Below, piece by piece: positions 1 through 40,159 of a stretch of 40,159 nucleotides of DNA (position 1 is the first letter of the stretch; each line of letters begins with the position of its first letter). The notes below the pieces were generated by a model. That model made no database searches and was not told the DNA's origin. It worked only from the letters and a program-made list of their open reading frames with translations. The translations under genes and the position numbers were made by a program. This stretch comes from Candidatus Chloroploca mongolica. GTDB taxonomy: Bacteria; Chloroflexota; Chloroflexia; Chloroflexales; Chloroflexaceae. The DNA lies in assembly GCF_004762035.2 (NCBI RefSeq), contig NZ_SIJK02000045.1:1-40159 (forward strand). Reading direction: 5' to 3'.

Positions 1-39
1 CTGGCGGCCGCCATCGACCGCCTCTTGTTCCGGGCCTGA
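1..39 (+). CDS. C-terminal end of a probable CoxE-like VWA protein (partial)
   Basis: Only the last 12 codons and a TGA stop are inside the window. The residues LAAAIDRLLFRA match the C-terminus of the complete VWA-domain protein encoded at 19229-20656 (LADAIDRLFVRA) at 9 or 10 of 12 positions. I infer the end of a paralogue of that CoxE-like protein. Twelve residues are too few to exclude chance; the sequence to the left would settle it. The stop codon overlaps the first bases of a repeat remnant at 38-54. Confidence 0.4.
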   Translation: MAAAIDRLLFRA

Positions 40-54
40 CTTTGCATCAGCCCT
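38..54. repeat. Terminal-repeat remnant of the 111-121 bp palindromic element
   Basis: GACTTTGCATCAGCCCT differs at one base from the right end of the palindromic repeat at 3824-3934 and matches the complement of the left end of the copy at 6604-6724. Only this end is present, so it looks like a solo or decayed terminus next to a stop codon. Confidence 0.55.
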
Positions 55-80
55 GAGTGGATTGGGGTGCGGTAGCCTTA

Positions 81-152
81 TGACGCAAAGGCGTAAAGCT
101 CTGTTCCGCATGGAGGTGCATCAAACCTTTGCGCCTCTGCGCCTTTGCGTCA
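81..152. repeat. TTTGCG-type dispersed repeat, two opposed copies
   Basis: An inverted copy (81-98) and a direct copy (127-152) of a short repeat built from CTTTGCGCC units ending in TTTGCGTCAA. Other copies lie at 889-906, 9539-9565 and 6756-6772 (short). All are between genes. Function unknown. Confidence 0.6.
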
Positions 153-197
153 AGACAGGTCAACCTTTTTGGCAAGGTATTGCGCCGAGGTGCAGGC

Positions 198-226
198 TTG
201 CCCCTTCGTCATGAATCAGGTAGACT
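198..226 (+). promoter_or_regulatory. Possible sigma-70 promoter of msrA
   Basis: TTGCCC at 198-203, a 17-bp spacer and TAGACT at 221-226. Each box matches the consensus at about four of six positions. The expected transcript start near 233 would leave a leader of about 29 nt before the chosen msrA start. Confidence 0.35.
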
Positions 227-261
227 AAAAAGAAACCTTTCTCATGCGAAAAGGAAAGCAC

Positions 262-804
262 ATGACGAACAAACAATCCGAAGTCGTTACCCTTGGTGGG
301 GGATGCTTCTGGTGTCTTGAGGCCGTTTTTGATCAACTGGTCGGCGTTGAAGATGTTGTTTCGGGGTATATGGGCGGGCATGTGACCAACCCGACCTACG
401 AACAGGTCTGTGGGGGGCGGACTGGCCATGCCGAAGTTGTGCAGGTACGCTTTGATCCTGCGCAGCTCAGCTTTCGCGAGGTGCTCGATGTCTTCTTCAC
501 TATTCATGATCCGACGACCCTGAATCGGCAGGGCAATGACGTTGGCCCTCAGTATCGTTCGGCGATCTTTTTCCATTCACCCGAACAGCAGGCGACGGCG
601 ACTGAAGTGATCAATGACCTGAATCAGCAGCGGCTCTGGCCGCGTCCGATTGTTACCGAAGTCGCGGCTGCGAGTCATTTCTACGTTGCCGAGAACTATC
701 ACCAGGAGTATTTTGCCCTCAACGGCAGCCAGCCGTACTGCCAATGGGTAATTGTGCCCAAGGTCGCCAAATTTCGCAAACAGTACGCCGCAAAACTTAA
801 GTAA
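262..804 (+). CDS. msrA: Peptide-methionine (S)-S-oxide reductase MsrA
   Basis: Repairs methionine-S-sulfoxide in proteins and free methionine with thioredoxin-type reductant, in the cytoplasm. The signature GGCFWC lies near residues 13-18, the first Cys being the catalytic one. The family stretches [22 protein letters not shown] and NYHQEYF are all present. At 180 residues it has normal MsrA length. I chose ATG 262 rather than the in-frame ATG 244 because AAGGAAAG lies just before it at about 5 nt, while 244 has no clear ribosome site. It is a single gene ending in a large palindrome shared with the convergent aroF gene. No MsrB domain is fused. Identification is secure. Confidence 0.96.
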
Positions 805-820
805 GCGACGTCATCTCATA

Positions 821-873
821 GAAGCTTGGCGCGTGCGTGCCCCGCTAAGCGGGGCACGCACGCGCCAAGCTTC
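821..873. terminator. Perfect 26-bp inverted repeat between convergent msrA and aroF
   Basis: Arms 821-846 and 848-873 are perfectly complementary around one central base, in effect a 24-bp stem with a tight loop. It sits between two genes that end towards it, so it can act as a bidirectional terminator. It has no clear T-run and is much longer than a standard intrinsic terminator. Confidence 0.6.
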
Positions 874-888
874 CATGAAACTCAATAC

Positions 889-906
889 CTTTGCGCCTTT
901 GCGTCA
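889..906. repeat. TTTGCG-type dispersed repeat
   Basis: CTTTGCGCCTTTGCGTCA, just beyond the aroF stop codon. Same family as the copies at 127-152 and 9539-9565. Confidence 0.55.
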
Positions 907-918
907 AAAAAATCGTGC

Positions 919-1935
919 CTACACGTGTTTGCCCAGTGCAGCGGCGACTGCGGCGACCTGCGGCATGAGTTTCGCGAAATTCTCAAGGCTCAGCGACTGG
1001 CCGCCGTCCGAGCGAGCGCGGTCGGGGTCGGGATGGGCTTCGATGATAATCCCGTCGGCACCGGCGGCAATGCTTGCCAGCGCCAGCGGTGGCACGAGGT
1101 ACCACTTGCCGGTTCCGTGGCTCGGGTCGGCAATGACGGGCAGGTGGGTGCGGCGCTTCGCCAGCGCGACAGCATTGAGATCCATCGTATTGCGGGTTGC
1201 CGTCTCGAAGGTGCGAATGCCGCGTTCGCAGAGGATCACATTGGGGTTGCCCTGGGCGGTGACATACTCTGCCGAAAGCAGCCATTCCTCGATGGTCGCC
1301 GAGAGGCCGCGTTTGAGCAGGACGGGCATGCCGGTGCGTCCGACTTCTTCGAGCAACTGGTAATTCTGCATATTGCGGGCACCGATCTGCAGCACATCGG
1401 CATAGCGGGCAACGAGATCAACATCATTGATCGTCATCACCTCGGTGACAATCGGCAGGCCGGTCTCGTCGCGGGCCTGGGCCAGCAATTTCAAGCCCAG
1501 TTCACCGAGACCACGGAAGGTGTAGGGCGACGAGCGTGGCTTGAAGGCCCCGCCGCGCAACATCGAGGCTCCGGCCTCACGGACAGCGCGTGCCGTTGCC
1601 ATAATCTGCTCTTCGCTCTCGACCGAACACGGGCCAGCGATGACGACACAGCGCTCACCGCCAACCTTGATGCCCCGCACATCAACAATAGTGTCCATCG
1701 GGCGCAGTTCACGCGACACGAGCTTGTAGGGCTGCGTAATGCGCAACGTCTCTTTGACCCCGGTGAAGTGTTCGAGTTCCTCTTTGAGCGTCGGCGGAAT
1801 CGCCGCCCCCACCACCCCGATCACCGTCCGTTCCGCACCATAGACCATATGGCCGCGCAAATCATACTCGGCCAGGCGTTCCAGCACACTCTCGATCTGC
1901 TCCTGAGTTGACCCTGTCTGCATTACCACGATCAT
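919..1935 (-). CDS. aroF: 3-deoxy-7-phosphoheptulonate (DAHP) synthase, AroF/KDPG-type
   Basis: Joins phosphoenolpyruvate and erythrose 4-phosphate, the first step of the shikimate pathway. The 338-residue protein begins with a ferredoxin-like/ACT-type regulatory segment (about 1-75, starting MIVVMQTGS). The barrel follows with [38 protein letters not shown] and DPSHGTGK. This is the type I-beta layout known from Thermotoga, where the N-terminal domain mediates feedback inhibition. The frame is open further upstream (possible ATG at 2040), but ATG 1935 is preceded by GGGAGAAGGAG at good spacing and gives the family's usual N-terminus. It lies downstream of aroH in the same direction and is probably co-transcribed under the leader described for aroH. 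Confidence 0.94.
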
Positions 1936-2067
1936 TGCTTCGACTCCTTCTCCCTGAACTATTGGTGGTTTGTATCCAGCTTGCTGTGGCGGGGCGACCA
2001 GGCGCAGCGCCACGGATGGATCGGTTGGTTTCGCACTCATGCCGGTTTTCCCTGCTTTCACGCCCTG

Positions 2068-2108
2068 GCTGGCAACCACGGGTAGCCAGACTGGGCGTGG
2101 TTGCCAGC
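2068..2108 (-). promoter_or_regulatory. Hairpin in the aroH-aroF spacer
   Basis: Perfect 13-bp arms (2068-2080 and 2096-2108) with a 15-nt loop start 2 nt beyond the aroH stop. No T-run follows on the minus strand, so it may stabilise mRNA or modulate read-through into aroF. The next 14 bases repeat the block CCAGGGCGTGAAAG found at the aroH leader-peptide start (2681-2694). Confidence 0.5.
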
Positions 2109-2109
2109 T

Positions 2110-2514
2110 TTACCCTTCGCTATTGGTTGCCCGAAAGGCCGCCAGGGCGGCGGTACGGTCGGGGCGCAAATTGGTCGCCCCACGGACATAGACATGAACG
2201 ACTTCCTCGGCACTGCGGGTGGTATTCCAGTGGATCAGCACCCGAATACAGTGGGGCAGACCGCCGGGTACCTTCATTTCGTGGCCGCAGAGCAGGGCGG
2301 TATTGCTCCAACCAAGCGCACGAGCGGCCACGGCGGGATACTCGGCATCAAGATCGGGCGTAGTAGAAAAGATCGCACTCGCAATATCCTCGGGCTGCAT
2401 CCGATTCGCCTCAATAATCGTCTCCAGCAACTCGCGGGTCGCCTCAAGGATGGCCTCGCGGGTATTTGCCTCACATGTCGTCGCGCCACGGATCCCTCGA
2501 CACCTGACCGTCAT
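2110..2514 (-). CDS. aroH: Chorismate mutase, AroH type
   Basis: Converts chorismate to prephenate, the branch point towards phenylalanine and tyrosine. The 134-residue protein is collinear with the trimeric Bacillus AroH. It has RGIRGATT at the N-terminus, TPDLDAEYPA in the middle, and the active-site residues Arg9, Glu79, Arg91, Tyr109 and Arg117, at positions equivalent to Bacillus Arg7, Glu78, Arg90, Tyr108 and Arg116. The start is supported by GGGAGG six bases upstream. It is the first structural gene of the aroH-aroF unit. A long leader with a strong promoter, an aromatic-rich mini-ORF and a two-part stem precedes it. Confidence 0.95.
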   Translation of the reverse strand: MTVRCRGIRGATTCEANTREAILEATRELLETIIEANRMQPEDIASAIFSTTPDLDAEYPAVAARALGWSNTALLCGHEMKVPGGLPHCIRVLIHWNTTRSAEEVVHVYVRGATNLRPDRTAALAAFRATNSEG

Positions 2515-2537
2515 TCAGAGCCTCCCTGACTGGGGCA

Positions 2538-2622
2538 AACAGACAGAGAGGGCGTGAAGCCTGGTGCTTCACGCCCTCTTGATGAGTTGTCTGTTGACCG
2601 AGGTTTCTAGACAATGCGAAGC
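2538..2622 (-). promoter_or_regulatory. Candidate attenuator: alternative stems before aroH
   Basis: On the minus strand one fold pairs AACAGACA (2595-2588) with TGTCTGTT (2545-2538), and inside it a perfect 14-bp stem (2579-2566 with 2560-2547) around loop ACCAG. A competing fold pairs GCTTCGC (2622-2616) and TTGTCT (2614-2609) with GTGAAGC (2572-2566) and AGACAA (2592-2587). It uses the same left strand and so excludes the first fold. The competitor strand overlaps the last codons and stop of the leader peptide. The terminator-like fold is followed by a weak T-rich tract, so transcriptional or translational attenuation are both possible. Confidence 0.65.
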
Positions 2623-2687
2623 GACCAGCCCGTATGTGGGTGGGTAAAATAGGAAGCAAAAAAGAAGTTGTTGTGATGAACTTTCAC
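2607..2687 (-). CDS. Aromatic-rich leader peptide of the aroH-aroF operon
   Basis: A 26-codon ORF starts at GTG 2687 and stops at TAG 2609-2607. A strong ribosome site AAAGGAAG (2703-2696) lies 8 nt before the start. Codons 8-10 are Phe-Phe-Phe, 13 is Tyr, 14 is Phe and 21 is Trp; His occupies 4, 5, 16 and 18. Six of 26 residues are aromatic amino acids. It lies between a strong promoter and alternative stems, directly before chorismate mutase and DAHP synthase. By analogy with PheL and TrpL attenuation, ribosome stalling at Phe/Tyr/Trp codons would free the segment after codon 21 to form the anti-attenuator. The ORF and its ribosome site are seen; the regulation is inferred. Part of the Phe run comes from a T6 tract. 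Confidence 0.68.
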   Translation of the reverse strand: MKVHHNNFFFASYFTHPHTGWSLRIV

Positions 2688-2729
2688 GCCCTGGACTTCC
2701 TTTGCAAACCTTTGCTCGCAGTGGTGGGG

Positions 2730-2758
2730 AATATATCACAGGTGTGGGGATCTGTCAA
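2730..2758 (-). promoter_or_regulatory. Strong sigma-70 promoter of aroH leader
   Basis: On the minus strand TTGACA (2758-2753), a 17-bp spacer and TATATT (2735-2730). Expected transcript start is near 2723, giving about 36 nt before the leader-peptide start and about 209 nt before aroH. The -35 box overlaps the stop codon of the Uma2-family gene. Confidence 0.75.
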
Positions 2759-3372
2759 CTGGGTTGTCCTGCTGGGGTGCGGAGCAGACCAATATTCGGC
2801 ACAAGCGGTACTTGTTCGTATATTTCGGCAAGCGATATATGGGCATCTAATGCCTTCAGCGGCAACGATGCTTCCATACCGACAAAATCTGACAAAACCC
2901 ATTCACTCGTATCTTGGCGGATAAAGCGTTCGATGTGAGATGTACGTTGTGAAACGAGAATGTACTCTTGTAGGGTTTCAATCGTACGATAGTGTTGGAA
3001 CTTTTCGCCGCGGTCATAACTTTCGGTTGAAGGCGAGAGGATTTCAATAATAACCGTCGGGTTAAGCAACGTGTCACGTTTTTCAGGATGAACAAATTGG
3101 GCTTGGCCGCACACAATAGTGAAATCAGGATATGTGTTTAAGCCTGTGTGGGTTACTTTGACCCGCATATCACTTGGATAGGCGCGGCAATTGCTTCCGC
3201 GTACAAGAGCACGAAGGATAGCAGCAAGATTCATCGCAATTAAATTATGTTCTTCACTTGCGCCGGCCATGGCATAAACGCGACCACCATAATATTCATG
3301 TTTTGTTGTGCTTACTCGTTCATGCTGAAGATAGGCTTCTTCAGTGACATATATATTGGGCTGAGCAGTCAT
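2755..3372 (-). CDS. Uma2 family (DUF820) putative endonuclease
   Basis: A 205-residue protein with the Uma2 pattern: N-terminal EEAYLQHE, TKHEYYGG(R)VYAMAGAS, then SDMRV, YPDFTIVCG and PTVIIEILSPSTESYDRG. The Asp of YPDF and the Glu-X-Leu of IIEILS match the PD-(D/E)XK nuclease core of this family. Uma2 genes are very abundant in cyanobacteria and Chloroflexota, and their biological role is unsettled. Base composition is somewhat lower in GC than the flanking aro genes. A palindromic MITE-like element lies immediately upstream. It is not obviously part of an operon; its stop codon overlaps the aroH promoter. Confidence 0.85.
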   Translation of the reverse strand: MTAQPNIYVTEEAYLQHERVSTTKHEYYGGRVYAMAGASEEHNLIAMNLAAILRALVRGSNCRAYPSDMRVKVTHTGLNTYPDFTIVCGQAQFVHPEKRDTLLNPTVIIEILSPSTESYDRGEKFQHYRTIETLQEYILVSQRTSHIERFIRQDTSEWVLSDFVGMEASLPLKALDAHISLAEIYEQVPLVPNIGLLRTPAGQPS

Positions 3373-3384
3373 AAAGCCCCCTTG

Positions 3385-3473
3385 TATAGCAACCCTACAT
3401 CATTTGTGAAGGTGTTGTGTGCTTGCGCGAGCAAGCACACAACCGCTTTTACAAACCCGTTAGGGTTGCTATA
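3385..3473. mobile_element. MITE-like palindromic element with 13-bp terminal repeats
   Basis: Perfect 13-bp terminal inverted repeats starting TATAGCAACCC (3385-3397 and 3461-3473) enclose an imperfect longer palindrome with a strong central stem (GTTGTGTGCTTGC around GCGA). The ends begin and finish with TA, as in elements that insert at TA. It holds no gene and sits 12 bp before the Uma2 start codon. Only one copy is seen here, so mobility is an inference. Confidence 0.55.
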
Positions 3474-3823
3474 GATGCAATTTCTATGCGTATTTTAGCA
3501 GGTAGAGGAAGTAGATGCAAGTACAAATGTACGCATGCAGGATGCATCTTTTGCTGCGTCCCTGTTATCCCCTGGACGCACCCGGAGGGAGCGATGCCCT
3601 CCAACGCATGCATCTCTGGCGACCCGCTTGCACGGCGACGTTTGCCGCATGCGCGCTGGGCAGCGTGAACGACGTTGCCCTCATGGGCTCGCCGCTGGGC
3701 GCCGTCGCGTGGCGGTGGCGGAACGGATGACCGAACCCGGTCAGCGACGCCGTATGCGCAGGGGATGATGAGCGCAAGCGGGTGGAGGTGGCAAAAGCGC
3801 CGCGTAGGAAGGGTACGGCAACC
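3474..3823. other. Intergenic stretch, no gene recognised
   Basis: Open frames here overlap one another on both strands and none has a ribosome site or a recognisable family pattern. The direct repeat TAGATGCAA occurs at about 3472 and 3511, and several ATGCAT-containing palindromes are present. It could hold the remains of a decayed gene; nothing can be named. Confidence 0.4.
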
Positions 3824-3934
3824 AGGGCTGTTGCAAAGTCCCTGTAGGATTAGATAGCATCCGCAGATTACGCAGATGGGCAAGTCATAATCTGCGTAAT
3901 CTGCGGACAATCAGGATGACTTTGCAACAGCCCT
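3824..3934. mobile_element. Palindromic MITE-like element, copy 1
   Basis: Perfect 17-bp terminal inverted repeats (3824-3840 and 3918-3934, right end GACTTTGCAACAGCCCT) and perfect inner 17-bp arms (starting CCGCAGATTACG at 3861). A second copy lies at 6604-6724 and a solo end at 38-54. There is no coding capacity. Dispersal in several copies with conserved ends supports a non-autonomous mobile repeat. Confidence 0.7.
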
Positions 3935-4021
3935 AACGCTGACCCTCTAGATTAGATGCGATCCCATAGACGGTGTTATAGTACTTCTATCCGATCCGCA
4001 GTTTGTTGTGAGGCACGTGCG

Positions 4022-5005
4022 ATGCAACTCCGTAACCTTGGTGCGTCTGGGTTAGCTGTGACGCCATTGGGTCTTGGTCTCGCCGCGTTGGGGCGACCCG
4101 GCTATATCAATCTGGGCCATGCCGAGGATCTTGAGGCGATGTATGATGTGGCGGTGATGCGGCAGCGAGCCTATGCGGTGCTCGATGCGGCCTGGGCCGC
4201 GGGGGTGCGTTATTTCGATGCGGCCCGTTCGTATGGGCGCGCCGAGGAGTTTCTCGGTGGCTGGTTGCACGAGCGCCAGTTTGATCCGGCAGCGGTGACG
4301 GTTGGCTCGAAGTGGGGCTATACCTATACGGCTGATTGGCAGGTTGTGGCCGAGGCTCACGAGGTGAAGGCGCATGAGCTTGATGTTTTTGAGCGCCAAT
4401 TGATCGAGAGTCAGGTTCTGCTCACGCCTTACTTCAATCTTTATCAGATCCATTCGGCAACCCTCGAAAGTGGCGTGCTCGCGAACCTTCCGGTGCTCAC
4501 CGCCCTGGCTCGGCTCAAAGCTCAGGGGGTGGCAATCGGGCTGTCGGTGAGCGGGCCGCGTCAGGCCGAGGTGATCCGTCGGGCGCTGGCGGTGACGATC
4601 GATGGGGTGCGCCTCTTTGATTGTGTTCAGGCGACCTGGAATCTGCTCGAGACTTCGGCCGGGCCGGCGCTCGCCGAGGCGCACGCTGCCGGGGTGGGCG
4701 TGATTGTCAAAGAGGCGCTGGCGAATGGGCGGCTCACGGATCGCAATGCCGATCCTGCGCTCGCGGCGCTCGATCAGGTCTGTGCCGAGCGTGGCGCGAC
4801 CCGTGATGCGATGGCGCTCGCCGTCGCAATGGCGCAGCCCTGGGCGAATGTGGTGCTCAGCGGGGCCGCTTCGGTGGCCCATCTGCAGGCTAATCTGCGG
4901 GCATGTGATGTCACCGATGCTGAGGCTGCCGCCTCCGCCCTGGCCGCCCTGGTCGAGTCGCCCGCAGCGTATTGGGCGACTCGTGCCAGGTTGGCCTGGA
5001 ATTAG
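4022..5005 (+). CDS. Aldo/keto reductase family oxidoreductase
   Basis: NAD(P)H-dependent oxidoreductase of the AKR barrel fold, about 327 residues. Visible features are the N-terminus MQLRNLGASGLAVTPLGLG, AGVRYFDAARSYG (catalytic Asp/Tyr region), VGSKWGYTY (catalytic Lys), YQIHSATLES (His) and a C-terminal WANVVLSGAAS segment for cofactor binding. It resembles the D-threo-aldose 1-dehydrogenase-like branch; the substrate cannot be named. The frame is open to an ATG at 3956, but ATG 4022 gives the conserved family start and is preceded by GTGAGG. Its TAG stop overlaps the TAA of the convergent cytochrome c gene by three bases. Confidence 0.9.
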   Translation: MQLRNLGASGLAVTPLGLGLAALGRPGYINLGHAEDLEAMYDVAVMRQRAYAVLDAAWAAGVRYFDAARSYGRAEEFLGGWLHERQFDPAAVTVGSKWGYTYTADWQVVAEAHEVKAHELDVFERQLIESQVLLTPYFNLYQIHSATLESGVLANLPVLTALARLKAQGVAIGLSVSGPRQAEVIRRALAVTIDGVRLFDCVQATWNLLETSAGPALAEAHAAGVGVIVKEALANGRLTDRNADPALAALDQVCAERGATRDAMALAVAMAQPWANVVLSGAASVAHLQANLRACDVTDAEAAASALAALVESPAAYWATRARLAWN

Positions 5006-6498
5006 TTGCCTCCTTGCCAGACCGGTTTGCCATCCGGGGTGCGTAGGTCGAGCCGTTCACCGGTGGTCAGGTTTTCGATCCAGTTGAGTTCCATGTGGCC
5101 TTCGCCTTCAAAGCCCTCAAGCGCAATGCGATCACCAGGCCGCAACGCAATGGCGTTGGGTTCCCACCACCAGGGTGGCCCGAGCATGGCTTCGAGGTTG
5201 CTCCGGCTTGCCTCGTCGTAGAAGGTCAGGGCGTTGCTTGCGACGCTGACGACAGTACCGCGATAGGTGGTGCTCGGCGCACTCTGCTGTGGCGTTTGCT
5301 CATTCTGGCCCTGTTGTCCCTGGCCGCGGCCCTGCCCCTGCCCCTGCCCCTGGCCTCTGGGCTGGATGGGATTCGCGGGGTCGGGCGTTGCTTGCAACCA
5401 CGGAGGCCCACCGCCACCCTGTTGCGTGCCGCGTGGATTGGCGACAACGGGGGCGTTCTCCTCCAACGAACGAATATAGCTCACGAGCGCGGCAATCTCG
5501 ACCGAGGTGAGCCGCTCGCCAAAGGCGGGCATGGCCGAATTGGGGCGGTGCCCGCCTTCGGTGATCGCCTGCGTGATCGCCGCATCGTCCTGACGGCTGA
5601 GGAATTGCTGGCTGTTGATCGCCGGGCCAAGGCCGCCTGTCCCATTGTCACCGTGACAACTGGTACAAGTTGAGACAAAGAGCCGCTCGCCGAGCGCGAG
5701 GATCGCCTCGGGATCGTCGAGATCGATCATTTGCGGGGCTGGCATTTCGAGCGCAATGCCTTGTGCTTCGAGTTGATCCCAGTGCTGGAGGAAGGCAACC
5801 AGCGCGTCAAGTTCGCTCGCTTCGAGCAGGGTGCCCCACGCGGCCATCATTGTTCCCGGTACACCCTCGACAATGGTCTGGGTGAGACTCGCCGCATCCT
5901 GCGCCCGCACTTCGGGTGTGTTCAGGGGCACGCCGAGCGTTGAACCTTCGCCGTTGGCCCCGTGGCAGGTCACACAGGTATTGGCATAGAGCTGAAACCC
6001 CTCTGACCAGAGCTGGCCTTCGGGGCCGAGGGCGCTGATCTGGGCAAGCTGGGCCTCGGTGACATCGGGAACCGCCAGGCTTGCCGGGATCATGCCCCGT
6101 TGGGCGGCGAGTTCGCGAATCTGACCCCAATCGGCATACCGGATCTGGGCCACGAGCTGTTCAATCTGATAATCGGTCAGCATCCCGCCCTCGTCTTGAT
6201 GCCAGGCAGCCATAGGTGTATTGTAGAGTCCCCGAGCAATGATCTTAAAGAGCGCATCGTACTCCATCGTACGCAGCGCCTCGCTATCGAGCGGCGGGAT
6301 CGAGCCAAGCCCTTCGCCTGATGCGCCATGACAGACAGCGCAGTTTTCGACATAGATCACCGCCGCGTCACTCACGGCCTGTTGCCGCAAGGTTGCCTGT
6401 GCGTCAGACAAACGCACCTCTTCACGCGACGAATAGACCCCGAGGCCAACTACCAGGCCCAATAAAGCAACAAAACCTATAATCAAATAGCGTTGCAT
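5002..6498 (-). CDS. Membrane-anchored triheme cytochrome c
   Basis: A 498-residue exported electron carrier. An N-terminal hydrophobic anchor (about 3-22) is followed by three class I cytochrome c domains with CAVCH (53-57), CVTCH (175-179) and CTSCH (278-282). Likely axial methionines lie at about 96, 217 and 323 (TPMAAW, TMMAAW, SAMPAF). A Gly/Gln-rich linker near 380-400 leads to a C-terminal beta-rich domain of about 90 residues with no heme site. ATG 6498 places the start directly before the anchor; the open frame further upstream runs through a GC-rich repeat and is not coding. It follows cytochrome b and Rieske genes on the same strand and probably accepts electrons from that complex. 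A MITE-like repeat separates it from the Rieske gene. Confidence 0.9.
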   Translation of the reverse strand: MQRYLIIGFVALLGLVVGLGVYSSREEVRLSDAQATLRQQAVSDAAVIYVENCAVCHGASGEGLGSIPPLDSEALRTMEYDALFKIIARGLYNTPMAAWHQDEGGMLTDYQIEQLVAQIRYADWGQIRELAAQRGMIPASLAVPDVTEAQLAQISALGPEGQLWSEGFQLYANTCVTCHGANGEGSTLGVPLNTPEVRAQDAASLTQTIVEGVPGTMMAAWGTLLEASELDALVAFLQHWDQLEAQGIALEMPAPQMIDLDDPEAILALGERLFVSTCTSCHGDNGTGGLGPAINSQQFLSRQDDAAITQAITEGGHRPNSAMPAFGERLTSVEIAALVSYIRSLEENAPVVANPRGTQQGGGGPPWLQATPDPANPIQPRGQGQGQGQGRGQGQQGQNEQTPQQSAPSTTYRGTVVSVASNALTFYDEASRSNLEAMLGPPWWWEPNAIALRPGDRIALEGFEGEGHMELNWIENLTTGERLDLRTPDGKPVWQGGN

Positions 6499-6551
6499 AT
6501 GCTTCTTTCTTTTTGCTGAGCGTACGACCAGCGCATCTGGTCTGCCTGGGA

Positions 6552-6602
6552 GCGCGGGCGTCCCGCCCGCTTTTGCTCCCGAAGCGGGCGGGACGCCCGC
6601 GC
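6552..6602. repeat. GC-rich palindromic repeat (REP-like)
   Basis: Perfect 21-bp arms (6552-6572 and 6582-6602) around a 9-nt loop, built on GCGGGCGTCCCGCCCGC. It lies upstream of the cytochrome c start and accounts for the false N-terminal extension of that frame. Repeats of this kind are common between genes in high-GC Chloroflexota. Confidence 0.65.
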
Positions 6603-6603
6603 C

Positions 6604-6724
6604 ACGGCTGATGCAAAGTCCCAATATGATTTAGATAGCATCCGCAGATTACGCAGATGCGGAAGTCATAATCTGCGTAATCTGCGTAATCTGCGGACGA
6701 TCGGGATGACTTTGCAACCGTCCT
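6604..6724. mobile_element. Palindromic MITE-like element, copy 2
   Basis: Ends ACGGCTGATGCAAAGTC (6604-6620) and GACTTTGCAACCGTCCT (6708-6724). The interior is nearly identical to copy 1 (3824-3934), including the CCGCAGATTACGCAGAT arm. It carries an extra 9-bp unit (CTGCGTAAT repeated) in the right inner arm, so it is 10 bp longer. It separates the Rieske gene from the cytochrome c gene. Confidence 0.7.
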
Positions 6725-6780
6725 GACGCCCGCGCTCCTAGGAATGGCAGAAACCCCTTTGCGTCAAATCAACCGAAGAC

Positions 6781-7293
6781 CTACGCTCCAGCCGGATAAA
6801 CAACCTGCGTCGCATCAAACGCATCACGCTGGCGTGGCTCGGCGGTGTCAACGATGACAGTGCCATCGGTGATCGTGATGGCAAAAGTGTCAAGTGCTCG
6901 TGGCGCCGGCGGATTCTCTACATCGCCCTCCTGGTCAAAATAGGAACCATGGCACGGGCAGGCAAATCGGTTCTCGGCGGCTTGCCAACTGACGGCACAG
7001 CCGAGGTGGGTACAGCGGCGATAGACGGCCAAAAAGCCGCCGTCGGCCAGGCGCACGAGGAAAAAGCGTCCATCGGGAAATTCGGTGACTGAACCAGGCG
7101 GGAAACTCTCGACCAGTCCGGCTTGCACGACGCCCCCAAATTCACCATCAACGCGACGTGGCCCCAAAAACTGCACGGTCATCACCCCGGTCTGCAAGAG
7201 GCCGACCAGACCGAGGGCCCCCAGGCCAAGACTCAGGAAATTGCGTCGACTCATCGTTGTCTCGGGCGTAGCATTTGTAGGCTGCGTTGTCAT
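6781..7293 (-). CDS. Rieske [2Fe-2S] iron-sulfur protein
   Basis: High-potential iron-sulfur subunit of a quinol:cytochrome c oxidoreductase, 170 residues. A twin-arginine motif SRRNFLSLG (about 15-23) and a hydrophobic segment (about 22-43) indicate Tat export with an uncleaved anchor. The cluster boxes are CTHLGC (94-99) and CPCHGS (112-117). Cys94, His96, Cys112 and His115 are the expected ligands; Cys99 and Cys114 the disulfide pair. The gene starts 9 nt after the cytochrome b stop, so the two are surely co-transcribed. Neighbours make a bc/b6f-like complex the natural assignment rather than a dioxygenase ferredoxin. Confidence 0.95.
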   Translation of the reverse strand: MTTQPTNATPETTMSRRNFLSLGLGALGLVGLLQTGVMTVQFLGPRRVDGEFGGVVQAGLVESFPPGSVTEFPDGRFFLVRLADGGFLAVYRRCTHLGCAVSWQAAENRFACPCHGSYFDQEGDVENPPAPRALDTFAITITDGTVIVDTAEPRQRDAFDATQVVYPAGA

Positions 7294-7302
7294 CGTACCT
7301 CC

Positions 7303-8640
7303 TCACCAGGGCCAGACGAGGGCCATATTGGAGCCGCGAAAAAAGATGCCAATCAGCGTCAGCACCACAAGGGCGCTCATCGTAAAGCTAAAGAGGCCAA
7401 CCAGGGCTTCGTTGTGGCGGGTGCGCAGAACGAGCCGGATCAGCCAGTAGACGCCGGCGAGACCAGCGAGGGTCAGGCCGAGTGGGATCAAGCCATTGGA
7501 GACAAGGGTGGGGAGACCGGGCAAAAGCGCAGGCAGATCGAGCCACCATTCATCGATCACCACCAGCAGCGGCGTGAGGAGAACGCTGAGTGCGACCCCA
7601 AGCCAGGCGGCCTTGCGGCCACGCGTCGAGCGCCCACCGATGCCGATGGCGCTATCGTCGCGATCCCAGAAGGGCACTGCGGCAAGCCCGAGCAGACCAA
7701 TGGTCGACAAAGCAAGCGCTGCCAGGGGGTGCATATGCAGCAACAACTCTTGCACCCCAAGGAAATACCAGGCCGCCTTGGCCGGATTCGGCGGATGCGC
7801 CGGATTCGCCATTCCCTCCAGTGGGGCCGGAACAAGCATCGCAAAGAGCATCACTGCGGTGAGGGTGACCAGTGCGATGCCGAGCTCGATGCCAACGAGA
7901 TGCGGGATCGTGGTCAACTTCTCGACGGGGCCGGTCTGGTCGGGTAGCGCCACACCGCCATCTTTGCGCACCCGCCAGAAATGGTACGAGAGCGCCAGCA
8001 TCAAGACGACTGGCAAGACAGCAACGTGCAGCGCGTAAAAATTCCGCAACGCCGCCTGCCCAACCTCGCGCCCACCGAGCAGAAAATTGGCGACCAGCAC
8101 CCCGACCACCGGGATGTAATCAAGCAAGCCTGTGCCCACCGTGATCGCCCAGAACGCCAGTTGATCCCAGGGCAATAGATAACCAGTAAAATTGAACGCG
8201 AGCACGATCAACAGCAGGAAGAGCCCGAAGATCCAGTTGCCTCGGCGATCACGAAAGAAGCCCCCGGTCAGAAAGACCCGGACAAGATGGAGCAGCACCG
8301 TAATGACGAGCAGATTGGCCGACCAGTGATGAACATTGCGCAACAACGCCCCAAAAGGCACCACCGTCTCAAGTGTCTGAATCGAGGCATAGGCCCGCTC
8401 GACACTCGCATCATAGCGAAACATCAGCAGCACCCCGGTAACCACCAAGATCACCGTCAGCAACGCCGAAATCCCACCGAGTCCCCAGGTATGCGTGAAA
8501 CGCAATGCTGGTGCGGGGACACGGGTGGGATGCAGGTGCAAAATCAGATTGTTGGCGACCGCACGCATCCGACTGCGATCATCGCTAGGCGGACGAGCAC
8601 GAAACCGCAGACGGTCAAATGCATTGCTCAACCATGACAT
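7303..8640 (-). CDS. Cytochrome b subunit of a bc/b6f-type complex
   Basis: A 445-residue polytopic membrane protein carrying two b hemes. Heme ligand candidates are His104 and His118 (HX13H) and His205 and His220 (HX14H, the spacing usual for b6f-type proteins). The Qo-site loop reads NPAKAAWYFLGVQE near 285-298, so the Glu of the common PEWY motif is replaced by Ala. N- and C-terminal domains are fused in one chain, with several further C-terminal membrane segments. GGGAGAG precedes the ATG. It is the first gene of the cytochrome b-Rieske-cytochrome c set. Chloroflexales are best known for Alternative Complex III, so this set deserves attention. Confidence 0.93.
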   Translation of the reverse strand: MSWLSNAFDRLRFRARPPSDDRSRMRAVANNLILHLHPTRVPAPALRFTHTWGLGGISALLTVILVVTGVLLMFRYDASVERAYASIQTLETVVPFGALLRNVHHWSANLLVITVLLHLVRVFLTGGFFRDRRGNWIFGLFLLLIVLAFNFTGYLLPWDQLAFWAITVGTGLLDYIPVVGVLVANFLLGGREVGQAALRNFYALHVAVLPVVLMLALSYHFWRVRKDGGVALPDQTGPVEKLTTIPHLVGIELGIALVTLTAVMLFAMLVPAPLEGMANPAHPPNPAKAAWYFLGVQELLLHMHPLAALALSTIGLLGLAAVPFWDRDDSAIGIGGRSTRGRKAAWLGVALSVLLTPLLVVIDEWWLDLPALLPGLPTLVSNGLIPLGLTLAGLAGVYWLIRLVLRTRHNEALVGLFSFTMSALVVLTLIGIFFRGSNMALVWPW

Positions 8641-8760
8641 ACGCTACTCTCCCACTATCGTTCCAGGCGACATCGTTCTGTGTCTGGATCTACGATAGCA
8701 AGAGAGTATGGAGGAGTTGTGGAGAAATGGTAGAAGAGTTCGCGAGATGCTACCGCACTT

Positions 8761-9513
8761 TTACGCTGCTTGCATCAGGTAAAAGACGTAGCCATACGAG
8801 GATGCATACCGCCGATAGAGTTCGATCTCGGCCTGTTCAAGATCGAGGATGCGCTGAGCCTCGGGGTTGTCGTGGTATTGCGTGCGGAGTAGGGCAATCC
8901 GTGCGCCCATCGGGCGGTAGTAGTTCGTCCACCACGCCTCTTCGGGGAGCACGAAATGGCCCAGCGACCGGTAGCCTGCCGCTTCGAGACGGCTCACGTT
9001 TGCTTCGATCGTCGCTATACCCGGATAGGCCTCTTGCCAGAATTGGTGCGCTTCAGCGGGCGGATCAGGCTGCAACCACGACAGATCGCTGACGACGATG
9101 GAGCCACCTGGCTTGAGGTGCCGTCGCCAGGCCGCAAGGCCCTCGGCGAAACCGATGATATAGATCGCGCCTTCAGACCAGATCAGGTCAAACGGCTCAT
9201 CAAAGGGCAACTCAAACATCGAGGCCTGCACCGGGGTGATCTGTTCGCCCACCCCCGCTATGAAGGCACGACATGCCAGTTCATCGAGGAATGGTTGATA
9301 CGTATCTACCGCCGTAATGTGGCCCTGGGTGGCCTTGGCAAGGGCCAACGTCTGTGCCCCCGGGCCACACCCAACATCAAGGATGCGTGCGTTTGTGGGG
9401 AGATCCGGTAGCATCGCGAGCGCTTGCATCGTTGCTGCATCGCTGCCCGGAGCCTCGCGGGGCAGATCGCGGTGGATCTTCCAGAAGACGTCGTGTTCAA
9501 GGGGATTGGTCAT
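8761..9513 (-). CDS. Class I SAM-dependent methyltransferase
   Basis: A 250-residue cytoplasmic methyltransferase. Motif I is ILDVGCGPGAQTLALA (about 44-59), the acidic residue of motif II is in ITAVDTYQP, and motif IV is FDLIWSEGAIYIIGF. LKPGGSIVVSDLSWL follows as motif VI. These show a Rossmann methyltransferase; the substrate is not evident. AAGGAAC precedes the ATG. It lies about 120 bp upstream of the cytochrome b gene on the same strand, too far to prove an operon, and the gap shows no convincing promoter. Confidence 0.88.
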   Translation of the reverse strand: MTNPLEHDVFWKIHRDLPREAPGSDAATMQALAMLPDLPTNARILDVGCGPGAQTLALAKATQGHITAVDTYQPFLDELACRAFIAGVGEQITPVQASMFELPFDEPFDLIWSEGAIYIIGFAEGLAAWRRHLKPGGSIVVSDLSWLQPDPPAEAHQFWQEAYPGIATIEANVSRLEAAGYRSLGHFVLPEEAWWTNYYRPMGARIALLRTQYHDNPEAQRILDLEQAEIELYRRYASSYGYVFYLMQAA

Positions 9514-9538
9514 TGGTTGTTCCTTTGCTCGTATTACT

Positions 9539-9565
9539 CTTTGCGCCTTTGCGCCTTTGCGTCAA
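9539..9565. repeat. TTTGCG-type dispersed repeat, three units
   Basis: Tandem CTTTGCGCC units closing with TTTGCGTCAA, the longest copy of this family in the window. It lies just upstream of the methyltransferase start. Confidence 0.55.
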
Positions 9566-9584
9566 ATCATCAGCCCTGCATGCA

Positions 9585-9704
9585 CCCCACCAGGGCACCC
9601 CTTGCGGGTGCCCCACCAGGGACGGGGGACGGGGGCCGGGCCCGGTGTAGGGGCACCCCTTGCGGGTGCCCCACCAGGGCACCCGCAAGGGGTGCCCCTA
9701 CTAC
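9585..9704. repeat. GGGCACCC-type palindromic repeat cluster
   Basis: Three copies, in both orientations, of a palindrome close to GGGCACCCCTTGCGGGTGCCC (9593-9613, about 9650-9671, 9677-9698), with a GGGCCGGGCCCGGTGTA core between them. The same arrangement occurs at 23717-23790. Frames read through it give repetitive Gly/Pro/Arg strings and are not genes. Confidence 0.7.
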
Positions 9705-9785
9705 TTGTCTGCGAACGATGTAAGATCTGGTGTAAGATGATGGTTACGCTGCTATTTGATTGAATCAGTTAAAGGATAACACGCT

Positions 9786-12179
9786 ATGGCTTCGCTTGCA
9801 TCCTGGTTGGCTCGTATGGGCCTGATGATGGTTCTGTTTGCTTTGCTCGCCGCATGCGCCGCTTCGCCCGCGCCGCCCCCAACCGCCACGCCTGCTCCGC
9901 CGACCGAGCCTCCGGCGGCGGTGCCGATGACGGCCCGCCCCTACGCGCTTGGTACGACCGATGTGCAGGTCGACGTTGGTTTTGGCGCAACTGAGTTGCT
10001 CGAATTGCGTGGGACAGTGGCTGCGCCCACGAGCCCTGGGCGCTATCCGCTTGCTCTGGTGCTGCACGGGAGCCACACGGTTTGTCCGACGCCGCCCGAT
10101 CAAGAGGAAGAGCCGTTTAGTTGTTCACAGGTCGTGCAGCAACGCAATGATCCAGGGTTTGCGTACCTGCTTGAGGCGCTGGCCGAGCGTGGTTTTATCG
10201 CGCTTGCGCCTGATCTCAATATGGCCTTCCGGAGTCCATTCGATGGCGAAGCCAATGCCTTGGATACGTCACGGGTGCAGTTGATCCTGGACCGTCAGTT
10301 GGAGGCGTTGCGCACCGGGGATCAGGCATTTGCGTTGGCGAATGGGGTTGAGGCCGATCTCACCCAGCGCTATTTGATTGGTCATTCACGGGGTGGCATG
10401 GCCGCCTATGGGGTGGGCGTCACATGGGAGGCTGACGAAGCCACCGAGGTTCGCGGTCTCTTGCTGCTTGCCCCAATGATTGAAACACCGCTTTTCCAGC
10501 CGGTGCCCTTTACAGCCGCGCCAACGCTTGATCTTCCGCTGGCCGTGGTTTTGCCCTCGTGCGATGGCGATGTTGGGAACCTCGATGGTCAACACTATGT
10601 GGAAGCCGCTCGCATCGACCCGCAGCGCCAGCAACCCGCAATGAGCATCCTGCTTCCTGGAGCCAACCACAATTTCTTCAATGATGCTCTGACCGTCGAT
10701 GATTCACGCTCGGCGTTTGGTTTTTGTGACCCTGAGACGCCGCGCATGCCGCGTGCCGATCAGCGTGGCTTTCTTGAGGCTTTTGCGCCTGCCCTGCTTG
10801 AGGCCTGGCGCACCGAGACGATCTTTGATCTTGAACTCGTTGCTCCTGCGCAACCAGTGCCCGCAACGATCGCCGGTGTGCCAACCCAGAGCTTCGTTGT
10901 CTACCCGGCGGTGCAGCGCCGTCCGGTGCTCTCTGCGTTGCGTAGCACGGAACGGGACGTTGGGCCACTGGGTGGCGCAGTGACTGTGCAAGATGCGACC
11001 CTCGAATTTTGCGCCTATCAGAGTTTTGGTGCGGGCATCCTGTGTCGTCCCTTTGTGCAGATACCCGGCGGCCCTGCCCAGATGCATTTTGTCTGGGAAA
11101 GCGCTGAGGCACGCTTACGGGTTGAAGTTCCGCCAACGGCTGGCGATATGCGGGACGCAACGGCCTTGCATTTGCGGTTGGCCCTTGACCCAACCGACCC
11201 GCGTATGCCCACGGGTGAGGCGCAGCGCTTGCGCATTGTGCTCCAGGATCAAGCGGGCGCAACAGCGGAACAGGTGGTCAGCATCGCTTTGCCGACGGGC
11301 GTGCTGGGCACAAACCGTTGGAGCGATCCGGTCTATCTTGGTAGCGTGCGTCTGCCGTTGAGCCAATTTGAAGGCATTGATCGGGCGCAACTCGCGGCGA
11401 TCGAACTCTATCCCGAAAGCGCGGGCGGCGCGCTCTTCCTGGCTGATCTTGAACTCGTTAGCGCCACCGAAGTGATTGAAATCGCTGCGTTGCCGGAACC
11501 CTTTGGCACCCTGGATGTTCAACTCACTGGCGCGAACACAGACCCGTTCCCCCCTGAAAGTCAACTCTTTGTGCGCTTGCGCCTGGCTGGCGTTGCCGAA
11601 GGACAACCAGATCTTGTGGTTGTTCAGACCTATGATCTCAGTGACCAGAGCTTACCGCTTGAGGTGTCGGTTCCATACAACCGTGCTACGCTTGACGGAC
11701 GAAACGACTATGAACTTGAAGCAGGGATCTTTACGCCCGACGGCACCCAATACAACACTCCTCAACCTGTGCTCGCGATCAGGGCTGGCGAGATCCAGAC
11801 ACCTCTGGAGTTGATCGTGGAACCGATCGTCATTGTCGAGGCACCAACGCCAACCCCCGATGCAACCCTGCGTGTTGTCATTCGTGCCCCGTCAGGGCAA
11901 CCCTTCGCGCCAGGGCTTGATCTCTCGGTGGTGCTGGTTGAACGCGAAACGGGAGCTCCGCTTGCTGGTGCAACTGAAGTAACCACCGAAGCCACGGTCG
12001 AGACGTTCGAGCTTGAACTGGCCTACAATACTGCCGACGTCAAAGAGGGTGGTGTCTACGCCCTCAGCGTCCAGGTCTTCCAAGATCTTTTCACCGTCAT
12101 CGCGTCAAATGACGACCTGGAACCGATTGATCTCAACGCCGAGGTGGTTGAACTGCAACTGAACGCGGTACAGCCCTAA
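9786..12179 (+). CDS. Lipoprotein with N-terminal alpha/beta hydrolase domain
   Basis: A 797-residue surface lipoprotein. The signal peptide ends in the lipobox LLAAC (Cys near 24), followed by a Pro/Thr/Ala-rich linker. A hydrolase domain spans about 50-350: LVLHGSH (oxyanion region), nucleophile elbow GHSRGG near 199-204, SCDGD as the likely acid and GANHNFF as the catalytic histidine. This resembles chlorophyllase/PET-hydrolase-like dienelactone hydrolase folds. The remaining 450 residues look like several beta-rich domains without a family I can name, probably binding or spacer modules. AAAGGAT precedes the ATG. It stands alone, ended by a very long palindrome. The substrate (ester, polymer or lipid) is unknown. 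Confidence 0.8.
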   Translation: MASLASWLARMGLMMVLFALLAACAASPAPPPTATPAPPTEPPAAVPMTARPYALGTTDVQVDVGFGATELLELRGTVAAPTSPGRYPLALVLHGSHTVCPTPPDQEEEPFSCSQVVQQRNDPGFAYLLEALAERGFIALAPDLNMAFRSPFDGEANALDTSRVQLILDRQLEALRTGDQAFALANGVEADLTQRYLIGHSRGGMAAYGVGVTWEADEATEVRGLLLLAPMIETPLFQPVPFTAAPTLDLPLAVVLPSCDGDVGNLDGQHYVEAARIDPQRQQPAMSILLPGANHNFFNDALTVDDSRSAFGFCDPETPRMPRADQRGFLEAFAPALLEAWRTETIFDLELVAPAQPVPATIAGVPTQSFVVYPAVQRRPVLSALRSTERDVGPLGGAVTVQDATLEFCAYQSFGAGILCRPFVQIPGGPAQMHFVWESAEARLRVEVPPTAGDMRDATALHLRLALDPTDPRMPTGEAQRLRIVLQDQAGATAEQVVSIALPTGVLGTNRWSDPVYLGSVRLPLSQFEGIDRAQLAAIELYPESAGGALFLADLELVSATEVIEIAALPEPFGTLDVQLTGANTDPFPPESQLFVRLRLAGVAEGQPDLVVVQTYDLSDQSLPLEVSVPYNRATLDGRNDYELEAGIFTPDGTQYNTPQPVLAIRAGEIQTPLELIVEPIVIVEAPTPTPDATLRVVIRAPSGQPFAPGLDLSVVLVERETGAPLAGATEVTTEATVETFELELAYNTADVKEGGVYALSVQVFQDLFTVIASNDDLEPIDLNAEVVELQLNAVQP

Positions 12180-12183
12180 ATCC

Positions 12184-12242
12184 TGTGTCGTAGCAGGTCA
12201 AAAACGCCAGCAAAGCTGGCGTTTTTGACCTGCTACGACACA
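12184..12242. terminator. Perfect 28-bp palindrome after the hydrolase gene
   Basis: Arms 12184-12211 and 12215-12242 pair perfectly over 28 bp around loop AAA, starting 4 bp beyond the stop codon. There is no T-run outside the stem, but the inner right arm contains GTTTTTG. It is likely a transcription terminator or mRNA-end stabiliser. Confidence 0.65.
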
Positions 12243-12266
12243 ATGCTTGGGTGCCGCAGGCTCTAT

Positions 12267-12295
12267 TTGGCAAAGCCCCGCCCCTCCTTTATAAT
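12267..12295 (+). promoter_or_regulatory. Sigma-70 promoter of the AcuI/YhdH-like gene
   Basis: TTGGCA (12267-12272), 17 bp, TATAAT (12290-12295). The -10 box is perfect. It lies about 52 bp before the start codon. Confidence 0.75.
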
Positions 12296-12347
12296 CGGAG
12301 CCATCGTGGTGAAGAAGTAGCAAGCGCAAGCCAAAGAAGGTAGAACG

Positions 12348-13343
12348 ATGAGCAATGAATCTTTTCGTGCCCTGGTCGTCGAGGATGACGCTGGTACGCG
12401 CCGCGTTGAGTTACGCGACATGCAGGTGGCCGATCTGCCTCCCGGTGAAGTCCTGGTGAAGGTTGCCTATTCGACCTTGAATTACAAAGATGGGCTGGCG
12501 GTGACCGGGAAGGGCAAGGTTTTGCGGGTCAATCCGATGGCCCCGGGGATTGATTTTGCCGGTACTGTGGTCGAGTCGCAGTCATCCGCGTATAAGCCTG
12601 GTGACGAGGTGGTGCTGACGGGGTGGGGCGTTGGCGAACGCCACTGGGGTGGCTTCAGTCAGTTCAACCGGGTCAAGGCCGGCTGGTTGGTGCCCCTGCC
12701 CAAAGGGTTGACGCTTCAACAGGCGATGGCAATTGGCACGGCTGGTTTCACGGCGATGCTCTGTGTGCTGGCGCTGGAACGCCACGGTCTGACCAACGAT
12801 GGCCGCGAGGTGGTGGTCACCGGGGCCGCTGGCGGCGTGGGCAGCGTGGCCGTTGCGCTGCTGGCCCGTGCCGGCTACAAGGTTGTCGCTTCGACCGGGC
12901 GCCCCGAAGAGGCAGACTATCTCCGTGATCTGGGGGCGGCTGATATTCTTGACCGTTCATTCTTTACCAATCCTGGCCGCCCGCTCGAAAGCGAGCGCTG
13001 GGCTGGCGCAGTGGATACCGTTGGTGGCCCAACCCTCGGGGGCATCTTCCGCACCGTCGCCTCGCATGGCGTCGTTGCGGCCTGTGGCAACGCTGGTGGC
13101 GTTGAGTTCACCTCCTCGGTCTTCCCCTTTATCCTGCGGAGCGTCAAGCTCGTCGGGGTCGAGTCGGTCATGGTGCCCTTGCCCGAACGCCTTGCCGCGT
13201 GGGAACGCCTCGCCCGTGATTTGCCGACCAACCTGATTGATCGCATGACCAGCGTGATTCCGCTTGCGGCCGTGCCCGAGTATAGCGAAACGATTACTCA
13301 GGCACAGGTGCGCGGGCGCATTGTGGTTGATGTGCAGGCGTAA
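12348..13343 (+). CDS. acuI: AcuI/YhdH-family NADPH-dependent acryloyl-CoA reductase-like oxidoreductase
   Basis: Zinc-free medium-chain dehydrogenase/reductase of 331 residues. Family hallmarks are STLNYKDGLAVTGKGKV near 44-60, PGIDFAGTV, GWGVGERHWGGF, and the nucleotide site VVVTGAAGGVGSVAV near 153-167. Known YhdH/AcuI enzymes reduce acryloyl-CoA to propionyl-CoA with NADPH. Chloroflexales make acryloyl-CoA in the 3-hydroxypropionate bicycle, though there the step is done by the fused propionyl-CoA synthase, so this enzyme may detoxify stray acryloyl-CoA. That link is inference. It is a single gene with its own promoter and terminator. Confidence 0.88.
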   Translation: MSNESFRALVVEDDAGTRRVELRDMQVADLPPGEVLVKVAYSTLNYKDGLAVTGKGKVLRVNPMAPGIDFAGTVVESQSSAYKPGDEVVLTGWGVGERHWGGFSQFNRVKAGWLVPLPKGLTLQQAMAIGTAGFTAMLCVLALERHGLTNDGREVVVTGAAGGVGSVAVALLARAGYKVVASTGRPEEADYLRDLGAADILDRSFFTNPGRPLESERWAGAVDTVGGPTLGGIFRTVASHGVVAACGNAGGVEFTSSVFPFILRSVKLVGVESVMVPLPERLAAWERLARDLPTNLIDRMTSVIPLAAVPEYSETITQAQVRGRIVVDVQA

Positions 13344-13366
13344 CCCTTTGCCGATACATCCGTGAA

Positions 13367-13404
13367 GAAGCCGAAAAGCCAGCCCAGGCTGGCTTTTCGG
13401 CTTC
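13367..13404. terminator. Bidirectional terminator hairpin
   Basis: Perfect 18-bp arms (13367-13384 and 13387-13404) around a 2-nt loop, 23 bp beyond the acuI stop and before the convergent glycosyltransferase gene. Confidence 0.7.
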
Positions 13405-13406
13405 CT

Positions 13407-13428
13407 TCGTGATGGCACCACCAGCGGC
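13407..13428. repeat. 22-bp exact copy of a pgk internal segment
   Basis: These 22 bases are identical to 16186-16207 inside pgk, the part encoding AAGGAIT. They lie at the left border of the AT-rich gene region that separates acuI from pgk. This could be the scar of a duplication or insertion event, or chance. Confidence 0.4.
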
Positions 13429-13569
13429 AGCGATAACTAACCCCCGTTGATCGGGCGGCGGGGTGGCTGCGTCTCTTTGCGTCGACGGGCGATATGGGTC
13501 GGTGGCATGGTGGCGTCGGCGTACACGCCGACGCTGACAATCAGCACCGACCACGCGACCCTTCCAGCG

Positions 13570-15537
13570 TCAATTGGCAGCATGACCGTGATAGCTTTTT
13601 CCTAGCAATACACCCAGAAACACGACAACAAGTGCGGTGATAATGGCAATTGCTCCTAAAAGCCAAGCATCTTTCAAAATGTTCTCAACGACCAAGATAT
13701 TAAAAGCCTCTGTGATATTAAAAGATGACAAAGCTGATATATCTAGTGAACCATTTAATGTTATTTCGTTGAATTTAAGAGAATTTTCTGTTAAGGTTGT
13801 ATAAGGCAATATGACCATGCTTGTGTTATTGTTTTCAGTTTGAATTTTTACTGTTGGTGTCTCATTATCTTCAAAAACTATTGCCTTATCAAACACAAAA
13901 TACAAAGCCTTATTCTCAACTTGCTCAGCGATACTCCTTGACGCACAGTTTAGTGGTTCCTGATTCATATCATTGTTTTGGTAGACACACACTTTGAGAA
14001 CTGCCAATGGGTCTGCATCGACAAATCGTAAACGCACACCTGTCATTTCTTTTTGTTCTAAACCCAGTTCTTGGAGTACATAATCGTTTACGGTTAAGGT
14101 ATGGTTTTGCCAGTTGTACCGATTAGTGTGACTAACAAAATCCCTTGAAAAAAACAAATTAGCGCCCAACATCAAGAGCATTATCGTTGTAGGCAGCGCC
14201 ACACCGATCCACCATTGGGGCTTTAAGTCGAAAGCAACAAACTTCTCCTGATGCACCTGAGTAAGAACCCTTGCAGAAAACCAGATTGTCATCAGTAAAG
14301 CAGTCACCAAAAAAACATTAACGATGGGTAAAATCGTAATGAAGATTCGATAGAGATCAGGGTGAGCTACGGCCAATGCAGTGGGTAAATTGGGGACATT
14401 GAAAATCGGTGCCAGATGAATTGGCAAAGCAACACCTAATTCTCGGTGTTGATTTACCATCATTAGTGCAAAAGTAAGTTGCACCAAACCCCATGCAAAG
14501 ATTAGTTTTGGAAATCTACTGATCGCTCCAATTAAAAGAGGTGTAATCCAAATTAACCAGTAAAATGGCACCGGTACCCAGAGAAACACAAGGGCTATGG
14601 AAACTAGACTAGCAAACCAGACCATCCAAGGTAAATGGTTAGCTGGATTAATGATCAAGTGCCCGACTAAGATAACATATCCAAGCAAAAACGGAGATAC
14701 GCTCATGCCGAACAATTGAATTTCTCGGAAAATTTGTGTGCCTTCTGGATTGAGTAGTACTCCCTTTACAAAAGCTGGGGTGGTGAGAAATGGTAATAGG
14801 GATACTCCGAAGATAAAACACCCTAAAAAGAATAAACTAAAACGTTGCCACCAACGCTTCTCAATCATCAACACCAAAGGAGCAAGCAAGAACAATGGAT
14901 AGATTTTGAAAGAACCACCTACGCCTAAAAGAAGACAAGACAAAATCGCCCACTTATCAAGCACTCGGACAGATGGAACTTGGCTTTGAGGCGTGATTTG
15001 TGTTGCTTTTGAGGCAGCGTAAGTGCCTGCTACAGCAAAGGTGGTCGCATAGATGTCATTTTGCCCCATCATAAAAGCAGTATAAATAACCGTTGGCGAC
15101 CAGGCCCACAATGCTAATCCAACGCGACCGCTGGTCTTATAGAGAATATATCCAATGACCAAATCAAAGGGGAGGTATGCGGCCTTAAACAAAAAAACAT
15201 ACCTCGCGGGGTGTGAAACTTGCCAGACAGAATCCCAAGCTGTCAAATCTACCAGACCCATTTTTTCTAAAAACTCCAACCAACCAGCCGTAAATAAATA
15301 AAAGCCATAAGGGTAGGGTGCCCAAACCCCCGGGCTGTGCATAACGATGTCTCCGAATTTTTCGTAAAGAAAGGCGTATAAATTGAAATGCCCCTGATTA
15401 ATATAGTGGGTCATCCATGGCATAAACATTACATCATGTTGCCCTGTAATTGGCATAACCATGATGCGAAGCATATAGCCTGCCGCAATAAGCCAAAACC
15501 AAGGCGATTTCGAGACAATGCTAATCGTTCTTTTCAT
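13570..15537 (-). CDS. Polytopic membrane glycosyltransferase-like protein (GT-C type), probably acquired
   Basis: A 655-residue protein with about ten or more membrane segments in the first 450 residues. A large non-cytoplasmic domain (about 460-620) and a final membrane helix follow. The early loop TGQHDVMFMPWMTHYI has the acidic pattern of GT-C enzymes, which use polyprenyl-phosphate sugars. The segment APYPYGFYLFTAGWLEF and the residues MGQNDIYAT also fit mannosyltransferase-like membrane proteins. The donor and acceptor are unknown. The gene is strikingly AT-rich compared with every neighbour and uses A/T-ending codons. Together with a pgk fragment at its left edge this points to horizontal acquisition. 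Confidence 0.7.
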   Translation of the reverse strand: MKRTISIVSKSPWFWLIAAGYMLRIMVMPITGQHDVMFMPWMTHYINQGHFNLYAFLYEKFGDIVMHSPGVWAPYPYGFYLFTAGWLEFLEKMGLVDLTAWDSVWQVSHPARYVFLFKAAYLPFDLVIGYILYKTSGRVGLALWAWSPTVIYTAFMMGQNDIYATTFAVAGTYAASKATQITPQSQVPSVRVLDKWAILSCLLLGVGGSFKIYPLFLLAPLVLMIEKRWWQRFSLFFLGCFIFGVSLLPFLTTPAFVKGVLLNPEGTQIFREIQLFGMSVSPFLLGYVILVGHLIINPANHLPWMVWFASLVSIALVFLWVPVPFYWLIWITPLLIGAISRFPKLIFAWGLVQLTFALMMVNQHRELGVALPIHLAPIFNVPNLPTALAVAHPDLYRIFITILPIVNVFLVTALLMTIWFSARVLTQVHQEKFVAFDLKPQWWIGVALPTTIMLLMLGANLFFSRDFVSHTNRYNWQNHTLTVNDYVLQELGLEQKEMTGVRLRFVDADPLAVLKVCVYQNNDMNQEPLNCASRSIAEQVENKALYFVFDKAIVFEDNETPTVKIQTENNNTSMVILPYTTLTENSLKFNEITLNGSLDISALSSFNITEAFNILVVENILKDAWLLGAIAIITALVVVFLGVLLGKSYHGHAAN

Positions 15538-15952
15538 TACGGCTATTTTGGCTATCTAAAACGGGCGTCAAGCGTGTCATTCCCCGCACGCTTGGCCTGT
15601 GGAAGAATAAAAGGTGTAGGCAGTGTATTGTGGTTGCCTCTTCGTAACCAATGTGCGAGGCAACGTGGGAGACGGGATAGCAAAACCACGAATACAGCGC
15701 TTTCTGTGGCAGACATCGGGGTTAATAGGAATATGAGCAAGAAGTCCGTCGGTTATGGACACTTGCGCCATCGGTTCCTTCCAGCAAAGGAGCGAAGGTA
15801 CGACTATTGAAATGTGCAGCACAGTATAGCATACAATGGCAGTCAAATTCGTCAATACGTATGTGACTAAATCACGCATCACAAGATTGAACGGGTGTTC
15901 GCACGCTCAGTTGCTCGCCGCTCGAACGCCTCCCGTTCGGATCGTTAAAAGA
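15538..15952. other. Intergenic region upstream of the AT-rich gene
   Basis: No gene recognised in 415 bases. The frame of about 100 codons on the minus strand has no ribosome site or family pattern. An imperfect stem pairs CAAGCGTG near 15573 with CACGCTTG near 15590. The composition is intermediate between the foreign gene and the rest. It may hold the promoter of the glycosyltransferase gene, but no convincing pair of boxes was found. Confidence 0.4.
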
Positions 15953-16013
15953 TACTATTGGAACACATGAAAGCGCTGGCCTCTGGCCAGCGCTTTCATG
16001 TGTTCTAATAGTA
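15953..16013 (-). terminator. Long hairpin after pgk
   Basis: Arms of 29 bp (15953-15981 and 15985-16013) with a single mismatch and a TCT loop, located 26 bp beyond the pgk stop codon. It is a likely terminator for pgk; no pronounced T-run follows. Confidence 0.65.
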
Positions 16014-16039
16014 TGAACTGTATGCCTAATCGGTGAGGC

Positions 16040-17242
16040 TCAGCGATCCTGAAGCGCCGCGATCCCAGGCAAGCTCTTGCCTTCGAGCAATTCGAGCGAA
16101 GCACCGCCCCCGGTCGAGACGTGCGACATCTGGGCGGCGAGGCCGGCTTGCTCCACCGCAGCGACCGAGTCGCCCCCGCCAACAATCGTGATGGCACCAC
16201 CAGCGGCGGCTTCGGCCATCGCACTGGCAATCGCCCGTGTTCCACTCGCAAACGGGTCAAGCTCGAAGACGCCCATCGGCCCGTTCCAGATGACCAGTTG
16301 CGCGGCGGCGACTTCACTGCGATACTGCTTGGTTGTCTCGGGGCCAATATCGAGCATGCGCCAGCCTGCGGGGATGGCATCAACACTCACCACCTTCGTG
16401 TTGGCCTCGGCGCTGAACGCATCGGCAATCACGGCATCAACTGGGAGCAAGAGGCGCACATTGGCTGCCTTGGCCTTGGCGATCAACGCCCGCGCCGTCT
16501 CAACGCTGTCAGGCTCGATAAGCGAATCGCCCATCTCTTTGCCTTCGGCCAGCAGGAACGTATTGGCCATGCCACCGCCGATCAGCAGCGCATCAACCTT
16601 GCCGAGCAGGTTGTCAATAACCCCGATCTTATCACTGATCTTGGCCCCGCCGATGATCGTCACAAAGGGGCGTTTCGGTTGTTCCAGCGCCCCGCCGATA
16701 TACTCAAGCTCTTTCTCCATCAGGAAGCCGGCGACGGCAGGCAAGTGGTGCGCCACCCCTTCGGTGGAGGCATTGGCACGATGAGCTGCACCAAAGGCGT
16801 CGTTGACAAACACATCACCCAGGCGGGCCAGTTCTGCGGCCATCCCGGCGTCATTCGCCTCTTCACGTGAGTCAAACCGCGTATTCTCCAGCATCAAGAC
16901 CGTCCCAGGCTGCAGCGCCGCAGCGGCAGCCTCGGCGGCCTCGCCCGTCGTGACTTCGGTTTTGCGCACTTCGTGGGCCTCGGGCAGCAACTCAAAGAGG
17001 CGCTCAACGACTGGGCGCATACTATACTTTGCATTGACCTTGCCTTTGGGTCGTCCCAGGTGTGACATCAACACCACCCCATTGGCCCCTTGCTCTAACA
17101 AATAACGGATTGTCGGCAACGCGGCGCGAATGCGGGTATCATCAGTGACACTGCCCTCACTATCCTGAGGCACATTAAAGTCTACGCGTACCAGGGCACG
17201 CTTGCCATTCCATTCGATATCACGGACGGTCTTTTTATTCAT
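16040..17242 (-). CDS. pgk: Phosphoglycerate kinase
   Basis: Transfers phosphate between 1,3-bisphosphoglycerate and ADP in glycolysis, gluconeogenesis and the Calvin cycle. The 400-residue protein has normal length. Diagnostic segments in order: [74 protein letters not shown] and [18 protein letters not shown]. The open frame extends 16 codons upstream, but ATG 17242 has GAAGGAG at 8 nt and gives the normal N-terminus. It stands between two palindromes and is followed downstream by an AT-rich foreign gene. Confidence 0.97.
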
Positions 17243-17295
17243 CAGGGAAGCTCCTTCTGCGGTTTCTCCCAACGGTGAGTATTGTAGCATATTTG

Positions 17296-17333
17296 CGATG
17301 GCTTTCGCGGGCGTGCGCCCGCGAAAGCCATCG
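17296..17333. terminator. Hairpin between the HAD gene and pgk
   Basis: Perfect 18-bp arms (17296-17313 and 17316-17333) with a 2-nt loop, 9 bp beyond the stop of the HAD gene and upstream of pgk. It is likely the terminator of the HAD phosphatase gene. Confidence 0.6.
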
Positions 17334-17342
17334 TGGCAAAGC

Positions 17343-18011
17343 CTAGCGGTCTTCTTTGTTGCACAGTAGATCCCGCAGATCGGCGACGCTGTGGACGAGG
17401 GCGTGAGGGTTGGCTTCGGTCAGTTCGTCCAGCGTGCCGTAGCCGTAGGTGACGGCAATACATGGCAGGCTGTGCGCGCGTGCGCCTTCGATGTCATAGA
17501 CCGTGTCGCCAATCATGAGGCTCGCGCTGCGTTCGGTTGGGCTGAGTAGATCGAGCACCGCGCCAATGACTTCGGCTTTGGTGCCAATGCGATCGTCAGG
17601 GGTCGAGCCAATGATGGCGACGAAGAAGCGCGTTAGGCCAAAATGATCGAGAATGCCCTGCGCCGGGATAATGAATTTCGAGGTTGCAACATAGAGGCGG
17701 ATGCCGCTTGCTTGCAATTCGGCGAGCAACTCGGGGATGCCTTCGTAGAGTTGGTTCTCGTACATCCCGATAGATAGATACCGCTCGCGATAGATGGTGA
17801 CGGCCTCTTCCGCCAGCGTGTCATCGCCAAGATACGCACGTAAACTGGCGCGCAGGGGTGGCCCGATCCAACTGCGCAGCGTCTCAGCGTCAGGAAGGGG
17901 CTTCCCCAGGGTGTTGAGCGTATGGCCAAAGGTGCGGGTAATGCCCTCGTAGGGATCGGTCAGGGTTCCGTCAAGGTCAAAGAGCAGGGCTGGGTGGCGG
18001 GGCTGTCGCAT
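17343..18011 (-). CDS. HAD-superfamily hydrolase, phosphoglycolate phosphatase-like
   Basis: A 222-residue haloacid dehalogenase-type phosphatase. Motif [11 protein letters not shown] (about 11-20) carries the nucleophile and acid aspartates, motif II is VATSKF (Thr near 109), motif III includes the Lys in IGTKAEVIG, and motif IV is [13 protein letters not shown] helical cap lies between motifs I and II, as in the Gph/PgmB group. The substrate could be phosphoglycolate or another small phosphate ester. It is transcribed divergently from the moxR-vwa pair and lies upstream of pgk on the same strand. Confidence 0.88.
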
Positions 18012-18239
18012 AACTGTCTATTTCTCGAAAACGGGACCAGGTCTGGTCGAAGTTCAGCACACGCACGATGTGTGCGACTCATCCTTCTCACTATACCACC
18101 CGTTTTTCCAGGTGACAATCCTGCCGTTCCGATAGGCATCGTGGTATACTGAAAGTGTTCCCCCTCGATTCCTAGCTCTTCCATGCTCGCCAGGGTTGCC
18201 CTGCGAGTGGTGATCCTCAACAGAAAGGTGGCGTTGCGC

Positions 18240-19226
18240 ATGCTCAATTCGATTACCGATGTGCGTGAGATCCTCGCGACCCAGCAGTATATTGCTTCCG
18301 ACGAGATTTGTACGGCGATGTTTCTGGCTGATAAACTCGGCAAGCCGCTGCTCGCCGAAGGCCCCGCCGGGGTTGGCAAGACTGAATTGGCCAAGAGTTG
18401 GGCGCTCGCGAATGGCCGCGAGTTGATCCGTTTGCAGTGTTATGAAGGTCTCGATGAGACCAAGGCCCTCTATGAGTGGGAGTATGCCAAGCAGTTGCTC
18501 TATACGCAGTTGCTGCGTGAGAAGCTGAGCGATCTGCTCGGTGATTCGCGTACCCTGCGTGAGGCCGCCGATCGCCTGGCGAACGAAGAGGATGTCTTCT
18601 TCTCCGAGCGTTTTCTGCTGCCACGTCCGCTGCTCCGCGCCATTACCAGCGACCAACCGGTGGTGCTGCTGATCGATGAGATCGACCGCGCTGATGCCGA
18701 GTTTGAAGCCTTTCTGCTTGAGGTGCTCAGCGATTTTCAGGTCAGCGTCCCGGAACTTGGCACTCTCAAAGCCAAACATCAGCCGACCGTTTTGCTCACC
18801 TCAAATAATACCCGCGAGTTGAGCGAGGCCCTCAAGCGGCGCTGTCTCTATATTCATATTGATTATCCTGACCTTGAGGCCGAGTTGCGCGTGATCCAGT
18901 TGAAGGTGCCCGGTCTTTCCCCGAAATTGGCCCGCCAGGCCATTGAATATGTGCAACGTCTCCGTAAAATGGATCTGAAGAAACACCCGAGTGTCAGTGA
19001 AACAATTGATTGGGCCCGGGCTTTGCTTGAACTCAACAGTCGGCAGATCGACAAGAGCACCCTCGATACGACGCTGAACGTGCTGTTGAAGTATGAAAGC
19101 GATATTCAACGGGCCAAACGTGCGCTGCAAGGCGGTGAGCGTGGTGACCGCCCCGAGCGCCCCGAGCGCGGTGATCGCCCGGATCGCCCGCGGAACCGTT
19201 ATCCTGGTGGTGAATGGAATAACTAA
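18240..19226 (+). CDS. MoxR-family AAA+ ATPase
   Basis: A 328-residue ATPase of the MoxR/CoxD type. Walker A is EGPAGVGKTELAK near 40-52, Walker B LLIDEIDRAD near 142-151, sensor 1 LLTSNNTRELSEALKRRC. The C-terminus is a charged tail of Glu-Arg-Gly-Asp-Arg-Pro repeats, unusual for the family and probably flexible. MoxR ATPases act with VWA proteins as chaperone-like remodelling pairs, e.g. metal-cofactor insertion by CoxD/CoxE. ATG 18240 is chosen because AAAGGTGG lies 9 nt upstream; the 19-codon extension lacks support. The VWA gene starts 2 nt after its stop. Confidence 0.92.
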   Translation: MLNSITDVREILATQQYIASDEICTAMFLADKLGKPLLAEGPAGVGKTELAKSWALANGRELIRLQCYEGLDETKALYEWEYAKQLLYTQLLREKLSDLLGDSRTLREAADRLANEEDVFFSERFLLPRPLLRAITSDQPVVLLIDEIDRADAEFEAFLLEVLSDFQVSVPELGTLKAKHQPTVLLTSNNTRELSEALKRRCLYIHIDYPDLEAELRVIQLKVPGLSPKLARQAIEYVQRLRKMDLKKHPSVSETIDWARALLELNSRQIDKSTLDTTLNVLLKYESDIQRAKRALQGGERGDRPERPERGDRPDRPRNRYPGGEWNN

Positions 19227-19228
19227 GT

Positions 19229-20656
19229 ATGGATCGACGTATCACTGAATTTATTGCCGCCCTGCGGGCCGCTGGTATCCGGGTCAGCCTCGCTGAAACG
19301 GCTGATGCGATGCGGGCGATTGAGCAGGCAGGGATTACCGATCGTCGCCTCTTTGAACTGGTTATGCAGACGAGTCTGATCAAGGATGCGAAAGATTTTA
19401 CGACCTTCCGCGAGCTCTTTCCACTCTATTTTGGCAAAGAAGCGCCCCCGCCGCTGCAGCAACCCGGCGGCGGTCAGCTTTCTGAGCAAGAGCATGAACA
19501 GTTGATGGAGCACCTCGCCCAGATGCTGGCGCAGATGAGTCCGGAACAACTGGCGCAACTCTTTCGCTCGATGATGACCGGCCAGCCCCTCTCGGCCCAA
19601 GAGATGGGCCAGTTGATGGATGGCATTGCGCCGCCGCATGTCTCGAATCCACGCTATCGCGATTGGATGACGCGGCAGGCCTTGCGTGAGTTGAATTTCA
19701 ACCAGTTGAATAAGGCGCTCCGCGAGTTGCTTGACGCTCTGCGTGACGAGGGTATGTCCGAAGAGGCACTGCAAGCGATCGAGCAGGCTGCCCGTGAAAA
19801 CCAGGCCGCGCTCGCTGAACAGATCGGCCAGCAGGTCGCCCAGCAAATGGCCGAGCAGGCGCGTGGCGACGGGCAGGCCATTCCGCGTCAACGCTCCGAG
19901 AGCGAGTTGCTCGACCGGCCTTTTGATCAGTTGAATGAACGCGATGCGGACGATATGCGCAAGATTGTCAATCGCCTCGCGGCCCGTCTGCGCACACGCC
20001 TTGCTTTGCGCCAGCGTCGGGGCAAAACAGGTACCCTTGATGCCAAGACGACGATCCGTACCAATCAGCGTTTTGGTGGGGTGCCGATGGTTGTTCGCCA
20101 TCGCAAGCGCCATCTCAAACCAAAACTTGTGGTGCTCTGTGACCGTAGTGTCTCGACCGAACGAGTGATGACCTTTATGTTGCTGATGGTCTATTCACTC
20201 CACGACCAACTGAGTCGCACTCGTTCCTTCGCCTTCATTGATCGCCTGCACGATATGAGCCGCTACTTTAACGAGGCTCGCCCCGAAACCGCTATTGCTC
20301 AGGTGATGGATGAGATCCGTCCAACACGCAGTTACAGCACGGATCTTGGCTATGCCCTCAGTGAGTTTGTCCGCGATCACCTGAGTTGCGTTGATCAACG
20401 CACGACCGTGATTCTGCTTGGTGATGGGCGCAATAATGAAAATGATCCGGGGCTTGCCGCGTTTGCCCAGATCTGCCGCCGTGCCCGACGGGTGGTCTGG
20501 TTTGCCACCGAAGAACAGCGGAAGTGGGGCGTCTACGATCCCGGCTCATTGAGTAGCGACATCTATAAGTACGCCCCGATGTGCGATGCGATGCTCGAGG
20601 TGACCAACCTGCGCCAACTTGCCGACGCGATTGACCGCCTCTTTGTCCGGGCGTAG
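19229..20656 (+). CDS. CoxE-like VWA-domain protein
   Basis: A 475-residue protein. The N-terminal half (about 1-250) is helical with a Gln/Met-rich stretch (EHEQLMEHLAQMLAQM). The C-terminal VWA domain begins at KLVVLCDRSVST, a DXSXS metal-ion site, and contains later TDLGYAL and LLGDGRNN. This layout is typical of CoxE/YeaD-type partners of MoxR ATPases. The gene begins 2 nt after the ATPase gene, so the two are translationally coupled. The stop codon TAG overlaps the first bases of a palindromic repeat. A second protein with the same C-terminus may end at the left edge of the window. Confidence 0.9.
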   Translation: MDRRITEFIAALRAAGIRVSLAETADAMRAIEQAGITDRRLFELVMQTSLIKDAKDFTTFRELFPLYFGKEAPPPLQQPGGGQLSEQEHEQLMEHLAQMLAQMSPEQLAQLFRSMMTGQPLSAQEMGQLMDGIAPPHVSNPRYRDWMTRQALRELNFNQLNKALRELLDALRDEGMSEEALQAIEQAARENQAALAEQIGQQVAQQMAEQARGDGQAIPRQRSESELLDRPFDQLNERDADDMRKIVNRLAARLRTRLALRQRRGKTGTLDAKTTIRTNQRFGGVPMVVRHRKRHLKPKLVVLCDRSVSTERVMTFMLLMVYSLHDQLSRTRSFAFIDRLHDMSRYFNEARPETAIAQVMDEIRPTRSYSTDLGYALSEFVRDHLSCVDQRTTVILLGDGRNNENDPGLAAFAQICRRARRVVWFATEEQRKWGVYDPGSLSSDIYKYAPMCDAMLEVTNLRQLADAIDRLFVRA

Positions 20657-20773
20657 GGGCACGGTGCCGCCGTGCCCCTACCGGAAGACGCCGTGCCCCT
20701 ACCGGAAGACGGCCCGCCATCGGTAGGCGTCGGGGCGGTGGGGCGTTGGGGCACGGCGCCGCCGTGCCCCTAC
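20653..20773. repeat. GGGGCACGGC-type palindromic repeat cluster
   Basis: Two palindromes based on GTAGGGGCACGG...CCGTGCCCCTAC (20653-20681 and about 20748-20773) flank a shorter CGGAAGAC-containing stretch repeated twice. The first palindrome supplies the TAG stop of the VWA gene. Related copies occur at 23638-23667 and 27990-28089. Confidence 0.7.
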
Positions 20774-20798
20774 TTGCAGATGTGCGAGGATCTCACTC

Positions 20799-21200
20799 AT
20801 GTTTTTCCTGGTGACTGAGGTGCATAACTTTGGCGGCTTTTTTGGTGGTGATACCGTCTCGTTGAGCGGCAAAGCCTGGCGCGATCCTGAGGCTGCCGAG
20901 CAGACCTTGACGATTGACGAGGCGGCCCTGGTCAACCTCATGGATCGGCACCTGGTGGCGGCGGGGATGTTGCTCGAACTAACCTTTGCCGGTGCGCGGG
21001 TCGAAGCAGCGGTTGTGCGGGGCGCTTCTGAGCATGCGACGTTGCGGCGCGCTCTGGGTGAACCTGAACTGCCTGCCTCCTTCTCCGGATTAACCCTCTT
21101 GAGTTGCCGTTGTGCGGCGTGCAAGCTCTGGGTTACGCCAGTGCGACGCGCTGAAACCGAGGTTTGTCCCCTGTGTGGGCGAGGGGTCGCGCTGCGCTAG
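20799..21200 (+). CDS. Uncharacterised protein with C-terminal zinc ribbon
   Basis: A 133-residue protein I do not recognise. The N-terminal part (about 1-100) begins MFFLVTEVHNFGGFFGGD and looks like a small alpha/beta fold. The last 35 residues carry four cysteines in two pairs, CAAC and CPLC (plus one extra Cys), consistent with a zinc ribbon. GAGGAT lies upstream of the ATG. It follows the moxR-vwa pair on the same strand across a 140-bp repeat cluster, so a functional link is possible but not shown. Confidence 0.65.
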   Translation: MFFLVTEVHNFGGFFGGDTVSLSGKAWRDPEAAEQTLTIDEAALVNLMDRHLVAAGMLLELTFAGARVEAAVVRGASEHATLRRALGEPELPASFSGLTLLSCRCAACKLWVTPVRRAETEVCPLCGRGVALR

Positions 21201-21229
21201 CGTGTCTACATACGATACGTATCGACTTC

Positions 21230-21269
21230 GCCCCGCACGGGTGCGCCGCACGGCGCACCCGTGCGGGGC
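21230..21269 (+). terminator. Perfect 18-bp hairpin after the zinc-ribbon gene
   Basis: Arms 21230-21247 and 21252-21269 with loop GCAC lie between the zinc-ribbon gene and the GH18 promoter. A separate 12-bp palindrome CGATACGTATCG lies at 21213-21224. Confidence 0.6.
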
Positions 21270-21278
21270 AACAAACCC

Positions 21279-21308
21279 TTGACACCTGCAAGACGCGACT
21301 CGTATAAT
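21279..21308 (+). promoter_or_regulatory. Consensus sigma-70 promoter of the GH18 gene
   Basis: TTGACA (21279-21284), 18 bp, TATAAT (21303-21308). Both boxes are perfect. The -10 box overlaps the in-frame ATG at 21307, which therefore cannot be the start codon and supports ATG 21331. Confidence 0.82.
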
Positions 21309-21330
21309 GCAGGCGAAGGGAAAGAAGCTT

Positions 21331-22596
21331 ATGCGTCGTCGCGTCTCATTCGTCTCGTTGCTCCTGGGTCTCCTCTATATGACCGCACTTGGCCTGGCAG
21401 GTGTGCTGATTTGGCAAACACTGATGCTGGCCCGTGCTTTGCCCGAGGTTCAGGCGGCTGCCGCAGAAATTGCGCTGGCAACGGCAACCCCGGTGCCGAC
21501 AGCCGTGCCCATGATTGTCTTGCCAACCCCGGTGCCGCCGACCCCGATGCCAACAACTGAAGTGCCTGATCCAGGCCCGGTCAATTATCATCCCAAGAGT
21601 GGCCGCTATATTATTGCCTGGTTGCCGCCCCTCTTTGAAGGTGGCGCACGTGATTCCTTTTTTGCGAATGCCGATATTATTGATGATATTAGTCCGTTCT
21701 GGTACTCGACGGATGCAAGTGGCCGCCTCTTTGGCACCCGCAATGACGATCTGGTGCGCATTGCCCACGAGCATAATATCCGCATCATTCCGTCGATTCA
21801 TAATGTGACGGCAACGCCTGGTGTCGTAGCCGGGGTGCTGCGCAATCCGGCCATCCGCGCCCGTCATGTCCAGCATATTGTTGATGAAGTGCTGGCCCGT
21901 GGCTACGATGGCATTGATATCGACTACGAAAGTCTCGATCCTTCGCTGCGCGCTGATTATACGGCGTTTATTGTCGAGTTGAGTACGGCCTTACGTCAGC
22001 ACGAGAAGCTCTTGACCGTGGCTGTCCATGCCAAGTCAAGTGATTTCGGTGGACTTGGTGGCTTTCAAGATTGGGTCGCCATTGGCCCCTATATTGACCA
22101 GTTGCGCATCATGACCTACGATTATCACTGGCGTGGCAGTGGCCCCGGGCCGGTTGCCCCAGCCTACTGGATCAATGCAGTGGCTGAGTATGCGCAGTCG
22201 GTCATTGATCCAGCCAAAGTCTTGATCGGGGTCCATTTCTATGGCTATGACTGGCCCCCATCTGGGCGGGCGACCGCACGTACCTGGCGGGTGATCGAAG
22301 AGATTATTAATTCCCAGGGGTCAACCGTCAATTTTATGGAACGCAATAGCTCTGGGCCAGTCGAAGAGAGCTATTTTTCGTATCGCAGCGCCGAAGGTAC
22401 GCGCCAGGTCTGGTTTATGACCGAGACCGGGCTTGGTTCCAAGATCCAGACGATCCAGGCGATGGATCTGGCCGGCATCGCGATCTGGCAACTCGGCTAT
22501 GAAAAACCTGAATACTGGCGCATTGTGCGCGAGAGTATGGTCAAAGATACGGCGCACGTTCAGCGGGCGTTGACCCCGCTGATCCCCGATCATTAA
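21331..22596 (+). CDS. Membrane-anchored GH18 glycosidase (chitinase/SpoVS-cortical hydrolase-like)
   Basis: A 421-residue exported glycoside hydrolase family 18 protein. An N-terminal hydrophobic anchor (about 6-28) is followed by a Pro/Thr/Val linker and the catalytic barrel from about residue 75. The GH18 signature DGIDIDYE is present with its catalytic Glu. MTYDYHWRG and the C-terminal GIAIWQLGYE fit the family. It resembles YaaH/YdhD-like enzymes that cleave N-acetylglucosaminyl links in cell-wall material. It has its own consensus promoter, which fixes the start at 21331. The next gene begins 10 nt after the stop and is probably co-transcribed. Confidence 0.88.
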   Translation: MRRRVSFVSLLLGLLYMTALGLAGVLIWQTLMLARALPEVQAAAAEIALATATPVPTAVPMIVLPTPVPPTPMPTTEVPDPGPVNYHPKSGRYIIAWLPPLFEGGARDSFFANADIIDDISPFWYSTDASGRLFGTRNDDLVRIAHEHNIRIIPSIHNVTATPGVVAGVLRNPAIRARHVQHIVDEVLARGYDGIDIDYESLDPSLRADYTAFIVELSTALRQHEKLLTVAVHAKSSDFGGLGGFQDWVAIGPYIDQLRIMTYDYHWRGSGPGPVAPAYWINAVAEYAQSVIDPAKVLIGVHFYGYDWPPSGRATARTWRVIEEIINSQGSTVNFMERNSSGPVEESYFSYRSAEGTRQVWFMTETGLGSKIQTIQAMDLAGIAIWQLGYEKPEYWRIVRESMVKDTAHVQRALTPLIPDH

Positions 22597-22606
22597 GCAT
22601 GGAGCT

Positions 22607-23641
22607 ATGGCACCCATCGTGGAACCTGAAGTCAAGGTTGATGTTACTGAAGCGCTCCATCTCTATGAGCGCGGTGTGGCGGCGGCTCGTGCCGATAATC
22701 GGCGGGTTGCCGCTGGCTTCTTGACCCGTGCGTTGCGCCTCGATCCCCGCAACGAGTCGGCCTGGCTCTGGTTGAGCGGCGTGCTTGATGATCCCCACGA
22801 GCGTGCTTTTTGTCTGCGCTCGGTTCTTACGCTGAATCCGCACAATACCCACGCTCAACGCGGTCTGCGCTTGCTCGAAACACGCGGCCTCCTCAATGGG
22901 CAGGCTGATAAAGCGCCTGCTATGACGCTCCCTTCACTTCCCGTGGAAACCAAAGAGCGCCCGGTTGACCGTGATGCCTGGTGGATCAATTGGCGTCGCT
23001 CGAACCGTGAGTGGAGCCGGAGCCGCCTCCTCTTTTGGATCTTCCCGATTATTCTGCTCGTTGTTGCTATTGGTCTCTACCAGAGTTTTGTGGTAGCTGT
23101 CGAGCGGAGTGCGGCCGTGATTGTTGCGCCTACTGAAGATGTGGCAAGCGTGGCGCTGTTTGTGCCGCCACCCGTGCCAACCATTGAACCGGTGCTCGAG
23201 GCCGAGCCACTAGCCGTCGTTGAAGGCCTGACTATCGGCTATCTGGGGGCACTCGAGAGCCTGCGTGCCGATCTCCGGGTTGCCACCGAGACCTATCGCG
23301 AGGCGACGACCATGCTTGCGGGTGGTTCCGTCGGGGCGGTTGCCGCGACCCAACGTCTGCGTGCGACTGTCGCTTCTTCACGTGAGGCCATGAGCCAGTT
23401 GCGCCCCCCCGGCACGTTGCAGCCTGCGCACGATGATTATCTAACCGGGCTCAATCTGCAACTCGAAGGCCTCGATGCCGTGCTCGATTTTTATAGTGGC
23501 TACGATGTGGCCAACGCGAACCGCGCCGCGCAGCGCTTCCAGGAAGCCCGCGCTTACCTCGAACGTGCGCAGGCCACCTTTGCCGCCGAAGCACGCCAAC
23601 TCGCCGATCTCAGCAGCACAACCGCCCAAACCCCACGGTAG
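22607..23641 (+). CDS. TPR-like single-pass membrane protein, function unknown
   Basis: A 344-residue protein. The cytoplasmic N-terminal part (about 1-95) has two TPR-like helical repeats (ALHLYERGVAAARADNRRVA and the following stretch with LDPRNESAWLWLSGV). A membrane helix (about 143-163, LLFWIFPIILLVVAIGLY) follows, and the outer C-terminal part is helical and Ala/Arg-rich. No enzyme motif is seen. A GGAG ribosome site ends only 2 nt before ATG 22607, unusually close, so the start is not certain. It lies 10 nt after the GH18 gene, suggesting a joint envelope role. Its TAG stop overlaps a palindromic repeat. Confidence 0.75.
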   Translation: MAPIVEPEVKVDVTEALHLYERGVAAARADNRRVAAGFLTRALRLDPRNESAWLWLSGVLDDPHERAFCLRSVLTLNPHNTHAQRGLRLLETRGLLNGQADKAPAMTLPSLPVETKERPVDRDAWWINWRRSNREWSRSRLLFWIFPIILLVVAIGLYQSFVVAVERSAAVIVAPTEDVASVALFVPPPVPTIEPVLEAEPLAVVEGLTIGYLGALESLRADLRVATETYREATTMLAGGSVGAVAATQRLRATVASSREAMSQLRPPGTLQPAHDDYLTGLNLQLEGLDAVLDFYSGYDVANANRAAQRFQEARAYLERAQATFAAEARQLADLSSTTAQTPR

Positions 23642-23800
23642 GGTCACGGCGCCGCCGTGCCCCTACCCCCTAGGGCAATTGCATCATACGAAACCGGATA
23701 CAACAAGACGCTCTATCAGGGCACCCGCAAGGGGTGCCCCTCCAGGCCGAGGGCCGGATCCGGTGTACGGGCACCCCTTGCGGGTGCCCTCGCGGGGTGC
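23638..23800. repeat. Compound intergenic repeat: GGGGCACGGC and GGGCACCC families
   Basis: A copy of the first family (23638-23667, GTAGGGTCACGGCGCCGC and its complement) provides the stop codon of the TPR-like gene. A palindrome pair of the second family follows (23717-23741 and 23768-23790), separated by GGGCCGGATCCGGTGTA, matching the cluster at 9585-9704. Confidence 0.65.
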
Positions 23801-23827
23801 ATACACGGAAGATGCAATCACCATGCC

Positions 23828-25069
23828 CTACCCCCCGACGGGAAACCGCACCGCCGCAAGACGTTCGCCGGCGGCACGCAGCGTTTCCAACTTTTTAGCA
23901 AAGCAAAAACGGGCCAGCAGAGGCAACGGTTGACTGCCCGCATGCGCTCCCCTCGGCGCATAAAAAGCCGAAGGCGGGATCGCCGCAACCCCGATCTCGC
24001 GGGTCAACCAGCGACAAAAGGCACCATCATCGGCAAAGCCTGTGCCACTGAGATCCGCCATCACAAAATAACTGCCTTCGGTCGACAATGTCGGTAGGCC
24101 AGCCTCGTGCAACAGCGTTTGCAAGAGCGTATAACGCTCAAGGTACTCGGCCCGCAGGTCCTCGTAATAGCCATTGGTGCGTGCCGTTTCAAGCGCTGCC
24201 GCCGCCGCATCTTGCAAAGGCGTCGCGGTCGCAAATGTAATCCACTGATGCGCGGCCCGCAACGCATCGTTGAGCGCCGCCGGCCCAACCGCATACCCGA
24301 TCTTCCACCCGGTCACACTGAAGGTCTTGCCAATGCTATTGATCGTCAGGGTACGCTCCCACATCCCGGGTAGGCTCGCAATGCCCTGATGCTCGGCGTC
24401 GCCAAAAACCAGTTGATCATAGACCTCATCCGCAATCACAGTTACATCATACTCAATGCAGAGCGACGCAATGAGCTCGAGTTCAGCCGGGCGAAAGACC
24501 TTGCCCGTTGGATTATGGGGCGTATTGAGCATCAAGATCCGTGTGTGTGGGGAAAAAGCCGCCCGCAAATCCTCAGGATCAAACCACCACGCATGCGCAG
24601 GTACTCCGGTCAGCGACGAAGCTTGCCCTTCCCCCGGGGGATGCAGCCGCACATAACGGGGGACTCCGCCAGCCATCGTTACCGCAGGCACATACGCATC
24701 ATAGAATGGCTCAAAGATTATCACTTCGTCACCAGGATTGACAAGCGCTTGAATTGCCCCAAAGAGCGCCTCGGTGGCCCCGCTGGTCACGGTGATCTCG
24801 CGGGCGGGATCAAACGCCTGGCGTCCCTGAGCCTGCCATGTGGCCGCCACCGCCTCACGCAGCCGGGGCAAGCCCTGATAGGGGGCATACTGGTTCAAAT
24901 CGGCCTCGACCGCCGCGACCGCCGCCGCTTTCACCCAGGCTGGTCCCGCAAAATCCGGGAACCCCTGTCCCAGATTGACCGCGCCACACTGAACGGCCAG
25001 CGCACTGATTTCGGCAAAAATCGTGGTTCCAAAGCCACGCACACGCTCGGCGGGGTGACGACTGCTCAT
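23828..25069 (-). CDS. Class I/II pyridoxal-phosphate aminotransferase
   Basis: A 413-residue fold-type I aminotransferase, close to the methionine/kynurenine-oxoglutarate transaminase (YbdL/KAT) group. Seen are NLGQGFPDF, YAPYQGLPRLREAVA, SGATEALF, NTPHNPTGKV (substrate/cofactor Asn), ADEVYDQLVF and the PLP lysine in NSIGKTFSVTGWKIGY. The usual reaction moves the amino group of aromatic amino acids, methionine or glutamine to 2-oxo acids. AGGAG precedes the ATG. It is alone on the minus strand, its upstream region filled by a 77-bp tandem repeat. Confidence 0.93.
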   Translation of the reverse strand: MSSRHPAERVRGFGTTIFAEISALAVQCGAVNLGQGFPDFAGPAWVKAAAVAAVEADLNQYAPYQGLPRLREAVAATWQAQGRQAFDPAREITVTSGATEALFGAIQALVNPGDEVIIFEPFYDAYVPAVTMAGGVPRYVRLHPPGEGQASSLTGVPAHAWWFDPEDLRAAFSPHTRILMLNTPHNPTGKVFRPAELELIASLCIEYDVTVIADEVYDQLVFGDAEHQGIASLPGMWERTLTINSIGKTFSVTGWKIGYAVGPAALNDALRAAHQWITFATATPLQDAAAAALETARTNGYYEDLRAEYLERYTLLQTLLHEAGLPTLSTEGSYFVMADLSGTGFADDGAFCRWLTREIGVAAIPPSAFYAPRGAHAGSQPLPLLARFCFAKKLETLRAAGERLAAVRFPVGG

Positions 25070-25153
25070 AGATACGCTCCTGCTCTTGAGGGTGATGAAT
25101 TGTGCTGTATGGTACCATATCCCCCACTGCGATGGTGCTAGAGGGCCACGCCA

Positions 25154-25344
25154 GCTACCCGTACGTATGCCTCGGCAACGTGCCAGCGCACCGGTTGACG
25201 CACGGCGTCTACCGCGACGTGACGGATGAGGCTACCCGTACGTATGCCTCGGCAACGTGCCAGCGCACCGGTTGATGCACGGCGTCTACCGCGACGTGAC
25301 GGATGAGGCTACCCGTACGTATGCCTCGGCAACGTGCCAGCGCA
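25154..25344. repeat. 77-bp tandem repeat, about 2.5 copies
   Basis: Units start at 25154, 25231 and 25308, exactly 77 bp apart. The first two differ at one base; the third stops after 37 bp, where it becomes the left arm of a palindrome. There are no spacers, so it is not a CRISPR array. It fills the region between the divergent aminotransferase and metallo-hydrolase genes. Confidence 0.85.
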
Positions 25345-25363
25345 GCTGGCACGTTGCCGAGGC
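25323..25363. repeat. 19-bp perfect palindrome ending the 77-bp array
   Basis: Arms 25323-25341 and 25345-25363 with loop GCA. The left arm is part of the repeated unit; the right arm is its inverted copy. Confidence 0.7.
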
Positions 25364-25375
25364 AATTCACCTTCA

Positions 25376-25418
25376 CCACAAGGTAGCGGTTGGTCAAACC
25401 GCTACCTTGTGGTATCAT
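25376..25418 (+). promoter_or_regulatory. Palindrome and candidate promoter before the metallo-hydrolase gene
   Basis: Perfect 16-bp arms (25376-25391 and 25397-25412) with loop GGTCA. TTGGTC (25390-25395), 17 bp and TATCAT (25413-25418) form a plausible promoter. Its predicted start falls on or next to ATG 25426, implying a leaderless transcript; no ribosome site is present. Confidence 0.5.
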
Positions 25419-25425
25419 CATACCC

Positions 25426-26346
25426 ATGAATACACAAACGTACCCTCACGGAATCCTGACCCTCGATACGCTCCATCTTGGACGGCCAGGAGTTGTCGCG
25501 ACGTATCTGTTGCTTGGTGATGAGCCTGCGCTCGTTGATCCCGGGCCCGCCGGTACGCTGCCAACGGTAGAGGCGGCCCTTGCGCAGCATGATCTGAGCT
25601 TGCAAGATCTGCGCCATGTTATTCTGACGCACGTTCATCTTGATCACGCTGGGGCTACGGGCACGATCCTCGCGCAGAACCCCCACGTTCAGGTGCATGT
25701 TCACGAGCGTGGGGCGCCGCACTTGATCGATCCGTCCCGCTTGGTCAAGAGTGCTGGCCAGCTCTGGGGCGATCAGCTCGAGATGCTCTGGGGGCAGACA
25801 ATTCCTGTGCCGCCAACGGCGATCACGACCCTGGTTGGCGGTGAACGGCTCCAACTTGGCAAGCGTGTATTGCATGCCTACGATGCTCCTGGGCATGCCA
25901 AGCATCATCTCGTCTGGTACGACGAGGAGAGCGAGGCGGCGTTTGTCGGCGATAACACCGGTGTCCGCCGTCAGTTGCAGCCCTTTACGCGCCCGGCAAC
26001 CCCGCCACCCGATGTTGATCTGGTTGCCTGGCAGAGCACGCTTGATCTGATTAAAGGCCTGCGCCCCCAGTGGCTGATGTTAACCCATTTTGGGGCCTAT
26101 CCTGATGTCGAGTTCCACCTGGCGGATGTTCGTGAACGGTTGCTGCGTTGGGGTGAACTGGTGCGCACCGGTTTGACCAGTGGCAAGAGTGAGGCTGAGC
26201 AGCTTGCTGCCCTTGAAGCCCAGGCGCTTGCCGAAGCCGCGAGCCTCGATGACACCGAACTCGCCGCTCTTACGCAGCAGTCGGGCGCAGTCGAGTTAAG
26301 CTGGCTTGGTCTGGTGCGCTATTGGCAGAAACAGGCTGCCTCTTGA
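25426..26346 (+). CDS. Metallo-beta-lactamase-fold hydrolase
   Basis: A 306-residue hydrolase of the glyoxalase II-like MBL group. The metal motif THVHLDHAG lies near 71-79. Later ligands are His in DAPGHAKHH, Asp in FVGDNTG and His in MLTHFG. The C-terminal part is helical (about 230-300), as in MBL proteins with an extra helical tail. The substrate is unknown. ATG 25426 gives MNTQTYPHG; the frame is open from TTG 25390, but that codon lies inside a palindrome. The ketopantoate-reductase-like gene starts 9 nt after its stop. Confidence 0.87.
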   Translation: MNTQTYPHGILTLDTLHLGRPGVVATYLLLGDEPALVDPGPAGTLPTVEAALAQHDLSLQDLRHVILTHVHLDHAGATGTILAQNPHVQVHVHERGAPHLIDPSRLVKSAGQLWGDQLEMLWGQTIPVPPTAITTLVGGERLQLGKRVLHAYDAPGHAKHHLVWYDEESEAAFVGDNTGVRRQLQPFTRPATPPPDVDLVAWQSTLDLIKGLRPQWLMLTHFGAYPDVEFHLADVRERLLRWGELVRTGLTSGKSEAEQLAALEAQALAEAASLDDTELAALTQQSGAVELSWLGLVRYWQKQAAS

Positions 26347-26355
26347 GGGGGAACC

Positions 26356-27387
26356 GTGGCTATCGTGATTGTTGGCGGTGGGGCCATTGGCCTTCAGGTG
26401 GCTGGCCGGTTGGCTCTGTCCGGCAGCGAGTGCGCTGTGCTGGCACGCTCGCAGACAGTGGCAGCCCTGCTTGATCAAGGGTTGAGCATCACGCTGGAAG
26501 GTGAGACGCGCCGGGTGCGCGTCGATGCGGCTGAGGCAACCGATGATTTACTCGCGCCGTATCAGATGCCCGAGTTGGCGATTGTGTGTGTCAAGGGCTA
26601 CGATACGTCCGGGGTGATTCCAACGCTGCGTGCGCTCAAACCCGGTCGGATCCTGACCCTCCAGAATGGCATTGGCAACGAAGAATTGCTTGCCGAGGCC
26701 TTTGGTCAGCAACAGATCATTGCGGGCAGCATTACCACCTCGGTGGAACTCCCTGCGCCAACCGAGGTGGTCGTGACCAAAGCCGGTGGGATTGGCCTGG
26801 CTGGGATGACCCCGGCAACACGGGTCAACCGGTGGGCCGAGATCTTTACTCAGGCCGATTTTCCCGTCGAATTGCACCCTGACTACCGCTCGATGAAATG
26901 GTCGAAAGCCCTGCTCAACATGCTTGGCAATGCGCAGGCCGCTATTCTTGATATGCCGGTGCCCGAGATCTACGCGAATTCGCGCCTGGTTCAGGTTGAT
27001 CTGACCGTTGCGTATGAGACGCTGGCTGTGATGGGCAAACTCGGCATCCATCCCGTGAACCTCCCAGGGTATCCGGCCGCAACCATTGCGCGGTTTGCGC
27101 CGTTCATACCTGGCCCGATCCTGCGGATCCTGATGCGCCGCATGGTTGGCGGTGGGCGCGGAGGCAAAGATCCTTCGCTCTTGCGCGATTTGCGGGCTGG
27201 ACGAACACGTTCCGAGGGTGAACAACTCTATGGTGCGGTGGCGGCGGCAGCAACGACAACCGGGATGTCAGTTCCTGTTACGGCGGGACTCTGGCGGATT
27301 CTTGGGGCGATTGTCCGGGGTGAACGCCCGTGGCAAGAGTTTCGTCGTCAGCCCGAACGCCTGCTTGCCGAGCTCGGCCTTCGGTAA
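26356..27387 (+). CDS. panE: Ketopantoate reductase family (ApbA/PanE) protein
   Basis: A 343-residue NADPH-dependent dehydrogenase. The N-terminal Rossmann motif is VIVGGGAIGLQVAGRL (about 4-19). The middle carries LAIVCVKGYDT (Lys conserved in the family) and LQNGIGNEE; the C-terminal helical domain contains WSKALLNMLGNAQAAI with the Lys and Asn used by the family. The usual reaction is 2-dehydropantoate to pantoate for coenzyme A synthesis, but the family is broad. Start is GTG 26356 with AGGGG upstream. It is coupled to the MBL gene (9 nt). Confidence 0.85.
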   Translation: MAIVIVGGGAIGLQVAGRLALSGSECAVLARSQTVAALLDQGLSITLEGETRRVRVDAAEATDDLLAPYQMPELAIVCVKGYDTSGVIPTLRALKPGRILTLQNGIGNEELLAEAFGQQQIIAGSITTSVELPAPTEVVVTKAGGIGLAGMTPATRVNRWAEIFTQADFPVELHPDYRSMKWSKALLNMLGNAQAAILDMPVPEIYANSRLVQVDLTVAYETLAVMGKLGIHPVNLPGYPAATIARFAPFIPGPILRILMRRMVGGGRGGKDPSLLRDLRAGRTRSEGEQLYGAVAAAATTTGMSVPVTAGLWRILGAIVRGERPWQEFRRQPERLLAELGLR

Positions 27388-27452
27388 GCAAAGGTTCCAA
27401 GGCTGTCTTATGGTGCTCTGCCCCCTGAAACCTTGCCTACGCTAACTTCGCG

Positions 27453-27458
27453 TATAAT
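27453..27458 (+). promoter_or_regulatory. Perfect -10 box upstream of the Nudix gene
   Basis: TATAAT 41 nt before the start codon. No -35 hexamer of good quality is present at 16-18 bp, so activation by another factor or a weak promoter is possible. Confidence 0.4.
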
Positions 27459-27498
27459 GCATTGATATGCTACCACCTGTGCTATCGGAGCCTGACAT

Positions 27499-27990
27499 AT
27501 GTATCGCCAGCATAGCTATTGCTCATTTTGCGGACGCCCTTTTCTTGACGGTCAGCGCTGGCCCCGTGTCTGTGCACACTGTAGCAGCACGACCTATCGT
27601 AATCCACTGCCGGTGGTCTTGATTCTGCAGCCTGTTGATGATGGCATTCTGGTCATTCGCCGTGCGGCAGCGCCTCGGCAAGGGCAACTTGCCTTGCCAG
27701 GCGGCTTTATCGAGATGGGCGAGAGTTGGCAAAATGCGGCGGCCCGCGAACTTCGCGAAGAGGCTGGCGTTACGGTTGCGGCGGAACAGATTACCGATTT
27801 TGGTACCCGCAGTACCCCCGATGGGTATCTCCTCGTCTTTGGCCTCGGGCCACAACTCCACGATAGTGACTTGTCACCTTTCCGGAGCAATCGCGAAGCC
27901 GAAGCCCGCCTGATCATCACCAATCCGGTCGAACTGGCTTTTCCGTTGCACACCGAAATGGTGCATCGTTTTTTTGCCCGCCGTTCCTAG
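27499..27990 (+). CDS. Nudix hydrolase with N-terminal zinc ribbon
   Basis: A 163-residue hydrolase. An N-terminal zinc ribbon, CSFC near 8-11 and CAHC near 25-28, precedes the Nudix domain. The Nudix box runs from GGFIEMGES to REEAGV (about 69-91) and keeps the G, E, RE and EE positions. Zinc-ribbon Nudix proteins often act on NADH or ADP-ribose-like nucleotides; the substrate here is not determined. Its TAG stop directly abuts a palindromic repeat. Confidence 0.9.
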   Translation: MYRQHSYCSFCGRPFLDGQRWPRVCAHCSSTTYRNPLPVVLILQPVDDGILVIRRAAAPRQGQLALPGGFIEMGESWQNAAARELREEAGVTVAAEQITDFGTRSTPDGYLLVFGLGPQLHDSDLSPFRSNREAEARLIITNPVELAFPLHTEMVHRFFARRS

Positions 27991-28089
27991 TAGCGGCACG
28001 GCGGCGCCGTGCCCACCGTGCCCACCGTGCCCGCCGTGCCCACCGTGCCCACCGTGCCCACCCCCCGTCGGGGCACGGCGCCGCCGTTA
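27990..28089. repeat. GGGGCACGGC palindrome interrupted by six 9-bp tandem units
   Basis: The two halves of the palindrome (about 27990-28013 and 28070-28089) are separated by six units of GTGCCCACC (28009-28062; the third reads GTGCCCGCC). The right half supplies the TAA stop of the convergent diguanylate cyclase gene. Copy number is likely variable between strains. Confidence 0.75.
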
Positions 28090-30735
28090 CGTCACTGACT
28101 GCTCGAGCGATCTGCTATTCGTTTCACCCCAGATCTGCACACAATTGCGACCAGCATCTTTGGCCGCATAGAGGGCTTGATCGGCCCGGCTGATCAGTTC
28201 ATCGAGGTGCGTATTGTGGAGGCTTGTCTCCACGACAACGCCAATACTCGACGTGACCTGGATCTCGTGTTCATCGACCTGGACACGCAGGCTTTCGATC
28301 GCGTACCGAATACGCTCAGCCACGCGGGCGGCTCCTTCAAAATTGGTACTGGGCATCAAGACAGATAATTCTTCCCCTCCATAGCGCCCAACAAGATCGT
28401 CGGCCCGTACGCACGTCTGGCAGGTCTGGGCAACACTCTGTAAGACGCGGTCGCCTGCCTGGTGCCCATAGGTGTCGTTGATGAGTTTGAAGTGATCAAG
28501 ATCGAGCAAGAGCAGCGCAAGCGGCTGGCGTTGTCGCCGTGCGGTCAAGATGGCCTGCCACATCACGGCGAAAAAATGGCGCCGATTCGCCAGGCCCGTC
28601 AGCGGGTCGGTCGTTGCGAGCCGTTCGACTTCGGCAAAGAGCGTACAATTCTCCATTGCCGTCGCCACATGCGAGGCAAGCAGATCAAAGAGGGCCAGAT
28701 CATCGTCACTATACGCAGAAGCCTGTGGGTTATGGATTACCATCATGCCGATGACATCCTCGCGCCCATGCAGCAGCGTGGCAAGCATGGTGCGGCTCGT
28801 GAGCCTGAAACCCGGGAGTTCAGGGTGGAACTCGGTATCATTGAGATGGGTGAGGCACCAGGTTTGACCGCGAGCTAGCAGGGTTTCGGCAAAACTATTG
28901 GCAAAGGCATAACAACCGCCTTCGCGACTCTCACGCGGATCAGCGATATAGAGATCGCAAACCTCGCTGCACCCGAGGTCAAAACGGCTGATCACGAGGA
29001 CTTCAGCAGCCAGGAGGCCCTCGACAGCACGATAGACCTCGTGGAAGAGGGCTGCGGGGTTGGCGCTATGGGCCGCAATCTGGCGCGCCGCCTGTTGCAA
29101 TTCGGTCAGGCGGCGCTGCATGCGCACCTCACGCCCGTACATCTGGGCCTGTTCAAGAGAGACCGCGACGTGACTGGCAAACATCCGCCCGATACTGGCG
29201 TCTTCTTCGGTGAAAAAGTTCGGTTGCTGACTGTCAATCGTTAGAATGCCGATCACTCGCTCGCCAACAATCAGGGGCAAGGCGAGCCACGAGCGAATGA
29301 TCATATCCGGTGGATGGGTAAACTCAGGATGTTCTAGTTGGGTGTCGGCCAGTCGGATCGTCTCGGACCGCTCGTAGATCGCCTCTTCATAACTCCCTGG
29401 TTTGATCAGAAAACGCAGGCCCTTGACCTGCGCTGGATGGGCAAAACCGCGGCAATCGAAGATTTCACTGTATTCGCCGCAGCGGAGTTGCACCGATGCA
29501 CCGTCATAAGGCACCACGTGGGCCAGTTGCTCCATCATTCGGCCAACGGCTTCGTTGGCATCCAGGGTAGCGGCTACCGTGGCGACAGCTTGCCGTAAGG
29601 TTTCGACCTGATCGGCGCGCTTCCGGGCCTCTTCATACAGGCGGGCATGCTCAAATGCGAGTTCGCGAAAGGCTCCTTCGCTCTCACGTAGCGCCTCGTT
29701 AGCTTCGGCCTGCGTCGTAATATCGCGCAGCACGACCAGCATCCCTCCGACCCTGCCCCAACGGTCGTGCAGGCGCGTTATCACGGCTTCGTAGAGCACC
29801 CGTTCGCCGCTGGCTTCTGTATGGCTCAGGTTTGTGACGAATAGATCGCTGTTGTTCGGCTTCGTCGTGGGTCCCAACTCTGGGAGCAGGCTCGTCAGGC
29901 TGATGGGTAGGCGCTGTTTCGCCCCCAGGCGCTCGTATGCCTTTTGATTCATCGCAACGACCTGGTTGTGCTCATCAAGAATGAGGACGCTATCAGGCAA
30001 CTTCTCAAAGAGCATGTCATAGGCAATGGGCATCAACTCAAAGAGCCGTTTATAAAAGATGCTCCAGCCCATAATCGGGTAGCCAACAAGAAAACTGATT
30101 GGTGAAACCTCAAAGTCGGGGATGGCTGGCACGGGGACAATCTGCATCACGACCAGTAGCGAGATCATGGTGGGCAAGAGCAGGCTCAAGGGCAAGGCCC
30201 AGGCTTGCAGACGGGCATGGCGGGTTGCCTTCGCCGCAGCCTCGGCAAGAATCAGAATGGCTGCCCCAATTAAGAGGTATTGATAGCTCGTGATGACCCA
30301 GAACCACGGTCCGTAGCTGTAGAAGAGCCAGGGAATGGCACCATCAGTCAGCATCGTAACATTGGTGCGTACGAGGCTGTGGAACGCATCCGACCAGATG
30401 AGCAGGATATTGAGGAACGGAATGATCATCAGCAGATAACGGACCCGACGGGCTAGTTCTTGACGGCCAGTATAGCTGAGCGCAAAGAGCAAAGCCCCCA
30501 CAACAGTCACGTCAACCGCGAGAAAGATCAGGTTATCCCAGATGATCTGCCCCGTGAGGGTAGGGGTGACGGCTTTGCTGAGGGCAAAAGCTGCCCACGC
30601 GCTCTGACCGCCGAGCATTAAGCTAAACGAGACTGCGCCGGGCATCGCCCGGTGGCGTAGGGCATAGATGGCCAGTAAAAAGGCCACGATGGATGATACG
30701 GCAAGAAGGAAAATGAGTATGCTATCGATTGACAT
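28087..30735 (-). CDS. Membrane diguanylate cyclase: 7TM sensor, PAS, two GAF, GGDEF
   Basis: An 882-residue signalling enzyme making cyclic di-GMP from GTP. Seven hydrophobic segments (about 5-220) match the histidine-kinase-type N-terminal 7TM domain. A PAS domain (about 230-345, containing LPDSVLILDEHNQVVAMNQ) follows, then two GAF domains (about 385-540 and 555-705). The C-terminal GGDEF domain has the active site GGEEL near 786-790. RADD sits upstream as RXXD, the usual inhibitory c-di-GMP site, so product feedback is likely. No EAL domain is present. The ligand of the sensor part is unknown. It is transcribed divergently from bchM, sharing a 270-bp upstream region. Confidence 0.92.
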   Translation of the reverse strand: MSIDSILIFLLAVSSIVAFLLAIYALRHRAMPGAVSFSLMLGGQSAWAAFALSKAVTPTLTGQIIWDNLIFLAVDVTVVGALLFALSYTGRQELARRVRYLLMIIPFLNILLIWSDAFHSLVRTNVTMLTDGAIPWLFYSYGPWFWVITSYQYLLIGAAILILAEAAAKATRHARLQAWALPLSLLLPTMISLLVVMQIVPVPAIPDFEVSPISFLVGYPIMGWSIFYKRLFELMPIAYDMLFEKLPDSVLILDEHNQVVAMNQKAYERLGAKQRLPISLTSLLPELGPTTKPNNSDLFVTNLSHTEASGERVLYEAVITRLHDRWGRVGGMLVVLRDITTQAEANEALRESEGAFRELAFEHARLYEEARKRADQVETLRQAVATVAATLDANEAVGRMMEQLAHVVPYDGASVQLRCGEYSEIFDCRGFAHPAQVKGLRFLIKPGSYEEAIYERSETIRLADTQLEHPEFTHPPDMIIRSWLALPLIVGERVIGILTIDSQQPNFFTEEDASIGRMFASHVAVSLEQAQMYGREVRMQRRLTELQQAARQIAAHSANPAALFHEVYRAVEGLLAAEVLVISRFDLGCSEVCDLYIADPRESREGGCYAFANSFAETLLARGQTWCLTHLNDTEFHPELPGFRLTSRTMLATLLHGREDVIGMMVIHNPQASAYSDDDLALFDLLASHVATAMENCTLFAEVERLATTDPLTGLANRRHFFAVMWQAILTARRQRQPLALLLLDLDHFKLINDTYGHQAGDRVLQSVAQTCQTCVRADDLVGRYGGEELSVLMPSTNFEGAARVAERIRYAIESLRVQVDEHEIQVTSSIGVVVETSLHNTHLDELISRADQALYAAKDAGRNCVQIWGETNSRSLEQSVT

Positions 30736-30903
30736 GGCCTCAACCCTGGTTTGTCAAGACTATGTCTATTGTAACATATGGCCTTTACCACAGCATAGTT
30801 CCTTGTGAAAAAAGGTCTTTATTATGAATAGTAGCAAGCCTTAAACATTGTTTTACCTCATCAGAATGGCAAATAACGCCTGAGGATGAGCCTTGCACAG
30901 GTT

Positions 30904-30942
30904 TTGCATATACACATGCAATGTTGACTATAGTGCTATAAT
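30904..30942 (+). promoter_or_regulatory. bchM promoter with upstream inverted repeat
   Basis: Extended -10 box TGCTATAAT (30934-30942) without a good -35 box. The -35 region is instead occupied by an inverted repeat, TTGCAT-N6-ATGCAA (30904-30921), a possible regulator site. Confidence 0.5.
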
Positions 30943-30956
30943 CTTGTTGCACGAAC

Positions 30957-30977
30957 GTAGTTTGCAGTCTGCACTAC
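30957..30977 (+). promoter_or_regulatory. 21-bp palindromic element shared by bchM and bchH, bchM copy
   Basis: Arms GTAGT and ACTAC flank a centre containing CAGTCTG. It matches the element at 31750-31770 at 18 of 21 positions. It ends exactly 28 nt before the bchM ATG, the same distance as in bchH. Confidence 0.72.
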
Positions 30978-31005
30978 GTAATCTGTCTGGAAGTGTGGGT
31001 GGTCT

Positions 31006-31686
31006 ATGGATCTGGTTCGGCACAAGGCTCAGTTGCGCCAGTATTTCAATGGGGTAGGTTTTGAACGCTGGTCGGCAATTTATGGTCAAGCCGAACTTTC
31101 GCCGATTCGACGGTCGATTCGGGAAGGCCATACCACCATGCTTGCCGTTGCCAGCCAGTGGCTCGACGCAACGGCCATGTCGGCTGATGCGACGGCCCTT
31201 GACGCAGGTTGTGGCACCGGGCTCTTTACCCTGGAGCTAGCCCGCCGTGGTTTTCAGGTCACGGCGACTGACCTGGCCCCTCAGATGGTCGCGGCAACTG
31301 CCGAGGCCGCAACTCAGGCCGGTCTCGCTGAGCGGGTTACGACTCGGGTCGCCGATGTCGAAGAGTTGCAGGAACGCTATGATGTGGTTGCTTGTTTCGA
31401 TGTGCTCATTCACTATCCAGCCCAGCCCTTTGCCTTGATGTTGGCCCAGTTGGCCAATTGCTGCGAACAGACCCTCCTCTTCACCTATGCACCTCACAGT
31501 ACCCTGCTCGCCGCACTCCATCGTGTTGGTGGGTTCTTTCCCCGCAGTCAGCGTCGCACGACCATCCAGATGATCCCTGATGCGTTGGTGCGCTCAACAC
31601 TCGCTGATGCCGGAATGAAGGTGTGTCGTGCCCAGCGCATTAGCTGTGGCTTCTATCACGTAACTCTGGTGCAGGCCCAGCGCTAG
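31006..31686 (+). CDS. bchM: Magnesium-protoporphyrin IX O-methyltransferase BchM
   Basis: Transfers a methyl group from S-adenosylmethionine to the 13-propionate of Mg-protoporphyrin IX, the step after Mg-chelatase in bacteriochlorophyll synthesis. The 226-residue protein has the BchM N-terminus YFNGVGFERWSAIYG and the segment RRSIREGH. The SAM motif is ALDAGCGTGLFTLELA (about 65-80), followed by VACFDVLIHYP and the BchM-type FFPRSQRRTTIQMIP. Length is normal. The start is ATG 31006; GGAAG lies about 12 nt upstream, so the ribosome site is weak. It precedes bchH by 112 nt in the same direction, but bchH appears to have its own promoter and a copy of the same palindromic element. Confidence 0.93.
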   Translation: MDLVRHKAQLRQYFNGVGFERWSAIYGQAELSPIRRSIREGHTTMLAVASQWLDATAMSADATALDAGCGTGLFTLELARRGFQVTATDLAPQMVAATAEAATQAGLAERVTTRVADVEELQERYDVVACFDVLIHYPAQPFALMLAQLANCCEQTLLFTYAPHSTLLAALHRVGGFFPRSQRRTTIQMIPDALVRSTLADAGMKVCRAQRISCGFYHVTLVQAQR

Positions 31687-31737
31687 CCGGGTCTCCGTCG
31701 GATTAATATACCTTTTCAGGCGAAATAATCATTGGCT

Positions 31738-31770
31738 TAGAATGTTGCCGTAGTTCACAGTCTGAACTAC
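31738..31770 (+). promoter_or_regulatory. bchH -10 box and 21-bp palindromic element, bchH copy
   Basis: TAGAAT (31738-31743) is a candidate -10 box with a poor -35. The element at 31750-31770 is a perfect palindrome: arms GTAGTTCA and TGAACTAC around CAGTC. As RNA it would be an 8-bp hairpin with a 5-nt loop at the 5' end of the transcript. It ends 28 nt before the bchH ATG. Confidence 0.62.
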
Positions 31771-31798
31771 AATCATCCTTTCGGGGAAGGGTTTGCGC

Positions 31799-34700
31799 AT
31801 GCGGATTATCTTTCTCACCATTGATGGCAATCACGCCGCGGCTCTGCACGCTGCCGCTGCCCGGATCAAGGCCGAGCACGGCGTTGAGGTGCATGCCGCC
31901 TGTTACGACGCCGCTTCGCTTCGCGATGAGTCGGGTTGGCAGCGCCTTGAACGTGATCTCAAGGGGGCTGCCTTTGTCTTTGGGGCACGCCTCTTTGGTG
32001 AAGAGTATGTGCGTCCCCTCGAGCGTTTGCTTGGCGCGGCGTCGTGTCCGGTGCTGGTTATTACGTCCAATCCGGCGCTGATCCGCATGACCCGCCTTGG
32101 CAAGTTTAGTCTCGCCCCGCAGGCAGAGGAGTCGGGCGGCATGCTGCGCCAGTGGGTTAAGAAGTTGCGCCCTCAGGGTGGGGCCGGCGAGGCTCGGCGC
32201 CAACTGGCGGTGCTGCGTAACCTCAGCAAGGTGCTCAAGCTCATCCCCGGCAAGGCGCGTGATCTCTATACCTATATTGTTGCGCATCAGTACTGGACGA
32301 ATAGCTCGCCCGAGAATGTCTATCGCCTGGTCTGTCTCTTGATCGAGGCGTATGTGCCAGGCTATAAGGGCAAGTTGCCGGTGCTCGATCCCGTGACGTA
32401 TCCCGACCAGGCGCTGATCCATCCTGATGCTCCGGCACCATTTGCGACGCTTGAGGAGTATCAGAAGTGGCGGCGTTCGCTGCGAGGCAACAAGCGGGTT
32501 GGTGAGCAGGGTCGCGTGGGAATTCTGGCGATGCGTACGGTGGCGCTTAGTGGCAATACGGCTCACCTTGATGCATTGGTACGCGCACTTGAAGTTCGTG
32601 GCATCGAGGCGCGGATGGCCTATGCGACCGGCCTTGATATGCGGCCAGCCATTACGACCTTTTTCCAGGCCAATGACTACGGTAAGGCAAAAAGAGGTGC
32701 CCCTGCTACCAATGGACACGCCGCGACCGTCGATCTCTTGGTGAATGCGAGTGGTTTTGCGCTGGTCGGTGGCCCCGCCGAGAGCCGCCCCGCCGATGCC
32801 CGCGCTGCGCTCGGCGCACTTGATGTTGGCTATCTCGCGCCGGTACCGCTGGCGTTTCAACGGGTGGAAGATTGGCGTAATGATTGGGCCGGGCTGACAC
32901 CGGTGCAGGCGGCGTTGAGTGTGGCGGTGCCCGAACTCGAAGGGGCCGCTGATCCGCTGGTCTATGGTGGGCCAACTGCGGCTGGCGATGGCTTTGTCCC
33001 GGCGATGGCTGAGGTTGAGTTGCTCGCCGGGCGGATCGCTCGCCGCGTGGCGCTGCGCCGTACCCCCAACCATGACAAACGGCTTGCCCTGGTGCTCTTT
33101 AGCTTTCCCCCGAACCTTGGCAACCTTGGTACCGCCGCTTACCTCGATGTTTTCCGTAGTCTCCATAAGCTGCTGCAGGCGCTCAAGGAGGAAGGCTATC
33201 AGGTGGAGGTGCCTGAGGATGCCGAAGCCCTGCGCAATCTGGTGGTTGGCGGCAATGCGCTGGCGCACGGGGCTGATGCCAATGTGGCGGCGACCTTCCC
33301 TGTCGAACACTATATGCGCCTCTTCCCCAGTTATACCGAGATTGAGCCATGCTGGGGGCGGGCACCGGGTGAGTTGTTGAACGATGGGCGACGCTTCCGT
33401 ATCCTCGGGCGGCAACTGGGCAATATTTTTATTGGGGTTCAGCCGCCGTTTGGCTACGAGCGTGATCCGATGCGGATGCTGATGGCCCGTGATGCGGCCC
33501 CCAACCATGCTTTTGCCGCCTTTTATACCTGGGTTCGCCATACGTTTGATGCGCATGCGGTGGTGCATATCGGTACCCACGGGGCGCTCGAATTTATGCC
33601 CGGCAAGCAGGTTGGCCTCGGTGCTGATGATTGGCCTTCACGCTTGATTGGCGAACTGCCCAACTTCTACCTCTATAGCGTCAATAATCCGAGTGAGGCC
33701 GCGATTGCCAAGCGTCGGAGTGCAGCAACGCTCGTGAGTTACCTGGTGCCCCCCTTGCAGCAGGCCGGTCTCTATAAGGGTCTGCGTCAACTCAAGGATA
33801 GTATCGACGCGTATCGCCAGCGGCCCGACTCCGGGATGCTCGACGTGATCCGTGAGCAGGCCGCTAAACTGGGCATGCAGCAGGCCAATGCGACCTTGCA
33901 GCACGGTGTTGGTGAGGCGCACGCGACGCTTGAGGTTGCGCCAGATACCTACCTGGCCGCGTTGAGCCACGAGTTGCTGCAGATCGAAGAGCGCATGATC
34001 CCTGCTGGCCTGCACGTCTTTGGTCAGCCCCCCGAACCAGTTGAGATGGTTGATCTGCTGAGTCTGACGGCTACCTTCCATCAGTTTTCGTTGCGGGGTA
34101 CGCTCGTGACCTTCCCAGAGTTGATCGCCCGCAGTCTCGGCCTGGAATATGCCGCCCTCCGCGAGCGCCTGGCGACCGATCTTGAGGCACAGACCGATTG
34201 GCAGCGGATCGAAGGGCTTGCCAAGGACGCGATCCGTCGGTTTGTCGAGGGCGGGCCGTTTCACGTGCCCGGTATTCATCATCGTGATCTTGATCCGCTC
34301 GCTGATTTCCTTGGCGATTTGCTCAACCGGCTCAGTAGCGATAATGAACTCGCCGGTTTGTTGCACGGGCTCGAAGGTGGCTTTGTGACGCCATCGCCGA
34401 GCAACGATATTGTGCGTGATCCGTCGGTGGTGCCAACGGGGCGCAATGTCTATAGCCTCGATCCATCGCGTGCGCCGACTGCGCAGGCGGTCGAGAAGGC
34501 CGAGCGTCTGACGAATGAGTTGCTGGCTCGTGCCGTTGCTGATGCTGGTGCCCTGCCTGAAAGTGTAGCGGTGGTGCTCTGGGGGAGTGACAATCTCAAG
34601 AGTGACTGCGAAGGTGTGGCGCAGGTGCTTGCCCTGATGGGCGCGCGCCCGGTGCCTGACGAACTGGGCAACATCTCGGATGTCACCCTTATTCCGCTCA

Positions 34701-35632
34701 TCGAACTGGGTCGCCCCCGCGTTGATGTGGTGGTGACGGTGAGTGGCATCTTCCGCGATCTCCTTGGACACCAGATGCGTCTGATTGACAAGGCGGCCCG
34801 TCTGGCTGCCTGTGCCGATGAGCCACTTGAGGGTAACGCGGTGCGGCGCCACGCGCTGGCAACCGCTGCCGAACTTGGCCTTCCTCTCGAAGAGGCCGCT
34901 ACCCGCGTCTTTGCCAATGCGCCTGGTAGCTATGGTGCCCATATTAACCACATGGTCGAGAGCGGCTCGTGGGAGGATGACGAGCAACTGAGCGAGACCT
35001 TCCTCAGTCGCAAGGGTTTCACGATGGGCAAAGGTGGCGAGTGGAACGACTCGCGCCCGTTGCTCGAAAAAGCCCTCGCGAATGTCCAGGTCACCTTCCA
35101 AAATGTCGATAGCTTCGAGGTGGGAATCTCGGATATTGACACCTACTACGAGAGCCTGGGCGGCGTTACCAAGAGCATTGAACATCTGCGTGGCGAACGC
35201 CCCGCGATCCTTGTCTCGGACGCAGTCAGCACTGGGGCGAACCGGGTCGGCTCGTTAGACCAGATGGTACGCTTGGAGACACGGGCCAAGTTGCTCAACC
35301 CCAAGTGGTACGAAGCGATGCTGGCCCACGGGTACGAAGGGGCCCGCGAAATCGAGGCCCGCCTGAACAATACCTATGGCTGGAGTGCGACGACGAATGC
35401 GGTGGAGGGCTGGGTCTACCAGGGGGTTGCCGAGACGTATGCACTCGACGACGAGATGCGCGAGCGCCTGGCGAAGTTGAACCCGCACGCGGCGGCTGGC
35501 ATGGTTCGCCGCCTCCTTGAAGCCAATGGCCGCGGTTTCTGGGACGCGGATGAAGCGACCATCGAGCGGCTGCGCACGCTCTATGAGGATCTGGAAGACC
35601 AGTTAGAGGGTATCGGAGTGGCGCAGGCATAA
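31799..35632 (+). CDS. bchH: Magnesium chelatase subunit H BchH
   Basis: The porphyrin-binding catalytic subunit that, with BchI and BchD, inserts Mg2+ into protoporphyrin IX. At 1277 residues it has BchH length, and it contains the family signature HIGTHGALEFMPGKQVGLG near 580-600. Also seen are PFGYERDP, YLYSVNNPSEA, GYEGAREIEARLNNTYGWSATT and a BchH/CobN-type N-terminus MRIIFLTIDGNH. ATG 31799 is chosen because GGGGAAGG lies 8 nt upstream; TTG 31793 is less likely. bchI and bchD are not in the window. Chloroflexales often have several BchH paralogues, so this may be one of a set. hemN follows after 24 nt. Confidence 0.95.
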   Translation: MRIIFLTIDGNHAAALHAAAARIKAEHGVEVHAACYDAASLRDESGWQRLERDLKGAAFVFGARLFGEEYVRPLERLLGAASCPVLVITSNPALIRMTRLGKFSLAPQAEESGGMLRQWVKKLRPQGGAGEARRQLAVLRNLSKVLKLIPGKARDLYTYIVAHQYWTNSSPENVYRLVCLLIEAYVPGYKGKLPVLDPVTYPDQALIHPDAPAPFATLEEYQKWRRSLRGNKRVGEQGRVGILAMRTVALSGNTAHLDALVRALEVRGIEARMAYATGLDMRPAITTFFQANDYGKAKRGAPATNGHAATVDLLVNASGFALVGGPAESRPADARAALGALDVGYLAPVPLAFQRVEDWRNDWAGLTPVQAALSVAVPELEGAADPLVYGGPTAAGDGFVPAMAEVELLAGRIARRVALRRTPNHDKRLALVLFSFPPNLGNLGTAAYLDVFRSLHKLLQALKEEGYQVEVPEDAEALRNLVVGGNALAHGADANVAATFPVEHYMRLFPSYTEIEPCWGRAPGELLNDGRRFRILGRQLGNIFIGVQPPFGYERDPMRMLMARDAAPNHAFAAFYTWVRHTFDAHAVVHIGTHGALEFMPGKQVGLGADDWPSRLIGELPNFYLYSVNNPSEAAIAKRRSAATLVSYLVPPLQQAGLYKGLRQLKDSIDAYRQRPDSGMLDVIREQAAKLGMQQANATLQHGVGEAHATLEVAPDTYLAALSHELLQIEERMIPAGLHVFGQPPEPVEMVDLLSLTATFHQFSLRGTLVTFPELIARSLGLEYAALRERLATDLEAQTDWQRIEGLAKDAIRRFVEGGPFHVPGIHHRDLDPLADFLGDLLNRLSSDNELAGLLHGLEGGFVTPSPSNDIVRDPSVVPTGRNVYSLDPSRAPTAQAVEKAERLTNELLARAVADAGALPESVAVVLWGSDNLKSDCEGVAQVLALMGARPVPDELGNISDVTLIPLIELGRPRVDVVVTVSGIFRDLLGHQMRLIDKAARLAACADEPLEGNAVRRHALATAAELGLPLEEAATRVFANAPGSYGAHINHMVESGSWEDDEQLSETFLSRKGFTMGKGGEWNDSRPLLEKALANVQVTFQNVDSFEVGISDIDTYYESLGGVTKSIEHLRGERPAILVSDAVSTGANRVGSLDQMVRLETRAKLLNPKWYEAMLAHGYEGAREIEARLNNTYGWSATTNAVEGWVYQGVAETYALDDEMRERLAKLNPHAAAGMVRRLLEANGRGFWDADEATIERLRTLYEDLEDQLEGIGVAQA

Positions 35633-35656
35633 GTGGCCTAAGATGAGGAGTTTGTG

Positions 35657-37015
35657 ATGAACCGTGTGCGCGTGACGCCTGAACAGATCGATCACTACAA
35701 TAAGCCCGGCCCCCGCTACACCAGTTACCCAACGGTACCTGTCTGGGATCATACGTTTGGTGAGGCTGACTATCGTGAGGCCCTCGCTGCGGTTGCAACC
35801 CAGCCTGATGATGGACTCTCGGTCTATGTTCACTTGCCTTTCTGTGCCGAGCGCTGTGCCTACTGTGGCTGCAATGCAACTGTGACCCGCCACCCCCATG
35901 TGGTGGACGCCTACCTGGATCGTGTCGAGCGTGAGCTTGCGCTGGTGGCTCCCCAACTTGGCGGACGACGCCAGGTGGTGCAGTTGCACTGGGGTGGTGG
36001 CACACCGAATTTTCTGAACGAAGCTCAGACGCGGCGCTTGATGGCGATGCTTGACGAAGCCTTTCTTATTGACCGCAATGGCGAAGTTTCGCTTGAGATG
36101 GATCCTCGGATCGGTAGCCGCGCCCAGGTTGAACTCTACCGTGAGCTTGGCTTCAATCGGGTGAGCCTCGGTGTCCAGGATATTGACGCGCAGGTTCAGG
36201 TTGCGATTGGGCGGATTCAGCCTTTCAGCCAGACCGAGGGCCTCTATGAAGCCTGTCGTGAGCTCGGCTTTGCAAGTGTCAACGTTGATCTCGTCTATGG
36301 CTTGCCCTATCAGACTGCTACGGTCTTTGGACGGACGCTTGATGCCATCATCGGGTTGCGGCCTGACCGGTTAGCCTGCTTTAGCTATGCGCACCTGCCC
36401 CAATCGCGCTCCAATCAGAAGCAGGTTGATACCAATGGCCTGCCCGAGCCATACGCCAAGTTCGGGCTCTTCCAGATGGCAGTCGAGCGCCTGACTGATG
36501 CGGGTTACGACTGGGTCGGAATGGATCATTTTGCGCTTGAGGCCGATGAAATGGCTGTGGCCGCCCGTGAACTCAGGCTGCACCGCAACTTTATGGGCTA
36601 CACCACGCGCCCGGCGATGCACATGGTCGCCTTTGGGGTCAGTTCGATCGGTGATATGGCTGGCTACTATGTGCAGAATGATGTGGGCCTGGGGCGCTAT
36701 CAGAAGAGTCTTGATGCCGACAAACTGCCGGTTGTGCGCGGCATGAAACTGACTGAAGATGATCAGCGGCGGCGAGCGGCGATCACTCATCTGATGTGCA
36801 ACCTTGAATTGCCTTTTGCGATGGCGGCTGATGAAGCGATGCACGAATCCTTCTTGCGGGTGGCCGGTTATGCCGATGAAGGCCTGGTCATTGTCCATCC
36901 TGATCGGCTTGTCGTGACACCGCTCGGGCGTTATTTTGTCCGTAATCTCTGCATGGAACTGGATGCCCATCTGTCGCAGACGGCTGGTCGTCCGATCTTC
37001 TCCAAGACAGTGTAA
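35657..37015 (+). CDS. hemN: Oxygen-independent coproporphyrinogen III dehydrogenase HemN
   Basis: Radical-SAM enzyme converting coproporphyrinogen III to protoporphyrinogen IX without oxygen, upstream of both heme and bacteriochlorophyll. The 452-residue protein has GPRYTSYPTVP near 13-23 and the iron-sulfur motif YVHLPFCAERCAYCGC with Cys in CX3CX2C plus one more Cys. WGGGTPNFL, the DPR segment, GFNRVSLGVQD and a C-terminal HemN domain follow. ATG 35657 is chosen over GTG 35654 because GAGGAG precedes it at good spacing. It lies 24 nt after bchH, so co-transcription is likely, coupling porphyrin supply to Mg insertion under anoxic conditions. Confidence 0.93.
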   Translation: MNRVRVTPEQIDHYNKPGPRYTSYPTVPVWDHTFGEADYREALAAVATQPDDGLSVYVHLPFCAERCAYCGCNATVTRHPHVVDAYLDRVERELALVAPQLGGRRQVVQLHWGGGTPNFLNEAQTRRLMAMLDEAFLIDRNGEVSLEMDPRIGSRAQVELYRELGFNRVSLGVQDIDAQVQVAIGRIQPFSQTEGLYEACRELGFASVNVDLVYGLPYQTATVFGRTLDAIIGLRPDRLACFSYAHLPQSRSNQKQVDTNGLPEPYAKFGLFQMAVERLTDAGYDWVGMDHFALEADEMAVAARELRLHRNFMGYTTRPAMHMVAFGVSSIGDMAGYYVQNDVGLGRYQKSLDADKLPVVRGMKLTEDDQRRRAAITHLMCNLELPFAMAADEAMHESFLRVAGYADEGLVIVHPDRLVVTPLGRYFVRNLCMELDAHLSQTAGRPIFSKTV

Positions 37016-37022
37016 TGGTGCT

Positions 37023-37053
37023 CGGCCTGCCCCTTGCCGCAATGGGCAGGCCG
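37023..37053 (+). terminator. Hairpin just after hemN
   Basis: Perfect 10-bp arms (37023-37032 and 37044-37053) with an 11-nt loop, 7 bp beyond the hemN stop. No T-run follows. Confidence 0.5.
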
Positions 37054-37086
37054 CTTGCGCTCCCAACCATAGGAAGATCAGGCATC

Positions 37087-37138
37087 TTTGGGGAAGGTTG
37101 GTTGGACGCAGTGTTCGGGTGCCCCGACCTTCCCAAAA
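37087..37138 (+). terminator. Imperfect hairpin before the transporter operon
   Basis: Arms 37087-37098 and 37127-37138 pair at 11 of 12 positions around a long loop. It lies between the hemN hairpin and the transporter gene. It may be a second terminator or part of the transporter leader. Confidence 0.4.
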
Positions 37139-37173
37139 GATGTCACGGATAGGTGTCTAGTGTGGAGAGAGTT

Positions 37174-38871
37174 ATGCGACCGTTTCGTCTGGTGTTATCG
37201 CTCGTTGTTTTGCTGGTGCTGGTAGCCTGTGGCAGTCCCCCGGTGGCCGCCCCGACTGCGGCCCCAACAGATGCTCCTGTGGCTGAACAGCCGGCCACAA
37301 CCGTCCCCGAGGCTACCGTTGCGCCGACCGAAGTGCCTACGCAAGAGCCACAGGTGCAACCAACCGGGCCAGTGCGTGGTGGCTTTGTCACCCGTGCGTT
37401 GACAACCGAGCCAACCGGGCTTGATCCCGCAGGTGCGCAGGGTTCTGGTCAGAATGTTGTTTTGCCCTACCTCTTTGATACGCTCGTTGCGGCTGATGTG
37501 ACGAACACAACCCAGCCGTTGCTCGCGGAGAGTTGGGAAGTCAGTGAAGACGCGTTGAGTATCGTCTTTACGTTGCGTGAAGGCATTACCTTCCACGATG
37601 GGACGCCGCTTGATGCGGCGGCGGTGGTCTACAGCTTCGAGCGCCTCCGTGCCCCTGATAGTACCTCGCCAATGGGTGCCAGCCTGAGTACCGTCACAAC
37701 CATCGAAGCGGTTGATGCACGTACGGTGCGCTTTGACTTTAGCGAACCCTCGGCGGTCTTTTTTGCAACGATCACCTCGCCGTATGCCAGCATCGTGAGT
37801 CCGACGGCAGTCGAGGCGCTCGGCGAAGGCTTTGCGCAGCAGCCGGTGGGCAGTGGTCCCTTCAAGCTGAAAGAGTGGAATACGGGCATCGCTATTACAC
37901 TTGAACGCAACGAGGATTATGCGTGGGCTCCCCCAATGGTGACGAATGAGGGCGCTCCTTACCTCGATGGCGCGATCTTCAAAGTTGTCCCTGATGCCTC
38001 GACCCAGTTGACGGCACTCCAGGCCGGTGAGGTTGATCTGATCTTCCTCAATTTGCCCGATCAGATTACTCGGCTTCGTCAGGACACCACGATCAATCTG
38101 CTCCCCCTGACGCTCAACAGTCTGTCCTATATGGGCTTTAACATGGTGCGCCCGCCTTTTGATGACCTGCTGGTGCGCCAAGCGATCTCGCACGCGATTG
38201 ATAAAGACGTTATTGTCCAGGCTGCTGCCGGTGGTGAAGGTACGCCTGCCTTTGCGCCAATGGCTGTGACGCTACCCGGTTTTGACCCGAGTTTGCAGAG
38301 TGGTGAACTGGCCTATGACCCCGAGGCGACCGCAATGCTCTTGACTGAGGCTGGCTTTGTGCAGGGCAGTGATGGTTCCTGGAGCAAAGATGGGACGCCG
38401 CTCGCGCTGACGTTGCTCACCTTTACGCGCGCACCAAACCAGGATATTGCGACGGTTATTCAGGCTCAACTGAAGGACGTTGGCATTCCGGTCGAGATTC
38501 AGCAACTTGATGCACCGGCGGCCGGTCGGCAGGCGGTGGAGGGGCAGTATGACCTGTTGCTCTGGCGTTACGATTGGAATGACCCAGATGTGTTGAATAT
38601 CAACCTCAGTTCGAGCCGGATTGGCAGCACGAATCGGGTGGCCTATAGCAACCCCGAGGTCGATGCGCTGCTTGACGCGGCCAGTCGTGAGCTTGATCCT
38701 GCGGCACGCGCCCAGATCTATGTTGAAGCGCAACGGCTGATTATGGCCGATGCTCCGTGGCAGCCACTCTACACTCCGGTGGATATGCTGGCTGTGCATG
38801 GGCGCGTCAATGATGTCGTCTTGTCGGCGATGGGACGGGTGTTGCTGAACGATGCCACGGTAGAAGAGTAA
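37174..38871 (+). CDS. ABC transporter substrate-binding lipoprotein (peptide/opine family 5)
   Basis: Extracellular solute-binding lipoprotein of an oligopeptide/dipeptide-type ABC importer, 565 residues. The signal peptide ends at lipobox VLVAC (Cys19), followed by a Pro/Thr/Ala-rich linker. Family 5 features are LDPAGAQGSGQN, LAESWEVSEDALSIVFTLR, ITFHDGTPLDAAAVVYSFER and YDWNDPDVLNINL. The cargo could be peptides, nickel chelates or sugars; it cannot be set from sequence. ATG 37174 is chosen because GGAGAGAG precedes it and it yields a proper signal peptide. It is the first gene of an operon with two permeases, the next starting 13 nt downstream. Confidence 0.93.
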   Translation: MRPFRLVLSLVVLLVLVACGSPPVAAPTAAPTDAPVAEQPATTVPEATVAPTEVPTQEPQVQPTGPVRGGFVTRALTTEPTGLDPAGAQGSGQNVVLPYLFDTLVAADVTNTTQPLLAESWEVSEDALSIVFTLREGITFHDGTPLDAAAVVYSFERLRAPDSTSPMGASLSTVTTIEAVDARTVRFDFSEPSAVFFATITSPYASIVSPTAVEALGEGFAQQPVGSGPFKLKEWNTGIAITLERNEDYAWAPPMVTNEGAPYLDGAIFKVVPDASTQLTALQAGEVDLIFLNLPDQITRLRQDTTINLLPLTLNSLSYMGFNMVRPPFDDLLVRQAISHAIDKDVIVQAAAGGEGTPAFAPMAVTLPGFDPSLQSGELAYDPEATAMLLTEAGFVQGSDGSWSKDGTPLALTLLTFTRAPNQDIATVIQAQLKDVGIPVEIQQLDAPAAGRQAVEGQYDLLLWRYDWNDPDVLNINLSSSRIGSTNRVAYSNPEVDALLDAASRELDPAARAQIYVEAQRLIMADAPWQPLYTPVDMLAVHGRVNDVVLSAMGRVLLNDATVEE

Positions 38872-38884
38872 GAGGGTTGCGCTT

Positions 38885-39814
38885 ATGCTGCGGTTTCTCG
38901 TCCGTCGTCTGCTTGGTGCCTTTGCGGTCTTGTTGGCCGTCAGTTTCTTCACCTTTGTGATGCTGGAACTGGCCCCTGGTGATGCCGCCGATACGCTGGT
39001 GGGTGAAACCGCCAGTGCCGAGCAGATGGCGGCGATCCGCAGCAGTATGGGACTGGATCTGCCGTTGCTGGTACGTTACAGCAACTTTCTGACGGCAGCC
39101 GTCTTTGAAGGTGATCTGGGGCGCTCGGTGATTTCAGGGCGTCCCGTTGGGATGCTGGTAGCCGAGCGGTTCAAGTACACGTTCGTGCTTGCGGTGACGG
39201 CAATGAGTGTCGCCGTTGCCGTTGGCGGTCTGGCTGGTGCCGTCGCTGCGGCGCGTCCGCGGGGTTGGTTTGATCTGCTGGTGATGGGTTTTATGACGTT
39301 GGGGCAGGCGTTGCCGACCTTCTGGATTGCCCTGTTGATGATCTTGGTCTTTGGCCTGCATTTGCGCTGGTTACCTGTACTTGGCGCAGGCACGCCACAG
39401 CATCTGATCCTGCCGACCGTCGCGCTGGCCTTGCCAGCGGCGGCGGTGGTGGCACGGTTGGTGCGGGCCAGTCTGCTTGATGTGAAGGGTGCTGATTATG
39501 TGCGTACCGCTCGTGCCAAGGGGCTCGGGCCAGTTACGGTCTGGGGGCGGCATCTCTTGCCCAATAGCCTGATGCCAGTCATTACGCTGATCGGGCTCTA
39601 CCTTGGGCAGATGCTCGGCGGGGCCTTTGTGATCGAGACGATCTTCGGGTGGCCCGGGTTGGGGCGGTTGCTCGTGCAGGCGGTCTTTGACCGTGATCTG
39701 CCGGTGGTGCTGGGTGCGGTGCTGTTGATTGCGGTAATTGTCGTGTTCCTGAATGTGCTGGTAGATGTTGTCCATGCGTTGCTTGACCCACGCATTGGGC
39801 ACGAGGCAGTCTAA
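38885..39814 (+). CDS. ABC transporter permease, DppB/OppB type
   Basis: A 309-residue inner-membrane permease. It begins MLRFLVRRLLGAFAVLLAVSF, typical of DppB/OppB. It contains the early periplasmic segment LAPGDAADTLVG, about six membrane helices and the EAA-loop region (YVRTARAKGLGPVTVWGRH) that docks the ATPase. The C-terminus LLDPRIG is also characteristic. It starts 13 nt after the binding protein and its stop lies 2 nt before the next permease. Confidence 0.95.
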   Translation: MLRFLVRRLLGAFAVLLAVSFFTFVMLELAPGDAADTLVGETASAEQMAAIRSSMGLDLPLLVRYSNFLTAAVFEGDLGRSVISGRPVGMLVAERFKYTFVLAVTAMSVAVAVGGLAGAVAAARPRGWFDLLVMGFMTLGQALPTFWIALLMILVFGLHLRWLPVLGAGTPQHLILPTVALALPAAAVVARLVRASLLDVKGADYVRTARAKGLGPVTVWGRHLLPNSLMPVITLIGLYLGQMLGGAFVIETIFGWPGLGRLLVQAVFDRDLPVVLGAVLLIAVIVVFLNVLVDVVHALLDPRIGHEAV

Positions 39815-39816
39815 CG

Positions 39817-40128
39817 ATGACAGTGCGGATCGAGCCAGGTCTCCATCAGAGTAAGCAGGCGCACGCTCCACTGCGCCGGGCGCTGCGTCGGGCGCGTACC
39901 CGGCAGCGGCGTGGCTTGATGTGGGCGCTGCAACGGTTGAATCTGACGGTAGGCGCGCTCTTGATCGGCACTCTCCTGCTGACGGCGCTCTTTGCGCCGC
40001 TCCTTGCGGTGGCCCCTCCTGATGCGATTGCTCCGGCGAGTCGCTTTCAGCCGCCCGGCCTGGCGCATCCGTTTGGGACGGATGGGCTCGGGCGGGATCT
40101 CTTTAACGCTTGGTGTGAGATCAGATGA
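39817..40128 (+). pseudogene. DppC/OppC-type permease, truncated at the window edge
   Basis: The N-terminal about 98 residues of the partner permease: cytoplasmic tail, first membrane helix (about 43-65) and the family motif HPFGTDGLGRDLF. Full-length proteins continue with SRVIYGAR-like sequence and are about 280-300 residues. Here the frame reads NAWCEIR and stops at 40128, and the last about 50 bases turn AT-rich and unrelated. Insertion of a mobile element or an assembly junction near 40105-40112 would explain this. If the break is real the importer lacks its second permease. Confidence 0.75.
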
Positions 40129-40159
40129 TCTACCAATCAATCAAATCTGCAAACGCCAA

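Follow-up and report, generated by a model that had tools for sequence, protein, structure and literature searches.

A palindromic element at scattered bacteriochlorophyll genes of Chloroflexales, probably the operator of a pigment regulator

Known regulators of pigment genes and the present locus

In purple bacteria PpsR/CrtJ represses pigment genes from a palindromic operator, TGT-N12-ACA, that is found at scattered photosynthesis promoters, and in cyanobacteria the MarR family protein ChlR, an activator, controls acsF-type and hemN genes by oxygen. In lac-type systems an operator lies just downstream of the transcript start and a second operator follows hundreds of bp further on. The relevant passages of PMC7308566 describe PpsR as a repressor of pigment genes, state that the five Chloroflexus and Roseiflexus strains named there have no PpsR homologues, and report that the scattered photosynthesis genes of C. 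aurantiacus respond jointly to light and oxygen; according to the same passages, the transcription factor for these genes in filamentous anoxygenic phototrophs has not been identified and there is no genetics. In the part of PMC3150298 that concerns these genes, acsF is Caur_2590, one bchH is Caur_2591 and hemN (Caur_0644) is next to hemG (Caur_0645), a gene order that agrees with the loci we have seen. No earlier report of the operator or regulon described here was found in the open-licence literature.

The locus analysed here lies in a window of 40,159 nucleotides from Candidatus Chloroploca mongolica. It resembles the PpsR/CrtJ regulon in that a palindromic, putative operator is common to scattered photosynthesis promoters, and differs from it in the operator sequence: TGT-N12-ACA is absent from the sites at bchM and bchH, as the initial annotation had held, and has three matches in the window (13974, 15212 and 28268) against 6.5 expected by chance. 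With ChlR it has acsF-type and hemN genes as putative targets in common, whereas ChlR is an activator; inspection by eye found no conserved MarR gene beside the sites, only one unconserved MarR-like gene (L219). The likeness to the lac-type arrangement is a site just inside the inferred transcript with a second site hundreds of bp on, and the difference is the lack of helical phasing between the paired Chloroflexales sites. We think it probable, at roughly three chances in four, that both palindromes in the window serve as operators for a DNA-binding protein dedicated to the control of bacteriochlorophyll and protoporphyrin synthesis in phototrophic Chloroflexales; this protein would most likely be a repressor acting as a homodimer.

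The palindrome and its genes

The features around the two sites are as follows.
30924 to 30929, plus strand: TTGACT, 7 nt ahead of the -10 hexamer, recurrent in bchM promoters
30934 to 30942, plus strand: extended -10 box TGCTATAAT of the inferred bchM promoter, its spacing conserved in relatives
30957 to 30977, plus strand: putative operator 1 in the bchM leader, GTAGTTTGCAGTCTGCACTAC, with orthologous bchM-leader sites in relatives
31006 to 31686, plus strand: bchM, Mg-protoporphyrin IX methyltransferase; a cluster mate in L077 matches TIGR02021
31750 to 31770, plus strand: putative operator 2 in the bchM-bchH gap, GTAGTTCACAGTCTGAACTAC, with perfect 8-bp arms; relatives also have a second site in this gap
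31799 to 35632, plus strand: bchH, Mg-chelatase large subunit (Pfam CobN-Mg_chel)
35654 to 37015, plus strand: hemN; the cluster mate L073 matches TIGR00538

The two 21-mers are identical at 18 of 21 positions, with both outer pentamers and CAGTCTG in common, and the bchH copy is a perfect 8-bp inverted repeat around CAGTC, just as they had been read at the outset. The pattern GTAGT-N11-ACTAC, common to both, appeared 0.00 times in 100 shuffles of the window, and GTAGTTNNCAGTCTGNACTAC with up to three mismatches has a chance expectation of 0.02 in the window. Both also end 28 nt ahead of an ATG (31006 for bchM, 31799 for bchH), a spacing to which a meaning had been attached; the equality is true of these two sites and is not conserved, as the distance to the start varies from 3 to 357 nt across 63 gene-linked sites, and the meaning is thus not supported. 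In relatives the second site in the gap precedes either orf110-acsF-bchH or bchH. The hemN gene starts 21 nt after bchH, and the two are probably on the same transcript. Divergent from bchM is a gene for a GGDEF/GAF/7TM sensor protein (28087-30735, minus strand), and several relatives have other genes in its place.

The 6.3-Mb genome contains three exact GTAGTN11ACTAC places, against 13 for the reversed pattern, and the third of them is found on contig C44, 27 nt ahead of bchN. Near-matches on C44 and C105, the latter in the pucC-orf140 gap, reappear in the two other genomes of the genus. Of 41 genomes from the window's family 40 have the exact pattern, as do 19 of 24 genomes from three other families of the order, and GTAGTNNNCAGTCTGNACTAC with at most two mismatches is found in 43 of 61 genomes. 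The reversed control pattern is equally or more frequent in many of them; numbers by themselves are therefore weak evidence, and it is the gene context that matters.

Of the 92 exact sites in 20 genomes, 91 had their context analysed, all but G031:C449; five extra sites came from three more genomes that were picked because the mismatch search had listed them. All counted sites were selected for exact GTAGT and ACTAC, and a site was taken as linked to a gene, located by tblastn with twelve reference proteins, when it started at most 400 nt before the gene start or overlapped it by at most 60 nt; the gene names come from NCBIfam (BchN, AcsF, BchM, HemN, BchJ, BchE) and Pfam (PUCC, CobN-Mg_chel) matches of cluster members. 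Linkage was found for 58 of the 91 sites (63 of 96 with the picked ones), with a binomial P of about 3e-144 on the assumption of 15 promoters of 460 bp in 5.5 Mb. The 58 sites belong to orf110 (14, in orf110-acsF loci), bchM (13), bchN (9), pucC (9), bchH (6), bchJ (3), orf140 (2, in both cases in a gap common to orf140 and pucC), hemN (1) and bchE (1). Post-hoc inspection placed five of the other 33 sites in pigment loci as well, namely in the pucC-orf140 gap (L081), as a second bchH site (L122), between bchJ and bchE (L137 and L141) and ahead of a gene that we take to be reaction-centre-like (L143). The 28 of 91 exact sites with no pigment link show that a random background exists.

The query fixed only the outer pentamers, and the inner A10 and T12 played no part in the selection. 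These two bases occur together in 49 of the 58 gene-linked sites and in four of the 33 others (Fisher P 7e-12); the four are L081, L122, L137 and L141, and when the five pigment-locus sites are moved post hoc the numbers become 53 of 63 and 0 of 28. The half-site is GTAGT-n-C-n-n-A, with C7 in 33 and G15 in 47 of 63 sites, and the full element, GTAGT-n-C-n-n-A-n-T-n-n-G-n-ACTAC, is a symmetric DNA dyad. Its strict symmetric consensus, GTAGTNCAGANTCTGNACTAC, was found on only five contigs in a collection of 84,980 species that may omit the window's own genome; four are titled Chloroflexales, Chloroflexi (bacterium OHK40) or Oscillochloris and the fifth is from Streptomyces, and the strict consensus is thus almost confined to Chloroflexales. 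A profile of the site made from sequence only listed places in 14 of 15 genomes searched, with none in G021, and is not independent evidence, since 58 of the 63 sites went into its training and it scored only 150 first-look candidates per genome.

In many genera the element recurs at bchM, acsF/bchH, bchN-bchB, bchJ-bchE, hemN and pucC; the site is missing at bchH of G008 and G017, in the orf140-pucC gap of G017 and at bchM and bchH of G019. The pattern is neither scattered at random with respect to pigment genes nor lost in relatives, the two outcomes that the initial annotation had named as speaking against a pigment-regulon element particular to Chloroflexales, and its recurrence ahead of bch genes in many genera, together with the few contigs that carry the strict consensus, is in favour of such an element. 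In genus g9 the palindrome precedes hemN (L073, L290, L293), with hemG following in L193, and this appears to tie protoporphyrin synthesis to the pigment regulon.

Two genes of these loci deserve a comment of their own. In genomes of family f4 bchJ and bchE are separated by a radical-SAM gene (L197:9485-10597, L137), with the palindrome just before this gene or nearby. The other, orf110 (L192:11293-11628 and relatives), encodes about 110 amino acids without a family match; it is directly 5' of acsF in the acsF loci examined and is absent, together with acsF, from the bchM-bchH locus of the window. The orf110 protein may act together with the AcsF cyclase.

Promoter position and mode of action

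When the 70 nt upstream of the 63 sites were scanned for -10-like hexamers (at least five of six matches to TATAAT), such a hexamer began 18-22 nt ahead of the site in 26 of 63 flanks. This equals 5.2 hexamers per position in that interval against 0.6 elsewhere in the 70 nt, and TGn stands in front of the hexamer in 25 of the 26 boxes. A box at this spacing is found for 14 of 15 bchM sites, the one without it being the second in a tandem pair of Chloroflexus sites, and for eight of nine bchN sites; the figures are 1/15 for orf110, 0/10 for pucC, 1/6 for bchH, 1/4 for bchJ, 1/1 for bchE, 0/1 for hemN and 0/2 for orf140. The bchM and bchN sites cover about +8 to +29 of the inferred transcript, and because the -10 box begins 18-22 nt before them they would lie just inside it, as is the case for a repressor operator. 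In the window the hexamer begins 20 nt ahead of operator 1, which puts this site at about +8 to +28. The early suggestion that both palindromes coincide with the transcript start or closely follow it is borne out at bchM, with TGCTATAAT at 30934-30942, and is less certain at bchH, where a -10 box is lacking at that spacing. One promoter-like match in the bchH region overlaps the palindrome; shuffled sequences yield about as many, with 0.8 expected there. In bchM promoters of many genera TTGACT recurs 7 nt before the extended -10 box; it is too close to the box for a normal -35 and is possibly the site of a second regulator.

At bchM and bchN a bound protein would block initiation or early elongation just inside the transcript. 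At the second site, in the gap between bchM and orf110 or bchH where such a promoter was not seen, it would instead block an unrecognised promoter or read-through. At bchM and bchN repression from a site just within the transcript is the mechanism with the best support, and we infer it at the other sites. The next site follows the bchM site after 737 to 1121 bp in 12 loci (793 in the window), and with no helical phase among these 12 distances (R 0.07) looping between paired operators is not supported. The signal may be light and/or oxygen, given that under air bchM transcripts of C. aurantiacus are reported by PMC7308566 to be 25-fold more abundant in the light than in the dark.

It is also conceivable, if rather unlikely, that the protein bound to these same operators activates transcription or times elongation instead of repressing. 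Outside bchM and bchN few sites show the -10 box at this interval, and there a roadblock or an activator may be at work; most orf110 sites, the pucC sites and those of some other genes have no -10 box at that distance upstream. The bchM and bchN sites, however, are downstream of the -10 box, where activators rarely act. A quite different idea, brought up already in the initial annotation, is that the palindrome works as a 5' RNA hairpin. Such a hairpin in the leader could make the mRNA more stable, or be bound by a protein or the ribosome. The position of the bchM and bchN sites just after the inferred transcript start would suit this, as would that of the orf110 sites, which precede the start codon by 11 to 107 nt and in most cases by 11 to 33 nt, and the bchH copy folds well (z -2.5). 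The bchM copy, on the other hand, folds no better than shuffles (z -0.0), complementary bases occur at the inner pairs 6-16 to 9-13 in 70 cases, fewer than the 82.1 obtained on shuffling, the conserved symmetric A10 and T12 flank the centre, where the loop would be, and a search of 30700-31900 gave no Rfam family at E up to 1. The inner positions show no covariation of the stem type, and with this, the unremarkable fold of the bchM copy and the lack of an Rfam match we reject the hairpin, to which we give very little probability.

Conserved dyad symmetry without such covariation, common to linked promoters in several genera, is what would be expected of a DNA operator. It could be argued from the 28 sites with no pigment link that the palindrome is a chance resemblance, or a dispersed repeat, that has nothing to do with pigment genes. 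Against this stand the association with genes, the test of the inner bases and the recurrence across genera, and as the flanks of orthologous sites differ between genomes the site is not a copied repeat; we regard this explanation as already refuted, with a probability that is next to nothing. A repressor operator in DNA is the reading we retain.

Candidate regulators and significance

Three candidate regulators, of Rrf2, NarL and DtxR type, each had matches in most of the 61 genomes, non-phototrophs included. The Rrf2 gene of genus g5 (L094:2420-2860), located just upstream of bchJ, was judged unlikely since it is weak or absent in genomes that keep the site; with an E threshold of 0.001 it had matches in 58 of the 61 genomes, eight of nine in family f3, which is without a full bchH, among them, and there was no match in G019 and G034. 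In g5 it lies directly 5' of bchJ-bchE-hemN (L094, L149, L282; L283) and is gone from there in G032, which has only a weak match (1.8e-4), none beside bchJ, and keeps the operator. The distribution of a NarL-type response regulator beside bchJ/bchE in two f4 genomes is uninformative: 59 of the 61 genomes gave a match below the E threshold of 1e-40, and G009, which has many sites, gave only a weaker, paralogue-grade best match. A DtxR-type gene near pucC in some genera was likewise judged unlikely, as it was matched in 56 of 61 genomes and is absent from the site-bearing G005 and G030. A regulator gene was not seen behind the inspected places listed by the site profile, a set that leaves aside G036:C64, G033 and G054:C149.

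Among the candidates, the one that fits best by distribution, with exceptions, is orf140, a pigment-locus protein of 141 amino acids (L190:10372-10797). Of the 37 genomes in the window's family (f1) 36 have it, as a single copy, and it occurs in one of six f2, none of nine f3 and seven of nine f4 genomes, a distribution to which that of any pigment gene would be similar. The single f2 genome with orf140, G040, is also the only one there with a full-length bchH match, and has orf140, the putative operator and bchM-acsF-bchH all on one contig. The f1 genome that lacks orf140, G008, has bchH and no exact site, although it is only 81% complete. In many genomes orf140 is divergent from pucC with the palindrome in the common gap, and a site matching at nine or ten of ten positions lies within 700 nt upstream of orf140 in 20 of 34 rows, two of which are one locus; the others have no site nearby. 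Among the exceptions, G017 and G019 carry orf140 yet lack the sites given above, and G039 has orf140 with only a distant bchH homologue.

The AlphaFold model of orf140 has a mean pLDDT of 89. Foldseek gave no match to it at E ≤0.001 in PDB or BFVD, the best VIA-align Z of 4.9 is within the range of common arrangements, and neither comparison recognised a known DNA-binding fold; the four PDB sequence matches all had E of 0.7 or worse, and no convincing Pfam or NCBIfam family was found. Three of five matches on plasmids are annotated as IS1634 transposases, at E 0.07 to 10, and a profile comparison with IS1634 gave 97.4% over 39 columns, based on three transposases only, which had been picked because they matched. 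The N-terminus of orf140 thus resembles that of IS1634 transposases, and the protein is possibly a domesticated fragment. That orf140 reads the operator, which would make a transposase fragment the master regulator of photosynthetic pigment synthesis in Chloroflexales, is conceivable but rather unlikely.

A defined 21-bp operator can serve as bait for isolating the regulator and comes with a ready list of target genes, and it would let the control of pigment synthesis outside the PpsR world be compared.
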